Position numbers and translations under genes: made by a program
Shown here: positions 1 to 64,000 of the stretch, piece after piece
How positions within the stretch are numbered: the stretch's first letter is position 1
How the letters are laid out: each line of letters starts with the position of its first letter
Notes under the pieces: model-generated
The model's input: only the letters and a program-made list of their open reading frames with translations
Told to the model about the DNA's origin: nothing
The model's database searches: none
Assembly: GCA_946627565.1 (NCBI GenBank)
Contig: CAMOVR010000001.1
Location: forward strand, 33,242-97,241
Source: an uncultured Clostridia bacterium
GTDB taxonomy: Bacteria; Bacillota; Clostridia; Christensenellales; Aristaeellaceae
Direction: 5' to 3'
Length of the DNA: 64,000 nucleotides

Positions 1-371
1 AAACGGGTCACAGGGAGGGTGATCAGTGCTTCACTGTTGCGCAGCGCCTGAACTTCCCGGTAATACATGGTTCCGGTGCTGACATCCTCACTTTTGTCGG
101 TTACCCGCATTTCATAGTCTTCCTTTACAAGAAGATAACCGTCCTGCGTCTTTTCAAATCCCATGGAAAGCAGCACATCTTCAGGATCACCGGCAACATA
201 CAGGCTGTCGGCAACATTCTGCACATCCATCACAGCCTCTGCAATGGCTTCAGCCTTTTCGGAAAGCTCATGGGATTTGGCGAATACTTCCATAAGGAAA
301 GTGGAGGCCAGCATGAAGAACATGATGACAATCATCAGTTCCACAAGCAGTGCATTGCTTCGACGCTTCAT
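1..371 (-). CDS. Pilus/pseudopilus-associated membrane protein (DUF4860-like operon member), C-terminus truncated by the window edge
   Basis: Minus-strand frame from ATG at 371 reads MKRRSNALLVELMIVIMFFMLASTFLMEVFAKSHELSEKAEAIAEAV... with one N-terminal TM helix; open through position 1; ATGA overlap with the upstream gene. Confidence 0.6.
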   Translation of the reverse strand, partial: MKRRSNALLVELMIVIMFFMLASTFLMEVFAKSHELSEKAEAIAEAVMDVQNVADSLYVAGDPEDVLLSMGFEKTQDGYLLVKEDYEMRVTDKSEDVSTGTMYYREVQALRNSEALITLPVTR

Positions 372-853
372 TCCGCCACCTCCCCGCCTGCACGCAGGGC
401 AATGTTGACATTGCGCCAGACGCCGCCGGTCATGATCCGGATGTTCAGCATGTGCGGCTCAAGTTCAGCCTGCAGGTCCTCTGCAGCACAGATTTCCTCT
501 CCGTTTTCCGGTTCGAAAGGAAGTTCTTCCGAAGCGAACCATTCCCGGAGCATGCCGTCATAGACATAAATCTTTGTTACATAGGCTTCATCGTCCCAGA
601 CGTTGCGCATGGTGATGACGGATGTGCCGTTCAGTTCTTCAATGAACAGCGTGTCAGTTTCATCATCTGCCCTGACCATGCTGCGCAGATAGGAGGATGT
701 GATGCGGCTCTGGTTGTGAAAGCCGCTGACTTCGGAAATGCTGCGGTACACTTTGGCACCCAGCAGCACCATCACAGTGCCAAAGACGGCAAAGATGCCC
801 AGCAGCAGAAAGACAAAGACGCCGGAAATTGTATGCTGTACCTGCTTTTTCAC
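368..853 (-). CDS. DUF4860-like membrane protein of a type IV pilus/T2SS-like operon
   Basis: 161-aa ORF with N-terminal TM helix; 4-bp overlaps with both neighbours; next to a GspF-family gene. Confidence 0.65.
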   Translation of the reverse strand: MKKQVQHTISGVFVFLLLGIFAVFGTVMVLLGAKVYRSISEVSGFHNQSRITSSYLRSMVRADDETDTLFIEELNGTSVITMRNVWDDEAYVTKIYVYDGMLREWFASEELPFEPENGEEICAAEDLQAELEPHMLNIRIMTGGVWRNVNIALRAGGEVAE

Positions 854-1155
854 TGCATCTTCGCCCCTCTCTCAGTCACCCAGATATCCGGAAGATGGTT
901 GGAAGCGAATGATTCATAGGTGACAAAATAACGATCTTCATCATAAGCCAGCTGGTAATGTTCCCGCAGGTATTCAAGGTCATCCGGGTACGCACCTTCA
1001 ACAGCATAGCAGGTGAGCACCGCGTCCTTAATGGCATTGCGAACCAGCTGAGATTCCTCGTTCTCCTGAGTCTGGTCAATACGCCCAAAGAGCTGAACAC
1101 AGAGCAGAAGTACGAGTGCAATGACAGCAAGCTTGATAATATCCCGTTTGCTCAT
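850..1155 (-). CDS. Pseudopilin-like small membrane protein
   Basis: Start chosen at MSKRDIIKLAV behind AAGGAG; TM helix followed by LVRNAIKDAVLTCYAVEGAYPDDLEYL, similar to GspG-type pseudopilins. Confidence 0.55.
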   Translation of the reverse strand: MSKRDIIKLAVIALVLLLCVQLFGRIDQTQENEESQLVRNAIKDAVLTCYAVEGAYPDDLEYLREHYQLAYDEDRYFVTYESFASNHLPDIWVTERGAKMQ

Positions 1156-1201
1156 TCCCGCGCTCCTTTCTTTTGTCACAAAGCTGTTTTACGGCGCAGT
1201 A

Positions 1202-2239
1202 TCACAGACTTGCAAGAATACCGGCCATGGGCATCATGACGGAGAGCAGAACAGCACCGATGACGATGGCAAGCAGAGCAACAAGAGAAGGCTCGATGAT
1301 GGAAACCAGCATGGTGATGTCGCTTTCCACGGAGTCCTCATAGATCTCGGAGAGATTGGCCAGAACCTGGTCCTCACGGCCGGTGGCGATACCCATGCGG
1401 ATCATGCGCGAATGAAGGTCAGTGAAGATATGGGTTTCAGAGATGGCGTCTGCAAATGCGCCGCCCTCATCCAGGGTCTTCTTGATTCCGCGGACGCTGT
1501 CGGCAGCCGCCTGATCATCCAGCACGCCGGCAGTCATTTCCAGTGCTTCTTCCATGGGGAAACCGCTGGAGAGCATCATGGAAAGCACGGAAGCCACACG
1601 GCTGGCAGTCAGTTCCTTGGAGAGCTTGCGGATGGCGGGAATCTTCTGGATAAGATCCAGCACCTTCTGCCTGTGCTTTGTACGGAGCAGAATGACGCCG
1701 GCCACTGCAACGGCCACCAGAAGAAGAACCAGGATCAGAACAATCCAGCCGACCACGGTGCCGATCTGCATCATCCGGGCGCCGGAGTCGGACATGCCGA
1801 CACCCATGGAATTCAGGACGCGGCGGAACACAGGGAGCACGCGCCAGAGCAGAATAAAGACAATCACCACAAGCATTGCGCCCAGCACGAGGGGGTAAGA
1901 GATGGCAGAGGAAACAGATGTGCGGATCCGGTCCTCGCGTTCATAGTACTTTTCCAGACCCCGCATAACCCGCTCGAGATGGCCGGAGCGTTCACCGATC
2001 CCAACCATTTCCACCAGGTACTTGGGCCATCTGTCATCCAGTTTCAGGGCATCGTACAGACTGCCTGTTTCATTGACACCCTTTGAAGCGCTCTGAAAGA
2101 GGTCAGCGCTGTCAGAAGCCTGGCTGGAACCGGCCAGCGTTTCCATGCCGTCATAGAGAGGCAGGCCAGCCTCAAGAATCAGGGCAACCTGTCCGCAGAA
2201 GTTACTGAGCTCCGCTGAGGTAAGTCCACGTTTAGCCAT
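1202..2239 (-). CDS. Type II secretion system F family protein (GspF/PilC)
   Basis: 345 aa; typical motifs GLPLYDGMETLA, ERSGHLERVMRGLEKYYE, SGFPMEEALEMTAGVLDD, ATGREDQVLANLSEIYEDSVE and three TM segments. Confidence 0.9.
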   Translation of the reverse strand: MAKRGLTSAELSNFCGQVALILEAGLPLYDGMETLAGSSQASDSADLFQSASKGVNETGSLYDALKLDDRWPKYLVEMVGIGERSGHLERVMRGLEKYYEREDRIRTSVSSAISYPLVLGAMLVVIVFILLWRVLPVFRRVLNSMGVGMSDSGARMMQIGTVVGWIVLILVLLLVAVAVAGVILLRTKHRQKVLDLIQKIPAIRKLSKELTASRVASVLSMMLSSGFPMEEALEMTAGVLDDQAAADSVRGIKKTLDEGGAFADAISETHIFTDLHSRMIRMGIATGREDQVLANLSEIYEDSVESDITMLVSIIEPSLVALLAIVIGAVLLSVMMPMAGILASL

Positions 2240-2288
2240 AGAATGCTATCCTCCTATTATACTTATCACGACACTGATCCAGACGGAG

Positions 2289-3104
2289 TCAGTAATAACG
2301 TTCCAGTGTGTATTCCTTGACCTTGCTGACGCCATTGACTGCCACGGTGGGATCAAAGAAGTAGGATTTTCCGTCGAATTCGGCTTCCACCCATGCGTGG
2401 TAGTTCTTGTCAGCATAGCCAATCATCAGTTTGGCAGGGATACCCTGGGTGCGCATCATGCAGATGCAGATGGCTGAGAGGTCCTGGCAGACGCCCATCT
2501 TCTTTGAAAAGCTGTCATCAATGTCAGGCAGCATGCCTGCCTTGATGTTGACTGCCTTCAGAAAGTCATAGACAAAGTTTTTGCTCATGTAATTGGTGAT
2601 TGCCTTGTAAGCGTCCTTCCTGGACTTTCCATCACAGAGCTTTGCTGCAGTTTTGACAGGGTCGCTGCTCTTGGTGTAGTTCACATACTGATTGGGGTAA
2701 TAAAAACAGATATCCGGTGAACTCAGATTGACATTGAGGGTAATCTTTCCGGCACTGGAATATTTCTTTCCGGAAACATTCTCATAGAGTGTGATGGTAT
2801 ATTTCCCATTCCCCAGCTGAAGCGGGAAAAGCTCATATGACCCATCATTCTTGATGTCATAGGAAAGGGTTGTGTCCCCTTTGGCAACACGCATCTTCAT
2901 TCTGTGCTTGCTTTTTGACTGCAGACTTGCGTAAAAATACCCTTCACTGATATTGGCCACATCCACCCGCAGGTTCCCGTCACGCTTAAGGCTCTTTCCG
3001 GGTTCTGCAGGCCATTTGGCATCAGCAGGAGCAGAAGTGACAGCCAGAAGTATTACAAGCAGGGTACTGATGAAGATGACCATGGCCAGATAATTACGTT
3101 TCAC
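2289..3104 (-). CDS. Secreted/membrane transglutaminase-like domain protein
   Basis: N-terminal signal/TM; catalytic-type motifs KKMGVCQDLSAICICMMRTQGIPAKLMIGY, YHAWVEAEFDGKSYFFDPT. Confidence 0.85.
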   Translation of the reverse strand: MKRNYLAMVIFISTLLVILLAVTSAPADAKWPAEPGKSLKRDGNLRVDVANISEGYFYASLQSKSKHRMKMRVAKGDTTLSYDIKNDGSYELFPLQLGNGKYTITLYENVSGKKYSSAGKITLNVNLSSPDICFYYPNQYVNYTKSSDPVKTAAKLCDGKSRKDAYKAITNYMSKNFVYDFLKAVNIKAGMLPDIDDSFSKKMGVCQDLSAICICMMRTQGIPAKLMIGYADKNYHAWVEAEFDGKSYFFDPTVAVNGVSKVKEYTLERYY

Positions 3105-3117
3105 TGGTCGTACCTCC

Positions 3118-3462
3118 TCATCCGATAATCATCATCAGGCTGTCCATCTGCTTTTCTGCTTCCTCAAGCAGTGGACCGTAATCTGTTTCGACCTGATTCT
3201 TCAGCAGGTCGGAGATCTCACCGATTGGTTTCAGCGCAGGCGTCAGAGCAAGGTTTGCCAGCGCACCCTTCAGGGTGTGGGCATGTATAAAACCTTCCTT
3301 GTAGTCTTTCCGGGCGATGGCATCCTTCAGTGCCGGCATGCGTTGAGCATCGTTTTTGATTTTGCCAACCATTCGCAGATAAAATGCTTCCTGGCCAACG
3401 CACCTTTTGATTCCATCATCCACGTCTGCGCCCCAGTCACGTAAGGCTTGGATCGTCAGCAT
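3118..3462 (-). CDS. Standalone HPt (histidine phosphotransfer) domain protein
   Basis: 114 aa; HPt motif FIHAHTLKGALANLAL. Confidence 0.85.
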   Translation of the reverse strand: MLTIQALRDWGADVDDGIKRCVGQEAFYLRMVGKIKNDAQRMPALKDAIARKDYKEGFIHAHTLKGALANLALTPALKPIGEISDLLKNQVETDYGPLLEEAEKQMDSLMMIIG

Positions 3463-3554
3463 GTATTCAGCTCCTCCCTGTAGTAAGCTTCAGTATGTTC
3501 GTCATGTCCATTGGATACATTATAATCTTGATATATCGTCTTGGCAAGAAAAAA

Positions 3555-4145
3555 TCAGGCGGTAAAAACTTTCTTTTCTTCATCCTCCTGCCGGGCAGGT
3601 GCCGGCAGCGGCGGAAGATCTGAGATGGACGACAGTCCAAAGTGTTTCAGAAACGTGTCCGTGGTTCCGTACAGAATCGGACGCCCCAGGGTTTCCTTGC
3701 GGCCAAGCTCGCAGATCATGCCCTTGGCGGTGAGAGACTGGACAGAGTAATCACAGCGCACACCGCGAATCTGTTCAATCTCTGCTTTCGTAACAGGCTG
3801 TCTGTAAGCAATGACAGCCAGTGTTTCCATGGCGGCCTGGGACAGTGTCTGCATCTGCACCGGCTGCAGAAGATGGACCACATCGGCACTGTACAGTGCC
3901 CGGGAAGTCAGCTGAACATGACTGCCGAAGACACGCAGGTCAAAACCCCGCTGCCCGAAGGAATACTCATCCTGCAGTTCCCGTATGGCCTGTTTGAGTG
4001 AACGGTTGTCCGTTCTCAGTGCCCGGGCCAGATCCGAGAATAGAACTGGCTCACCGGCCACAAAAAGCACTGCCTCGATCCGCCCTTTGAGGTTGCCGGC
4101 TTCAACAGCCTCCCCGGCTTCCGGTGGTGTCTGAGGTTCTTCCAT
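3555..4145 (-). CDS. scpB: Segregation and condensation protein B
   Basis: EAVLFVAGEPV, LAVIAYRQPVTKAEIEQIRGV, GRKETLGRPILYGTTDTFLKHFGL; next to scpA. Confidence 0.95.
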   Translation of the reverse strand: MEEPQTPPEAGEAVEAGNLKGRIEAVLFVAGEPVLFSDLARALRTDNRSLKQAIRELQDEYSFGQRGFDLRVFGSHVQLTSRALYSADVVHLLQPVQMQTLSQAAMETLAVIAYRQPVTKAEIEQIRGVRCDYSVQSLTAKGMICELGRKETLGRPILYGTTDTFLKHFGLSSISDLPPLPAPARQEDEEKKVFTA

Positions 4146-4897
4146 TACTCGTCCTCCTGTTCGGGGCGCCTGCCATGACGGAGAATGATTTCACCGTCAG
4201 GATATGTCTGTTCGGCATACATTTTTCCCAGACGCAGCAGTTCCAGAAGAGCCATAAAAAAAGTTACGACTTCTTCCTTGGTTGGTGCCTCACTGAAGGC
4301 TTCTTCAAAACGCATGCTCTGCTTTTCCTTAAGGGTCTTGAGCATCACCAGCATGCATTCCTCGACATTGTGTTCGTCCCGGTATATGTCCCGGGGCGCA
4401 TAGTGATTGACCTGGGGCTCCTCGGCAATCTCCGGTTTCCTGGCCAGTACCCGGGCAAGAGCTTCCATGAGCCCTTCCATGCTCAGACCGACCAGTTCGG
4501 TCTCCTGGGGCGGAAGCGGGAATTCATCCGGCAGACGGGTAAAGAGCCGGGAAGCCGCAGCTTCAAATTCTTTCATGGCACCGGCGGTTTCCCGGAAAGC
4601 TTTATACTCCTCAAGACGGCGGATCAGTGCTTCCTCCGGATCCTCTTCGCCCTCATCAAGCGGCGGCGGTTTGGGGAGCATGGCACGGCTCTTGATTTCC
4701 AGAAGCGTGGCAGCCATGACAAGGAATTCTGCAGCATCGTTCATATCCAGAAAACCGTTTTCGTGAATAGCGGCGATGTACTGCTCCGTGATATCGCTTA
4801 TGAAAATATCACGGATTTCAATCTTGGCCTTGGAAATCAGCTGAAGGAGAAGCTCCAGCGGGCCGTCGAAATTCCTGGTCTGAAAGTTCATGGCCAT
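4145..4897 (-). CDS. scpA: Segregation and condensation protein A
   Basis: FDGPLELLLQLISKAKIEIRDIFISDITEQY, EFLVMAATLLEIKSRAMLP; start set at MAMNFQ, overlapping the upstream stop. Confidence 0.95.
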   Translation of the reverse strand: MAMNFQTRNFDGPLELLLQLISKAKIEIRDIFISDITEQYIAAIHENGFLDMNDAAEFLVMAATLLEIKSRAMLPKPPPLDEGEEDPEEALIRRLEEYKAFRETAGAMKEFEAAASRLFTRLPDEFPLPPQETELVGLSMEGLMEALARVLARKPEIAEEPQVNHYAPRDIYRDEHNVEECMLVMLKTLKEKQSMRFEEAFSEAPTKEEVVTFFMALLELLRLGKMYAEQTYPDGEIILRHGRRPEQEDE

Positions 4898-5568
4898 CAG
4901 GGTAAGATGTTCCAGAACAGGTTCTGGAAAAATCCGGTCACGGCCGAGTTGGCACTGGAAAGGATGCCCGACAGGGCCCCGGTAAAGCACAGCACCATCA
5001 GCACGATCTGGGCAATCCGGAAGGTCTGGTAATCCAGCTGCAGCCGTCCGCGGAGCACAATGTCATTGAAAACATGGTATCCGTCCAGGGGCGGAATGGG
5101 CAGCAGGTTAAAGATGGCCAGGGAGATGTTGACGGACGCAAGGAGATAGAAGAAATCCACCAGAGCGCTCTGCACCGCTGACATGCTGTAACCTGCCTGA
5201 CGGATGATCAGAACATAGAGGAAGGTAGAGAGCAGGAACAGAATCAGGTTCATGGCAATGCCGGCCAGGGATACCAGGATATCATCCCGCCTCGGGTTCC
5301 TGTAGTTCCTTGGATTCACAGGGACCGGTTTGGCCCAGCCAAAGCCGAAGAGAACCATGAAAACGGTACCCATGGGATCCAGATGTTTACGCGGGTCCAG
5401 GGAAAGCCTCCCCATATACTTGGCGGTGGGATCACCGCATCTGAGCGCCACATAACCGTGGGCACATTCGTGCAGAATCAGGGATGGGAGAATGACCACC
5501 GCATAAAGCAGCAGATACTGGAGGAATCCGAGAGGATCCCGGAAAAGCAGTTGCAGTCTGCTCAGCAT
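4897..5568 (-). CDS. Site-2 protease family (M50) membrane metalloprotease
   Basis: HECAH zinc motif, NLLPIPPLDGYHVF, multiple TM segments. Confidence 0.92.
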   Translation of the reverse strand: MLSRLQLLFRDPLGFLQYLLLYAVVILPSLILHECAHGYVALRCGDPTAKYMGRLSLDPRKHLDPMGTVFMVLFGFGWAKPVPVNPRNYRNPRRDDILVSLAGIAMNLILFLLSTFLYVLIIRQAGYSMSAVQSALVDFFYLLASVNISLAIFNLLPIPPLDGYHVFNDIVLRGRLQLDYQTFRIAQIVLMVLCFTGALSGILSSANSAVTGFFQNLFWNILP

Positions 5569-6500
5569 AAGGTTACAGTCCTTTCAGATGAGGTTGCGGG
5601 AGCAAACAGGCCGGCGTACGTATCCAGGCAGTAGCGCTGTCCCATGGGCAGGGTGAGATTGCGGCGGATATGCCCGAAACTGAGGGAAGCGATGACAGGT
5701 CCGGAGACAAAACCGGCATAATGATTCAGGATCTCTAGAAGCCCAAAGCCGGAAGAGGGATATTCGTTGTCGCATCCTGAAAAACTCCCGAAGGCAAGAC
5801 CGGCAATACCATCCAGTTTGCCTGCCAGCAGAAGCTGGCACAGACACCGGTCCACACGGTAAACCATTTCATGGACTTCTTCGATCATGAGAATGCGGCC
5901 CCGGAAATCAAAGTCATAGGGCGTGCCCAGAGCAGCGTTCAGCAGGGTCAGGTTGCCGCCTGCGATTTCCCCCTCGCATCTTCCGGGGCGCAGCACGGTA
6001 AAAGGCTCCTCCTGGAAAGGACTGTCCGGGTGTCCTGCCAGGGCATGCAGCAGGGAATCAGCGGCGGAACTGTCCAGCCCTGTGCCCATGGGACCGTGAA
6101 AGGTACACAGGTCTGCATGACGGTGAAGGGCCAGGTGCAGGCTGGTGATATCGGAAAACCCGATGAAGGCTTTGGGGTGTGCCCGGATCTTCTCAAAATC
6201 CACCATGGGAAGCATCCGGTTAACGCCCCAGCCGCCCCTGAGGCAGACGATTCCGTCCACGTCATCTGAGGCAAAAGCTTCTGTCAGGGCCCGTGCCCTT
6301 TCCAGATCGTCCCCGGACAGATAGCCGTACTGTTTATAACAGGTCAGATCCATCTGTACACGGAATCCCAGTGCTTCAAAACGTGCCCGGCACGCTTCGG
6401 CGGCATCCCGTACACCTTCCGGCGTGTCCTCATGCAGACAGCCGGATACACCGATCATGCGAAGGGTGTCTCCCGGTCCGATGGGTCTGGGTCTGATCAT
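5562..6500 (-). CDS. LD-carboxypeptidase (S66 family, MccF-like)
   Basis: GCLHEDTPEGVRDAAEACRARFEALGF, DGIVCLRGGWGVNRMLPMVDF, GPMGTGLD, IAGGNLTLL; start at MIRPRPIG behind GGAGGGAG. Confidence 0.9.
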   Translation of the reverse strand: MIRPRPIGPGDTLRMIGVSGCLHEDTPEGVRDAAEACRARFEALGFRVQMDLTCYKQYGYLSGDDLERARALTEAFASDDVDGIVCLRGGWGVNRMLPMVDFEKIRAHPKAFIGFSDITSLHLALHRHADLCTFHGPMGTGLDSSAADSLLHALAGHPDSPFQEEPFTVLRPGRCEGEIAGGNLTLLNAALGTPYDFDFRGRILMIEEVHEMVYRVDRCLCQLLLAGKLDGIAGLAFGSFSGCDNEYPSSGFGLLEILNHYAGFVSGPVIASLSFGHIRRNLTLPMGQRYCLDTYAGLFAPATSSERTVTLC

Positions 6501-6523
6501 CTCTTCTCCCTCCGGAAATGCAT

Positions 6524-7675
6524 TCAGTCCCAAAGGACCATGTCATCCAGCAGTACGTCCAGATGGCCGACTTCCTGTCCGTCTCGCAGATAGCGCCGGA
6601 CGGGACGGTCAGAAAGGGCGGCAAGGATTTCATTGCGGTTTGTATCTGCCCAGTCAGCGAAGGTGCCGTAGGATATTTTCCCGCCAAGCAGCGTGGCCGT
6701 ATCCCCTGCAGTGGTGTCCGGAACGGCAGAAACATCCACCATCATCTGATCCATGCAGACAAGCCCCACGGTAGGACACAGGACGCCGCGTATTTCAACC
6801 ATTCCCCGTCCCCGGGACAGCCTGCGGGGATAGCCGTCCCCGTAGCCTGCGCACAGGGTGGCAATCCTTGTTTCCTTTTCAAGACGGTCCTCCCCGTATC
6901 CCACCGTGTCACCGGCAGGAACGGTACGTACCTGGGCAACCCTTGTTCTGAAAATCAGGGTCTCCTGACATGTCAGGTTCATATGTTCGGTTCTGGAAGG
7001 CCGTACCCCGTAGAGGAATGCCCCCACCCGGACCCTGTCCATATGCCAGGAGGGGTACCGCACAAGTCCAATGGAATCGCACAGGTGCATTTCATTGAAG
7101 TCCACACCGGCGTTTTTCAGATAACCGGCAGCCTGCTGAAGGCGTGTATGCTGGGCTTCATCCAGCTCTCCAGTAATCAGACTGAGATGGGAATAGACAC
7201 CGGATACCCGAAGATGCGGACAGGCTTTCAGGGTGACAGCAATCTGTCTTGCGGTCTCTTCATCCGGTGAAAAACCGAGACGGTGGAAACCGGTATCGAT
7301 TTTAAGATGAATCCAGAGGACCCTGGACATGGCTTTTCCGGCTTTCTCCAGGTTCTCCAGATCCGGGAAATCAGCAGCCGTCAGACGGAGTCTGCCTTCC
7401 GGGAACCCGCGCAGCAGCTGGTCCGCCTCCGTGGTTCCCATAACCAGGACGGTTCCGGGGATACCGGAGCGGAAGAATACTTCAGCCTCCCTGAAGCAGC
7501 TGACGGCGAAACTGCGGCAGCCCGCATCCGCCAGAAGACGGGCAACAGGGACAAGGCCGTGTCCATAGGCATTGGCTTTGAGAACACAGGTAACCTTTGC
7601 ATCCGTCAGTGCCAGAACCTGCCGGTAATTTGCTTCAAGGGCTGTCAGATCCACTTCAATCCAGGTGCGGTCCAT
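6524..7675 (-). CDS. alr: Alanine racemase
   Basis: VTCVLKANAYGHG (PLP lysine), WIHLKIDTGFHRLGF, LCAGYGDGYPR, VGLVCMDQMMVDVS. Confidence 0.95.
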   Translation of the reverse strand: MDRTWIEVDLTALEANYRQVLALTDAKVTCVLKANAYGHGLVPVARLLADAGCRSFAVSCFREAEVFFRSGIPGTVLVMGTTEADQLLRGFPEGRLRLTAADFPDLENLEKAGKAMSRVLWIHLKIDTGFHRLGFSPDEETARQIAVTLKACPHLRVSGVYSHLSLITGELDEAQHTRLQQAAGYLKNAGVDFNEMHLCDSIGLVRYPSWHMDRVRVGAFLYGVRPSRTEHMNLTCQETLIFRTRVAQVRTVPAGDTVGYGEDRLEKETRIATLCAGYGDGYPRRLSRGRGMVEIRGVLCPTVGLVCMDQMMVDVSAVPDTTAGDTATLLGGKISYGTFADWADTNRNEILAALSDRPVRRYLRDGQEVGHLDVLLDDMVLWD

Positions 7676-7677
7676 GG

Positions 7678-9645
<1,968 letters not shown>

Positions 9646-11919
9646 TCAATCCTCCAGTTTTGCAATGGGAGCCAGGGAAAGGGAAAACTCCCGCATGCCG
9701 TAGGCTGTAAATTCAATGCGGATACGGGCATCCGGGCCGGATCCCACCACTTCCTTGACTTCGCCGACACCGAACTTTCTGTGCTGGACATGCTCGCCGG
9801 GATGGTATTCCACGCCGGCAGCAGGCTTCTGCGTGTTGGCTGCGCTGGGTACAAAGCCCTTCTGGACACCCGGGATATCCAGAGGATTCCGGATCTTGCC
9901 CACGCCCAGGGGATCACCGGGCTGCTTGACGGTGCGGGGCTGCGGCTTCATGGGTGTGCGGGTCTGGGAAGGCGTGGCTTTTCCAAAGTGCTTGGCCCTC
10001 TGTACAGCCAGCGCATCTTCCACCAGGCGCCTGGGAATCTCATCCAGGAAACGGGAGGGCGGATTGAAGTTCGCCTGCGTATAGGACGCACGGGATTCCG
10101 CCCTGCACAGGAAGAGACGCTTCATGGCGCGGGTAATGCCCACATAGCAGAGCCTGCGTTCTTCCTCAAGACGCTCCGGGTCTTCCAGACTGCGGTAACT
10201 GGGGAAGACGTTCTCTTCCATGCCGGAGATGAACACGTTGGGGAATTCCAGGCCTTTGGAGGAATGGAGGGTCATCAGCATGACATAGTCCGGATGATCT
10301 TCCATATGGTCAATATCCGTTACCAGTGCCACATTCTCCAGATAGCTCTGCAGAGTGGCGTTTTCGTTTTCCTCCACAAAGCGCTTGACACCGGCTATCA
10401 TTTCATCGATGTTATCCACCCTGGCCTGCCCTTCATCCGACTTATCCTTTTCATAGGGCTCCTTCAGGCCGACTTTGCGGATCATGGTAACCACAAAGAC
10501 ATCCAGGGGTTCCGTTTCCTTGAGGACCAGAAGTTCATTCATCAGGGATGCGAACTCAGCCACGCATTTGCGGGGCCTGGAGGCAAGACTGGCGGGAATG
10601 TCTGTCAGGGTTGCAAACAGCGGGATATTCTTTTCCGCGGCATACTCATCAAGAATCTGTACGGTGCTGTCCCCGATGGAGCGCCGGGGCACATTGATGA
10701 TCCGGCGGAGGGACAGATCGTCGGAGGGGTTGGCCAGAACCCGGAGATAGGCCGTAATGTCCCGGATTTCCTTGCGCTCATAGAACTTTGTGCCGCCAAA
10801 AACCTTGTAGGGAATACCGGCCCGCATGAGCATTTCTTCCAGTGCGCGGGACTGGGAATTGGAACGGTACAGGATGGCAAAGGAACCGTACGGTTCTCCG
10901 TCCTTGTGGTACTGACGGATCTGGTCAGCGATCCATGCAGCCTCTTCCTTCTCGTCACAGGCGCAGTAGACGTGGATCTTTTCCCCGTCCTTTGCCTCTG
11001 TCCACAGTTTCTTCTCTTTCCGGCCTTCGTTATGGGCAATGACCTGGTTGGCCGCATCAAGAATGTTGGAGGTGGAACGGTAGTTCTGTTCCAGACGGAT
11101 AACCGTGGTGCCGGGATAATCCTTCTCAAAGTTCAGAATATTGGAGATGTCTGCGCCGCGCCAGCCGTAGATGGACTGATCGTCGTCACCCACCACGCAG
11201 ATGTTCTGGTTGTTCAGCGTCAGAAGATGTACCAGCTCGTACTGGGCCTTATTGGTATCCTGGTACTCATCCACCAGAACATACTGGAAACGTTTCCTGT
11301 AGGCTTCCAGTACGGGTTCATGTTCGACAAACAGCTCCAGGGTTTTGAGAAGGAGGTCATCAAAATCCAGTGCATTGAGGCTCTTCAGTCTCTTTTCATA
11401 TTCCACAAACACATCGTGGTACTGCTGGGAGCGGAAGTCTTTCTCCGTTTCCTTAAACCATTCATCAGGTCCCAGCAGGCGGTTTTTGGCGTCTGAAATG
11501 ACTGAACGGACTGATTTGATGGGCATGCTCTTGTCGTCGATATTCAGACGCTTGAGGATTTCCTTGATGACGGCATTCTGGTCATCATCGTCAAAGATGG
11601 TAAATGATCTGCTGTAGCCGATTTTATCGATGTCACGACGGAGAATCCTGGCACAGGATGCGTGAAAGGTGGAGATCCATGCTTCATCTGCCTGATCGCC
11701 GATCAGGGCGGTGATGCGTTCCTTCATCTCTTTGGCAGCCTTGTTTGTAAAGGTCAGGGCCAGGATATTCCTGGGGTTCACGCCATGGTCAATCAGATTG
11801 GCAACACGGTATGTCAGCGTCCGGGTCTTGCCTGAACCGGCACCTGCAAGAATAAGAACGGGTCCTTCCAGTGTCTCAGCGGCTTTACGCTGCTCAGGAT
11901 TCAGCATTGTAAGATTCAT
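9646..11919 (-). CDS. pcrA: UvrD/PcrA-family ATP-dependent DNA helicase
   Basis: LNPEQRKAAETLEGPVLILAGAGSGKTRTLTYRVANLI, VDEYQDTNKAQYEL, GDDDQSIYGWRGAD, LMTLHSSKGLEFPNVF; start ambiguous (ORF extends to 11967). Confidence 0.94.
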   Translation of the reverse strand: MNLTMLNPEQRKAAETLEGPVLILAGAGSGKTRTLTYRVANLIDHGVNPRNILALTFTNKAAKEMKERITALIGDQADEAWISTFHASCARILRRDIDKIGYSRSFTIFDDDDQNAVIKEILKRLNIDDKSMPIKSVRSVISDAKNRLLGPDEWFKETEKDFRSQQYHDVFVEYEKRLKSLNALDFDDLLLKTLELFVEHEPVLEAYRKRFQYVLVDEYQDTNKAQYELVHLLTLNNQNICVVGDDDQSIYGWRGADISNILNFEKDYPGTTVIRLEQNYRSTSNILDAANQVIAHNEGRKEKKLWTEAKDGEKIHVYCACDEKEEAAWIADQIRQYHKDGEPYGSFAILYRSNSQSRALEEMLMRAGIPYKVFGGTKFYERKEIRDITAYLRVLANPSDDLSLRRIINVPRRSIGDSTVQILDEYAAEKNIPLFATLTDIPASLASRPRKCVAEFASLMNELLVLKETEPLDVFVVTMIRKVGLKEPYEKDKSDEGQARVDNIDEMIAGVKRFVEENENATLQSYLENVALVTDIDHMEDHPDYVMLMTLHSSKGLEFPNVFISGMEENVFPSYRSLEDPERLEEERRLCYVGITRAMKRLFLCRAESRASYTQANFNPPSRFLDEIPRRLVEDALAVQRAKHFGKATPSQTRTPMKPQPRTVKQPGDPLGVGKIRNPLDIPGVQKGFVPSAANTQKPAAGVEYHPGEHVQHRKFGVGEVKEVVGSGPDARIRIEFTAYGMREFSLSLAPIAKLED

Positions 11920-12029
11920 CGTATATTTCTCGAGCGCGGAAATCCCCCGCTCTCCTCCTTTCGCCACGAAAACAGATCCATGAATGCGTTACCCTGCGGA
12001 TCTGTATAAAGAAGTGCTGTCAAGATGCG

Positions 12030-12317
12030 TTACGGTTCCTGTGTGAGCCGGCTGAGTACGGAGGCATATCCGCCCCTGCCATAGAGCAGGGCACGGTTTA
12101 CCCTGCTGATGGTTGCCGTTGATACACCTGTGATCTGTCCGATCTCCTGATATGTCTTCCTGTGCTGGAGCATGTCAGCAACCTCCAGACGCTGGGAAAG
12201 GCTTTTCAGTTCAGAGATGGTCAGCAGATCTTCAAAAAAGGCATAGGCTTCTTCCTGGGATTCCAGCGACAGAATCGCCTCCATGAGACGGTCTGTCAGG
12301 GCATTGCGATAATCCAA
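12030..12317 (-). CDS. YerC/YecD family TrpR-related protein
   Basis: LLTISELKSLSQRLEVADMLQHRKTYQEIGQITGVSTATISRVNRAL. Confidence 0.92.
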   Translation of the reverse strand: MDYRNALTDRLMEAILSLESQEEAYAFFEDLLTISELKSLSQRLEVADMLQHRKTYQEIGQITGVSTATISRVNRALLYGRGGYASVLSRLTQEP

Positions 12318-12323
12318 GGTCCT

Positions 12324-14522
12324 TCACCTCCTGGCCGTGTTCCGCCTTTCCTGTGTACTGCGTTTGTCGGCCGCAGTACCCGGTTTGACAAGAGTAAGAG
12401 AAATACGCTGTTTCTGCACGTCCACGCTGAGGACATAGACCGTCACCACATCTCCTACGGAGACCATCTGCGAAGGATGCTTGATATACCGTCCAAACTG
12501 GGAAATGTGTACCAGACCGTCCTGATGCACACCGATGTCCACAAAGGCGCCGAAGTCCACCACATTGCGGACGGTGCCCTGCAGTTCCATACCGGGCTTC
12601 AGGTCCTTAAGCTCCATGACATCAGAACGCAGCAGCGGCGGCGGAAGCTCATCGCGGGGATCCCGGCCGGGCTTGCTCATTTCACGGACAATATCCCGCA
12701 GGGTGGGTTCACCAATTTCCAGCTCCTTTGAGAGAACATCGTAACCGGCTTCCTCCACCACGGGGATCAGCTTGCCGTTTGCCGCCTCAAGAGCATTGAT
12801 GGAGAACCTTTTGAGAAGTGCCTTAGCTGCCTTATAGCTTTCCGGATGAACCCCTGTGTTTTCAATCAGGTCCTCGGCACCCGGAATCCGCAGGAAGCCG
12901 GCACACTGTTCAAAGGCACGGGGCCCGAGCTTGGGAACTTTCTTCAGTTCGCTGCGGGTCCTGAAGGGGCCGTTTTCTTCCCTGTATTTGACAATGTTGC
13001 GAGCCACGGCATTGTTGACGCCGGCCACATGGCTGAGCAGTGCGGGACTTGCGGTATTCACATCAACCCCTACACTGTTGACGCAGTCTTCCACCACGTG
13101 GTCCAGGGCTTCATCCAGCTCGGCCTCCTTCAGGTCGTGCTGATACTGTCCAACACCGATGGCCTTCGGGTCGATCTTCACCAGCTCGGCCAGAGGGTCT
13201 TCAAGCCGTCTTGCAATGGAAATGGCAGAACGGATATTGACGTCATAGTCCGGGAACTCCTCTGCAGCCAGAGGCGATGCGGAGTATACGGATGCACCGG
13301 CTTCGGATACCATCATATAGGCGATTTTGGTTCCTTCCGGAAGTTCGTGCATGACATCCACAAAGAATTTTTCCGTTTCGCGGCTGGCGGTGCCGTTCCC
13401 GATGGCCGCCACAGTTACGCCGTATTTCCTGATGAGACTGATAATGGTCCGCTTGGACTGCTCAATGCGGCTGCCGATGGTGGGATAGACCACGGTCGTA
13501 TCCAGCACCTTGCCCGTCTCGTTTATGACAGCCACCTTGCAGCCATGGGCATAGCCCGGGTCCAGACCGATGGTGACCTGCCCCCGGACAGGGGGCGCCA
13601 TGAGAAGGGGCTTCAGATTCAGGGCGAAAACCTGTATGGCGGCTTTCTGTGCCCTGTCCGTGGCATCCGATCTCAGTTCATTTTCCAGGGAAGGTGCAAT
13701 GAGACGGCTGTAGGCGTCTTCGCATGCCTGGCTTACGTACTGGGTGGAGAGGGTTCCGCTCTGAACCAGATATTCAGCCCCAATCTCCCGCAGTGCGTGC
13801 TGCTCGTCCACACCCATGTGAACCTTCAGGAAGCCCTCCTTTTCGCCGCGGTTGATGGCCAGCACCCTGTGGCCCGGCATCGTGGCCCAGCGTTCCTGAT
13901 AGTCCTCATAATACATGCTGTAAACGCTGTCTTCATCTTTGGCCTTCTCGGTGGTAATGACAGCTTCGCGGGCATACAGCTGCTTGAGCCTGAGACGTAC
14001 CTTGGGATCATCCGAGACACGTTCGGCAATGATATCCATGGCACCCTGCAGTGCCTGTTCCGCGTTTTCCACGCCTTTTTCCGGATCGATAAACCCTTCG
14101 GCAAGTGCTTCGGGTGTGTCTGCCTTGGAGATCTGGAGGAGAATCCGGTCCGCCAGGGGTTCCAGCCCCTTTTCCTTTGCAATGGATGCCCGGGTCCGAC
14201 GCTTGGGACGGAAGGGACGGTAGATGTCTTCCAGTCTGGCCATGGTGGGCGCACCGTCGATTTCCGCCTGAAGTTCTTCCGTCCAGACCTCAAGCTTTTT
14301 CAGGCTCTCGGAGATTTCCGTCTTTCTCTGTTCCAGATTGCGCAGCGCGGACAGCCGGTCGGCAATATCACGCAGTTTCTGGTCGTCCAGTTCCCCGTGC
14401 TGTTCCTTGCGGTAGCGGGCGATGAAGGGAATGGTGCATCCTTCATCCAGCAGGGCAATAACGGCATCAATCTGCCAGGGTGCAACAGAAAACTCCTGTG
14501 CAAGTACCTGCGTTATGTTCAT
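12324..14522 (-). CDS. tex: Tex-family RNA-binding transcriptional accessory protein (S1 domain)
   Basis: TIPFIARYRKEQHGELDDQKLRDI, GLDPGYAHGCKVAVIN, SVGVDVNTAS, C-terminal S1 domain; start set at MNITQVLAQEF with ATGA overlap. Confidence 0.95.
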   Translation of the reverse strand: MNITQVLAQEFSVAPWQIDAVIALLDEGCTIPFIARYRKEQHGELDDQKLRDIADRLSALRNLEQRKTEISESLKKLEVWTEELQAEIDGAPTMARLEDIYRPFRPKRRTRASIAKEKGLEPLADRILLQISKADTPEALAEGFIDPEKGVENAEQALQGAMDIIAERVSDDPKVRLRLKQLYAREAVITTEKAKDEDSVYSMYYEDYQERWATMPGHRVLAINRGEKEGFLKVHMGVDEQHALREIGAEYLVQSGTLSTQYVSQACEDAYSRLIAPSLENELRSDATDRAQKAAIQVFALNLKPLLMAPPVRGQVTIGLDPGYAHGCKVAVINETGKVLDTTVVYPTIGSRIEQSKRTIISLIRKYGVTVAAIGNGTASRETEKFFVDVMHELPEGTKIAYMMVSEAGASVYSASPLAAEEFPDYDVNIRSAISIARRLEDPLAELVKIDPKAIGVGQYQHDLKEAELDEALDHVVEDCVNSVGVDVNTASPALLSHVAGVNNAVARNIVKYREENGPFRTRSELKKVPKLGPRAFEQCAGFLRIPGAEDLIENTGVHPESYKAAKALLKRFSINALEAANGKLIPVVEEAGYDVLSKELEIGEPTLRDIVREMSKPGRDPRDELPPPLLRSDVMELKDLKPGMELQGTVRNVVDFGAFVDIGVHQDGLVHISQFGRYIKHPSQMVSVGDVVTVYVLSVDVQKQRISLTLVKPGTAADKRSTQERRNTARR

Positions 14523-15712
14523 GTATTCTCCTCCCAGGGCGCTTTGCGCCCGCATTTGGCAGCCAGAAGACCGCCGGCTGTGGCAAACATAAGATTAAAA
14601 CCGCCGCAGTCCCCGTCCACATCCAGCATTTCACCTGCTGCATAAAGCCCGGGCTCTGTGCGGGACTGCATGGTATCCGGATCAAAGCAGGACGGATCAA
14701 TGCCGCCCCGGGTAACCTGAGCATGGTCAAGCCCCTGAAGCCCCTTTACCGGAATTCTGAAATCCCCCATCACCTGTACAATGTCTCTGACACAGTGCCT
14801 GTCAATCCGCTTTTTTTCCGGCATTGCCTGACGCAGGACAGCCTGCGCAACCCTGAGGGGCAGCATGCCTGACAGCAAATGTTCGGGCTGCTTTTCTGCG
14901 CGCATGAGCAGTTCCTCCGTGAGCTCACTTTCGGAAAGCCCAAGCCCCTCATACAGGTGAAGGGATATTTCGGATCCGGGACAGTCCGCATAGGCAGAAC
15001 ACTGCAGTATGCAGACGCCGCTGAGGCCGTAGGATGTGAACAGCACTTCACCGTGTTCCTGGTGGATACACCTTCCGCCAGCCAGAACCCGTACACCTGC
15101 CCGGACCCGTATGCCGTCAAGACCGCGTATGGGTTCCAGTGCTGTCTTCAGCTGTGTCAGGGCAGGTCTGAGGGGAGATGCGGGATAACCCCGGTCCCTG
15201 AGCAGCCTGACACAGCTTCCGTCACTGCCAAGGGCTTTCTGTGCGGCGCCTCCCCCTGCAAGGAGTACACGCCTTGCAGCATGGTCACCCTCTTCGGTGT
15301 ATACATGCCATGCACCCTGCCTGTATTCCAGGCCGGAAACTGTCTGCCCTGTCCGGATGCAGCTTTCAGGCACAGCAAGGCGCAGGACATCCAGAACCGT
15401 GGCGGCCTGGCCCGTACAGGGATAGACACGGCCTTCCGCCTCCTCGCGAAGGAAAAGACCGATGGAACGCCAGAAACGTATCTGGGATGCCGGCGGCATT
15501 GCACGCAGTACCTGACGGGCAAAATCACCGCCGGAGGGGTACACGGGCTTTCTCAGGTTCATGATATTGCAGCGCCCGTTCCCGGTGGCCAGCAGTTTCT
15601 TGCCGACCCGGTCCATTCTCTCAAGAACCATGACGGTATCACCCAGCTGCTGTGCACAGGCAGCTGCCGCCAGGCCGGCGGCACCGCCGCCGACGATGAG
15701 CAGGTCAGTCAT
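14519..15712 (-). CDS. NAD(P)/FAD-dependent oxidoreductase (HI0933/BaiN family)
   Basis: LLIVGGGAAGLAAAACAQQLGDTVMVLERMDRVGKKLLATGNGRCNIMN; C-terminal AGEMLDVDGDCGGFNLMFATAGGLLA. Confidence 0.92.
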   Translation of the reverse strand: MTDLLIVGGGAAGLAAAACAQQLGDTVMVLERMDRVGKKLLATGNGRCNIMNLRKPVYPSGGDFARQVLRAMPPASQIRFWRSIGLFLREEAEGRVYPCTGQAATVLDVLRLAVPESCIRTGQTVSGLEYRQGAWHVYTEEGDHAARRVLLAGGGAAQKALGSDGSCVRLLRDRGYPASPLRPALTQLKTALEPIRGLDGIRVRAGVRVLAGGRCIHQEHGEVLFTSYGLSGVCILQCSAYADCPGSEISLHLYEGLGLSESELTEELLMRAEKQPEHLLSGMLPLRVAQAVLRQAMPEKKRIDRHCVRDIVQVMGDFRIPVKGLQGLDHAQVTRGGIDPSCFDPDTMQSRTEPGLYAAGEMLDVDGDCGGFNLMFATAGGLLAAKCGRKAPWEENT

Positions 15713-15727
15713 GGCTCCCCTTCTTTC

Positions 15728-16543
15728 TTACGCAAGGTGGTAAATACTCCGTATCTCTTCACTTTCGTTCCCGTCCCCGTCCCGGACCATCAGAGGAGGT
15801 TCTGTGTGCAGCAGGGGTTTTGCGTTTTTCTGGGCTTCAATGAGCACCAGATTGGCAGCCCTGTCAGGTCCGGGATAAATAAGACGGAAGCGTTTCGGGG
15901 TAAGATGGACACTGTCCATCTGTTCCATGGCCTGCAGCATGCGTTCGGCAGGATAGATCATGGAAAAACGTCCGTGTCCCCTGAGCAGGCGGAATCCTTC
16001 CTGCAGCCAGGGCAGCAGACCATCCTCGCCAAGATGGCGGGCAACTGCCTTTTCAGGGGATGGATTCACCAGGGAACAGCCCGGCTGGCCAAAGGGCGGA
16101 TTACAGATAATGTGATCCGTCTTCTCATACCCAAGAACCGTATGTGCCTCCCGCACATCCATGCAGTGTACATGTATTCTGTCTGAAACATGATTGCATG
16201 CCATGGTGCGCCGGCACATATCGGCCATATCAGGCTGAATCTCAAAGGCGTCATAGCTCAGGCCCTTTCCGCGCCCAAGCAGGAGCAGCGGCAGGATTCC
16301 CGTGCCTGTGCCAAAATCCACCACCCTGTCATGGCTCCCCATCCGTGCAAAATCAGCCAGGAGGACCGCATCCATGCTGAAGCGGAAACCGGTTGTTTTC
16401 TGAAGAATTTTCATGCCTGCCAGCTGCAGGTCTTCCAGAACTTCCCCAGGCAACAGAAAGGTATCCTTATCCAAACCTTTCAGCCTCCCCTGCCGGAAAC
16501 AGAAATGATGGAAATACATGTGCGGTTCCGGATTTTTGGGCAC
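15728..16543 (-). CDS. tRNA1(Val) (adenine-N6)-methyltransferase-like SAM methyltransferase (TrmN6/YfiC family)
   Basis: TTGFRFSMDAVLLADFA, VVDFGTGTGILPLLL, IICNPPFG. Confidence 0.88.
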   Translation of the reverse strand: MPKNPEPHMYFHHFCFRQGRLKGLDKDTFLLPGEVLEDLQLAGMKILQKTTGFRFSMDAVLLADFARMGSHDRVVDFGTGTGILPLLLLGRGKGLSYDAFEIQPDMADMCRRTMACNHVSDRIHVHCMDVREAHTVLGYEKTDHIICNPPFGQPGCSLVNPSPEKAVARHLGEDGLLPWLQEGFRLLRGHGRFSMIYPAERMLQAMEQMDSVHLTPKRFRLIYPGPDRAANLVLIEAQKNAKPLLHTEPPLMVRDGDGNESEEIRSIYHLA

Positions 16544-16639
16544 AAGTACGGTATGATTTTATCACTTTTCAGCCGGTTTGTCGACTTTCCATTCTGTCAA
16601 GGTCAAAATAATAAAAACACAGAAAGCAAAATGACGAAA

Positions 16640-16664
16640 GAGACGGAGCAATGTGCTCCGTCTC
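16640..16664 (-). terminator. Putative intrinsic terminator of glgA
   Basis: GAGACGGAGCA - 3-nt loop - TGCTCCGTCTC hairpin followed on the minus strand by TTTCGTCATTTTG. Confidence 0.6.
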
Positions 16665-16683
16665 CCGTATGTGCATTCAGTGC

Positions 16684-17110
16684 TTATTCAGCTGCCTTGG
16701 CAGTCTTTCTGGTAGTCCTCTTTTTAGGCTTTTCTTCAGCCGGGGCTTCAGAGGCTGCTTCAGCAGGTGCTGCAGCCTTCTTTGTGGTCCTCTTCTTGGG
16801 CTTCTCTTCAGCCGGAGCTTCAGCAGAGGTCTTCTCGGCAGGCGTTTCAGCAGGTGCTGCGGCCTTCTTCGTGGTCCTCTTCTTGGGCTTCTCTTCAGCC
16901 GGAGCTTCAGCAGAGGTCTTCTCGGCAGGCGTTTCAGCAGGTGCTGCAGCCTTCTTCGTGGTCCTCTTTTTGGGCTTCTCCTCGGCCGGAGCTTCAGCAG
17001 CTTTTTCTTCGGCAGGCTTGGCAGCCTTTCTGGTGGTCTTCTTCCTGGGCTTTTCTTCGGCCGGAGCTTCCGCCACAGTTTCAGCGGGAACTTCTGCAGG
17101 TTCAGAAGGA
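16684..17110 (-). repeat. Tandem repeat encoding the GlgA C-terminal tail (87-bp unit, 29 aa)
   Basis: Units 16769-16855 and 16856-16942 match at 85/87 positions by eye; the third unit from 16943 and the flanks are degenerate; five EKP(K/R)K(R/K)TT(K/R)K motifs in the protein. Confidence 0.9.
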
Positions 17111-18561
17111 TCCTTCAGTTCCGTCTCTCCGATAATGCCGCGGTAGAGCTCAATGTAGCGGTTGGCGGAACGGGTCCAGCTGAAGTCAGTGGTCATGCCG
17201 CGCTGCTGCAGAAGCTTCCAGACATCCTTGTGCTCATGATAATACTCGGCGGCAATGCCAACCACATACAGCATGTCATGTGCATTGTAGTTGAAGAACG
17301 TGAAGCCATTGCCTTCACCGCTGTATTCATTGTAGGACAGAACCGTATCCCTCAGGCCGCCGGTCTCACGAACGATCGGGATGGTGCCGTACCGCATGGC
17401 GATCATCTGGCTCAGGCCGCAGGGCTCAAACTGGCTGGGCATGAGGAACATATCGCAGCCGGCATAGATCCGGTGTGCAAGAGAGCTGTCCATGTCAAAA
17501 CGGCAGGCAATACGTCCCGGGAAAGCATTCTGTGCCCATTCAAAGAGGTTGACATAGCGGCTTTCGCCCATGCCGAGTACCACCAGCTGGACATTCTTTT
17601 CCATCATGTCGCCCAGCACGCAGTCCACAAGGTCAAGACCCTTCTGGTTGCTCAGCCTGCCCACCATGCCGATCACCGGAATGTCCGGATCCACGGTCAG
17701 CTTCATTTCTTCCTGCAGAGCCTTTTTGCATGCGGCTTTTCCGGAGAGATCGTCGGCGCTGTAGGTGGCAGCAAGAGCCGCATCCTTGGAAGGATCATAT
17801 TCCACCACATCCAGACCGTTGAGAATGCCGTACACTTCATGCTTGCGGGCACGGAGGAGGCCGTCAAGGCGCTCGCCATAATAGGCGGTCTGAATCTCTT
17901 CAGCGTAGGAGGGGCTCACAGTGGTGATGATGTCGGAATACACAAGACCGGCTTTGAGATAGTTGGCACAGCCGAAGCATTCCAGCTTGTCATCGGTCCA
18001 GAGGCTGTCGCCCAGGCCCAGAACATCCTGCACCTCGCGGATGCCGAAGATGCCCTGATACTGGAGATTGTGAATGGTGAACATGGTTTTGATGCCGCTG
18101 AAGAAGGGCAGGTGCGCATACTGGATCTTGAGCAGTGCGGGCACCATGCCGCTCTGCCAGTCGTGTGCATGAATGACATCGGGCTGGAAGTCCAGAAGCG
18201 GAAGAGCATTGAGACATGCGCGGCAGAAGAAGCCAAACCGCTCATATTCGTCTCCGCCCAGACCGTAAATATAGGAACGGCCGAAATAGAACTTGTTGTC
18301 AATGAAATAATATACAACGCCGTCCTGCTTGAGCATTTCAATGCCGCAATACTGTTTGCGCCAGCCAAGGGTTACTTCAAAATCCAGGACATGGGTCATT
18401 TCGTTGACGTACTGTTCCGGAATCTTGGAGTACAGCGGGCACATAACCCGCACGTCATGTCCTTCCTGTGCAAGTACCGGAGCGAGGGCGCCGACCACGT
18501 CGGCAAGTCCGCCTGTTTTGATGAACGGAACACACTCGCTGGCGGTAAATAAAATCTTCAT
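16684..18561 (-). CDS. glgA: Glycogen (starch) synthase with a C-terminal Lys/Ala/Pro/Thr-rich tandem-repeat extension
   Basis: MKILFTASECVPFIKTGGLADVVGALAPVL, HAHDWQSGMVPALLK, IGMVGRLSNQKGLDLV, PSQFEPCGLSQMIAMRYGTIPIVRETGGL; then about 120 aa of APAEEKPKKRTTKKAAAPAETPAEKTS-type repeats. Confidence 0.96.
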   Translation of the reverse strand: MKILFTASECVPFIKTGGLADVVGALAPVLAQEGHDVRVMCPLYSKIPEQYVNEMTHVLDFEVTLGWRKQYCGIEMLKQDGVVYYFIDNKFYFGRSYIYGLGGDEYERFGFFCRACLNALPLLDFQPDVIHAHDWQSGMVPALLKIQYAHLPFFSGIKTMFTIHNLQYQGIFGIREVQDVLGLGDSLWTDDKLECFGCANYLKAGLVYSDIITTVSPSYAEEIQTAYYGERLDGLLRARKHEVYGILNGLDVVEYDPSKDAALAATYSADDLSGKAACKKALQEEMKLTVDPDIPVIGMVGRLSNQKGLDLVDCVLGDMMEKNVQLVVLGMGESRYVNLFEWAQNAFPGRIACRFDMDSSLAHRIYAGCDMFLMPSQFEPCGLSQMIAMRYGTIPIVRETGGLRDTVLSYNEYSGEGNGFTFFNYNAHDMLYVVGIAAEYYHEHKDVWKLLQQRGMTTDFSWTRSANRYIELYRGIIGETELKDPSEPAEVPAETVAEAPAEEKPRKKTTRKAAKPAEEKAAEAPAEEKPKKRTTKKAAAPAETPAEKTSAEAPAEEKPKKRTTKKAAAPAETPAEKTSAEAPAEEKPKKRTTKKAAAPAEAASEAPAEEKPKKRTTRKTAKAAE

Positions 18562-18659
18562 GGTAATCTGCTCCTTACTGTTCGATTGACAATCCTTTAG
18601 AAGACCGGGTATTTTTCAATTCCTGATCGGAGAAGGATTATAGCACGCATGAAAACATA

Positions 18660-18727
18660 CCGCAAGAAGGCGTGCCCGCCTCTGTATTTTTCAGAAAATG
18701 ATATACAGAGACAGGCACGCCTTGCGG
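18660..18727. repeat. Large imperfect inverted repeat between glgD and glgA
   Basis: ccgcaag-aag-gcgtgcc-cgc-ctctgtat versus atacagag-aca-ggcacgc-cttgcgg around a 15-nt loop. Confidence 0.8.
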
Positions 18728-18734
18728 ATGAACA

Positions 18735-19859
18735 TCAGATGACGACGTTCTTGGCAATCACAATGGGATATGCACTGGGACCAATCAGGCGTGCATTGCG
18801 CTTAATGACGGCCTGCTTGTCGAGAATGCAGTTCTCGATGTATGCGCCGGAGTGCACCTGACCGTCCTGCATGATGATGCAGTTCTTGACATGTGCATCA
18901 GGGGCGATCCGAACGCCGCGGGACAGGACGCTGTTTTCCACGGTGCCTTCGATGATGCAGCCGTCGGCAACCAGGGAGTTGACGATGGTGGCGTTGTCAC
19001 CGTACCGGGTGGGCATTTCGTCGCGGACCTTTGTGTACACAGGCAGGGTATCCACAAAGAGCTTGCGGCGGATGTTCGTGTCCAGAATGTCCATATTGAA
19101 CTTGAAATAGGCCTGCACAGAATCCATGCGCCAGGCAGGACCTGTATATTCCCATGCATTGACACGGGCATGGCCGTCTGTGACCATGGGAAGGAGAATG
19201 TCACGGCACATCGCGTGGTGTCCGTGGGCGACGCCCTTATCCACCAGGCTGCGCAGGAACTCGCGCTTGAGAACCATGATCTCCATGAAGGTGTTGGGAA
19301 GTGTGGGATGGGTCGGCTCGACTTCCATCTCAGTCACCTTGCCGTCTTCGGCCACCTTCAGATAGGAGCCCATTTCATCACGCAGCAGACCCTCATCCTT
19401 GGAATACATCAGGGTGATGTCGGCAGAGGAGTCCACATGATACTGAATGAATTCTTCAATGTTCGGATTGCAGATGATGGCAGAATTGCACAGCACCACA
19501 TACTCCTGCTTGGAACGGCTCAGGTAGTTGGTGTTGGAGCGCAGAGCGTCCAGGGTGCCGTTGTAAACGCCCACGTTTTCACGGGTCAGGAAGGGAGGAA
19601 GAACATACAGACCGTCATGCTTGCCGTGCAGGTCCCATTCCTTGCCGGATCCGAGATGGTCCATCAGGGAATGGTAGTTCTTCTGCATGATGACGCCGAC
19701 ATTGCGCACGCCGCCATTGACCAGAGAGGAAAGCAGGAAGTCCACAACACGATAACGGCCGGCAACCGGAAGGGCTGCAATCGCGCGCATCAGGGTGAGT
19801 TCACGGAGGTTCGCGTCATTCTCGCCGGTATAGATGACGCCCATCACATCTTTCAACAT
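18735..19859 (-). CDS. glgD: Glucose-1-phosphate adenylyltransferase subunit GlgD
   Basis: MLKDVMGVIYTGENDANLRELTLMRAIAALPVAGRYRVVDFLLSSLVNGGV; adjacent to glgC. Confidence 0.95.
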   Translation of the reverse strand: MLKDVMGVIYTGENDANLRELTLMRAIAALPVAGRYRVVDFLLSSLVNGGVRNVGVIMQKNYHSLMDHLGSGKEWDLHGKHDGLYVLPPFLTRENVGVYNGTLDALRSNTNYLSRSKQEYVVLCNSAIICNPNIEEFIQYHVDSSADITLMYSKDEGLLRDEMGSYLKVAEDGKVTEMEVEPTHPTLPNTFMEIMVLKREFLRSLVDKGVAHGHHAMCRDILLPMVTDGHARVNAWEYTGPAWRMDSVQAYFKFNMDILDTNIRRKLFVDTLPVYTKVRDEMPTRYGDNATIVNSLVADGCIIEGTVENSVLSRGVRIAPDAHVKNCIIMQDGQVHSGAYIENCILDKQAVIKRNARLIGPSAYPIVIAKNVVI

Positions 19860-19898
19860 ATTGTTTCAATCCCCTTTTCAATTACGTAGCCAGGTTGA

Positions 19899-21083
19899 TC
19901 AGAACGTAGTGGTTGCGTCTACCTGCTGGCCTGCGGACACGGAAACGCCTGCAGGCAGTTCGACGGCATGACCCACCACAGCGATGTTGCCGGTTTCTTC
20001 ACCGACCACGCTGCCGGCACCGATGATCGCATCTTCTGCGACGATGGAGCGGCGGACGACAGCACCGCGGCGGATGATGGCTCCGGGCATGATGACAGCA
20101 TCTTCGACTTTGGCGCCTTCTTCAACTGTCACACCGGAGAAGAGGACAGAATGATTGACGTGACCGTAAACCTCACAGCCCTCTGTTACAAGAGAATCGG
20201 ATACTGTGGCACCCTTTGCGATATAGTGGGGCGTATAGCCGGGATTGCGGGCATAGATGCGCCATTTCTTGTCGTGCAGGTCGATGGGCATGGGCGTGGA
20301 GAGAAGGTCCATGTTGGCTTCCCACAGACTCTCGATGGTTCCAACATCCTTCCAGTAGCCTTCGAACATATAGGCCATCATGACCTGCTTGTCGGCCAGC
20401 ATCTTGGGAATGATGTTCTTGCCGAAGTCATTTGAGCTGGTCTTGTCGGCTTCATCTTCGGTCAGATACTTGCGCAGCTTTTCCCAGGTGAAGATGTACA
20501 CGCCCATGGAAGCCTTGTTGGACTTGGGCTGCTTCGGCTTTTCTTCGAACTCAATGATCTTGTTGTCCACATCGGTGTTCATGATGCCGAAACGGCTGGC
20601 TTCTTCCCACGGCACTTCACGTACGGCGATGGTGGCATCAGCGCCGCTGCGGATGTGGAACTGAAGCATCTTGTTGTAATCCATCTTATAGATATGGTCG
20701 CCGGAGAGAATCAGGACATAGTCCGGATTGTACTGCTCGATGAAGGCCATATTCTGATAGATTGCGTTGGCGGTACCGCGATACCATTCGCCTACTTTGC
20801 CCTTCTGATAAGGAGGAAGTACAAAGACGCCGCCATTATTCAGGTCCAGGTCCCAGGAGGCGCCGCTGCCGATGTAGGCATTCAGCTCCAGAGGCTGGTA
20901 CTGTGTCAGCACGCCAACGGTATCAATACCGCTGTTGGTGCAGTTGGAGAGCGGGAAGTCGATGATACGATACTTACCACCATAAGGGACTGCAGGCTTG
21001 GCGACCGTCTTGGTCAGAATTCCCAGACGGCTACCCTGTCCGCCGGCAAGCAGCATGGCAACGCAGGTCTTTTTTCTCATCAT
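19899..21083 (-). CDS. glgC: Glucose-1-phosphate adenylyltransferase GlgC
   Basis: [56 protein letters not shown]; start ambiguous by a few codons. Confidence 0.96.
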
Positions 21084-21180
21084 GAGAAAACACACTCCTC
21101 TTATTCATTCAGATGGGTTGACAAGGGTTTATATATATCAGCAGTGGTCTGGAAATCCCCTGCGGATAGCGGATGAAATA

Positions 21181-23187
21181 TCAGTCCGTCCTATCGTCGC
21201 GGTCATACCTGAAGTATACCGTGGCCAGAGGCGGAATGATGATGGACAGGGTGTACTGGAATTCATGCCAGCCTTCCCTGCGGGTATGGATCGGTTCAGC
21301 GTTGTACTGATTCGAACCGCCGAATTCTTCGGCATCTGTATTCATGATTTCCGTGATTGTGCCGGCGGCAGGCAGGCCGATCTGATAGTCCCGGTGGCAG
21401 ACCGGCGTGAAGTTTGTCATGCACAGGATGGCATTCCCGTGTGTGTCCCAGCGGATAAAACCAACCACGGAATTATCATGGTCATTGGCCTGTACCCACT
21501 GAAATCCGCTCCAGGAATCATCCACCTCATAAAATGCCGGTGAGGTACGATAGATTTCATTGAGACGCTTTACGCACTTCTGCAGCTGAGGATGTTTGTC
21601 ATACAGCAGCAGGAACCAGTCCAGCTGTTCCCCGTAGCGCCATTCAATGAACTGTCCGAACTCATTGCCCATGAACATCAGCTTTTTCCCGGGATGGGCC
21701 ATGGTGTAGCCGTACAGCGCTCTGAGGCCTGCGAATTTCTTCCAGATGTCACCGGGCTGCTTGTCGATCATGGAGCATTTGCCGTGCACCACTTCATCAT
21801 GAGAGAAAGGAAGGATGAAGTGTTCGGAGAAGGCATAGAACAGGGAGAACGTCAGCTTGTCGTGATGCCATTTCCGGTAGATGGGGTCCATCTTGATGTA
21901 GGCCAGTATATCGTTCATCCAGCCCATGTTCCATTTGAACGTAAAACCCAGGCCGCCTTCAGCCAGAGACTTCGTCACACCCGGGAAGGCATGGGATTCT
22001 TCAGCAATCATCATGATGCCAGGGAACTGTCTGGTGATCGTCTGGTTGAGCTTCTGCAGAAATGCAATGCCTTCCAGATACTCCCGCCCGCCCAGATGGT
22101 TTGGCAGCCACTGGCCGTCTTCACGGCAGAAATCCAGATAAACCATGGCTGAGACAGCATCCACGCGGATACCGTCAGCATGGAACCATTCCAGCCAGAA
22201 ACAGGCAGAGGAAAGAAGGAAGGACTGAACTTCGCCTCTGGCAAGATCAAACATGCATGTTCCCCACTGCGGCATTTCGCCCTTGCGGGGATCGGGGTGC
22301 TCGTAACAGGTGGTTCCGTCAAACAGACGCAGACCGGATTCATTCCTGGGAAAATGTGCGGGTACCCAGTCCAGAATAACACCGATTCCAGCTTCGTGAA
22401 AGCGGTCGATCATTTCCTGGAACTGTGCAGGGGTACCGTACCGGGAAGTGGCGGAGAAAAAGCCTGTGACCTGATATCCCCAGGACATGTCAAGAGGATG
22501 CTCCATGACGGGCATGAACTCCACGTGGGTATAGCCCATTTCCTTGACATAGGGTATCAGAGCATCTGCTGTTTCAAGGTATGTCATGACGCGGCCGGCG
22601 GTATCACCGGTTTTTTCGTCTGTTCCTGTGTTTCCAAGACCGTCCTTGGTGGACCCCACACGGCGCCAGGAACCCAGATGTACTTCATAGATGTTGACAG
22701 GCTTCTTATAGGGTTCAAACTTGCGGCGTGCTTCCATCCACTCCCCGTCTTTCCAGCTGTAGGCGGAAAGATCATACAGAACGGAAGCGTCGGCAGGCCG
22801 CAGCTGGCTGAAAAATGCATAAGGATCTGCACGTTCATGCCATTCATCGTTCTGTGTCAGAATGGCATATTTGTAAGTTTTCAGCTTATCAGCAGCGTCA
22901 GAACAGTCGTACTTTCCCGGATGCGATGCCGGATCAAACAGTTCAGTGGGCAGAAGGATTTCCCAGGTCCCGTCGAACTGTTTCACCATGGGGGTAGCAT
23001 GAATATCCCAGTCGTTGAATTCACCCACCAGGCTGACCTGTTTGGCATTGGGTGCCCAGACACTGAAATGCCAGACCTGTTTGCCATCCTGCAAGTCAGG
23101 ATGTGCGCCAAGCATTTCATATGCGCGGGCATTGATTCCCTGATGAAAAGCCTCCCTAACGGCTGCATCAGGAGCCACATAGCGCAT
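21181..23187 (-). CDS. glgB: 1,4-alpha-glucan branching enzyme
   Basis: WAPNAKQVSLVGEFNDWD, YTHVEFMPVMEHPLDMSWGYQVTGFF, DGIRVDAVSAMVYLDF, MMIAEESHAFPGVT, LPFSHDEVVHGK. Confidence 0.96.
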   Translation of the reverse strand: MRYVAPDAAVREAFHQGINARAYEMLGAHPDLQDGKQVWHFSVWAPNAKQVSLVGEFNDWDIHATPMVKQFDGTWEILLPTELFDPASHPGKYDCSDAADKLKTYKYAILTQNDEWHERADPYAFFSQLRPADASVLYDLSAYSWKDGEWMEARRKFEPYKKPVNIYEVHLGSWRRVGSTKDGLGNTGTDEKTGDTAGRVMTYLETADALIPYVKEMGYTHVEFMPVMEHPLDMSWGYQVTGFFSATSRYGTPAQFQEMIDRFHEAGIGVILDWVPAHFPRNESGLRLFDGTTCYEHPDPRKGEMPQWGTCMFDLARGEVQSFLLSSACFWLEWFHADGIRVDAVSAMVYLDFCREDGQWLPNHLGGREYLEGIAFLQKLNQTITRQFPGIMMIAEESHAFPGVTKSLAEGGLGFTFKWNMGWMNDILAYIKMDPIYRKWHHDKLTFSLFYAFSEHFILPFSHDEVVHGKCSMIDKQPGDIWKKFAGLRALYGYTMAHPGKKLMFMGNEFGQFIEWRYGEQLDWFLLLYDKHPQLQKCVKRLNEIYRTSPAFYEVDDSWSGFQWVQANDHDNSVVGFIRWDTHGNAILCMTNFTPVCHRDYQIGLPAAGTITEIMNTDAEEFGGSNQYNAEPIHTRREGWHEFQYTLSIIIPPLATVYFRYDRDDRTD

Positions 23188-23252
23188 AGAAAAGCACCGT
23201 CCTTTACAGTAGTTTTAACCATGTAAAAAAACCAATACAGAACTTCACGCCT

Positions 23253-23282
23253 ATTGTAAACGATAACTCATGCTTGCGTCAA
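23253..23282 (-). promoter_or_regulatory. Candidate sigma-A promoter for the glg operon
   Basis: Minus strand TTGACG - 18 bp - TACAAT upstream of glgB. Confidence 0.5.
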
Positions 23283-23636
23283 GTTTCTTCCAGCCCCGGC
23301 ATACCACCAACTTTCCTTTGGCATTCAGGCATCATTCTTTCCTCTGCATGCAGATGTGCCGTACCTGTAAAAACCGGAAAACGTATGCACCGTCACAGCA
23401 TCCGATTCTGTGGCCTCCCGCATCCGGTGCGGCAGCACTGCTTCTGTTCCATCACGGAACAGCTGAAACAGCATATATAATGTATAGCATAAATCCGGCG
23501 AAAATGCAAAATGAAAAACGTGATTTGTAAAATATCGGCATCTATATAAATTCTTTTGTGTTTTCATCTTTTTCAGGGAAGAAAACGGCCGTCAAAAGCG
23601 TTTGCTAACTGGAATCCCTAGTAAGGAGATGAGAAA

Positions 23637-24158
23637 ATGGCGGAACCCGGTACCGCTCAGCAGCGGGAAGAGACAAGCACCCTGAGCTTTGCCGAGCTGT
23701 ATGAACGATATGCCACAGATGTTCTCCGGGTCTGTTATTCCTATCTGGGAGACAGGCAGAAAGCAGAGGATGTCTGCCAGGATGCCTTTGTCAAACTGAT
23801 GGTTACGCAGCCGGAGCTGAAGGTAGGAAGTGAAAAAGCCTGGCTGCTGAAGGTTGCCCTCAACCGGTGCCGGGATTTATGGCGTGGAGCCTGGTTCAAA
23901 CGGGTTGTTCTGGGTTCTCCTGCCTTTGAACTTTTTCCTGCCCCGGATGATTTTGAAAAGCTGGAGGATGAGGAAGCCATCATGAAGGCGGTCAACCAGC
24001 TGTCGCCGGATTTCAAGGAAATTGTTCTGCTGCATTATTACCAGGGATTTGGCATCAGTGAAATATCAGAGATGCTGTCCATACCCGAGGGTACAGTTTC
24101 TTCCAGACTATCCCGCAGCCGGAAAAAACTGGAAAGTCTGCTGGCAGAAAACGTCTGA
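23637..24158 (+). CDS. RNA polymerase sigma-70 factor, ECF subfamily
   Basis: Region 2 YATDVLRVCYSYLGDRQKAEDVCQDAFVKLM; region 4 FKEIVLLHYYQGFGISEISEMLSIPEGTVSSRLSRSRKKL; AAGGAG RBS. Confidence 0.93.
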   Translation: MAEPGTAQQREETSTLSFAELYERYATDVLRVCYSYLGDRQKAEDVCQDAFVKLMVTQPELKVGSEKAWLLKVALNRCRDLWRGAWFKRVVLGSPAFELFPAPDDFEKLEDEEAIMKAVNQLSPDFKEIVLLHYYQGFGISEISEMLSIPEGTVSSRLSRSRKKLESLLAENV

Positions 24159-24211
24159 ATCATTCATTTGATAATATAGAAAATGAAAATAAAAACAGGG
24201 TTATTTGGCGC

Positions 24212-25144
24212 GTGGGAAAGGTGGAACTTACTGTGAAACTTGATAGTATTCCTCAGATGGCGGACAGGGCGCTTGCAGGACTTCAGGCAGGCCCGGATCT
24301 CCGGCTCCGGATTCAGATGGAAGCCATACGAAAGGAACAGCGGAGGAAGACGATGATGTCCGTGGGCAGAGCGGCAACTGCTGTATGCTGTGCTGTCCTT
24401 GTGCTGGCGCTTATTCTTAATCCGCAGCAGAGAGTACAGGAATTCGCGGCTCCGAGTATCACATCCCTGCCTCTGGGCAGCGGTGTGGAGAGTTCGGATG
24501 AACCTGCGGTCCTTGGCGAAGCCAGCATCCAGGGCGGAAGACAGAATGCTGACAGCGGCATCTGGGCTGCATCTGAGAACGGGGCGTTTCCTCTCATCGG
24601 ACTGAAAGGGTCATATTACAGACAGATGACCATCAGCGTTTCCATCCCCTCTTCCCAGCTGACGGAAGTTGGAAGCGTGGAGGAGTTTACCACGGAACCG
24701 TCCCTGTCGGATGCATCCATTATTTCCAGCAACTGTGTCAATGCAGGTGAAACCATTTACGCGGTTACAGGCATGGAATCCACATTCCTTGCCGCACAGA
24801 GCAGCGGAAGACAGTGCCTGTTCCAGCGTGTCAGTTTTAACGGGAAAGCCCTGACACAGAGCGAGACACTTGCTGACACGCTGCAGCTGAAGGGACACAT
24901 TCAGTCCATGACGCTCAGCGGAAAAGGTACAGTGCAGGGGGAAAGCGCTGAAGCCCTCTTTGATACACTGGTGAACAACAGTGTCTATGAAAGCAGCGGT
25001 GCGCTTTCCACAGATTCTGTCCTGACCATCACAACAGACAGCGGCCTGAGCGCACAGATGCTGGTCAGGGACGACAGGCTCAGTGCCTGCGGCATCTGGA
25101 GCTGTCCGGAATTCTTCGAAGCATTTGATAAAAACGCAGACTGA
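24212..25144 (+). CDS. Single-TM membrane protein, possible anti-sigma partner of the upstream ECF factor
   Basis: 54 bp after the ECF gene; cytoplasmic N-terminus, one TM helix (AVCCAVLVLALIL), extracytoplasmic C-terminal domain; no recognised family; start (GTG) uncertain. Confidence 0.6.
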   Translation: MGKVELTVKLDSIPQMADRALAGLQAGPDLRLRIQMEAIRKEQRRKTMMSVGRAATAVCCAVLVLALILNPQQRVQEFAAPSITSLPLGSGVESSDEPAVLGEASIQGGRQNADSGIWAASENGAFPLIGLKGSYYRQMTISVSIPSSQLTEVGSVEEFTTEPSLSDASIISSNCVNAGETIYAVTGMESTFLAAQSSGRQCLFQRVSFNGKALTQSETLADTLQLKGHIQSMTLSGKGTVQGESAEALFDTLVNNSVYESSGALSTDSVLTITTDSGLSAQMLVRDDRLSACGIWSCPEFFEAFDKNAD

Positions 25145-25148
25145 CCCC

Positions 25149-25189
25149 AAAAAGAGCAGGGATGCCATCTTGGCATCCCTGCTCTTTTT
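25149..25189. terminator. Bidirectional intrinsic terminator between converging genes
   Basis: Perfect 19-bp arms aaaaagagcagggatgcca/tggcatccctgctcttttt, 3-nt loop, A and T tracts on both sides. Confidence 0.9.
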
Positions 25190-25203
25190 TTCGGCTTTGG
25201 GAG

Positions 25204-26052
25204 TCAGTTTTTTGCTTCCTCGTGCCGCTTTGCCTTTAAATACCGTTCCAGCTTGCGCTTGACACGCTGCAGTGCGTTGTCTATGGATTTGGCATGCCGG
25301 CCCAGGAGAGCCGCTATTTCAACATAGCTTTTTCCGTCAAGGTACAGATCCAGTGCGTCCTTTTCCAGATCGGAGAGCATCTCGTTGAGCTGGGTATGAA
25401 TGCCGGCCAGGTCCTCCTGGGAGATGATCAGCTCCTCCGGATTGTCCACATGGCCCTCTACGATGATATCCATCAGTGTGCGGTCGGATTCTTCATCATA
25501 AATCGGTTTGTTCAGAGAAACATAGCTGTTAAGCGGAATATGTTTCTGTCTGGTGGCCGTCTTGATGGCAGTGATAATCTGTCTTGTAATGCACAGCTCG
25601 GCAAAGGCCCGGAAGGAAGACAGCTTATCGGGCCTGAAATCCCTCACTGCCTTAAACAGGCCAATCATGCCTTCCTGTACCAGGTCCTCGTGGTCTGCAC
25701 CTATGAGGAAGTAGCTTCGTGCTTTGGAACGGACGAAATTCTTGTATTTGTTCAGCAGGTATTCCATGGCCAGGGAGTCACCCTCATGACAGATATCCAC
25801 CACATGCTCATCGGTCATATCGCCGTATCCCGAGCGCAGAATGGGGTCCATGTCGCTCAGGTCATCGCTTTCTTCTTCCGGCATGGAGGTATCAGCCTTG
25901 GCGCCATACCTCTGCTGTGCTGCACGTATGGCTTCCATTGTGGCAAGCTCTTCGTCGGTATAGCCGATATCAGTATCCGGCACATGCTCCTCTTCACCGG
26001 CGTCATGATCCACGAATGCCTCCATGGATTCGTGATAAAGCTCCTCGTCCAT
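25204..26052 (-). CDS. sigH: RNA polymerase sigma factor SigH family with a long acidic N-terminal extension
   Basis: YKNFVRSKARSYFLIGADHEDLVQEGMIGLFKAVRDFRPDKLSSFRAFAELCITRQIITAIKTATRQKHIPLNSYVSLNKPIYDEESDRTLMDII; synteny with yacP/rlmB/thyX/mrnC. Confidence 0.95.
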   Translation of the reverse strand: MDEELYHESMEAFVDHDAGEEEHVPDTDIGYTDEELATMEAIRAAQQRYGAKADTSMPEEESDDLSDMDPILRSGYGDMTDEHVVDICHEGDSLAMEYLLNKYKNFVRSKARSYFLIGADHEDLVQEGMIGLFKAVRDFRPDKLSSFRAFAELCITRQIITAIKTATRQKHIPLNSYVSLNKPIYDEESDRTLMDIIVEGHVDNPEELIISQEDLAGIHTQLNEMLSDLEKDALDLYLDGKSYVEIAALLGRHAKSIDNALQRVKRKLERYLKAKRHEEAKN

Positions 26053-26072
26053 GATGTCCTCTTTCGCTGCGT

Positions 26073-26579
26073 CTAGCTTCTTCGCAGCCGTTCTAATTTG
26101 TTCAGCGTATCTTCGGATAGCCTCCCGCTCAGGGGCTTGCGCTGAAAACCTGAATCCCTGCGGTAACTGCCCAGACCGTGGTCTCGCTGCTCACGCAGTT
26201 CTCTGAGCAGTTCCCGGCTGGTCATACGCACGGCACCGGTAGAAAGCACCTGGGACTGCTCCAGTCCGTCAGATGTTGCGACCCGGACCGAGCGGTACTT
26301 TGGCGTCTGAGCCACAAGACGTTCTATAAAGCTGTCTGCTGTTTCTCCATGCCGTGTATATACCACCCTGATGTTGGCAGCCATTTCATCGGTGGTTGTG
26401 CGCCGGTCAGACTGCCATCCGTCAAAAACCAGGACGACCTCCTCATTGGCGTAGCCGCTGTAGTCCTGCAGTGCCCGGATCAGCTGATCCCGGCTTTCGT
26501 CGATGGACCAGTTATGTTTCTGTACCTCGTGCCAGGCACCGATCACATTGTAGCCGTCCACCACCAGAAGGGGTTTCAT
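26073..26579 (-). CDS. yacP: NYN domain protein (YacP family)
   Basis: LLVVDGYNVIGAW, VVLVFDGWQSDRRTTTDEMAANIRVVYTRHGETADSFIERL. Confidence 0.93.
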   Translation of the reverse strand: MKPLLVVDGYNVIGAWHEVQKHNWSIDESRDQLIRALQDYSGYANEEVVLVFDGWQSDRRTTTDEMAANIRVVYTRHGETADSFIERLVAQTPKYRSVRVATSDGLEQSQVLSTGAVRMTSRELLRELREQRDHGLGSYRRDSGFQRKPLSGRLSEDTLNKLERLRRS

Positions 26580-27634
26580 GAGCGCCTCGAGTCAAGTACC
26601 CTGTACATCATGATTCCGGCAGCAACGGAGGCATTGAGGGAATCGATGTGTCCCCTCATGGGCAGACTGACCTGAACATCGCTGTTTTCCAGTACCAGTC
26701 TGGAAATGCCCTCGCCTTCACTGCCGATAACCAGAATGCAGGGTCCCTTAAAGTCGATTTTCCGGTAATCCTTTCCTTCCATGGTTACGGCGTAGACCCA
26801 CATGCCCTGACGCTTGAGATCTTCCAGTGTACGGTTCAGATTGGAGACTCTGGCGACTTTCATGTGCTCAATGGCGCCTGCACTGGCTTTTACAGCAGCC
26901 GGCGTCAGGCCCACAGAACGCCTTGCGGGTACAATGACGCCGTGCGCTCCTGCGCATTCGGCAGACCGGATGACAGCACCGAGATTGTGCGGATCGGTAA
27001 CGCCGTCAAGGACGACCAGGAAGGGATCCTCCCCTTTTGCGGCGGCTGCATCCAGCATATCCTGCACAGTGGCATAGGCGTAGGCGGATGCATAGGCAAT
27101 CATACCCTGATGATGCGGTGCGATTTCGTCAAGCCTTGCTTTGTCCACTTCCTGGATGTTGACGTGGGCATCCCGTGCCATCTGAAGAATCTCTCTGGCA
27201 GAGCCCTGGAGTTCTCCCCTGGCAACCAGGAGCTTTTCCAGATCCCGGTTGCTTTTCAGGGCTTCCCGGATCGGATTGCGTCCAATGAGCAGGTTATCCG
27301 CAGGCAGATTCTCTTCCTTTGGCGGCATGGCGGGTACATGCTCAAATTCCCGGTAGCTCTTTTCGGCTTCCCTGTGGTCAATTTCAGGTTTTGGGCCGCG
27401 CCGGTCACTGAAACCGGGTCTGGGCTTCTGGAACCTGGCACCACCCCGGCGGTCCTGAAAACCGGCCTTTTTGCCTTTGAATGCGGGCCGGTTCCTGTCA
27501 AAGCGGGAATCCTCTCCGGAAGATTCCTCAGCGGGCCTGCGTTTCTGGGCGTATTTCCCCTGGTAGCGCTTTCCTTCTTCTTCAAAGGGCTGATCTCTCC
27601 AGGTTTTTCTCTGGGGCTTCTGATAAAATGCCAT
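26576..27634 (-). CDS. rlmB: 23S rRNA (guanosine(2251)-2'-O)-methyltransferase RlmB with basic RG-rich N-terminal extension
   Basis: LIGRNPIREALKSNRDLEKLLVA, LVVLDGVTDPHNLGAVIRSAECAGAHGVIVPARRSVGLTPAAVKASAGAIEHMKVARV, IGSEGEGISRLV (SPOUT); about 110 aa of R/K/G/F-rich sequence before the domain. Confidence 0.94.
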   Translation of the reverse strand: MAFYQKPQRKTWRDQPFEEEGKRYQGKYAQKRRPAEESSGEDSRFDRNRPAFKGKKAGFQDRRGGARFQKPRPGFSDRRGPKPEIDHREAEKSYREFEHVPAMPPKEENLPADNLLIGRNPIREALKSNRDLEKLLVARGELQGSAREILQMARDAHVNIQEVDKARLDEIAPHHQGMIAYASAYAYATVQDMLDAAAAKGEDPFLVVLDGVTDPHNLGAVIRSAECAGAHGVIVPARRSVGLTPAAVKASAGAIEHMKVARVSNLNRTLEDLKRQGMWVYAVTMEGKDYRKIDFKGPCILVIGSEGEGISRLVLENSDVQVSLPMRGHIDSLNASVAAGIMMYRVLDSRRS

Positions 27635-27649
27635 GAATCTGCTTCTCCT

Positions 27650-28396
27650 TTAATTCCTGTTCCTGTATTTCTCAACCAGTTCCTGCCGTGCCTGACGGAT
27701 CTCAGCGGCCTTTCCGCAGCTTTTGCTTCCCTCCGGACAGCCTCCCCGGAGGCAGCCCGGACCTGCATCCATAAACAGTGCCGGCGCGACTTCCATACAT
27801 GCCTCGTGCATGCGCGTTGCCAGTTCACGTATTTCCCACTGAGCCCGGTTGCACATTCTCAGACTGAAGAAATGTCTGAGCTCCCTGGCATTCATGGTGA
27901 CCAGCATGCGGGTCTCGCAGGCCCCAGGCAGAACAAAGCGGGCATCTTCGTTGGTACCCTCGCCGTTTTTCCCGAGCTTTTCCTGCCACTGACAGTACCA
28001 TTCCTGCATGGTTGCCATCTGGCTCTCATAGGTCCGGACAGCATCTTCACCCAGGGCTTCTATTCTCGGGGGGATCACATATCCAAACCCTGTCTCATAG
28101 GAGACATACCGTTGACTCTGAACGGAGAAGCTTGCCAGCCGGTGCCGCGTGATCTGCGCCAGAAGTGTCCGGCTGACACCTTCCAGGGCAAAGGTAAAAG
28201 AGGCATGTTCCAGCACAGACTCGTGGCCCATGCTGAGGATTTTTTCCACAAATGCGGTCTGGTCCTTTTCTGTAATCCGCTGCAGAAGATCGTTTACATG
28301 TGCACCTGAATAGCACAGACGGGCTCCCATGGCCACCATTTCTTCGGGCGAGAGCGTGTGCCGGATCAGTTCACAGTGCATCTTTACTCTGGGCAT
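27650..28396 (-). CDS. thyX: Flavin-dependent thymidylate synthase
   Basis: SVLEHASFTFALEGVSRTLLAQITRHRLASFSVQSQRYV (RHRxxSxxxxSxR signature). Confidence 0.96.
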   Translation of the reverse strand: MPRVKMHCELIRHTLSPEEMVAMGARLCYSGAHVNDLLQRITEKDQTAFVEKILSMGHESVLEHASFTFALEGVSRTLLAQITRHRLASFSVQSQRYVSYETGFGYVIPPRIEALGEDAVRTYESQMATMQEWYCQWQEKLGKNGEGTNEDARFVLPGACETRMLVTMNARELRHFFSLRMCNRAQWEIRELATRMHEACMEVAPALFMDAGPGCLRGGCPEGSKSCGKAAEIRQARQELVEKYRNRN

Positions 28397-28812
28397 GCCT
28401 CTCCTCCTGTTTCATTGTTTTCAATCCGAGAGCAGAGCTCCCGGATCCGGTCCTCCTGTCCGGTCAGATACAGGTAACCGAACAGCGTTTCCAGAGCGGT
28501 GGCTTTCTGGTAGTCCTCCGGACTCTGGTGCTTTGGCGCCGGATGCCGTGCATGGGCATTTCTGCCGCGCCTTGCAATGGATGCTTCCTTTTCAGAAAGG
28601 AAGGGTTCCACCAGGCGGAAAGCGGCAGCCTGGGCCTGTGCATTGACTGCCTGCACTGCTTCTTCATGCATATGATGAAGGTTCAGTTTTCTGAAGAACA
28701 GACGGCTGCGGACCAGCAGGTCCCATATCGTATCACCGATATAGGCAAGCCTCAGCGGGCTCTGCAGTTCAGCCTCGGTCAGCTGCATCGGCTCTTCTCC
28801 ATGAAGCAGCAA
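28384..28812 (-). CDS. mrnC: Mini-ribonuclease 3
   Basis: LRLAYIGDTIWDLLVRSRL, GRNAHARHPAPKHQSPEDYQKATALETLFGYLYLTGQ. Confidence 0.93.
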   Translation of the reverse strand: MLLHGEEPMQLTEAELQSPLRLAYIGDTIWDLLVRSRLFFRKLNLHHMHEEAVQAVNAQAQAAAFRLVEPFLSEKEASIARRGRNAHARHPAPKHQSPEDYQKATALETLFGYLYLTGQEDRIRELCSRIENNETGGEACPE

Positions 28813-29016
28813 AAGCGTCCCTCCCCGGTTTGGAATCAGCCGTATTATAGCATAACGAACATATGCTGAAAAGCGCCAGAGGCTGTATTATGTCGGTGAG
28901 GTACAACACACCGGTACAGCGCTGGTGCCCTTTTCGTAATGCTTTTTCATATCCTGTTTTCTTGCCCGGAAGTAATAATGAATGCTGAAGCCTGCTGCAG
29001 AAGTATTTCTAAGCAC

Positions 29017-29044
29017 AACAAAACCCCTTGCTGATGCAAGGGGC
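29017..29044 (-). terminator. Intrinsic terminator downstream of the tRNA-Lys pair
   Basis: Minus strand CCCCTTGC-ATCA-GCAAGGGG-TTTTGTTG. Confidence 0.85.
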
Positions 29045-29050
29045 TGCAAG

Positions 29051-29123
29051 TACACCATCAGGGACTCGAACCCTGGACACCCTGATTAAGAGTCAGGTGC
29101 TCTACCAACTGAGCTAATGGTGC
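29051..29123 (-). tRNA. tRNA-Lys (anticodon CTT), copy 2
   Basis: Minus strand GCACCATTAGCTCAGTTGGTAGAGCACCTGACTCTTAATCAGGGTGTCCAGGGTTCGAGTCCCTGATGGTGTA folds as a 73-nt cloverleaf; loop CTCTTAA; CCA not encoded. Confidence 0.95.
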
Positions 29124-29126
29124 ATG

Positions 29127-29199
29127 TACACCATCAGGGACTCGAACCCTGGACACCCTGATTAAGAGTCAGGTGCTCTACCAACTGAGCTAATGGTGC
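29127..29199 (-). tRNA. tRNA-Lys (anticodon CTT), copy 1
   Basis: Identical 73-nt cloverleaf to the copy at 29051-29123. Confidence 0.95.
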
Positions 29200-29227
29200 A
29201 TGCGTCCGCTTCAAGCGAACAATGCGT

Positions 29228-29255
29228 ATTATACACGCTTTGAAATTCCTGTCAA
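29228..29255 (-). promoter_or_regulatory. Sigma-A promoter for the tRNA-Lys pair
   Basis: Minus strand TTGACA - 16 bp - TATAAT. Confidence 0.75.
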
Positions 29256-29446
29256 CGTCTTTTTTTTGCGCCGCTTTTCGTAGGAAAGGCATGATGGCAT
29301 CTTCTTATGCGCATTGATATACCTGCGGTATCTGCTTGACTGATGGCAGCCCGTCATGATACATGGAAAGTCGAGAATAAAGAAAAAAGGAAAACGGGAC
29401 TTGCAGAATTACTTCTGAAATCTTTCCGAAATCCTTCTGCAATGTA

Positions 29447-29944
29447 TCAACCGTTTTCCCCTGGCTGTTCATCCGAATCGTTCCGCAAAACACTGCGGCT
29501 CCTGAATAAGTAGTAGACAAATCTTATAAGAAAAGCGGCAGCTGTTATTGGAAAGAAATACATCATCACTGGCCCGAAAAAGGACAGAGCCGCGAAATAA
29601 AGCGTGCCGATGATATAGTTCCCTCTGCAGAAAAGCCGGGCAACCGTAATGCTGCCCGCGATTGTGCTGAAAAGCCAGAGTGTCGTTGCCAGGCCTGATT
29701 CCAGCGGCAGAAGCGAATACATCGAGCTGTCATATACCCTGCGGTAAATATCAATCCACTGACGGTTAACGGAAAGCAGAAAGAAAATGGCGCTGCACGT
29801 CATCAGAATGTATTGGATCAGAAGCTTGCCGTTGATGTAAACCCGCGTGCCGTTTCCATCCCTTACGGCCAGAAAGAGGCGCTTTTCCAGCTCACGGAGT
29901 TCCTGCGGACTCAGGTTGTTCTGATTCAGATCATTTTGATCCAT
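29447..29944 (-). CDS. Hypothetical multi-TM membrane protein
   Basis: 165-aa ORF with about four hydrophobic helices; no recognised family. Confidence 0.6.
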   Translation of the reverse strand: MDQNDLNQNNLSPQELRELEKRLFLAVRDGNGTRVYINGKLLIQYILMTCSAIFFLLSVNRQWIDIYRRVYDSSMYSLLPLESGLATTLWLFSTIAGSITVARLFCRGNYIIGTLYFAALSFFGPVMMYFFPITAAAFLIRFVYYLFRSRSVLRNDSDEQPGENG

Positions 29945-30024
29945 TCGTTGATCTCCTGTCAGTTCCAGTTTCTATAGGATAACCAGGCAGGACACGGAAG
30001 TACCGTGCCCTGCCTGGAAACGAC

Positions 30025-31242
30025 TCAGCGGGTAAGTTCCAGCGTGTCGCGTGCAATCATGATTTCTTCGTTGGTGGGGATAACAAGGACCTTGACCTTG
30101 CTGTCTTCGGTGGAAATCACGCATTCTTCTGCATGGCCATCTGCGCATGCGGCATTCTTGGCGTGATCCAGCTTGGCACCGAGCCATTCCATATCGGACA
30201 TGACGCGCTCGCGGAGCTGGCCGTTGTTTTCGCCGATGCCCGCCGTGAAGACGATCATATCTACGCCGCCCATGGCAGCAGCATAGGAGCCGATGTACTT
30301 CTTGATGCCGTAGACCAGCATGTCGCGGGCCAGCATGGCGTCTCCGTTGTAGTTGTCAGCGGCAGCGTCGATATCACGCATGTCGCTGGACAGACCGCTG
30401 ATGCCCAGCAGGCCGGACTTCTTGTTCATCATGGTGAGAACGTCGTCCACGGACATGTTCTCGTTGTTGGCGATGAACTGAACAACGGCGGGGTCAAGGG
30501 TACCGCAGCGGGTTCCCATCAGAAGGCCATCAAGTGGCGTAAGGCCCATGGAGGTGTCCACGCACTTGCCGTCCACCACGGCGCTCAGGCTGGAGCCGTT
30601 TCCAAGGTGGCAGATGATGATCTTTGTGCCGAGCTGGCTGATGCCCAGATACTCGCACACGCGCTTGGATACATAGCGGTGGGAAGTGCCGTGGAAGCCG
30701 TAGCGGCGCACGCCGTACTGATCGTGGTACTTCTTGGGCACGCCATACATATATGCCTTGGGCGGCATGGTCTGATGGAAAGCGGTATCGAACACAGCCA
30801 CCTGGGGCGTGTCAGGCATAACCTTCTCGCAGGCTTCAATGCCCATGAGGTTGGCAGGATTGTGGAGAGGTCCCAGCGGGATGCATTCCCGGATGGCATC
30901 CTTGACAGCGTCGTTGATGACCACGGAAGCGGAGAACTTGGTGCCGCCATGCAGTACGCGATGGCCAACAGCACCGATTTCCACTACGCTCTTGATGGCA
31001 CCCTTTTCGCTGTCCTGCAGGGCGGCGAGCATCATCTGGGTTGCTTCCACATGATCCGCAATGGGCTTGAAAACCTCATAGACTTTCTTCTCTGCGCCGG
31101 GCAGGGTAACGGTCTGCTTCAGATGGCCGCCTTCAATGCCGATGCGTTCCACCAGACCCTTGGCCAGGACGACTTCGCCGTCCATATCAATCAGCTGGAA
31201 CTTCAGGGAGGAAGAACCGGCATTGACGATCAGAATTTTCAT
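30025..31242 (-). CDS. ackA: Acetate kinase
   Basis: MKILIVNAGSSSLKFQLIDM, YGVRRYGFHGTSHRYVS, HLGNGSSLSAV, MSDMEWLGAKLD. Confidence 0.97.
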   Translation of the reverse strand: MKILIVNAGSSSLKFQLIDMDGEVVLAKGLVERIGIEGGHLKQTVTLPGAEKKVYEVFKPIADHVEATQMMLAALQDSEKGAIKSVVEIGAVGHRVLHGGTKFSASVVINDAVKDAIRECIPLGPLHNPANLMGIEACEKVMPDTPQVAVFDTAFHQTMPPKAYMYGVPKKYHDQYGVRRYGFHGTSHRYVSKRVCEYLGISQLGTKIIICHLGNGSSLSAVVDGKCVDTSMGLTPLDGLLMGTRCGTLDPAVVQFIANNENMSVDDVLTMMNKKSGLLGISGLSSDMRDIDAAADNYNGDAMLARDMLVYGIKKYIGSYAAAMGGVDMIVFTAGIGENNGQLRERVMSDMEWLGAKLDHAKNAACADGHAEECVISTEDSKVKVLVIPTNEEIMIARDTLELTR

Positions 31243-31302
31243 AAGTAGCATCGCTCCTCTTTACTTGTTTCGTAGGACTGCAGTCCCTGCATGATGCGTC
31301 TG

Positions 31303-32319
31303 TCAGCCCTGAGCGATGACAGCGACGGCAGCGACGGTGTTGATGATTTCTTCCACGTTGCAGCCACGGGACAGGTCATTGACAGGCTTGGCCAGACCCT
31401 GGATGATCGGTCCAATAGCCTTTGCACCGGCAAGGCGCTGCACCAGTTTGTAACCAATGTTGCCTGCTCCCAGATTCGGGAAGATCAGGACGTTGGGGTT
31501 CTTGCCGGCCACAGGAGATCCGGGAGCCTTCAGGTTGGCAACGGTTTCCACCAGGGCAGCATCGGCCTGCAGTTCGCCGTCAAGAGCCAGATCGGGAGCC
31601 AGCTCATGGGCCTTGGCCGTAGCTTCCTGAACCCGGGTAACCGTGTCATGCTTTGCGCTGCCCTTGGTGGAGAAGGAAAGCATGGCAACCTTGGGTTCTA
31701 CACCCAGAAGAGACTTGCAGGTGTTGGCGGTGGCCACTGCAATGGCAGCCAGCTCGTCGCTGTTGGGCTCAATGTTCACGGCGCAGTCGCCAAAGAGCAT
31801 CACGCCGTCAGAACCGTATTCCTTGGTGGGCAGTTCCATGATAAAGCAGCTGGAGGCAGTGGAGATGCCAGGAGCCATCTTGATGATCTGCAGAGCCGGA
31901 CGGAGTACGTTGCCGGTGGAATTGATGGCGCCGGCCACCATGCCGTCGGCGTCGTCCATCTTCAGCATCATGGTGGCAAAATAAAGGGTATTGTGATAGA
32001 CCAGATCGGTGGCCTGTTCCATCGTCATGCCCTTCTTCTGGCGCAGTTCGCAGAGCTTCTGAGCGTAAGCTTCGGACTTGGGCCAGGTGGCGGGGTCTAC
32101 GATCTGTACGTCTTTCAGGTCGGTACCGGTTTCCTGGGCTACCTTCTGAATCTTTTCAGGGGAGCCGACCAGGCTGATCCTGGCAAGGCCTTCTGCCACA
32201 ATCTTTGCGGCAGCCTGAACGGTACGGGGCTCGTCACCTTCAGCAAGCACAATGTGCTTTACATTGGTTTTGGCTTTGGCTTTAATCTGATCAATCACAG
32301 ACATGTGAGGTTCCTCCAA
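31303..32319 (-). CDS. pta: Phosphate acetyltransferase
   Basis: IVLAEGDEPRTVQAAAKIVAEGLARISLVG, ADGMVAGAINSTGNVLRPALQIIK, NVLIFPNLGAGNIGYKLVQRL; next to ackA. Confidence 0.96.
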   Translation of the reverse strand: MEEPHMSVIDQIKAKAKTNVKHIVLAEGDEPRTVQAAAKIVAEGLARISLVGSPEKIQKVAQETGTDLKDVQIVDPATWPKSEAYAQKLCELRQKKGMTMEQATDLVYHNTLYFATMMLKMDDADGMVAGAINSTGNVLRPALQIIKMAPGISTASSCFIMELPTKEYGSDGVMLFGDCAVNIEPNSDELAAIAVATANTCKSLLGVEPKVAMLSFSTKGSAKHDTVTRVQEATAKAHELAPDLALDGELQADAALVETVANLKAPGSPVAGKNPNVLIFPNLGAGNIGYKLVQRLAGAKAIGPIIQGLAKPVNDLSRGCNVEEIINTVAAVAVIAQG

Positions 32320-32648
32320 TGCCGTTATCGGCAGAATTTTTCGGAGGTATTATACACGATTTTTCAAAGAAGGAACAGTACGGAAAAAATCCCCACTGTC
32401 ATGCCCCCCGCAGATCCGCTGCATTTTGCCGTGCAGCCCGGAACCTGCTGTGAAGATGTGCTGTCAGGAAAAGACCGCTGGAAGCTTCAGAAAATAACTT
32501 CCTGCAGGGGTCTGAGCATGCAGCCTGACAGGGCGCCCGGAGAAAAGACAAAAAACACGCCAAGTTCCGTAATACGGTAAAAAAGGATGGAATGCGGGAT
32601 TGCAGAAAATCGTTTAATTTTGTAAAATTCTTTTTTGCGGAGGTTTTT

Positions 32649-33797
32649 ATGAAACACTTCAGGACTTATGTATCTGCTGTGCTCTGCGCTGTCATTCTGT
32701 TTGTGCTGCCTGCTCAGACACGGGCGGGAGACCTGGAGGATGCCGGCCTGGATCTCGGCATACATTCTGTACATTATCCCCGCTATACAGATCCGGAGGC
32801 AGAAACGGCAGAAGCTGTCAACAGTGCATTGCAGGATTCCCTGCATATAACGGATCTTACAGGCCGTCTGGCTGCTGTTATGTCAAACGCGCATCCGCTT
32901 ACCGTTACCTGGGACGGAGAGGCTGCGGATGCATGGGTCTCTGCACATATTCATGCATCCGGCCCCGTGGAAAGTACAAATACCACAGTCATGGACTTTG
33001 TGTGCAATCTGGATCTGAGAAACCAGGGGGAAATCCGCCGGATCTCACTTCATGATATCTTTGAAAACCCGTCAGATGCCATCCGGCAGATGGAAACAAA
33101 GATTGATGAGGAAATCCTTCCCTATCTTTCTGCGCATCTGCCGGCCTGCGACCTTCTTCCCATGGGGGATGTGGCAGAAAACTTTACCATGGATACCTGC
33201 GGTATAACGTTTTATTATCCGGCAGACCGGTTTACCACACTTTCGGGCAGCACAGGAAACATACGCTTCTACTGGTGGGAACTGGAAGGCCTGAAGGATG
33301 AGGACGGTTCCCTGCCTGCGGGTATGCAGTCAGTGGACGACGCAGCGCAATCCATTGCCAGTGCTGTCAGTGAGGGGGCACTGCCGGGGATTCCGGCGCA
33401 TCTGGGTGATCCGATGCCGGATATTCTGGGAAGATTTCCCATGCTGCATGATCCTGACAATATTGAAGGCGCACGCATATTTGAAGTGGAAGGTGCTGCG
33501 TTCCGGGACGTGCTGCTGCTGACAGACGCGCTTTCCGTCAATGATTATGAGAACAGCCTGCTGGAAGGAATCCGGACGAACCGGTACTCGCTGTATGGTC
33601 TTGAGACCGGCAGAACCACCGTGCAGGAATGGCGGGAATTACTTGGAAGACCGGATGCAACGGTTGAGCTGGACGCTGATAAGGCAGAAATGCAGGGAGT
33701 TTCTCCCGGTACTTCAGATTATTATGCATTCGGGGAGCATACCCTGAGACTGCACGCTGACAGGGATCAGATTTTGACAGTCATCACGCTGCAGTGA
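32649..33797 (+). CDS. Secreted hypothetical protein, possibly with a DUF3298/RsiV-like domain
   Basis: Signal peptide MKHFRTYVSAVLCAVILFVLPAQTRA; RISLHDIFENPSDAIRQMETKIDEEIL resembles DUF3298-type proteins; GGAGG RBS. Confidence 0.6.
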   Translation: MKHFRTYVSAVLCAVILFVLPAQTRAGDLEDAGLDLGIHSVHYPRYTDPEAETAEAVNSALQDSLHITDLTGRLAAVMSNAHPLTVTWDGEAADAWVSAHIHASGPVESTNTTVMDFVCNLDLRNQGEIRRISLHDIFENPSDAIRQMETKIDEEILPYLSAHLPACDLLPMGDVAENFTMDTCGITFYYPADRFTTLSGSTGNIRFYWWELEGLKDEDGSLPAGMQSVDDAAQSIASAVSEGALPGIPAHLGDPMPDILGRFPMLHDPDNIEGARIFEVEGAAFRDVLLLTDALSVNDYENSLLEGIRTNRYSLYGLETGRTTVQEWRELLGRPDATVELDADKAEMQGVSPGTSDYYAFGEHTLRLHADRDQILTVITLQ

Positions 33798-33814
33798 ACT
33801 GATATGGAGGACCC

Positions 33815-36800
33815 ATGACCAAAAAACGAACGAAAACATCAACACGCCGGGCCAAGGCGCCTGACAGCATATTTTCACGGCAGATCAGCGCATATCTTCT
33901 CATTGCCTTTGGCATACTGGTCTTTCTCGCCGTGATCCTGCAGATGCAGGGTGCTGTGTTTGAGGCACTGCGCACTTTTGCCTTCGGTCTGGCAGGTGGA
34001 TTTGGCTTCCTGATACCGCTTTTTCCGGTATGGGCCGGTGTATCCATGCTGTTTTCAACAAAGCCGAAAGAAAAAGGCAGCTTCCGTGTTCCCGCACTGA
34101 TCTGTCTTCTTTATCTCTTTGTTCTGGCCGCCGCCGTGCTTTTTACCTATACCAGCTACGGGGCGCTTGGCAGAGTTTCCCTTATGGATTATTTTGCCCA
34201 CCGCTCAGGCACTTATGGGGCATTTACAGATATGCTGTCCCATGCCTTTTCCTTCTGTTCAGGCGGAAAAATGGGTATATCCGGCGGACTGCTGGGCACG
34301 CTGGTTGCCTGGCCGCTTTGGCGCATCCTGGGCAGCAACCTGTCCGGTGTTCTGTGTATCCTGATTATGGCTGTTATCGTGGTGCCCGGGATTCTGAGGG
34401 TTGATCTTGTCGCCCTTTTTCAGAACCTGAGGCTTCAATTCCTGGAACTCCACAATGAGCGCAGCGAGGAGCGGGTCAGGCGGGAGGAAGCCCTGGCACA
34501 GAGAGCCCTGGAAGTAAAAAAGGAAGATATGATTCGGGAGGCAAAGCGGCAGTCCTTCGCAGAACGCCCCCGTCCGGAACAGTTTTCAGGTCCCCACAAT
34601 GTGGTGGCGGCGTCAGGACCTCAGAGTGTCAGTGAAGTCACGGGCTTTGCACCGACTCCGGAAGAAAACCCGAACTATGTGCCCAGACCCAGGGCACGCA
34701 GGTCCGCCATATCAAGGATTTTCGGCGACCCGGAAAAAAATGCGGAGCGGGATATCGCATCCGAACTCTTCCCGCAGACACCTGCTGCCGCAGGACAGGA
34801 AAAACCTGCTCAGCAGATGCCGGTTTATCCCCCCGTGCAGACGGCAGATGCCCCGGCCGGACAGGTGTCCGGCTATTCCCCGGAACAGGCATGGCAGCAG
34901 AACGGTTCTGCATCCCCCTTTCAGATTCCCGCCCAGCAGCCTCCCTCTCAGAAGGTACCGCGCCAGACTGCTCCCGCACCCGTGCCGCCGCAGCCCGAAG
35001 CTGTACCCACCAATCCCCATGGTCTGAAAGGTCCTGCCCGCCCTGCAGCTGCCTATCCTGTTGATGTGCAGGAGATCCCGGAGATTGTGGATCCGGATGA
35101 TGTGATACCGCCTGTCGCATCCTTCCCTGAACCGGAAAAGCCTGCTCCGGCCAGTGCTGCCGGCCAGCGCCGTCCTGCTGCGTGGATCCAGCAGACGCCT
35201 GATCCCATACCCGAGCCGGAGCCTGCAGCGGCTGTGCAGGAAGATGAAGAAGATGACGGATTCCCGGATGATCTGTTCCCTGCCCCGCAGCAGGTGATGC
35301 CGCCGCCGCAGGTGAGAACGGCACCCAGCACATGGAAACCTGAACTGGAAATTGTACCGCCGGGAGACGGGCAGACATTCGGTCAGAAGGATAAGGAAAA
35401 AGAAGAGGCGGAACATCTTCCGATTCCCTATATTTTCCCGGATCCTTCCCTGCTTAAGGAGCCTGACATGAAAACAGGCTTCAGTCCGGAGGAAGATGCC
35501 CAGAGATCAAGGCGGCTTGAGGAGACGCTGGCTTCCTTTAAGATTGCCTGTACCGTCAAGCATGTTACCCATGGCCCCACCATTTCCCGTTTCGAGCTGG
35601 AACTGGCAGCCGGCATCAAGGTGAGCAAAATCACAGACCTTGGACCGAATATTGCCATGAATATGGAAGTAAAGTCAGTCCGTATCGAAGCTCCGATACC
35701 CGGCAAATCACTGGTGGGTGTGGAAGTTCCCAACCGGAAGGTGGCCACCGTGACACTGAAGGAGGTGCTCTCCTCCGATATCATGGTCAAGGCCTCCGAT
35801 CCCCTGGTGGTGGCACTTGGAAAAGACATTGCCGGTTCCCCTGTGATATGCAATCTGGCAAGAATGCCGCATCTTCTGATCGCAGGTGCCACAGGTTCCG
35901 GTAAATCCGTGTGCATCAATACAATCATCGGTTCCCTGCTTTACCGGACCACGCCGGATCAGGTCAGACTGATCCTGGTGGACCCGAAGGTTGTGGAACT
36001 GCAGTGCTACAACGGTATCCCCCATCTGCTGGCGCCGGTGGTAAGCGATCCCCATAAGGCCGCCGGGGCACTTCAGTGGGCCGTAGATGAAATGATGCGC
36101 CGCTACACCATTTTCCAGGAAGCCGGCGTGCGCAACCTTGACGGATACAATAAGCTGCTGGGCGAAGAGGAAAAGCATATCCCCAGGATCGTCATTATCA
36201 TCGATGAGCTGGCTGACCTTATGATGACCTGCAAGCGCGAGGTGGAAGAATATATCTGCCGCCTTGCCCAGCTGGCACGTGCTGCAGGCATCCATCTGAT
36301 CGTGGCAACCCAGCGCCCCTCCGTGGACGTCATCACCGGCCTGATCAAGGCCAATATTCCCAGCCGTATCGCTTTTAAGGTTTCCAGCTTTATCGACTCC
36401 CGTACCATACTTGACAAGAATGGTGCGGAACAGCTTCTGGGCTACGGCGACATGCTTTACCAGCCCATGGGTGAATTCACACCGATCCGTGTACAGGGCT
36501 GCTTCCTTTCAGATGAAGAGGTCAACAGCATTACGGATTTCATCCGCAAGACCAGTGAGAGCGATTATGACGAGAACTTCGTGACGCAGCTGTCCAAGAT
36601 TGAAACCGAATCTGTTGTTCCGGCGGATATTCTTGAGGGCGGCGGCGACAGCGGAGATTCTTCCCTGCTGGACCAGTGCATTGAAATTGCCCTGATGGAT
36701 GGCCAGGTTTCCACATCTCTTCTGCAGAGGCGGCTGAAGATCGGCTATGCCAGAGCTGGACGTCTGGTGGATGAGATGGAGAAACAGGGAATCATCTCTG

Positions 36801-36883
36801 CAAAGGACGGTGCGAAGCCCCGGCTGTGCCTGATCACCAGGGATGAATATGAACAGATGAAAAGTGCAGGCAGGTTTTCCTGA
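33815..36883 (+). CDS. DNA translocase FtsK/SpoIIIE
   Basis: N-terminal TM segments, Q/P-rich linker, GKDIAGSPVICNLARMPHLLIAGATGSGKSVCINTIIGSLLYR, VIIIDELADLMM, LATQRPSVDVITG-like motor, C-terminal gamma domain. Confidence 0.96.
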   Translation: MTKKRTKTSTRRAKAPDSIFSRQISAYLLIAFGILVFLAVILQMQGAVFEALRTFAFGLAGGFGFLIPLFPVWAGVSMLFSTKPKEKGSFRVPALICLLYLFVLAAAVLFTYTSYGALGRVSLMDYFAHRSGTYGAFTDMLSHAFSFCSGGKMGISGGLLGTLVAWPLWRILGSNLSGVLCILIMAVIVVPGILRVDLVALFQNLRLQFLELHNERSEERVRREEALAQRALEVKKEDMIREAKRQSFAERPRPEQFSGPHNVVAASGPQSVSEVTGFAPTPEENPNYVPRPRARRSAISRIFGDPEKNAERDIASELFPQTPAAAGQEKPAQQMPVYPPVQTADAPAGQVSGYSPEQAWQQNGSASPFQIPAQQPPSQKVPRQTAPAPVPPQPEAVPTNPHGLKGPARPAAAYPVDVQEIPEIVDPDDVIPPVASFPEPEKPAPASAAGQRRPAAWIQQTPDPIPEPEPAAAVQEDEEDDGFPDDLFPAPQQVMPPPQVRTAPSTWKPELEIVPPGDGQTFGQKDKEKEEAEHLPIPYIFPDPSLLKEPDMKTGFSPEEDAQRSRRLEETLASFKIACTVKHVTHGPTISRFELELAAGIKVSKITDLGPNIAMNMEVKSVRIEAPIPGKSLVGVEVPNRKVATVTLKEVLSSDIMVKASDPLVVALGKDIAGSPVICNLARMPHLLIAGATGSGKSVCINTIIGSLLYRTTPDQVRLILVDPKVVELQCYNGIPHLLAPVVSDPHKAAGALQWAVDEMMRRYTIFQEAGVRNLDGYNKLLGEEEKHIPRIVIIIDELADLMMTCKREVEEYICRLAQLARAAGIHLIVATQRPSVDVITGLIKANIPSRIAFKVSSFIDSRTILDKNGAEQLLGYGDMLYQPMGEFTPIRVQGCFLSDEEVNSITDFIRKTSESDYDENFVTQLSKIETESVVPADILEGGGDSGDSSLLDQCIEIALMDGQVSTSLLQRRLKIGYARAGRLVDEMEKQGIISAKDGAKPRLCLITRDEYEQMKSAGRFS

Positions 36884-36913
36884 TTGCAAAATAACTTGAA
36901 AGGAGTGGTATAT

Positions 36914-38131
36914 ATGGCAAATGAAAACAGACAGATGACAGGTATCATGGATTATATCAGATGGCGTGGGGATCTTCCTGTTTCTGCTGTCCCGTGGTGC
37001 CCGATTGATTCCCTTCTGCTGGCCGTGATGACCTATCAGGATATGCCCGGCTGCGAGACCAAAGGCGGCATGCTGCTGAAAGAAGTCGTGGACAGTCTGG
37101 TGCTGAAGCGGGATGTCCAGGCAGAAAAAGACAGAATGGAAATGATCCGTGCCATGGCTGAATCCAGAAGGTTTGGCGGCATGAGGCTGTGCCTGCAGGT
37201 CGCTGAGTCTGATGCGGACCGCTCCATCCAGTTTTCTGCTGTCACCTGCCTGATTGAAGAGGGCCCTGTTGTGGTGGCCTACCGTGGAACAGATCATACG
37301 CTGGTGGGATGGAAAGAAGATTTCATGATGAGCTACATCTCCCCTGTCCCGGCGCAGGCCGAGGCACTGGCGTATCTGGTAAAGGCGGCGGAGGTGTCAG
37401 ATGCCCCCATTGTGCTGACCGGGCACAGCAAGGGCGGAAACCTGGCCAGTTATGCAGGTGCCCATGCAGCACCGGAGATTCAGAAGCGTATTATGGAAGT
37501 GGCATCCTTTGACGGTCCCGGTCTTGATGATGCCACCATAGACAGCGAAGGGTACAGCCGTATCCGGCCGGTTCTTGATTCCTTCATTCCAAACGGTTCC
37601 GTTGTGGGACTGCTTATGAACTATCACAAGAATTATCAGATTGTACGGTCCAGTACGGTGGGACTGTTCCAGCATGATCCCTTCACCTGGGGCATTCTCG
37701 GTCCTGCTTTTATACGTGCCGAAGATACCACCATGTCCTCCCAGCTTATTGATGAGACAGTCCATGAGTGGCTTGCCACCTGCTCTCCGGATATGCTGGA
37801 GGACTTTGTCCAAACCATGTTTACCACACTGGAAAAGCTTTACGCCAACCGCGGCGAGGAGGATCTTCTTGACATTCAGGCCGCCGGTGTTGTGGAAGCA
37901 GCGGCCTATGTGCAGAAACTGAAGCCTGAAGTCCGTGAACAGCTGGGCGCCATGATGGGCCGCCTGCTGGAGATTGCCAAAGACACCTATATTCAGAAAG
38001 GTCTGCAGAAAAACCTGCAGACCACACTGGACAGCATTTCTCAGCGTCTTCGCAGCTTCGGAGACAGCCTCCAGCAGATTGGAGATGCGGGAAAGGCAAA
38101 GGAGAAGGAGCCTGATTCGAGTGCAGATTGA
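36914..38131 (+). CDS. DUF2974-family (Mbeg1-like) lipase-fold protein
   Basis: MDYIRWRGDLPVSAVPWCPIDSLLLAVMTYQDM, VVAYRGTDHTLVGWKEDFMMSYISPVPAQ, VLTGHSKGGNLASYAG. Confidence 0.88.
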   Translation: MANENRQMTGIMDYIRWRGDLPVSAVPWCPIDSLLLAVMTYQDMPGCETKGGMLLKEVVDSLVLKRDVQAEKDRMEMIRAMAESRRFGGMRLCLQVAESDADRSIQFSAVTCLIEEGPVVVAYRGTDHTLVGWKEDFMMSYISPVPAQAEALAYLVKAAEVSDAPIVLTGHSKGGNLASYAGAHAAPEIQKRIMEVASFDGPGLDDATIDSEGYSRIRPVLDSFIPNGSVVGLLMNYHKNYQIVRSSTVGLFQHDPFTWGILGPAFIRAEDTTMSSQLIDETVHEWLATCSPDMLEDFVQTMFTTLEKLYANRGEEDLLDIQAAGVVEAAAYVQKLKPEVREQLGAMMGRLLEIAKDTYIQKGLQKNLQTTLDSISQRLRSFGDSLQQIGDAGKAKEKEPDSSAD

Positions 38132-38696
38132 ATTCCTGAAGGAAGAGATCAGCCGCGTGCTGGATGACAGCCTGGAGCAGCTGACCAGAAGCGGACAGCT
38201 GAAGCCCGGAAATCTGGTGGTACTGGGCTGTTCCACCAGCGAAATCACGGGAGCACGTATAGGAAAAGGCAGTGTCCCGGAAATCGGGCTGATCGTGGCC
38301 CAATCGTTCATTTCGTCCTGCCATATGCGCGGCCTGAATCCAGTGTTTCAGTGCTGTGAACATCTGAACCGTGCCCTGGTGATGGAAGCTGAAGTACTGG
38401 AGGAGCACCGCCTGATCCGGGTTCATGCCGTGCCCCAGCCCAAAGCAGGAGGCAGTGCGGCGGCTGCGGCGTGGAAGCTGATGCAGCATCCTGCCCTGGC
38501 CATGTCTGTTCAGGCAGATGCAGCCATCGATATTGGAGATACGCTTGTGGGCATGCACATCCGTCCTGTAGCCGTCCCGGTAAGGGGCAATTACAGCCAG
38601 ATTGGCCAGGCAAATCTGGTTATGGCCTACAGCAGACTGCCCCTGATTGGCGGAGAACGTGCAGTCTATTCGGAAACGGAATCTGTGAAACTGTGA
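38121..38696 (+). CDS. TIGR01440 (DUF436, YwlG-like) family protein
   Basis: LVVLGCSTSEITGARIGKGSVPEIG, GLNPVFQCCEHLNRALVMEAE, DTLVGMHIRPVAVPVR; GTG start inferred. Confidence 0.88.
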   Translation: MQIEFLKEEISRVLDDSLEQLTRSGQLKPGNLVVLGCSTSEITGARIGKGSVPEIGLIVAQSFISSCHMRGLNPVFQCCEHLNRALVMEAEVLEEHRLIRVHAVPQPKAGGSAAAAAWKLMQHPALAMSVQADAAIDIGDTLVGMHIRPVAVPVRGNYSQIGQANLVMAYSRLPLIGGERAVYSETESVKL

Positions 38697-38702
38697 CAAA
38701 AA

Positions 38703-38733
38703 GGGCCGAAGCTATTAAAGCTTCGGTCCTTTT
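38703..38733. terminator. Bidirectional intrinsic terminator between converging genes
   Basis: gggccgaagct/agcttcggtcc hairpin with A tract before and T tract after. Confidence 0.85.
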
Positions 38734-38745
38734 AGGTCGTTTGAA

Positions 38746-39588
38746 TCAGTTTACCGGGGTGAAATCGTTGTAGCAGAGCATGATGCCGCCTTTTTCTGCG
38801 TAGTAAGAGCAAAGTCCCCTGCATTCTCCGATGGTGACATGGGCCTGCGGGAATTCGTTCTGAATTTCTTCGCGGAGTCTTTCTGCAAGGGGCAGATTCA
38901 GGCAATGGTCAATGTGGATCGAGCCCCCGGCATAATTCCGTGCCTTCATTTCCCTGAGGATGATCTGGGGCAGTTTTCCTTCTCCCCTGCATTTGTCCAC
39001 GGGCTTGATCCTGCCGTTTTCTCCCACGGCAATGATGCGGATGTTCAGCAGGCCTACAGCCTTGGCAACGGCCATGGGTACGCGGCCGTTTCTGGAGAGA
39101 TTGTTCATGGATGCCAGAGCAAAAATCAGAAATGCATGGCGGTGAAGGTACTCCAGCTTTTTGATGATCTCATCAAAGGGTACGCCCTGAGCGGAAAGAT
39201 CTGCAGCATTCTCTGCCAGCAGGCGCATAAGGGGTCCAGTGGAAAGGGAATCGAAAATGTAGCCCCTGGCACCGGGGTGCTCCTGCAGGTACTCACTCAT
39301 GGCCTGGGAGCATGACGCATAGCTGCCTGAAAGATTGCTGGAAATGGTGATGGCGATAATCTCATCCGCCCCTTCAAAGGCGGAACGCCAGTCATCTATA
39401 TTGGGACAGGAAGTGCTGCTCTTTTCCTTGCTTTCCTGAAGATAACGTACCATTTCTTCCACATCCAGCTGACGGTCGTCAACAAATTCCGTCGCGCCGG
39501 AGAGAATGCGCAGAGGCACCGTGCAGTAGTCCGCACCCTTAAGATCTGTCATATTAATAGAAGAATCGCTGACAATTCTCAGTGACAT
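38746..39588 (-). CDS. DegV family (fatty-acid-binding) protein
   Basis: MSLRIVSDSSINMTDLKGADYCTVPLRI, EIIAITISSNLSGSYASCSQA, YIFDSLSTGPLMRLL; start set at MSLRIV. Confidence 0.93.
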   Translation of the reverse strand: MSLRIVSDSSINMTDLKGADYCTVPLRILSGATEFVDDRQLDVEEMVRYLQESKEKSSTSCPNIDDWRSAFEGADEIIAITISSNLSGSYASCSQAMSEYLQEHPGARGYIFDSLSTGPLMRLLAENAADLSAQGVPFDEIIKKLEYLHRHAFLIFALASMNNLSRNGRVPMAVAKAVGLLNIRIIAVGENGRIKPVDKCRGEGKLPQIILREMKARNYAGGSIHIDHCLNLPLAERLREEIQNEFPQAHVTIGECRGLCSYYAEKGGIMLCYNDFTPVN

Positions 39589-39636
39589 GGCAGCCTCCTC
39601 AATAAAACCAGTTTTCAGAATATATTGTGCAGAAAG

Positions 39637-39665
39637 ATTGTATTCTTTTGGCCTGTTCTTGTCAA
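39637..39665 (-). promoter_or_regulatory. Sigma-A promoter for degV
   Basis: Minus strand TTGACA - 17 bp - TACAAT. Confidence 0.7.
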
Positions 39666-39695
39666 GAGTTTTTGAAAAACCGATCATCAGATATC

Positions 39696-39724
39696 TTGAC
39701 ACATTAAACGGGTTTCAATATAAT
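39696..39724 (+). promoter_or_regulatory. Consensus sigma-A promoter for the DUF1836 gene
   Basis: TTGACA - 17 bp - TATAAT, exact consensus. Confidence 0.8.
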
Positions 39725-39753
39725 TCATTACAATAACAGTGCGAGGTGATTGA

Positions 39754-40389
39754 ATGATCCATGAATCCCAGGAAGAGATACAGAAAGCCATACGGCATTT
39801 CCGCCTTCCTATATATGAAGAGATTACAGACGTGGGTCTGTACCTGGACCAGGTGACGCGCTATATCAACGAATACATGTTTCCCCTGGGGGAAGAAATG
39901 GCTATCACCTCTTCCATGATCTCCAATTATGTGAAACGCAGGCTGATTTCAAGTCCGGTGCATAAGCGGTATTCCAGGGATCAGATTGCGTCCCTGATCT
40001 GCATCGCCATGATCAAGAGCTTTCTTTCCCTGGATCAGATTTATCTCCTCAGGCACATTGACCACGAGAACTCTACAACCGCCCAGAGTTATGCCTGTTT
40101 CAGGGATGAGCTGAACCTGGCGCTTGAGCATGTATTTGAACAGAAAGAAGCTCCCGCAGCGGATGTGAGTACGGACACCATGGGAGATTACCGGCTGCTG
40201 ATTCATAACATCGCCATGGCAGCTGCGCACCAGATTCATCTTCAGATCTGTTTCTCCGCCATTTCCCATTTCAGCGGTGTACCTGCCCCTGAAAAGAAAG
40301 GCAGAGAGAAAAAGGCAAAAGAGATGGAAAGGGCGGAAGAATCGGAGAAAGATCCGGAAGAAAGAGTGCAAAAAAATTTGGAAACATGA
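39754..40389 (+). CDS. DUF1836 domain-containing protein
   Basis: YINEYMFPLGEEMAITSSMISNYVKRRLISSPVHKRYSRDQIASLICIAMIKSFLSLDQI; charged C-terminal tail. Confidence 0.85.
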   Translation: MIHESQEEIQKAIRHFRLPIYEEITDVGLYLDQVTRYINEYMFPLGEEMAITSSMISNYVKRRLISSPVHKRYSRDQIASLICIAMIKSFLSLDQIYLLRHIDHENSTTAQSYACFRDELNLALEHVFEQKEAPAADVSTDTMGDYRLLIHNIAMAAAHQIHLQICFSAISHFSGVPAPEKKGREKKAKEMERAEESEKDPEERVQKNLET

Positions 40390-40479
40390 CACAATGAATT
40401 GCATAAAGCAACTGAATCATGATGCAAATGCTGAAATACCGCAATGAATGGCGGAGGAAATAATCTTTACGAATTTGTC

Positions 40480-40507
40480 TTGACAGAAATCTGAAAATCG
40501 CTATAAT
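40480..40507 (+). promoter_or_regulatory. Sigma-A promoter for tRNA-Pro
   Basis: TTGACA - 16 bp - TATAAT. Confidence 0.75.
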
Positions 40508-40531
40508 ATCCATTGTCCTGAGGGACAATGA

Positions 40532-40605
40532 CTGGGTGTGGCGCAGTTTGGTAGCGTGCCTGAATGGGGTTCAGGAGGCCGGAAGTTCAAGTCTTCTCAC
40601 CCAGA
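40532..40605 (+). tRNA. tRNA-Pro (anticodon GGG)
   Basis: 74-nt cloverleaf ctgggtg...cacccag; anticodon arm CCTGA ATGGGGT TCAGG; CCA not encoded. Confidence 0.93.
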
Positions 40606-40612
40606 CGTGAAA

Positions 40613-40645
40613 ATGCCAGAAGCTGAAAAGCTTCTGGTATTTTTG
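40613..40645 (+). terminator. Intrinsic terminator after tRNA-Pro
   Basis: ccagaagct-gaaa-agcttctgg followed by TATTTTT. Confidence 0.9.
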
Positions 40646-40718
40646 CATCTGCAGGATACCATATCAGAAAGAACGGCAGCCGGGAATCCGGCTGCCGTAA
40701 TATGTCTTCATGACAGGA

Positions 40719-41894
40719 TTATTCGTTTCTTGGCATATCCATATAGTCTTCTGAAGATATGGGCATTCTTTTTTTCCGGAGCCTGTTTTCGATGGATGCA
40801 TTGACAATGGAGTATATAAGGGCAAACACCGGTACGCTCAGGAGAATACCCATGAAACCGAACAGACCGCTGCCCAGAATGATGGCGAACATGGTCCACA
40901 GTGCAGTGATGCCCACATGATCCCCCAGGATTTTCGGTCCTATGACATTTCCGTCAATCTGCTGCAGCACCAGAATGAAAACCGTAAAGACCAGGGCATG
41001 CATGGGATCCACCATAAGCAGGATAAAAATGCTGGGGATGGCACCGATGAAGGGTCCAAAGAACGGAAGAATATTCGTTACACCAATGATGACACTGATG
41101 AGGGTGCTGTAGCGCATACCGGTAATGAGCATAAAGATGTAACAGATGACGCCCACAATCAGACTGTCAATGATCTTGCCTGACAGGAACCCGCCAAAAA
41201 GCCTGTTTCCCTGACGTGTCCAGAAAATCAGTGAATCAGCATTTTTCCTTTCCATGAATGCATAGCACGCACGCTTGAACTTGCTGGCCATGGAATCGCG
41301 GTCCAGGAGCAGGTGGCAGCTGATGATCAGACCCACAAAGAGATGGAAGATAAATTGGTACACTGTGTTGGATATATTCAGCAGATTGGGCAGGAACACA
41401 TTGATATACTGCGACAGCGTTGAGACCAGGTTGTCCCAGAAGGAATTCAGTTCAGATCCTTCTACGGTAAACAGACCGTTCTTGATGAGGAACTCGTTAA
41501 TGGTGGATTCATTGTTGTTGACAAAATCCGTTACCAGGTCCACCAGAGACTTGATGGAGGAAATAACCTGAGGCAGCAGGATGATCAGAAAGCCGGCCAG
41601 CATGGCAATCAGAAAAATCATGCAGATAAAAGTCGACAGGCCGCGGATCACCCGGGGAGAAGCCTTCTTCATGCAGCTTTTCATAAAGCCTTCCAGACGT
41701 TTGCTGATAGGAAGCAGAATAAAGGCAAAAATGGCACCGACCAGAAATGGCCCCAGTATCAGAAAGATCTTTCCGATATACGCGCTGATACTGGAAAGAT
41801 ACAGGACAATGGCAAGAAACAATGCTGCAAAGGCACAGGTAATGATATTTGCCTTTGCCCGGTCATGTTCTGATTCAGGAATGAGTTTCTTCAC
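40719..41894 (-). CDS. AI-2E family transporter
   Basis: About 8 TM segments; RYSTLISVIIGVTNILPFFGPFIGAIPSIFILLM, QQIDGNVIGPKILGDHVGI. Confidence 0.93.
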   Translation of the reverse strand: MKKLIPESEHDRAKANIITCAFAALFLAIVLYLSSISAYIGKIFLILGPFLVGAIFAFILLPISKRLEGFMKSCMKKASPRVIRGLSTFICMIFLIAMLAGFLIILLPQVISSIKSLVDLVTDFVNNNESTINEFLIKNGLFTVEGSELNSFWDNLVSTLSQYINVFLPNLLNISNTVYQFIFHLFVGLIISCHLLLDRDSMASKFKRACYAFMERKNADSLIFWTRQGNRLFGGFLSGKIIDSLIVGVICYIFMLITGMRYSTLISVIIGVTNILPFFGPFIGAIPSIFILLMVDPMHALVFTVFILVLQQIDGNVIGPKILGDHVGITALWTMFAIILGSGLFGFMGILLSVPVFALIYSIVNASIENRLRKKRMPISSEDYMDMPRNE

Positions 41895-42010
41895 AGGGAT
41901 TCCTCCTTTGTCTCAGGCGGGACAGGGATCAGAATACACGCTGGTCTCTCTTATATTCTCGTGACTGAAATAATCCGGATAACCGTTCAGGCGCCGTAGT
42001 TATAACGAAA

Positions 42011-44329
42011 TCAATCAAAAGACCGTTCCGGATATTTGCGCCTTCCAGTATAACATTTCTCACAGATCCAATAGGGATAATCCCAGGGGATGGAGCGCCC
42101 GCAGCGTTTGCAGGTTTTCCCTCTGAGTTTTCTGGAAGCAAGAATCTTCATGATGCCTTTGGAGAGAAGGTATTTCCTCTCATCGATCTCCTGACGCAGT
42201 TCCTCACGGTCAGAGAGAAATAGCCGGACATAATTGGCGCACAGATCACAGATGCTATAGGCGTGTTCCAGCTGGTCCAGCATCTGGATTGTAACGTTTT
42301 CAGGCTGGATTTTTTCCGGCAGAAAGGAAAGAACGTCCAGGTGCTCGTGGAAAGATTCGCTGCGGTACATTTCCAGCCACATGGCAAGCAGTTCCTTTTT
42401 GGATTCATCAAAGGGAATGGTGATCATCCGGTAAAGAAACTGCTTGTCCGTGTTCCTGGTTTCCACAAGACCGGCAAGAAAGAGATGACGTTCAATCTTT
42501 GCCTGCTTCCATCCGGCCTGGTCACCGACTTCCATCCACTTGTGCAGGATATCTGTAAGAGGTGCGTCGATGCCAAGCAGTGTTTCAGGAAACTGTATGA
42601 TGGCTTCCGTAAGCTCTTCATCCGGAGTTGACAGGGCATACTCGATTTCTTCCGGGAACTCAGAGGTCGCAGCATAGCCTGTGTCATACATACCATACCG
42701 TCCGGCACGTCCGGCGATCTGTTTGATTTCATGGTCCTCCAGATGCCGGATAAACTCACCGTCGAATTTGCTCATTTCAAGGAAAACAACACGCTGAATC
42801 GGAAGATTCAGGCCCATGCCAATGGCATCTGTTGCCACCACCACACTGGTTTCACCCTCCCGGAAACGGCGGGCTTCCTCATGACGCACATCGTAGGGCA
42901 GGGCACCGTAGATGATAGAGGCACGCATGCCTCCCCTCTCCTTCTGCAGTTCAGCAGCCACAGCATGGACACTTCGCTTGGAAAAGACGATGAGAGCGTC
43001 CCCGTCCCGGACATCCGCCGGGAAACGGAAACGTTTGTCTTCAGCAATCAGAGGCGTCTGCCTCTGGTGGTGTACAACCTCCACATCGTCTCCGCAGCTC
43101 TGTATGATATTTACCAGTAGTTTTTCAGCATCCGGAGAGGCACATACGTGGATCTCCCGGGCGGCAAGTCCCAGAATGGCGGCTGACCAGCTGCCTCCCC
43201 TTTCAGGGTCTGCAATCATCTGCCCTTCGTCGATCACACCGACTTCATAGAATCTGTTCAGATCGGCCATTTCAATGGTGGATGCCGTAATATTGGCACA
43301 GACCACGGAGATGTGTTCTTCACCGGTCAAAAGATTGCAGGGAACACCGTCGTGGTTCATGGTGTCAAACTGCTCATAGGCAAGAAGCCGGAGAGGTGCC
43401 AGGTATACACCGCTGCTTGCTTCTTCCAGACGGGAGATGGCATCGTAGGTCTTGCCCGAATTGGTGGGCCCGATATGCAGTACAAAAGAACGGTGAATGG
43501 ACCGTGCAACCGGATAGAGGTCCCGGTAATGTTCCGGGATGGCCTGAAGGACGGCATGCCGCAGAGAAATCAGACGTCTGTACTGCCCTGCCAGTTTGCG
43601 GTATCTTTTTCGGGTTTCCAGAAGTGCAAGGATTTTCTGAAGGGGAAAACGTTCCTGCATGCGCTGCATGTATACAGCTGCATATTCCTCCGTTTTTGCC
43701 AGCAGCTGTTCCATTTTTTCCGCCAGTTCGGGATCTGCACTGACTTTGCTGACGGTCAGATCTTTCAGACCCGGGAAATACTGGAACAGACTGCGGTACA
43801 GATGGCGTGGAAGCCTGCGGCTGTGCAGCAGAACCGTCTCTATGAACAGACGGAGGTTTTCGCCCTGGAACATATCGAAAAATTCTTCCAGATTGGAAGA
43901 GGACAGCGGTATACCGGAATCAGGATTTCCGGACAGATTGTGATATCGCAGTTCATTCTGCAGAAGATACTCCTGAAAGGAAGCAGCATCCTGTTCCAGG
44001 ATGGAATCCAGATGCGTCCTGAAAAATTCGTCCGCATCCAGTGTTTCAAACACAAGCCTTGCACACTGTAGATCCTGTTCCTGCTTTACCATGCGGCGGA
44101 TCTGGTGCAGCGTCAGGCTATCCGGCAGAGGCCCTTCCCTGAGAATACGCTCCAGCATAGGCCGGACTCTCAAATAGTCTTTCTGAATATCAGACTCCTC
44201 TTCCGGGATCCTGGGCAGCGGCTCCTTCTGAGACTTCTTTTTGCCTTTTTCCTTTCGCTGCTGGAAAACAGCCTGCTTTTCCTTTTCAAGAAGTTCAAGA
44301 TATACGTCCCATGTCTGTATTTCTTCCAT
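42011..44329 (-). CDS. Suv3-like DExH-box (RNA) helicase with C-terminal zinc-ribbon-like motif
   Basis: LHIGPTNSGKTYDAISRL (Walker A), GVYLAPLRLLAYEQFD, GVIDEGQMIADPERGGSWSAAILGLAAREIHVC, helicase C motif IKQIAGRAGRYG; C-terminal CKRCGRSIPWDYPYWICEKC. Confidence 0.88.
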   Translation of the reverse strand: MEEIQTWDVYLELLEKEKQAVFQQRKEKGKKKSQKEPLPRIPEEESDIQKDYLRVRPMLERILREGPLPDSLTLHQIRRMVKQEQDLQCARLVFETLDADEFFRTHLDSILEQDAASFQEYLLQNELRYHNLSGNPDSGIPLSSSNLEEFFDMFQGENLRLFIETVLLHSRRLPRHLYRSLFQYFPGLKDLTVSKVSADPELAEKMEQLLAKTEEYAAVYMQRMQERFPLQKILALLETRKRYRKLAGQYRRLISLRHAVLQAIPEHYRDLYPVARSIHRSFVLHIGPTNSGKTYDAISRLEEASSGVYLAPLRLLAYEQFDTMNHDGVPCNLLTGEEHISVVCANITASTIEMADLNRFYEVGVIDEGQMIADPERGGSWSAAILGLAAREIHVCASPDAEKLLVNIIQSCGDDVEVVHHQRQTPLIAEDKRFRFPADVRDGDALIVFSKRSVHAVAAELQKERGGMRASIIYGALPYDVRHEEARRFREGETSVVVATDAIGMGLNLPIQRVVFLEMSKFDGEFIRHLEDHEIKQIAGRAGRYGMYDTGYAATSEFPEEIEYALSTPDEELTEAIIQFPETLLGIDAPLTDILHKWMEVGDQAGWKQAKIERHLFLAGLVETRNTDKQFLYRMITIPFDESKKELLAMWLEMYRSESFHEHLDVLSFLPEKIQPENVTIQMLDQLEHAYSICDLCANYVRLFLSDREELRQEIDERKYLLSKGIMKILASRKLRGKTCKRCGRSIPWDYPYWICEKCYTGRRKYPERSFD

Positions 44330-44343
44330 AGACTGCCCCCTTT

Positions 44344-44937
44344 TTATGCGTTCTTTTCTGCCTCTTCATAGCAGTCCAGCAGGTGCCACATGATCTGCCC
44401 GCATACGGCAGCATCTGAAGAGGCCCGGTGGGCATCTTCGTTGACAAAGCCAAGCTGATCGGCGATGGTACCCTGTTTGAAGTCCGGCATGCCCGTGAGC
44501 AGTTCTCTTGACAGGGAGAGCGTATCAATATAGTAGAAAGTCGCGCTCATCTGGCACCTGTCAAGGGCCTGCTTCAGAAAGGAAAAGTCGATCTTTGCGT
44601 TATGGGCGCAGAGAAGGACCTCGCCTTTGGCAGCGTCCCCAAGAAAATCAAGAAAGTCGCGGTACACTTCCGGCTCCCTTGGTGCTTTTTTGAGATCTTC
44701 GTTGGAAATGTGGTTGACGGTCTGTGAGCTTGGGCGCACATACAGGCCGCAGTTTACAAGGGAAGAAAAGACCCGGGTGGGCTTTCCTTCCTCGAACACA
44801 ACTGCACCCAGTTCAATGATCCTGTCTGTTGCGGCATTCAGCCCGGTGATTTCCGTGTCAAAGGCGACAAAACACTTGCGCATCATGGAGCAGGTTTCGT
44901 CGTCCAGCCTGACCTGGAATCCATCTACTTTGGACAT
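44344..44937 (-). CDS. DEDDh 3'-5' exonuclease (DnaQ/epsilon-like)
   Basis: FVAFDTEITGLNAATDRIIELGAVVF, LCAHNAKIDFSFLKQAL, HRASSDAAV. Confidence 0.93.
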   Translation of the reverse strand: MSKVDGFQVRLDDETCSMMRKCFVAFDTEITGLNAATDRIIELGAVVFEEGKPTRVFSSLVNCGLYVRPSSQTVNHISNEDLKKAPREPEVYRDFLDFLGDAAKGEVLLCAHNAKIDFSFLKQALDRCQMSATFYYIDTLSLSRELLTGMPDFKQGTIADQLGFVNEDAHRASSDAAVCGQIMWHLLDCYEEAEKNA

Positions 44938-44964
44938 ATTGTCAGCTCTCCTGTTTCTGGCTTT

Positions 44965-45390
44965 TTAATAGTGCGGTTTCCAGGCATCTCTGGGGTTTTC
45001 CTGAAGAAAGGAAACGACTTTCCGGTCTGCTGCTGCCCAGTCCAGACTGTCCAGGCGAGACAGAGGAAGCCAGCAGGACGAGAGATGCTCCAGCCTGTGA
45101 AATGCGGGATGGTCCAGAAGACATGCGTAACAATGCATGGTCATCTTAAAATCCGGATAGGTATGCTCAACGGTTATAAGATGGTCTTCCGGGCGGATGA
45201 CCACATCCAGCTCCATCTCTTCCCGCAGCTCCCGTTCCAGCGCTTTTTCAGGAGCTTCACCTGTTTCCACCTTCCCGCCGGGGAATTCATATTTTTTGGA
45301 AACGTATGCATGACTGCTTTCGCCTCTCTGCATGCAGAGAAACTGTCCGTCTGATATGATTACAGCGGCCACCACTTCAAGATGTTTCAT
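44965..45390 (-). CDS. NUDIX (MutT-like) nucleoside triphosphate pyrophosphohydrolase
   Basis: NUDIX box GKVETGEAPEKALERELREEMEL; start set at MKHLEVVAAV. Confidence 0.92.
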   Translation of the reverse strand: MKHLEVVAAVIISDGQFLCMQRGESSHAYVSKKYEFPGGKVETGEAPEKALERELREEMELDVVIRPEDHLITVEHTYPDFKMTMHCYACLLDHPAFHRLEHLSSCWLPLSRLDSLDWAAADRKVVSFLQENPRDAWKPHY

Positions 45391-45412
45391 CAGCTGTGCT
45401 CCTTTCCATTGC

Positions 45413-45441
45413 ATTGTAAGGGTTTTCTTATGGTACGTCAA
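45413..45441 (-). promoter_or_regulatory. Sigma-A promoter for the NUDIX gene
   Basis: Minus strand TTGACG - 17 bp - TACAAT. Confidence 0.65.
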
Positions 45442-45442
45442 C

Positions 45443-45473
45443 AAAAAAAGCAGGCCGGAATATACCGGCCTGC
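45443..45473 (-). terminator. Intrinsic terminator of the PAEEAA-repeat protein gene
   Basis: Minus strand GCAGGCCGGTATATTCCGGCCTGC followed by TTTTTTT. Confidence 0.9.
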
Positions 45474-45490
45474 AGGTGTACCTGTGTTGA

Positions 45491-46165
45491 TTACTCGGCA
45501 GGAGTTCCCTCAGCAGGAGCTTCTTCGGCGGGAGCAGCTTCCTCAGCGGGAGCAGTTTCCTCAGCGGGAGCGGCTTCTTCAGCAGGAGCAGCTTCCTCAG
45601 CGGGAGCGGCTTCCTCGGCGGGAGCAGCTTCCTCAGCAGGGGCAGCTTCTTCGGCAGGAGCAGCTTCCTCAGCGGGAGCTTCCACGACAGTGCCTTCCAC
45701 AGCGATTTCTTCTACAGCTTCCTCAGCGGGAGCGGCTTCTTCAGCAGGGGCAGCTTCTTCAGCGGCTTCGCCGCCCACCAGGGACAGGGTGGTACGGATC
45801 ATATCTTCCACATTCTGGAGGCCGTTTTTCAGCTCATCGTTCACAGCCAGAGCATCTGCAACCTGAGCGGCCAGAGCTTCCTTCTCAGAGGTAACAGCGG
45901 CCAGCTGAGCGGTCAGATCAGCCACGCTGGTTTCAAGGTCATTAATGGTTGCCTGAGCACCTGCGATGGCTTCATCGGCAGTGGCAGCAGCCTTATCGAT
46001 TTCACCCTGAGCCTGGGTTACGGATGCGGACATGGAGGTGAGCTGTGCTTTCAGGGATTCGAGTTCGCTGGAAACAGCGCCCTTCTGGCTGGTGCTGACA
46101 CATGCCCAGATAAAAACGATGGCAAGAGCAACGGCGAGAATAATAGAAATCTTTTTGTTGTCCAT
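45491..46165 (-). CDS. Membrane-anchored coiled-coil protein with C-terminal (PAEEAA)n repeat tail
   Basis: N-terminal TM MDNKKISIILAVALAIVFIWACV, heptad-like middle (LESLKAQLTSMSASVTQAQGEIDKAA...), then about 12 APAEEA-type repeats; strong promoter and terminator. Confidence 0.8.
   Translation of the reverse strand: MDNKKISIILAVALAIVFIWACVSTSQKGAVSSELESLKAQLTSMSASVTQAQGEIDKAAATADEAIAGAQATINDLETSVADLTAQLAAVTSEKEALAAQVADALAVNDELKNGLQNVEDMIRTTLSLVGGEAAEEAAPAEEAAPAEEAVEEIAVEGTVVEAPAEEAAPAEEAAPAEEAAPAEEAAPAEEAAPAEEAAPAEETAPAEEAAPAEEAPAEGTPAE
45500..45765 (-). repeat. 18-bp tandem repeats encoding PAEEAA hexapeptides
   Basis: Repeated gcttcctcagcgggagca-like units, interrupted once by TVVEAPAEEA...EEIAVEG. 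Confidence 0.88.
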
Positions 46166-46201
46166 AATGAAACGGCCTCTCTTTCTTAGAAGAATGATTA
46201 T

Positions 46202-46229
46202 ATTATATTGGCTTTTTATGTTTCGTCAA
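46202..46229 (-). promoter_or_regulatory. Sigma-A promoter for the PAEEAA-repeat protein gene
   Basis: Minus strand TTGACG - 16 bp - TATAAT. Confidence 0.7.
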
Positions 46230-46270
46230 TGGTGTACGCGGAAAATGCAGGAATAAAACCGGGATCCGCA

Positions 46271-47002
46271 TCAGTCCGTCTCAGCAGGGTCAAGCCATTC
46301 GGAGAGCACGGTCTGCATGGTCAGGAGCTGGGCGACCATTTCCTCTTTCTCCCTGTTCAGTGCAGCGATGTTCCTGTCCTTTTCACTGACTTCTGCCGTC
46401 AGGCTGTCCACACTGTTCTGCAGGTTTTTAACCTGCCCTTCCAGGGATGCCTTTTCGGCATTGACAGCGGCAATCTCGGAAGCCTGGGCATCATTTAAGA
46501 TGGTGGATACAGACAGATCGGAGGAAAGCTTCTCGATCACCCTGCTTTTTTCAAGGGATTCTCCGGAAAGGGCCTTCACTTTTTCATCAAAGGCAGCACC
46601 CAGGGATGTCAGCAGGCTTTCGGTCTTTGCAATCCCGCTTTCCAGGACGGCTGCAGTATCTTCTTCCGCGGGCCCGTCCTGTTTATCTTCAGTCTGCTCA
46701 ATTCCAAAGAAAGTCTTCAGGATAGAAGCTGCATGCTCCTCAAGCGCCTCCAGTGACGCAAGCGGTGCCTGAAGGCTGGCTGAAAAGGCTTCGGACTGAG
46801 CTGTCTGCTCTTCCGCATGTTTTTCCAGCTGTTCAACCTCTCCTCTGAGTCTGTTTCCTTCATCGTCAGCTGCAGCCAGTCTGGTCTCAAGATCTGTAAG
46901 GGAAGTCTGCATCTGACCGATCCGGACAGCCTGGGAAATACTGAAAATAAGGCATGCAAGAAGCAGAACCGACAGGATAATGGATATGGTTTTCGGGTTC
47001 AC
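46271..47002 (-). CDS. Membrane-anchored coiled-coil protein, paralogous architecture to 45491-46165
   Basis: GTG start inferred at VNPKTISIILSVLLLACLIFSI; long heptad-like region (LEGQVKNLQNSVDSLTAEVSEKDRNIAALNREKEEM). Confidence 0.75.
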   Translation of the reverse strand: MNPKTISIILSVLLLACLIFSISQAVRIGQMQTSLTDLETRLAAADDEGNRLRGEVEQLEKHAEEQTAQSEAFSASLQAPLASLEALEEHAASILKTFFGIEQTEDKQDGPAEEDTAAVLESGIAKTESLLTSLGAAFDEKVKALSGESLEKSRVIEKLSSDLSVSTILNDAQASEIAAVNAEKASLEGQVKNLQNSVDSLTAEVSEKDRNIAALNREKEEMVAQLLTMQTVLSEWLDPAETD

Positions 47003-47107
47003 CTGTTCCCCCTCCTTTTGTCTGTTGCCGGGCTTGTGGTTAATCGGATGAAGCCCATATTTAAAACATCTGAAAGACTTAGGATATATCTGACCAATTC
47101 CATGAAA

Positions 47108-47136
47108 AATATACGTCCATTGAGGTGTTTTGTCAA
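47108..47136 (-). promoter_or_regulatory. Candidate sigma-A promoter for the 46271-47002 gene
   Basis: Minus strand TTGACA - 17 bp - TATATT. Confidence 0.55.
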
Positions 47137-47159
47137 TTGAATCAGGCACATCCCCTGTT

Positions 47160-48557
47160 TCAGCCGGACAAACGCCTTAGAGGATTCCATTTTCCGCTCA
47201 GAAAGGTATATCCGAACAGGAGAAACAGCAGCATGTTGTGGCCGATCATGCATGCCCAGGCTGAGATCAGTCCCAGCCCCAGAAATCTGGTACAGATGAA
47301 GGTGCCCAGAATGCGTACGGACCACATGCCGATGAGGTTGTAGAAAAGCGGCCTTCGGGTTTCGCCCATTCCCTGCATCATGCCTTCCACCACAATGGGA
47401 ACGCCGTAGAAGGGTTCTGAAACGGATACCATGCGCAGAACGGTGGTGCCAAGTTCAATGACTTCAGGGTCTGAACTGAAAATGCGCACCAGAGGCTCGG
47501 CAAAAAGAAAGAGAAGACCGCCGGAGAAGACCATGAGGGTAATCTCCAGAGGAAGGAAAGTTCTTCCAAGCCGTTCCACTCTGTCCCGGTCCCTGGCTCC
47601 GTAGGCGAACCCTGCCAGGGTGGCAGCTGCTGTCTGCATGCCCCAGCCCGGGATATAAAAGGCAGATTCAACGGTGTTTGCAATGGTATGGGCTGCAGTG
47701 GAGGCACCACCAAGCGCATTGATCAGGGAAGCAAATACAACATATCCGAAGGAAGTGCCAAAACGCTGGACCATATTGGGCATGGCCACCCGGAAAACCT
47801 GGCGCAGTATGGATGTATCCGGTTTCAGGCTGATGCCCCGGGGAGAAATCTCAGGATGCCTGAGGACCACAAAGAAGATCAGGGCGCCTCCAACAATAAA
47901 GGAAATGGCAGATGCAACGGCTGCGCCTTCCACACCAAGCCCGACGCCCGGGAGTGTAAGGGCATGACCGAATACCGATACGGTACGCGTGGGATAGATA
48001 AACAGGGCATTGAGCACAATGTTCACAACGTTTACCAGAATGCCGATCTGCATGGGCGTTCTGGTGTCTCCGCAACTGCGCAGAACTGTTCCCAGAATGA
48101 TGGTGGATGTCCTGAACAGCATGGGTGCATAGATAATCAGGAAATAACGCCCGGCTGTTTCACGGATTTCCGGAGCCACCTGCATCCAGGCGGGAATCTG
48201 AAAGGACAGAGATGTGGTCAGCAGCGTCATGAAAATGCCTGTGAGAATGGTCATGGTGACAGCCTGACCGGATGCCCGCCTGGCCTTCTCCATGTCTTTG
48301 GCCCCGTATGCCTGGGAAATGAGTGCGAGAAAGCCAACCCCGATAGCAGATACCGTGGAGCCCACCAGCCAGTTGACCGTGCTGGTGGCGCCTACTGCTG
48401 CAGTGGCGGCCGTTCCCAGGGACCCCACCATGGCGGTGTCGATATACTGGACAGCTGTCTGCATGAACTGTTCCAGCATGGTGGGCCATGCCAGTGCCAT
48501 GATGGTCCGGAGCATGCCTGCATCGAACCACCGTTTCGACTGCTGCATAAGGTTCAT
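47160..48557 (-). CDS. MATE family efflux transporter
   Basis: 12-TM pattern; ALAWPTMLEQFMQTAVQYIDTAMVGSLGTAATAAVG; start set at MNLMQQSKRW. Confidence 0.92.
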   Translation of the reverse strand: MNLMQQSKRWFDAGMLRTIMALAWPTMLEQFMQTAVQYIDTAMVGSLGTAATAAVGATSTVNWLVGSTVSAIGVGFLALISQAYGAKDMEKARRASGQAVTMTILTGIFMTLLTTSLSFQIPAWMQVAPEIRETAGRYFLIIYAPMLFRTSTIILGTVLRSCGDTRTPMQIGILVNVVNIVLNALFIYPTRTVSVFGHALTLPGVGLGVEGAAVASAISFIVGGALIFFVVLRHPEISPRGISLKPDTSILRQVFRVAMPNMVQRFGTSFGYVVFASLINALGGASTAAHTIANTVESAFYIPGWGMQTAAATLAGFAYGARDRDRVERLGRTFLPLEITLMVFSGGLLFLFAEPLVRIFSSDPEVIELGTTVLRMVSVSEPFYGVPIVVEGMMQGMGETRRPLFYNLIGMWSVRILGTFICTRFLGLGLISAWACMIGHNMLLFLLFGYTFLSGKWNPLRRLSG

Positions 48558-48655
48558 CTTCTTCCTTCCTGTATTGATGCCTCTGCACACCCGAGGCGCC
48601 AGGGAATCTTCCTGATTCAACAATAGGCTTGGAGACAGATACCCAGGTGTGCGCA

Positions 48656-49708
48656 TTATGCTTCCTGCATTTTTATGGCCGCCGCAGCCTGCCTGAGGAG
48701 ACTTTTCTGATCTTCGTGCGGCAGATGCGCAAGGGCAGATGCATAGTCCATCCATCTGGTCTCAGCTATTTCAAAGGGGTTTTCGGCATGCCCCGTGAGG
48801 TATCCGCATGATGCCAGAAAGTATGTTACAGCCTTTCCGGGCTTGCCGTGAAGATACAGACACAGGCGCTGGAATCCGCTTTTCAGTACCGGTGTCAGGC
48901 CGGTTTCCTCCATGATTTCCCGGATGGCTGCCTGACGGGCTGATTCGCCGGGGTTGATGTGCCCTTTGGGAAAGCCCCATACGCCGCCCGGCGTTTTTAC
49001 CAGGAGAAAACGCGGCTCCGCAGGCTCTGTGCTGACGACCACGGCCCCGGCAGAACGTTCGGCCCCGGCAGGCGCTGCTGAATCTGTATCCAGGAGAACG
49101 TCACAGAGTCTCGCCGGCTTCATGCCGGAAAGAGCCGGGTGATCTGTCAGGGAGCGCATGATCTGCCAGCCCAGGCGGCTGTTTTCCATGTTTCCGGGAA
49201 TGGGACGGAAACCAAAATCCATGTACAGCCCGCAGGCAACCCATGTGGTTGTCTGGGTTGGCACCACGGCACCTGTGTGTCCAAGCTCTTTCATAAGGCG
49301 CAGTGTCCGGCCAATGAGGCAGCGCGAAAGTCCTCTCCCCTGGTATTCCCGGGCGACTGCCACCCAGTGCAGCATGCTTACATCTGCAGGACCCGGGGTA
49401 TGTATGTTCCACCAGGCAGATGCGGTGGCGATTTTCAGCCCATCCGGGTTTTCGATAAAGAGCATGCGCCTTTCAAGTTCCTTTTCATGTCCCCCGAAAT
49501 ACTTCCGAAAGACTTCCATGCCCTGCTCAGTGTTCCTGAGCTCCCTGGCACTGATTTCAATGCGGATCCATTCATTTTCATCCCCGGGCCTGTAGGGTAC
49601 AAACCGGTACCCTTCCGGCAGAGGATAATCCGGAATATCCGTAATGTCAGGCCGCTCCAGTACGAGCTCCACATACTGCAGGCGTTCGTCATGGTTGTCA
49701 AGAATCAT
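48656..49708 (-). CDS. GNAT acetyltransferase - NUDIX hydrolase fusion
   Basis: GNAT motif WVAVAREYQGRGLSRCLIGRTL; Ap4A-hydrolase-like NUDIX box WGFPKGHINPGESARQAAIREIMEETGL. Confidence 0.9.
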   Translation of the reverse strand: MILDNHDERLQYVELVLERPDITDIPDYPLPEGYRFVPYRPGDENEWIRIEISARELRNTEQGMEVFRKYFGGHEKELERRMLFIENPDGLKIATASAWWNIHTPGPADVSMLHWVAVAREYQGRGLSRCLIGRTLRLMKELGHTGAVVPTQTTTWVACGLYMDFGFRPIPGNMENSRLGWQIMRSLTDHPALSGMKPARLCDVLLDTDSAAPAGAERSAGAVVVSTEPAEPRFLLVKTPGGVWGFPKGHINPGESARQAAIREIMEETGLTPVLKSGFQRLCLYLHGKPGKAVTYFLASCGYLTGHAENPFEIAETRWMDYASALAHLPHEDQKSLLRQAAAAIKMQEA

Positions 49709-51120
49709 TTGTGCGCCGCCTTCTTTCTTCTCAGTGTGCCGGGATGAATCACATGGCCATCCTCCGCCTGCCGGATTTCCCTGTATACGCTCCGGTACAT
49801 GGTCAGGTAGCAGCAGCTTCCGCCCAGAATGTCGGAAATGGGCTCAGCCAGGAAAACCCCGGCAACCCCAAAACCCAGAGCCGGAAGGATGAAGACAAGA
49901 GGAACGACGATGATGACTTTCCTCAGCAGGGAGAAAAAGATGGCGTGCCTGGCAAAGCCCAGTCCCTGGAAAACGGACTGTCCTGCAAACTGGGCCGTCA
50001 TAAAAATGAAGGCGGCAAAAAACTGACGGAAACTGACCACACCCGCTTCCATAAGCGCGGGATCGCTTGAAAACAGGGAGATGAACATGGCCGGGTGAAG
50101 CAGAATCAGCACCCACATCACCAGGGTGTAGATGAGACCCATGCCTGTCATGATGCGGATGCCTTCGCAGACCCGCCGGTACAGTCTGGCGCCATAGTTA
50201 TAGCCAATGACCGGCTGTGCACCGCTGGTCACGCCGGAGATCGGCATGCTGACCAGTTCACGCACCGATCCTATGACCGTATAGACGGAAACGTAGATAT
50301 CCCCCATGGCCATGCCTCCGTAGACGTGCAGCTGGGCATTGGTGGCAGCCTGAACAATGCCGTTTGTGGCCTGCATCATGAAGCCGGAAAGGCCAAGGGC
50401 AAGCATGCCTGTGCACAGACTGCGCCTGAGTTTCATGTTGGAGGGCCGGACATGATATGCAAGTTTCCGCCCGAACACAAGAAGGTAAAGCACCCACAGA
50501 CAGGAAACAGCCTGGGACAGTACCGTGGCAATGGCAGCGCCTGCTATGCCAAGATTCAGGACATAAATCAGGATGGGGTCCAGAATCAGATTCAGTACCG
50601 CTCCGATTACGGTGGTGAGCATACCAAGCCCCGGGAATCCCTGGGCATTGAGGAAGCCGTTCATGCCGATGGACAGCATGGCAAAGGGTGTTCCGATCAG
50701 ATAGATCCTGAGATAGTTTTCCGCAAAAGGCAGGGACTGGTCGGATGCACCCAGGAGCCGGAGCAGAAAGGGCATGACAGGATAGAGGAAAACCATGAGA
50801 ATGCCGGAAAAAAGGCAAAGCAGGGTAAAGGCATTGCCCAGGGCCATCCTGGCCTTCTCCGTGTCGCCGGCTCCCCGTGCAATGGAAAAGACAGGTACGG
50901 CGCCTGATCCCACCAGATTGGTACAGGCGCCGATGAGAGAAATAACGGGCAGTACGATGCCAATGCCTGTGAGGGCCATGGTACCGGTGTCTGGCATGTG
51001 CCCTATGAAAATCCGGTCCACAATGTTATAGAGCATGTGGACCAGCTGAGCCAGTGCCAGCGGTACTGCCTGACGAAGAATATTGCCTGTCATTCTGCCC
51101 TTGGAAAAATCTGTTGTCAT
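49705..51120 (-). CDS. MATE family efflux transporter (second copy)
   Basis: 12-TM pattern; AVPLALAQLVHMLYNIVDRIFIGHMPDTGTMALTGIGI; 4-bp overlaps with both neighbouring genes. Confidence 0.93.
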   Translation of the reverse strand: MTTDFSKGRMTGNILRQAVPLALAQLVHMLYNIVDRIFIGHMPDTGTMALTGIGIVLPVISLIGACTNLVGSGAVPVFSIARGAGDTEKARMALGNAFTLLCLFSGILMVFLYPVMPFLLRLLGASDQSLPFAENYLRIYLIGTPFAMLSIGMNGFLNAQGFPGLGMLTTVIGAVLNLILDPILIYVLNLGIAGAAIATVLSQAVSCLWVLYLLVFGRKLAYHVRPSNMKLRRSLCTGMLALGLSGFMMQATNGIVQAATNAQLHVYGGMAMGDIYVSVYTVIGSVRELVSMPISGVTSGAQPVIGYNYGARLYRRVCEGIRIMTGMGLIYTLVMWVLILLHPAMFISLFSSDPALMEAGVVSFRQFFAAFIFMTAQFAGQSVFQGLGFARHAIFFSLLRKVIIVVPLVFILPALGFGVAGVFLAEPISDILGGSCCYLTMYRSVYREIRQAEDGHVIHPGTLRRKKAAHK

Positions 51121-51773
51121 TCCCCTGCCCTCACCATTTCTCCGTTCTGTATAAGAAGCAGCCTGCCTGTGACTTCCCTGCCCTCTGTTTCATAGAGTGT
51201 CAGGATAAGATCTGACAGGATGCCGTTTGATTCAGGACTTTCTGACCAGATGGATCTCTGCAGATAAAAGGTTCGCCCGGCCAGACGAAGCACACCGAGG
51301 TCGTAGGTGCCGGGGTCACAGAGATCGGACAGCACACTGCCGTCGGCCCGGAAAACCAGGGTCCCCAGGAGATCATTTTCCCAGGTAAGGCCGGAATCGG
51401 CCAGCTGCTGCGAAGAAGGAAAGAAAACGGGATCTGATCCCGCGGCAAACAGGGCGGAGCCGCAGCGTATGCCATCTTCCGTTATCGCTCCGATGGTATC
51501 GCCTCCGTATGATATCAGCTCATTGCCGGTTACTGTGCCGACAGATTCGATGTAGCCAAGTGAGATGGCATTGCCGGGCAGTTCGTCCGCTTTTCCGTAC
51601 ACTTCAAAAGAAAAATCCCGGTGAACCACAATCTGATCCCAGGGCCCGTCCCCTGTCAGGCTGTAAATACCGCATTCAGGGATGGTATCTGAGACAGATT
51701 CTGAGACGGAAAGGCCTGTGACGGTCAGAAGAAGCACCAGGACAGTAAGTCCTGCGAGTAAACGTGTCTGCAT
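51117..51773 (-). CDS. Secreted hypothetical protein
   Basis: Signal peptide MQTRLLAGLTVLVLLLTVTGLSVS; start chosen internally; ATGA overlap with the MATE gene. Confidence 0.6.
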   Translation of the reverse strand: MQTRLLAGLTVLVLLLTVTGLSVSESVSDTIPECGIYSLTGDGPWDQIVVHRDFSFEVYGKADELPGNAISLGYIESVGTVTGNELISYGGDTIGAITEDGIRCGSALFAAGSDPVFFPSSQQLADSGLTWENDLLGTLVFRADGSVLSDLCDPGTYDLGVLRLAGRTFYLQRSIWSESPESNGILSDLILTLYETEGREVTGRLLLIQNGEMVRAGE

Positions 51774-51882
51774 GGCAATCCTCCTCCGGCGTAGACGCTG
51801 ACAGACGGCCTTTGGGACTATAGCATGATTTGCAGAGGCCTGCAAGTAAAAAACCCTGCACAGCGTGTGTGCAGGGAATGGG

Positions 51883-52785
51883 TTATTCACTCACGGTTTC
51901 ACCGGTGTCAGCAGCACTTTCACCGGCCAGATTCAGGATGGGGAGCGTGACACCGCCGTCACTGTTCATGTAAACGGGCAGCTGGCCGTTCCATTTCCTG
52001 GCCTGGGTCCATTCGATCAGGCCCTGGGTCAGAGAAGCGGAGATCTGCTTGTTGGCCTCAGCCTCAGCTTCAGCCTGCACTTTTGTGGCATAGGCGGCAG
52101 CGTCTGCATCAATCTTTTTGACGGCAGCCTCAGCCTCTGCGGTGATCCGCTGACGTTCGGCAGCCTGGCGGGTCTCCATGGTGGCCTGTTCCTGTTCGAT
52201 TTCCGCCTGCAGCTTCTTCTGCGCGGCAACCTGTTTCGCTTCCACGGCATCGGTAAAGGAATCCGTGAAGTCAATGTTCTCAATGGAGACGGAGATCACC
52301 CGGATCCCGTATTTTTCCAGTTCTTCAATCATCTTTTCCCGGATGGTGACGGAGAGGTTTTCACGTTCCGCCACCAGGTTTTCGGCGGTAAACTTGGAAA
52401 AAGTGGCTTTGGTGTTTTCAAGCAGACGGGGCATGACCAGGGTGGCAAAATAGTTCGTGCCCACTTCCTTGTACAGGGTCATGGCTGTTGCCTTGTTGAT
52501 GGCGTAGTTGATGGATCCGACAATATTTACCTGCTGAATGTCCGAGGAGAAAGCCTCCGTCGTAAAGGGCGTTTTCTGCTCCCGGTTATCCATGAGCACC
52601 ACAGACTGGACCGGAGATTTCATCTGAAAGCCTGCGTCCAGTGTTATATCCTCCACCTTGCCGAAGGTGGTTACAATGCCGGTATAGCCTGTGGGTACCA
52701 CAGTAAAGCATCTCATGCCAATGAGCAGCGCAATTGCCAGGACTGCCACGGTAATAATCAGCGTCTTTTTCGTGTTCTTTTTCAT
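51883..52785 (-). CDS. SPFH/prohibitin-domain membrane protein
   Basis: N-terminal TM; VVPTGYTGIVTTFGKVEDITLDAGFQMKSP; Q/A/E-rich coiled coil AAQKKLQAEIEQEQATMETRQAAERQRITAEAEA. Confidence 0.9.
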   Translation of the reverse strand: MKKNTKKTLIITVAVLAIALLIGMRCFTVVPTGYTGIVTTFGKVEDITLDAGFQMKSPVQSVVLMDNREQKTPFTTEAFSSDIQQVNIVGSINYAINKATAMTLYKEVGTNYFATLVMPRLLENTKATFSKFTAENLVAERENLSVTIREKMIEELEKYGIRVISVSIENIDFTDSFTDAVEAKQVAAQKKLQAEIEQEQATMETRQAAERQRITAEAEAAVKKIDADAAAYATKVQAEAEAEANKQISASLTQGLIEWTQARKWNGQLPVYMNSDGGVTLPILNLAGESAADTGETVSE

Positions 52786-52995
52786 CTCATTAACCTCCTG
52801 TATCACACGCTGGTCCGACAGCTTTTTCTGTCGTTGAGGAAAGTATACATAAATAAAAAAGAATGAAAAGATGTTTTCCCGGTATACCGCCCCCCGGATG
52901 TCTCAATTGTCATCCCGGCTGTCTTATCCGACAGAGGCGGTTCCGTCTTGCATTTTCCCTCCGTAATGTCTACCATGAGGGCAGAGGTGATATAC

Positions 52996-55065
52996 ATGGA
53001 AATATGCAGGCAGGGCACAAGACTGATCATCCGCAGACACCCCATGACCATCTGGCTGGATCCCTGGGGACCAAACGGCATCCGGGTCAGGGCAAGCTGT
53101 GAAAAGAAAATGGATGAGCATGACTGGGCACTGACAGAGCCGGTTGAGGAAACGGAAAGCTCCATTGTTTTCCGGGAAGTTGACATGACAGATCCCTGGA
53201 ACAAGGCATCTGAAGACTCGGGAAAACACAGTACCGGCACTGAGGCGGATCTGATCAACGGCAAGATCCGGGCATCTGTTTCTCCGGAAGGCTGGATATC
53301 GTTTTTTGATGACAAGGGCAATATCCTGACGCAGGAGTACTGGAGGACCCGCGATCATCTCAACCGTTATACGGTTCCCCTCAGGGTCGAGGGCCGGGAA
53401 ATGAAATCCATCCCCGGCACCGATGCATGGCAGCTCACTGCAAGGTTTGAAGCATACGACGATGAACAGATCTTCGGAATGGGACAGTATCAGGATGCAC
53501 AGCTGGACAAGAAAGGCTGCATTCTGGAACTGGCCCACCGCAACAGCCAGGCATCCGTGCCCTTCTATGTCTCAAGCCGCGGATACGGTTTCCTCTGGAA
53601 CAACCCGGCTGTAGGACAGGTGGTCTTTGGGAACAACCGTACGGAATGGAGCGCAAAGAGCACACGGAAGCTGGATTATTATATTACCTGCGGGGACACC
53701 CCCGGTGAAATCCTGTATGCCTATACTGCTGTCACCGGCCGCACCCCCATGATGCCGGAATACGGCATGGGATACTGGCAGTGCAAACTCCGCTACCGCA
53801 CCCAGGATGAAGTCCTGAAGGTGGCCAGGGAGCATAAGAGACGCGGTCTGCCCATGGATGTGATTGTGGTGGACTTCTTCCACTGGACCAGGCAGGGCGA
53901 TTACCGGTTTGATCCAAGATGCTTCCCGGATCCCAAAGCCATGGTGGATGAACTGCGGTCCATGGGGATACGCACGGTGGTTTCCGTCTGGCCGACAGTG
54001 GATGAAAAGTCTGAAAACTATGGTGTCATGCGGGAAAAGGGATACCTTATCCGGGCTGAACGCGGGCCTGACAATACCACGACCTGGATGGGTGCTTCCT
54101 GCTTCTATGATGCCACCAATCCGGATGCACAGCGCTTTGTGTGGGAAAAATGCAGGGAAAACTATGGATCCCTTGGTATTGAAAACTACTGGCTGGATGA
54201 AGCAGAACCTGAGTATGGACCCTATGATTTTGACAATTACCGCTATGACGCAGGTCCCGCACTGCAGGTGACCAATGTGTATCCGGTGGGATATGCCAGA
54301 GGGTTCTATGAAGGGCAGAAGGCAGACGGGAAAGAAGATATACTGAGCCTGATCCGGTGTGCCTGGGCAGGCAGCCAGAAGTACGCAGCCCTGACCTGGT
54401 CGGGGGATGTGCATTCTTCCTTCCGTTCCATGCGGGAACAGCTGCAGGCGGGCCTTTCCATGGGAATGGCCGGCATTCCCTGGTGGACCTGTGATCTTGG
54501 CGGTTTCCTCTGCGGTGTGGGAGATGATCCGCATTTCAGGGAACTTCTGGTGAGGTGGTTCGCCTGGGGCGCTTTCCTTCCTGTCTTCCGCATGCACGGT
54601 GAGAGACAGCCCTGGTATGACCGTGAAATTGCATATATTGATGGCGTGGAACAGCTTACCAGCGGTCAGGATAATGAGGTCTGGTCATTTGGCGAGGAAG
54701 CATATCAGATCATGACACAGTACCTCTTCATGCGTGAAAGAATGCGGGACTATATCCGGTCTGTCATGGACGAAGCCCACAGGACCGGTGCGCCGGTTAT
54801 GCGGCCCCTGTTCTTTGAATTCCCTCATGACAGGAAGAGCTGGCATGCTGCAGATGTCTATCTGTTCGGCTCAAAGCTGCTGGTGGCTCCGGTTATGGAA
54901 GAGAATGTCCGGGAGCGCAGAGTATACCTTCCCTCCGGGGCACAGTGGACGGATGCGTATACGGGTGTAACATATACCGGCGGTGAGGAAGTCACCGTGC
55001 CTGCACCTCTGGACGTCATTCCCGTGTTTTTCCGGGATGATTTCCGGCTTCCGCTCTACAAATAA
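52996..55065 (+). CDS. Glycoside hydrolase family 31 (alpha-glucosidase/alpha-xylosidase-like)
   Basis: MPEYGMGYWQCKLRYRTQDEVLKVAREHKRRGLPMDVIVVDFFHW, YWLDEAEPEYGPYDFDNYRY catalytic region, LTWSGDVHSSFRSMREQLQAGLSMGMAGIPWWTCDLGGF. Confidence 0.94.
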   Translation: MEICRQGTRLIIRRHPMTIWLDPWGPNGIRVRASCEKKMDEHDWALTEPVEETESSIVFREVDMTDPWNKASEDSGKHSTGTEADLINGKIRASVSPEGWISFFDDKGNILTQEYWRTRDHLNRYTVPLRVEGREMKSIPGTDAWQLTARFEAYDDEQIFGMGQYQDAQLDKKGCILELAHRNSQASVPFYVSSRGYGFLWNNPAVGQVVFGNNRTEWSAKSTRKLDYYITCGDTPGEILYAYTAVTGRTPMMPEYGMGYWQCKLRYRTQDEVLKVAREHKRRGLPMDVIVVDFFHWTRQGDYRFDPRCFPDPKAMVDELRSMGIRTVVSVWPTVDEKSENYGVMREKGYLIRAERGPDNTTTWMGASCFYDATNPDAQRFVWEKCRENYGSLGIENYWLDEAEPEYGPYDFDNYRYDAGPALQVTNVYPVGYARGFYEGQKADGKEDILSLIRCAWAGSQKYAALTWSGDVHSSFRSMREQLQAGLSMGMAGIPWWTCDLGGFLCGVGDDPHFRELLVRWFAWGAFLPVFRMHGERQPWYDREIAYIDGVEQLTSGQDNEVWSFGEEAYQIMTQYLFMRERMRDYIRSVMDEAHRTGAPVMRPLFFEFPHDRKSWHAADVYLFGSKLLVAPVMEENVRERRVYLPSGAQWTDAYTGVTYTGGEEVTVPAPLDVIPVFFRDDFRLPLYK

Positions 55066-55071
55066 CAGCGG

Positions 55072-55114
55072 CATACAAAAAAGCACGCGGTCAGAACGGC
55101 GTGCTTTTTGTATG
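55072..55114 (+). terminator. Intrinsic terminator of the GH31 gene
   Basis: catacaaaaaagcacgc/gcgtgctttttgtatg hairpin with T tract. Confidence 0.85.
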
Positions 55115-55442
55115 TGTAAATCCATGTGTTCGTGCGATAGTGATTTTGCGTATAACTGGTGTATATGTATACATTTAAGGCAATGCAAGTCTTCCTGATG
55201 ATTATCACCTGTGATCTTCATATCAAAGTGTATACAACAGATACATAAAAAAATTTAAATGAAATCATAACTATTACATCTGCGCTGTATTGCACTTTAT
55301 TCTACATTCGGAGCATGCAAAGGACGATATTTGTGTGTCCGTGTGTTCGTGGATACCTGGCTTCAAAAGCGCATAAATTCCTGAATGCGCGCATGCACTA
55401 ATACATGGACACAGTTGCATCATTTTCCAGCTCACATGGCAG

Positions 55443-55466
55443 CAGGCGGACAGATCTGTCCGCCTG
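55443..55466. repeat. 24-bp perfect palindrome downstream of the class IV aminotransferase
   Basis: caggcggacaga|tctgtccgcctg, extendable by 3 bp including one G-U pair; no U tract. Confidence 0.9.
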
Positions 55467-55494
55467 TTGCGCAAATATGTAAAGGTGTGCCGTG

Positions 55495-56337
55495 TCAGGC
55501 ATCTGTTTCACGGAGGAATTCATCAATGACTGCCTTGCGGAGGGACTCCCAGAGTTCTCCCTGATGTCCCCCTGCCGGTTTTCCGTTGAGGCGGTCTGCC
55601 CTGCGCACCAGTTTGGTGCTGCTGGTCACAATGATTTCCTCAGCGTTTTCAAGATCGTTCAGATCATAAGGTTCTTCCCGGACCGTGATTCCCAGGGCGT
55701 GACACTGACGGATCAGATGTGCCCTGGCAATTCCGGGCAGGATCAGATTGTCAGTGGGAGCAGTCACAAGAGCTCCGTCCCTGATGATGGAAACGTTGCT
55801 GTGAGCACATTCGGTAACACGGCCGCCCGGTCTGTAGAGGACGGCCTCTTCACAGCCAGCCCGTTTTGCCCTTTCAGCTGCCATGACAGACGGGAGCAGG
55901 TTGAGTGTCTTAATATTGCAATGGAAAAAACGGGTATCTTCCAGGGTGATCAGCTGAATCGGTTTGGTCCCATCACCAAATTTCATGGGTTTCAGGGTTA
56001 CCCACAGATTGCTTTTCACTTCAGGAAATACATGCTCGCGAACGGCAGTGCCCCTTGTCACCTGATAGTAGACAAACAGATCCGGGCTGTCCACTTTTGC
56101 AACCAGATCCTTAAGAAGGGCTTTCAGTTCCTCCCTGCCCATGGGGATCTCTATTTCCACAGCTTCAGCACTGTGATAGAACCGGTCGATGTGCTCTTCA
56201 AGGGCAAACAGGTTCCGGTTTCTGCAGGGCTGTGCATCGTAAACGCCGTCACCAAAATAGCAGACACGGTCGTTCATCGGAATCATCATCCGGTCAATCT
56301 CATCGATCTTCCCATTGTAATAGCCAAGTGTACGCAT
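55495..56337 (-). CDS. PLP-dependent aminotransferase class IV (D-amino-acid aminotransferase-like)
   Basis: MNDRVCYFGDGVYDAQPCRNRNLFALEEHIDRFYHSAEAVEI, NIKTLNLLPSVMAAERAKRAGCEEAVLYRPGGRVTECAHSNVSII. Confidence 0.92.
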   Translation of the reverse strand: MRTLGYYNGKIDEIDRMMIPMNDRVCYFGDGVYDAQPCRNRNLFALEEHIDRFYHSAEAVEIEIPMGREELKALLKDLVAKVDSPDLFVYYQVTRGTAVREHVFPEVKSNLWVTLKPMKFGDGTKPIQLITLEDTRFFHCNIKTLNLLPSVMAAERAKRAGCEEAVLYRPGGRVTECAHSNVSIIRDGALVTAPTDNLILPGIARAHLIRQCHALGITVREEPYDLNDLENAEEIIVTSSTKLVRRADRLNGKPAGGHQGELWESLRKAVIDEFLRETDA

Positions 56338-56374
56338 ACAGTACCTCCCGATATGTCAAAACAGAGGATGGGAA

Positions 56375-57343
56375 CTATTCCCGGATCATACGGATGGAAG
56401 CCTGGAGCATATCCCGGTATGCTGCCAGCACATCCGCAGGTCCCACAATCCGGATCTGACCTGCAAACTGGAAAACCCATCCGAAAAAGATGGGACTGAT
56501 CTGTGCCACCACCCGGGCCAGAAAGCGGGTTTCACTGATCTTGTAGGTTTCTGTATCCCGGCCGAACCGGTCGATGATATGCTTCATCATGGAGTCGTCG
56601 CACAGCAGTTCGATCTGACGGTCCTTCCCGCTGTACATCTTGATCATGCTGACCAGATAGTCATCCAGATCAAAAGACGGATATGGCTCAGCGGCGTCCC
56701 TGAGCACCCGGACCTGGTCCATGCGGTCCATGCGGAAATTGACAATCTTCTGTCTGCTGTCGGAGAAAGCGACCATATACAGTTTATCTTCCTTCTGGGC
56801 CATGCCATAGGGGCTTACTGTATATACCCCACCGCCATGCCTGGAAACCCGCTGTTTGTACCCGTTGTACTCAAAGTATCTGAAGGCGATTCTGCGGTTT
56901 TTCTCCATGGCTTCCTGAACGGATTCCACGATTTTGTCCAGATCATCTCTGTCAGGCTGGACAGAGACGATGCGCTTAAAACGCAGGGCTTCCCTCTGAT
57001 ACAGGCTGGCGAAGCCTTCCAGTTTTTTCTTCAGGGCCTTTGCCCTGCTCCCGGTCAGAAACTGTGCACAGGAGACAGCGTCTGTCAGATCCCGAAGTTC
57101 CTTCAGACTCAACTCCCGGCTGACGATCCGAAACTGCAGGAACTTTCCTTTCCGGCTGATGCGGATATCCCTGCCCATGTCCATAAGGGTTTCGATGTCA
57201 TTGCGCAGTGTATCCCGGTTCAGTTTCTCTCCCTGCTCCTCAAATACCTGCAGCAGTTCCTGAATGCCGACAGCGTGCAGATCATCTGTGTGCTCCAGAA
57301 GGTATTTTTCCAGAAACAGGATCCGTGTCTTGTTCGTCATCAT
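56375..57343 (-). CDS. WYL domain-containing transcriptional regulator
   Basis: N-terminal HTH-like region; RRIAFRYFEYN, SPYGMAQKEDKLYMVAFSDSRQKIVNFRMDRMDQVRV; C-terminal WCX-like region. Confidence 0.92.
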   Translation of the reverse strand: MMTNKTRILFLEKYLLEHTDDLHAVGIQELLQVFEEQGEKLNRDTLRNDIETLMDMGRDIRISRKGKFLQFRIVSRELSLKELRDLTDAVSCAQFLTGSRAKALKKKLEGFASLYQREALRFKRIVSVQPDRDDLDKIVESVQEAMEKNRRIAFRYFEYNGYKQRVSRHGGGVYTVSPYGMAQKEDKLYMVAFSDSRQKIVNFRMDRMDQVRVLRDAAEPYPSFDLDDYLVSMIKMYSGKDRQIELLCDDSMMKHIIDRFGRDTETYKISETRFLARVVAQISPIFFGWVFQFAGQIRIVGPADVLAAYRDMLQASIRMIRE

Positions 57344-57361
57344 GGTGTACCTCTGACAGCC

Positions 57362-57390
57362 GCAAGCCTCCTGTCATGCAGGAGGCTTGC
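57362..57390 (-). promoter_or_regulatory. Perfect 12-bp inverted repeat/hairpin in the 5' leader of the WYL gene
   Basis: gcaagcctcctg-tcatg-caggaggcttgc; minus-strand arm contains AGGAGG; no U tract. Confidence 0.7.
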
Positions 57391-57413
57391 AGTATAAGTC
57401 AATTCCGGGCGTT

Positions 57414-58961
57414 TTATGCAAAGCAGTTGTCAAAGGGGGCTGCTGCGGGCCTGTAGGCAGGCATGACAGACTTGATGATCCTGTACAGTGCAAGTCCCTT
57501 CTTGCCGCCAAGGCGGTTGATCAGCTGGGAATAGGTGTTCATCTTGCCGTTGCCCGAGGAAAGATTGGCAAGAATGACCTCACCTGCTGTCCGGGCGTCT
57601 TCCCGGTCAAGGCCATTTTCCATCAGGTAGGCGGAAAGATGTTCAAGAGGATCCACTGCTTCAGCTGCAGGTTCCGCCTCCGGCGGGACTGCGGGCTGCG
57701 CAGCGGGAGCCGCTTCAGGGGCACCGGCATTTTCTTCGGCAGACTCAGCGTCCGCATGTACCGCTTCAGGTTCTGCAGTTTCAGTTTCGGAAACCGGTTC
57801 CTTCTGAATTTCCGGGCCGGCTTCTGCATCAGATGCATTTTCGGTCCCCGAACCGTCCGCGGATTCCGTTTCACCGGAATACACCAGTTCAATCTCAGGA
57901 CCGGCGGGGGCATCAAAGGGCAGCTCAGGAATGACGTCCATGATGCTTTCATCCAGAAGCTCGATATTATCCATCGGGCCTTCATCCGGAAGTTCGATGT
58001 CATCCATCATGTTTTCGTCCAGCAGCTGGATGTCATTCATCATGCGGGTATCCTGCTTGGCTTCCCTGTGCCTTCTGTCCGGCTTTTCAGGCTTTCTGCG
58101 TTTTGTATGCTGCTTCGGTGCCGGCCTGGACTGGAAGGAAGCTTCACCGGCAAAGGAAGATTCAGCTGTTTCCTCTTCGGCAGGGACTTTTTCCGGTGCT
58201 TCAGGCTGCGGCTGTGTCCTGGGTTCTGCGGTTTCACGCTTTGCAGCAGGGGCCGTTTCTTTTTTCGGCGCTGCGGCTGCAGGTTTCTGCTGGACAGGGC
58301 CTCTGGGCTTGTCCTGGACAGATCTGTTTGCGAGATATGCCCAGTCTTCGTTGAGGATGCGGCGTACCTGGATGTATTCGCTGAAATCCTCAAGGAACCG
58401 GACAGCCTTGAAACCGGTTCGTCTTCTTGCCTGCACGTAACCCTGGTCCGTATTGAGCCTCGTACAGAGGGCTGCGATTCTCATGCGGAACACATCATCT
58501 GCGTCTTTTTCCCCGTAGGAAGTCAGAATCTGCTGCATGAGAAGTCCAAGGCGCTTCTTTTCATCCGTATCCAGCAGGGTATTTGACACCTGTACAGGCT
58601 TGAGCAGGGTCGGCTGTGTCTGGATCTTTTCAGGCATACCGTAGGCGTTGCACCAGAAGCGGGTCACGCCTGCATAGTCATTGTCCTTGGATACAATGAT
58701 GTAGCGGTCGTCATTGCTTTTTTCCTGTCCCAGAAGAAATCCGAGATAGCTGACCAGGTGCATGTCCAGGGACTGCTTTCCGTATGCTACCTTGATGGCA
58801 CGGAAAGGCACGGTGATACCGGTAATGATATCCAGGCTGATTTTGTCTGCATGCTCCGTATAGAACAGATAGACAATATCGTCGGCTGTCAGTTTGGACA
58901 TGCCCTGGATGCCGGTATCATGAACATTTTCAAAGTCAATCAGATAGGTTGTTTTTGCCAC
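57414..58961 (-). CDS. PIN-like/NYN-type nuclease-domain protein with long acidic linker and C-terminal small domain
   Basis: N-terminal TTYLIDFENVHDTGIQGM, AYGKQSLDMHLVSYLGFLLG, YIIVSKDNDYAGVTRFW; acidic low-complexity centre; C-terminal KMNTYSQLINRLGGKKGLALYRIIKSVMPAYR. Confidence 0.85.
   Translation of the reverse strand: MAKTTYLIDFENVHDTGIQGMSKLTADDIVYLFYTEHADKISLDIITGITVPFRAIKVAYGKQSLDMHLVSYLGFLLGQEKSNDDRYIIVSKDNDYAGVTRFWCNAYGMPEKIQTQPTLLKPVQVSNTLLDTDEKKRLGLLMQQILTSYGEKDADDVFRMRIAALCTRLNTDQGYVQARRRTGFKAVRFLEDFSEYIQVRRILNEDWAYLANRSVQDKPRGPVQQKPAAAAPKKETAPAAKRETAEPRTQPQPEAPEKVPAEEETAESSFAGEASFQSRPAPKQHTKRRKPEKPDRRHREAKQDTRMMNDIQLLDENMMDDIELPDEGPMDNIELLDESIMDVIPELPFDAPAGPEIELVYSGETESADGSGTENASDAEAGPEIQKEPVSETETAEPEAVHADAESAEENAGAPEAAPAAQPAVPPEAEPAAEAVDPLEHLSAYLMENGLDREDARTAGEVILANLSSGNGKMNTYSQLINRLGGKKGLALYRIIKSVMPAYRPAAAPFDNCFA
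57931..58044 (-). repeat. 33-bp (11-aa) repeat array inside the PIN-like protein gene
   Basis: MMNDIQLLDEN / MMDDIELPDEG / PMDNIELLDES / IMDVIPELPFD. Confidence 0.85.
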
Positions 58962-58978
58962 ACGTCACGTCTCCCATG

Positions 58979-59698
58979 TTATGCGTCGGCATCCGGCTGG
59001 TACATCATATGCAGAAGCCTGTCCCGGTTCTCAAGGTACAGCTTTGTGATTCTGTAGCTCTCTGTATCTTCCCAGGCCGTTTCATGGATGCCAGTGTCAT
59101 CAAAGCAGAGGATCTGTGCTTCGGGCATGCCAAGCAGGATCGGTGAATGGGTTGCAATGATGAACTGGGAGCCTTCCATGGCCATGTAGTGCAGATGAGA
59201 GATCAGTGTCAGCTGTCTCTGGGGAGAAAGGGCTGCCTCCGGTTCATCCATGAAGTATACGCCTTCCCTGCTTTCATTCTGCAGAAAGTACAGGAAACTC
59301 TCTCCGTGGGACTGGGCGTGGTAGTCATGACGTTCTTCGTAGAGGGTGGAAGCGGCGGTGGCCACATTGAAGAAACTCTCTGCACGGAAGAAGTAGCCTG
59401 CGTTCCGTTTCCGGTATCCCCGGACCATGCGGATGGCTTCATCCAGTCCGGAAGTGTCATTGAAGGTGGAAAAATGATAGTTCATGGTTCCGCCTTCTGC
59501 ATTGAAACCGTACGCAACGGCCATTCCTTCCAGCAGGGTGGACTTTCCCGTACCGTTTTCCCCGCAGAAGAATGTAATTCTGTTTTTGAAATCCATGGTA
59601 TCAAGATCCCGGATGGCCGGAATCTGACGGAGATAGGAATCATCATCTACCTGTTCCCAGTCAATGGAAATGCTCCGAATGAACAGATCAGACAGCAT
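58979..59698 (-). CDS. AAA family (RecF/ABC-like, COG3910-like) predicted ATPase
   Basis: ITFFCGENGTGKSTLLEGMAVAYGFN Walker A, HGESFL signature-like motif, GVYFMDEPEAALSPQRQLTLI Walker B, QFIIATHSPILLGMP. Confidence 0.9.
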   Translation of the reverse strand: MLSDLFIRSISIDWEQVDDDSYLRQIPAIRDLDTMDFKNRITFFCGENGTGKSTLLEGMAVAYGFNAEGGTMNYHFSTFNDTSGLDEAIRMVRGYRKRNAGYFFRAESFFNVATAASTLYEERHDYHAQSHGESFLYFLQNESREGVYFMDEPEAALSPQRQLTLISHLHYMAMEGSQFIIATHSPILLGMPEAQILCFDDTGIHETAWEDTESYRITKLYLENRDRLLHMMYQPDADA

Positions 59699-59832
59699 GG
59701 ACTGCCTCCCGGATATGGATGCTTTCACATAAATCGATTCTAAAAACACATTGGTGTTTTCGGGAGAAGATTAATGTTTTTTTCTAGTCTGTCAAGAGTC
59801 TGCGGTTTTAAGCCGCCTTTACGCAGCCTGTC

Positions 59833-61239
59833 TCAGCCGAATCCTATGGATGAGAAATGCTCGATATGCCAGTCGGGTTCTGTCCGGAAGATGAAAAACA
59901 GATCGTTGAATACCTCATCCCCGGTATCCCATTCAAGCTGCAGATACACATTCCCGTCCTCTTCCATGAGACGGATCTGGCCGTCTTCTTCAATTGCGGA
60001 GAGCAGAGACGGATAAACGTGGGAAAGAAACGCCGTGATCCGTTTCTTTGCCTCTTCGGCAAGCGCTTCCGCGTCCTTTCCTTCCGGTTCATCCATGTAG
60101 GGGTTCTTCATCCACGCGGTGTTTTTGATCTGGAAAAGACAAAGGGTATCATGATAGAAACAGAATTCCATGTTCTCGGACTCGTTAAGGCTGTTCATGT
60201 GCAGGGTTAGGAATTCATCATCCTGGGTGAATCCCACAAAGGCCAGGCTGGAACTGTCGTATCCGGCAAGTTCTGCAATGCGCCTGCCTTCCTCAATCAG
60301 CTCTTCTGCTTTGTCCGGGTTTACAAAGGCCCTTGCCTGATAGCGTTCCCAGTCTTCCACCTCTGTTACACCGTATTCTTCCGGGTCAAACAGGTCTACA
60401 TGGCTGCTCCCGTAGCTGCCGGCTTCAGCGCTGCATGTGATGTCAAGGACACGTTTATCGCCTTTTGTATCAGCAAGTCCCAGGGATATGCTGCCCTTAA
60501 CAGAAGTCAGATGGCTGTTTTCAAGGGTGCAGCTTATGTCCGCCTCAAGCAGTGAGAAAGCTGTGGTGGTTTCGCAGATGGCCTCGGTTACGGTGCCATA
60601 CTCGCTGAAATCCCAGGTATATTCTTCTTCCATTCTGTCTGGTTCATATGCCAGAAAACGCTGCATGGCAAATCTGGCCGCCATGGTCAGGACGGAATTC
60701 ACAAGCGGGTCTTCTTCCCCGTTCCACTGAAAATGTATGCTTTTCCCGGAAGCCGTTTCCTGCGTGCTGATGTGGCTGCTTAGCATGTCACTTTTTGTAA
60801 GGAGTACATTGTGCACAAGGTCAGTCAGCTGACTTACCATGAAGGTTTTCCTGAGCAGCGTGTTTTCTTTGTTGTCCATGCCGGTGGTATAGGTTCCGGG
60901 GTACATGGTTTCCATGCTGAAGAAATCCCAGTCGTTTGCTATGACGGTAAATCCGCTTTCAAACTCTCCTCCTTTTTTCCTGGGGGTCCTGAGCCTCAGG
61001 CGGTAAAAGGAATTGGTCCCGTCCTGTACATATCTTCCCAGCGCTGTTTTAAAGCGTGTCCCGTCCAGGGAGAATTCTGCATTCCCCTCAATGGTAACGT
61101 TGTCTGTTTCAAACAGCAGACCCTCTGCTGCATCAAAGAGCTCCTCCGCGGTGCCGGTTTCTTCCGCCATGGCGCACGGAAGAAGCATCATCAGGAGTGA
61201 AAGAACAATAAGGATAAATGTCTTCCGATAATGGTGCAT
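59833..61239 (-). CDS. Secreted hypothetical protein
   Basis: Signal peptide MHHYRKTFILIVLSLLMMLLPCAMA; long beta-rich-looking extracytoplasmic region; no recognised family; start chosen internally. Confidence 0.65.
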   Translation of the reverse strand: MHHYRKTFILIVLSLLMMLLPCAMAEETGTAEELFDAAEGLLFETDNVTIEGNAEFSLDGTRFKTALGRYVQDGTNSFYRLRLRTPRKKGGEFESGFTVIANDWDFFSMETMYPGTYTTGMDNKENTLLRKTFMVSQLTDLVHNVLLTKSDMLSSHISTQETASGKSIHFQWNGEEDPLVNSVLTMAARFAMQRFLAYEPDRMEEEYTWDFSEYGTVTEAICETTTAFSLLEADISCTLENSHLTSVKGSISLGLADTKGDKRVLDITCSAEAGSYGSSHVDLFDPEEYGVTEVEDWERYQARAFVNPDKAEELIEEGRRIAELAGYDSSSLAFVGFTQDDEFLTLHMNSLNESENMEFCFYHDTLCLFQIKNTAWMKNPYMDEPEGKDAEALAEEAKKRITAFLSHVYPSLLSAIEEDGQIRLMEEDGNVYLQLEWDTGDEVFNDLFFIFRTEPDWHIEHFSSIGFG

Positions 61240-61387
61240 GATATCCCTCCTGCGTTCTGATTTTGCGCCCGGCCAGACGGAAATGCATCTGTCCCGGGCA
61301 TGTAAAACATGGTACAATACATCTATATTATCGCCTGTACAGGGAATCCTGTCCATAGGCGGAACCTGTTATTTGGAGGTGTGGTCT

Positions 61388-62743
61388 TTGGCTGACAATA
61401 TTCTTCAGGGCATGCATGGCTGCAGCCGGGAAGATGAGTATGTGACACCTGCGGATCCTCTGATCCGGGAGCGGCTGGAATGGTTCCAGGACCAGAAACT
61501 GGCCATGATGATGCACTTTGGGATCTATTCCCAGCTGGGTATCTGTGAATCCTGGCCTCTTTCGGATGACGATGCATCCTGGTCCCGGGAAGACGTGATA
61601 TGGGAAAAGGACCCGGAGGTTTTCAAAAAGCAGTACCGGGATATGAACCGGAGCTTTAATCCCGTGTGCATTCAGCCGGATGCATGGGCGGACGTGGCTG
61701 CCCGCAACGGCTTCAAGTACCTGATTTTCACCACGAAGCACCATGACGGTTTCTGCCTGTTTGACTCAAAATATACGGACTATAAGGTGACGGGGGAAGA
61801 CTGTCCCTTCCATACGCACCGGCATGCGAATATCGTGCGGGATGTCTTTGATGCCTTCCGGAACAGAGGCCTGGCCATCGGCGCGTATTTCTCCAAACCG
61901 GACTGGCACTGCCCGTGGTACTGGGCCGAAGGCATGGAAAAGCCCGTTGCCGCATCCAGGAATCCCACCTATGATCCAGCCAGGCATCCTGAAATCTGGG
62001 ATAAGTTCGTGGAGTTTACCCACAACCAGATCATGGAACTGATCAGCGACTACGGAAGGATTGACATCCTCTGGCTGGACGGCGGACAGGTGGGCCCTCA
62101 GAACGGACAGGATATCCGGCTCAGTGACGTCGTGGCCAGGGCCCGTGCCATTCAGCCCTGGCTGATCACCGCAGACCGTACCATAGGCGGGGAAAATGAA
62201 AATTATATAACGCCGGAGCAGAGTGTCCCGACCTCCCCCATTCATGTGCCGTGGGAAAGCTGCGTGACGGTGGGCAGGGCATTTTCCTACCGTTACGATG
62301 AGACCTATAAGACGCCCAGGGAACTGGTGCATCTCCTGATCAATGTGGTTTCAAGGGGCGGCAACCTGGCGCTGAACATTGCCCCTGCGCCCAACGGTAC
62401 ACTCCCCCGCCCCGCGGTTAAAGCAGTGGACGGCTTGGGTGCCTGGCTTCGCGGAAACGGGGAAGCCATTTACGGAACGCGTATTGCGGAAGTGTCCGAG
62501 GCGGACGGAACCGCATTTACCCGCAAGGGCGATATGAATTATGCGCTGATGAAGCTGCCGGAAGGTGAAGCGCTGGGTGAAACCGTTCTGATTCCCTGGG
62601 TTAAGCCGGTCAGCTGTGTCAGGCTTCTGGAGCTGGATGCGGCCCTGCCTTTTGAAACCACAGAGGCAGGACTGAAGGTATCCATCCCTGAAATTCTCAG
62701 GGGATCCAGCCCCCTTGCCCCGGTATTCCGCCTTGAGCCCTGA
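61388..62743 (+). CDS. Alpha-L-fucosidase-like glycoside hydrolase family 29, probably TTG start
   Basis: LAMMMHFGIYSQLGICESWPL, LIFTTKHHDGFCLFDSKYTDYKV, YGRIDILWLDGGQ, VPWESCVTVGRAFSY, LINVVSRGGNLALNIAPAPNG; GGAGG 8 nt before TTG; no signal peptide. Confidence 0.9.
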   Translation: MADNILQGMHGCSREDEYVTPADPLIRERLEWFQDQKLAMMMHFGIYSQLGICESWPLSDDDASWSREDVIWEKDPEVFKKQYRDMNRSFNPVCIQPDAWADVAARNGFKYLIFTTKHHDGFCLFDSKYTDYKVTGEDCPFHTHRHANIVRDVFDAFRNRGLAIGAYFSKPDWHCPWYWAEGMEKPVAASRNPTYDPARHPEIWDKFVEFTHNQIMELISDYGRIDILWLDGGQVGPQNGQDIRLSDVVARARAIQPWLITADRTIGGENENYITPEQSVPTSPIHVPWESCVTVGRAFSYRYDETYKTPRELVHLLINVVSRGGNLALNIAPAPNGTLPRPAVKAVDGLGAWLRGNGEAIYGTRIAEVSEADGTAFTRKGDMNYALMKLPEGEALGETVLIPWVKPVSCVRLLELDAALPFETTEAGLKVSIPEILRGSSPLAPVFRLEP

Positions 62744-62945
62744 CATGGCGCAGACGAACGGAATGATCCGCCGGCGGCAGAATCCTGTCCATTTGCGGCA
62801 GGCAGGCATATTCAGCATCTGTTTTCTGATGGGACAGATAATCTGCTCTTGAATCAGAAGTTCAGATTTGTTACCATGTATCATGTTCGTACGTATGCCA
62901 GTTCATCTGGCGTGTAAACGGCGCAGACAAAAGGAGGATTCATTT

Positions 62946-63584
62946 ATGGATCAGGTTTTTGAAAAACTGGGAAAACTCGGTATTGTTCCCGTTGTTGTTC
63001 TTGATGACGCCAAGGACGCTGAAGCATTGGGACAGGCGCTCATGGAGGGCGGACTTCCCTGTGCGGAAGTGACGTTCCGTACCGCGGCTGCCGAGGAAAG
63101 CATCCGCATCATGTCTAAGAAATTCCCCGATATGATCGTCGGCGCCGGCACCGTACTGACCATCGAACAGGTTAACCGTGCCTGGGACGCAGGTTCCAAG
63201 TTCATCGTAAGCCCCGGTCTGAATCCGAAGATCGTGGAGTACTGCCTGAACCGGGGAATCCCGGTCTGCCCCGGCACCTGCACGCCCAGCGATGTGGAAC
63301 GCGCTCTGGATTTCGGCCTTGATGCCGTGAAGTTCTTCCCTGCTGAGCCCTCCGGCGGCCTGAAGTTCATCAAGGCCATCGCTGCTCCCTATACCGGCGT
63401 GAAGTTCATGCCCACAGGCGGCATCAACCCCCAGAACGTTCGTGATTACCTTGCCTATAACCGGATCCTGGCCTGCGGCGGAAGCTGGATGGTCACCAAG
63501 GACCTGGTCAATGCCGGTGATTATGACAAGATCCGCAGCCTCGTGAAGGAAGCAGCTGATCTGGTAAAGGAAATCCGCGGCTGA
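62946..63584 (+). CDS. eda: KDPG/KHG aldolase
   Basis: LGIVPVVVLDDAKDAEALGQALMEGGLPCAEVTFRT, GAGTVLTIEQVNRAWDAGSKFIVSPGLNPKIVEYC, PVCPGTCTPSDVERAL, VKFFPAEPSGG; AGGAGG RBS. Confidence 0.95.
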   Translation: MDQVFEKLGKLGIVPVVVLDDAKDAEALGQALMEGGLPCAEVTFRTAAAEESIRIMSKKFPDMIVGAGTVLTIEQVNRAWDAGSKFIVSPGLNPKIVEYCLNRGIPVCPGTCTPSDVERALDFGLDAVKFFPAEPSGGLKFIKAIAAPYTGVKFMPTGGINPQNVRDYLAYNRILACGGSWMVTKDLVNAGDYDKIRSLVKEAADLVKEIRG

Positions 63585-63635
63585 TGCATGCCGGATAAAC
63601 CCAAAAATCGATTCTGACAGATGGAGACGATAATT

Positions 63636-64000
63636 ATGAATCTGAATCTGAAACCCGCTTCCGAATGCCGCTATGATGCAGCCAGCCTTGGCGAGATTAT
63701 GCTCCGCCTGGATCCCGGCGAAGGCCGTATCCGTACTGCCCGTTCCTTCCGTGCCTGGGAAGGCGGCGGTGAATACAATGTGGTCCGCGGTCTGCGCCGC
63801 TGCTTCGGCATGCGCTCCGTGTGCCTGACCGCTTTTGCCGATAATGAAGTCGGCCGTCTCATGGAAGACCTGATCCTGCAGGGCGGTGTGGACACCAGCT
63901 ATATCAAGTGGATGAAGACCGACGGTATCGGCCGCACCTGCCGCAACGGCCTGAACTTCACCGAGCGCGGCTTCGGCATCCGCGGCGCCGTGGGCTGCTC
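63636..64000 (+). CDS. PfkB-family sugar kinase (2-keto-3-deoxygluconate kinase-like), 3' end cut by the window
   Basis: SLGEIMLRLDPGEGRIRTARSFRAWEGGGEYNVVRGLRRCFGMRSVCLTAFADNEVGRLMEDLILQGGVDTS; directly after eda. Confidence 0.88.
   Translation, partial: MNLNLKPASECRYDAASLGEIMLRLDPGEGRIRTARSFRAWEGGGEYNVVRGLRRCFGMRSVCLTAFADNEVGRLMEDLILQGGVDTSYIKWMKTDGIGRTCRNGLNFTERGFGIRGAVGC

Follow-up and report, generated by a model that had tools for sequence, protein, structure and literature searches.

A predicted stand-alone DEDDh exonuclease and a zinc-ribbon Suv3-like helicase encoded as a conserved pair in a small clade of gut bacteria

Genes and features at the locus

The window analyzed here is a stretch of 64,000 nucleotides from an uncultured Clostridia bacterium of the family Aristaeellaceae. 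The genes and signals under study are these:

40719..41894, minus strand: AI-2E family transporter (Pfam, 3.7e-51), the downstream syntenic neighbor of the helicase
42011..44329, minus strand: Suv3-family DExQ helicase, 772 aa (Pfam, phmmer, AlphaFold and Foldseek)
42053..42112, minus strand: zinc-ribbon tail of the helicase, CxxC-x12-CxxC with C740, C743, C756 and C759 (sequence)
44344..44937, minus strand: stand-alone DEDDh 3'-5' exonuclease, 197 aa (RNase_T, catalytic residues, AlphaFold and Foldseek)
44965..45444, minus strand: MutT-like NUDIX hydrolase, heading the unit (NUDIX_4, 3.7e-18)
45413..45441, minus strand: sigma70-type promoter TTGACG-17-TACAAT (sequence; conserved in L092 and L093)
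45450..45473, minus strand: intrinsic terminator between the upstream coiled-coil gene and the unit (9-bp stem with 8 G-C pairs, T run)

The helicase lies downstream of the exonuclease, both on the minus strand, and the exonuclease stop codon is separated from the helicase ATG by 14 bp (44330-44343), exactly as an earlier reading of the sequence alone had described. For the open reading frames, family matches and catalytic residues presented below, match strength is far above chance. That sequence-only reading did not include the NUDIX gene, which precedes the exonuclease at a distance of 27 bp; its listed frame opens with a TTG further upstream, in overlap with the promoter, and the ATG at 45390 is the more probable start. 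The NUDIX protein also matched the PADLOC candidate model PDC-S07 (1e-40), which is likely a general MutT-like match.

Because a terminator and a promoter both precede the NUDIX gene, the NUDIX, exonuclease and helicase genes very likely form one transcription unit, a predicted operon. The promoter motif has a single exact match in the whole window, and identical hexamers, again 17 bases apart, stand before the unit in L092 (7042-7070) and L093 (11298-11326). In the latter, which belongs to genome G002, an inverted repeat (AACCTG-AAA-CAGGTT) lies inside the promoter spacer, and between the -10 box and the NUDIX start there is a hairpin with a T run that resembles a terminator (L093:11298-11357); these may represent an attenuator or an operator. 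Membership of the AI-2E gene in the unit is uncertain; no minus-strand terminator was found in the 116-bp gap that separates it from the helicase. Downstream of the AI-2E gene there is a strong terminator hairpin (40673-40698), legible on both strands, and the only structured RNA found around the pair is the adjoining tRNA (40532-40605). On the upstream side, two genes encode coiled-coil proteins (45491-46165, with an AEEAAP-type repeat at the C terminus, and 46271-47149); both have upstream counterparts in genome G004, and only the first has one in G002.

The helicase belongs to a zinc-ribbon branch of the Suv3 family

The predicted helicase comprises an N-terminal helical region, RecA1 (~270-420), RecA2 (~441-546), a helical C-terminal region and the zinc-ribbon tail. 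Pfam profiles identified DEXQc_Suv3 (PF22527, E=3.7e-59) and Helicase_C (E=9.4e-15), and phmmer against PDB sequences retrieved yeast Suv3 (6f4a, 2e-67) among Suv3 chains at ~1e-65. The motifs GPTNSGKT (287-294), DEGQ (367-370), RGGSW (377-381) and QIAGRAGR (537-544) fall in columns that are largely invariant in an alignment with 56 homologues, and thus both marks of the Suv3 family, a DExQ motif II and a QxxGRAGR motif VI, are present. The AlphaFold model (pLDDT 92) produced human Suv3 as its top Foldseek match (3rc3, 2e-41, TM-score 0.73 on the target, 26% identity), followed by yeast Suv3 in mtEXO (6f4a, 3e-31), with Mtr4 as the next family (4e-14); the nearest solved fold is accordingly that of Suv3, ahead of other SF2 helicases (Mtr4, Ski2, Hel308). 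The proposal of a Suv3-type helicase, made previously from motifs, is therefore borne out by motifs, profiles and predicted fold alike.

The SUV3_C domain is usual in eukaryotic Suv3 members and is not obligatory for every Suv3-like helicase. SUV3_C (PF12513) gave no match in the window helicase up to E=1, and among 13 scanned homologues it was detected in one (L015, the most divergent full-length sequence of that set); a genome-level search for the domain carries no weight, since the control genomes went unmatched too. Suv3 membership consequently rests on the helicase core and the overall fold.

The CxxC-x12-CxxC ending noted earlier is intact, and a CxxC-CxxC tail is present in most of 116 distinct clostridial helicase homologues. 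Given this tail common to clostridial homologues and the Suv3 fold retrieved by Foldseek, we assign the helicase to a zinc-ribbon branch of the Suv3 family; the tail itself is a trait of this wide clostridial branch, neither specific to the pair nor a mark of a degradosome. The open-access literature yielded no paper about such clostridial helicases with a zinc ribbon. Suv3-like helicases were also seen in three large viral contigs (L222, L223 and L224) and in the 440-kb Salicola phage SCTP-2 (MF360958.1), those of L223 and L224 also bearing a CxxC-CxxC tail.

A stand-alone DEDDh exonuclease

The exonuclease matched RNase_T (E=1.9e-25), and its catalytic residues D27, E29, D117, H170 and D175 (D-x-E, D, H-x4-D) were invariant in 18 homologues. 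All five residues together with an RNase T-like fold place it among the DEDDh (DnaQ-like) exonucleases, in agreement with the earlier proposal. The top NCBIfam match was PolC (1.2e-33), and the structures closest to the AlphaFold model (pLDDT 96) in Foldseek were the exonuclease domains of Staphylococcus aureus DinG (with ssDNA) and PolC. Relatives within the same bacterial family bear extra C-terminal regions. One genome of this family (G042) encodes a RecQ helicase (DEAD, RecQ_Zn_bind, RQC, HRDC; L094:2238-4946) whose C-terminal domain is a DEDDh exonuclease 47% identical to that of the window; this WRN-like RecQ-exonuclease pairing in a bacterium is the sole such fusion among 300 family genomes. 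In a sample of 297 order genomes, the window genome included, no further exonuclease of the window type was found at E 1e-35.

That the pair came from a phage or another mobile element was considered and rejected: no close relative of the exonuclease was found in viral contigs, and no DEDDh exonuclease stands beside the three viral-contig Suv3 loci. A role in anti-phage defence was likewise discarded, PADLOC having matched the locus to nothing beyond generic models for a helicase, a DEDDh enzyme and a NUDIX protein, in surroundings made up of housekeeping genes.

Conservation of the pair among relatives

Nine genomes of the genus, including the window genome, were compared (81-95% complete). 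Exonuclease orthologues (71-73% identical) occurred in three of the nine, window genome included, and in every one of these three the exonuclease lay directly upstream of a helicase from one orthologous clade, behind the same promoter, so that an exonuclease orthologue was never met without the orthologous helicase. In the tree the exonuclease-linked helicases form their own clade (SH-aLRT 100). These helicases are only 52-57% identical to each other among the three species, the promoter hexamers and their spacing being identical nonetheless. In G002 a NUDIX orthologue (58%) precedes the exonuclease. On the G004 contig neither a NUDIX gene nor a remnant of one was found; the exonuclease and helicase are there the first genes after the conserved promoter, and a 61% identical AI-2E orthologue adjoins the helicase. 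All nine genomes carry at least one Suv3-like helicase, the common type forming a separate clade that lacks the exonuclease. To this common-type clade belongs the other Suv3-like helicase of the window genome (G000:C3:63339-65486, L022; 44% identical), next to which no linked DEDDh exonuclease was found. From these sequence comparisons, we regard the pair as a real conserved gene pair of one small clade of related gut (mostly rumen) bacteria.

A broader survey covered 100 Suv3-like loci from named rumen and gut Clostridia, family genomes and the window, 62 of them having flanks of 3 kb or more on either side. The search for exonucleases used five DEDDh queries with a cutoff of E 1e-4 and may have missed highly divergent ones. 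A DEDDh exonuclease was detectable at three loci, all from the exonuclease-linked clade, and none was detected in the available flanks of the remaining 97. A general linkage between Suv3-like helicases and exonucleases was rejected on this survey, and so was another general neighbor, the most frequent neighbor family accompanying 10 of 91 loci and in no fixed position. The tight linkage suggested by the sequence-only reading thus holds in the form of co-directional genes behind one promoter in the three exonuclease-bearing genomes, and fails as a general property of Suv3 helicases; the neighborhood survey which that reading had called for found conservation in a three-species clade and otherwise none among relatives. 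The idea of a general bacterial Suv3-exonuclease partnership is not borne out, given the 97 loci and the second paralogue.

RNase R and other RNA-decay enzymes

RNase R was found in none of the nine genus genomes (81-95% complete), and no member of the RNB family was found in the window genome (82.8% complete), which encodes PNPase on a different contig. In the absence of RNase R from the genus, a helicase-assisted 3' exonuclease acting on structured RNA would have a role. Among 300 sampled family genomes, a Suv3-like helicase was present in 116 and RNase R in 77, with 20 genomes harboring both, 96 only Suv3, 57 only RNase R and 127 neither. Mutual exclusion of the two enzymes was rejected: the anti-association is weak, with a Fisher p=0.01 uncorrected for phylogeny, and is for that reason a lead rather than a result. 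The two enzymes occur without overlap in genus g49 (7 genomes with the Suv3-like helicase versus 20 with RNase R) and overlap in genus g33.

What the unit might do

The reading we tentatively place first, at a probability of roughly 0.45, is a lineage-specific NUDIX-DEDDh exonuclease-Suv3 unit whose helicase and exonuclease share their 3' ends as substrate. The Suv3-type motor would translocate and open structure, and the stand-alone exonuclease would take off the exposed 3' strand. The substrate would more probably be RNA, either structured or hybridized to DNA, DNA being possible as well. Co-transcription is here deduced from the sequence, and we also infer that the enzymes are coupled, be it physically or functionally, as well as their polarity and substrate. 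The division of labor between the two enzymes is proposed by analogy to exonuclease-DinG and to yeast Suv3, which unwinds RNA in the 3'-5' direction and strongly stimulates Dss1, the exonuclease it works with (PMC5818665). Coupling is favored by the 14-bp spacing behind a single terminator-promoter boundary, by a promoter shared among species whose helicases have diverged to 52-57% identity, by intact catalytic residues in both enzymes, and by relatives of the exonuclease that are joined to a helicase in one chain, namely DinG as its nearest solved fold and the RecQ fusion. RNA is favored by Suv3 ancestry and by the lack of RNase R in the nine congeners, and DinG exonucleases take RNA as a substrate in Listeria (PMC12774634) and RNA in hybrids in Bacillus subtilis (PMC12525004).

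Coupling on DNA accounts for part of this probability rather than adding to it, the two figures overlapping. In this version the unit would serve DNA repair or deal with nucleotide damage, as exonuclease-DinG in split form: the helicase would open DNA, the exonuclease would trim 3' DNA ends and the NUDIX hydrolase would clean the nucleotide pool. It draws on the relations of the exonuclease to DinG and to the proofreading domains of PolC, the 47% identical domain in the RecQ fusion and the MutT-like NUDIX gene that heads the unit; S. aureus DinG is a DNA crosslink-repair nuclease-helicase, an instance of a DEDDh exonuclease and an SF2 helicase forming one machine on DNA (PMC12345164), and rice Suv3 unwinds DNA and RNA alike (PMC4207899). 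We nevertheless deem it unlikely, since RNA decay is what the Suv3 family is best known for, G004 lacks the NUDIX gene and DinG exonucleases act on RNA too.

Coupling of any kind has to be weighed against simple co-transcription, in which three nucleic-acid housekeeping genes would share one promoter within an inherited syntenic block while their enzymes work separately, and this we hold to be nearly as likely. The pair is known from only three genomes of one genus, partial conservation extends to an upstream coiled-coil gene and to the downstream AI-2E gene, and shared local synteny may therefore explain the adjacency of exonuclease and helicase; the NUDIX and MATE genes are partly syntenic too, and the survey, with its 97 loci devoid of a detected exonuclease and its lack of any generally conserved neighbor, fits separate enzymes. 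What speaks for coupling over mere co-transcription is that the exonuclease orthologue always accompanies the orthologous helicase (3/3) and that G004, where the NUDIX gene is missing, keeps the two behind the same promoter.

A bacterial counterpart of the mitochondrial degradosome, a stable Suv3-exoribonuclease complex for general mRNA decay, could appeal to the Suv3 fold and the linked 3'-5' exonuclease; the sequence-only reading had offered a degradosome-like pair as a possibility, and the name of a degradosome is not supported. The known exonuclease partners of Suv3 are Dss1, of the RNB family, or PNPase, whereas the linked gene here encodes a DEDDh enzyme and PNPase sits on another contig; moreover, a pair present in three of nine congeners is a poor fit to a core decay machine, and this account appears very improbable. 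More speculatively, the pair might represent a two-chain Suv3-DEDDh machine unlike mtEXO or DinG, removing structured RNA or RNA-DNA hybrids in RNase R-less bacteria, with the wider zinc-ribbon Suv3 branch serving as a bacterial alternative for structured-RNA decay, which we judge rather improbable.

If the enzymes are coupled, they would add to Suv3-Dss1/PNPase and exonuclease-DinG a third way in which an SF2 helicase is combined with a 3' exonuclease; if they are not, the locus would be a warning against inferring partnership from adjacency. The linked exonuclease is one concrete candidate partner for a zinc-ribbon Suv3-like helicase.

Comparison with known systems

The window helicase has in common with Suv3/SUPV3L1 (3rc3, 6f4a) the DExQ RecA1, the RecA2 and the overall fold, and differs in having a C-terminal zinc ribbon and no detectable SUV3_C; the RNB or PNPase partner that characterizes mtEXO and Suv3-PNPase degradosomes is replaced at this locus by a linked DEDDh exonuclease. 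In exonuclease-DinG of S. aureus, B. subtilis and Listeria, too, an SF2 helicase is accompanied by a DEDDh 3'-5' exonuclease of PolC-like type, there as one fused chain with an XPD-like helicase, whereas the window pair consists of two separate open reading frames with a Suv3-like helicase. Other clostridial Suv3-like helicases with a zinc ribbon are those of Butyrivibrio and many MAGs, which belong to the same family and carry the same CxxC-CxxC tail, and from which the window helicase is set apart by the DEDDh exonuclease encoded beside it, none having been found near theirs.
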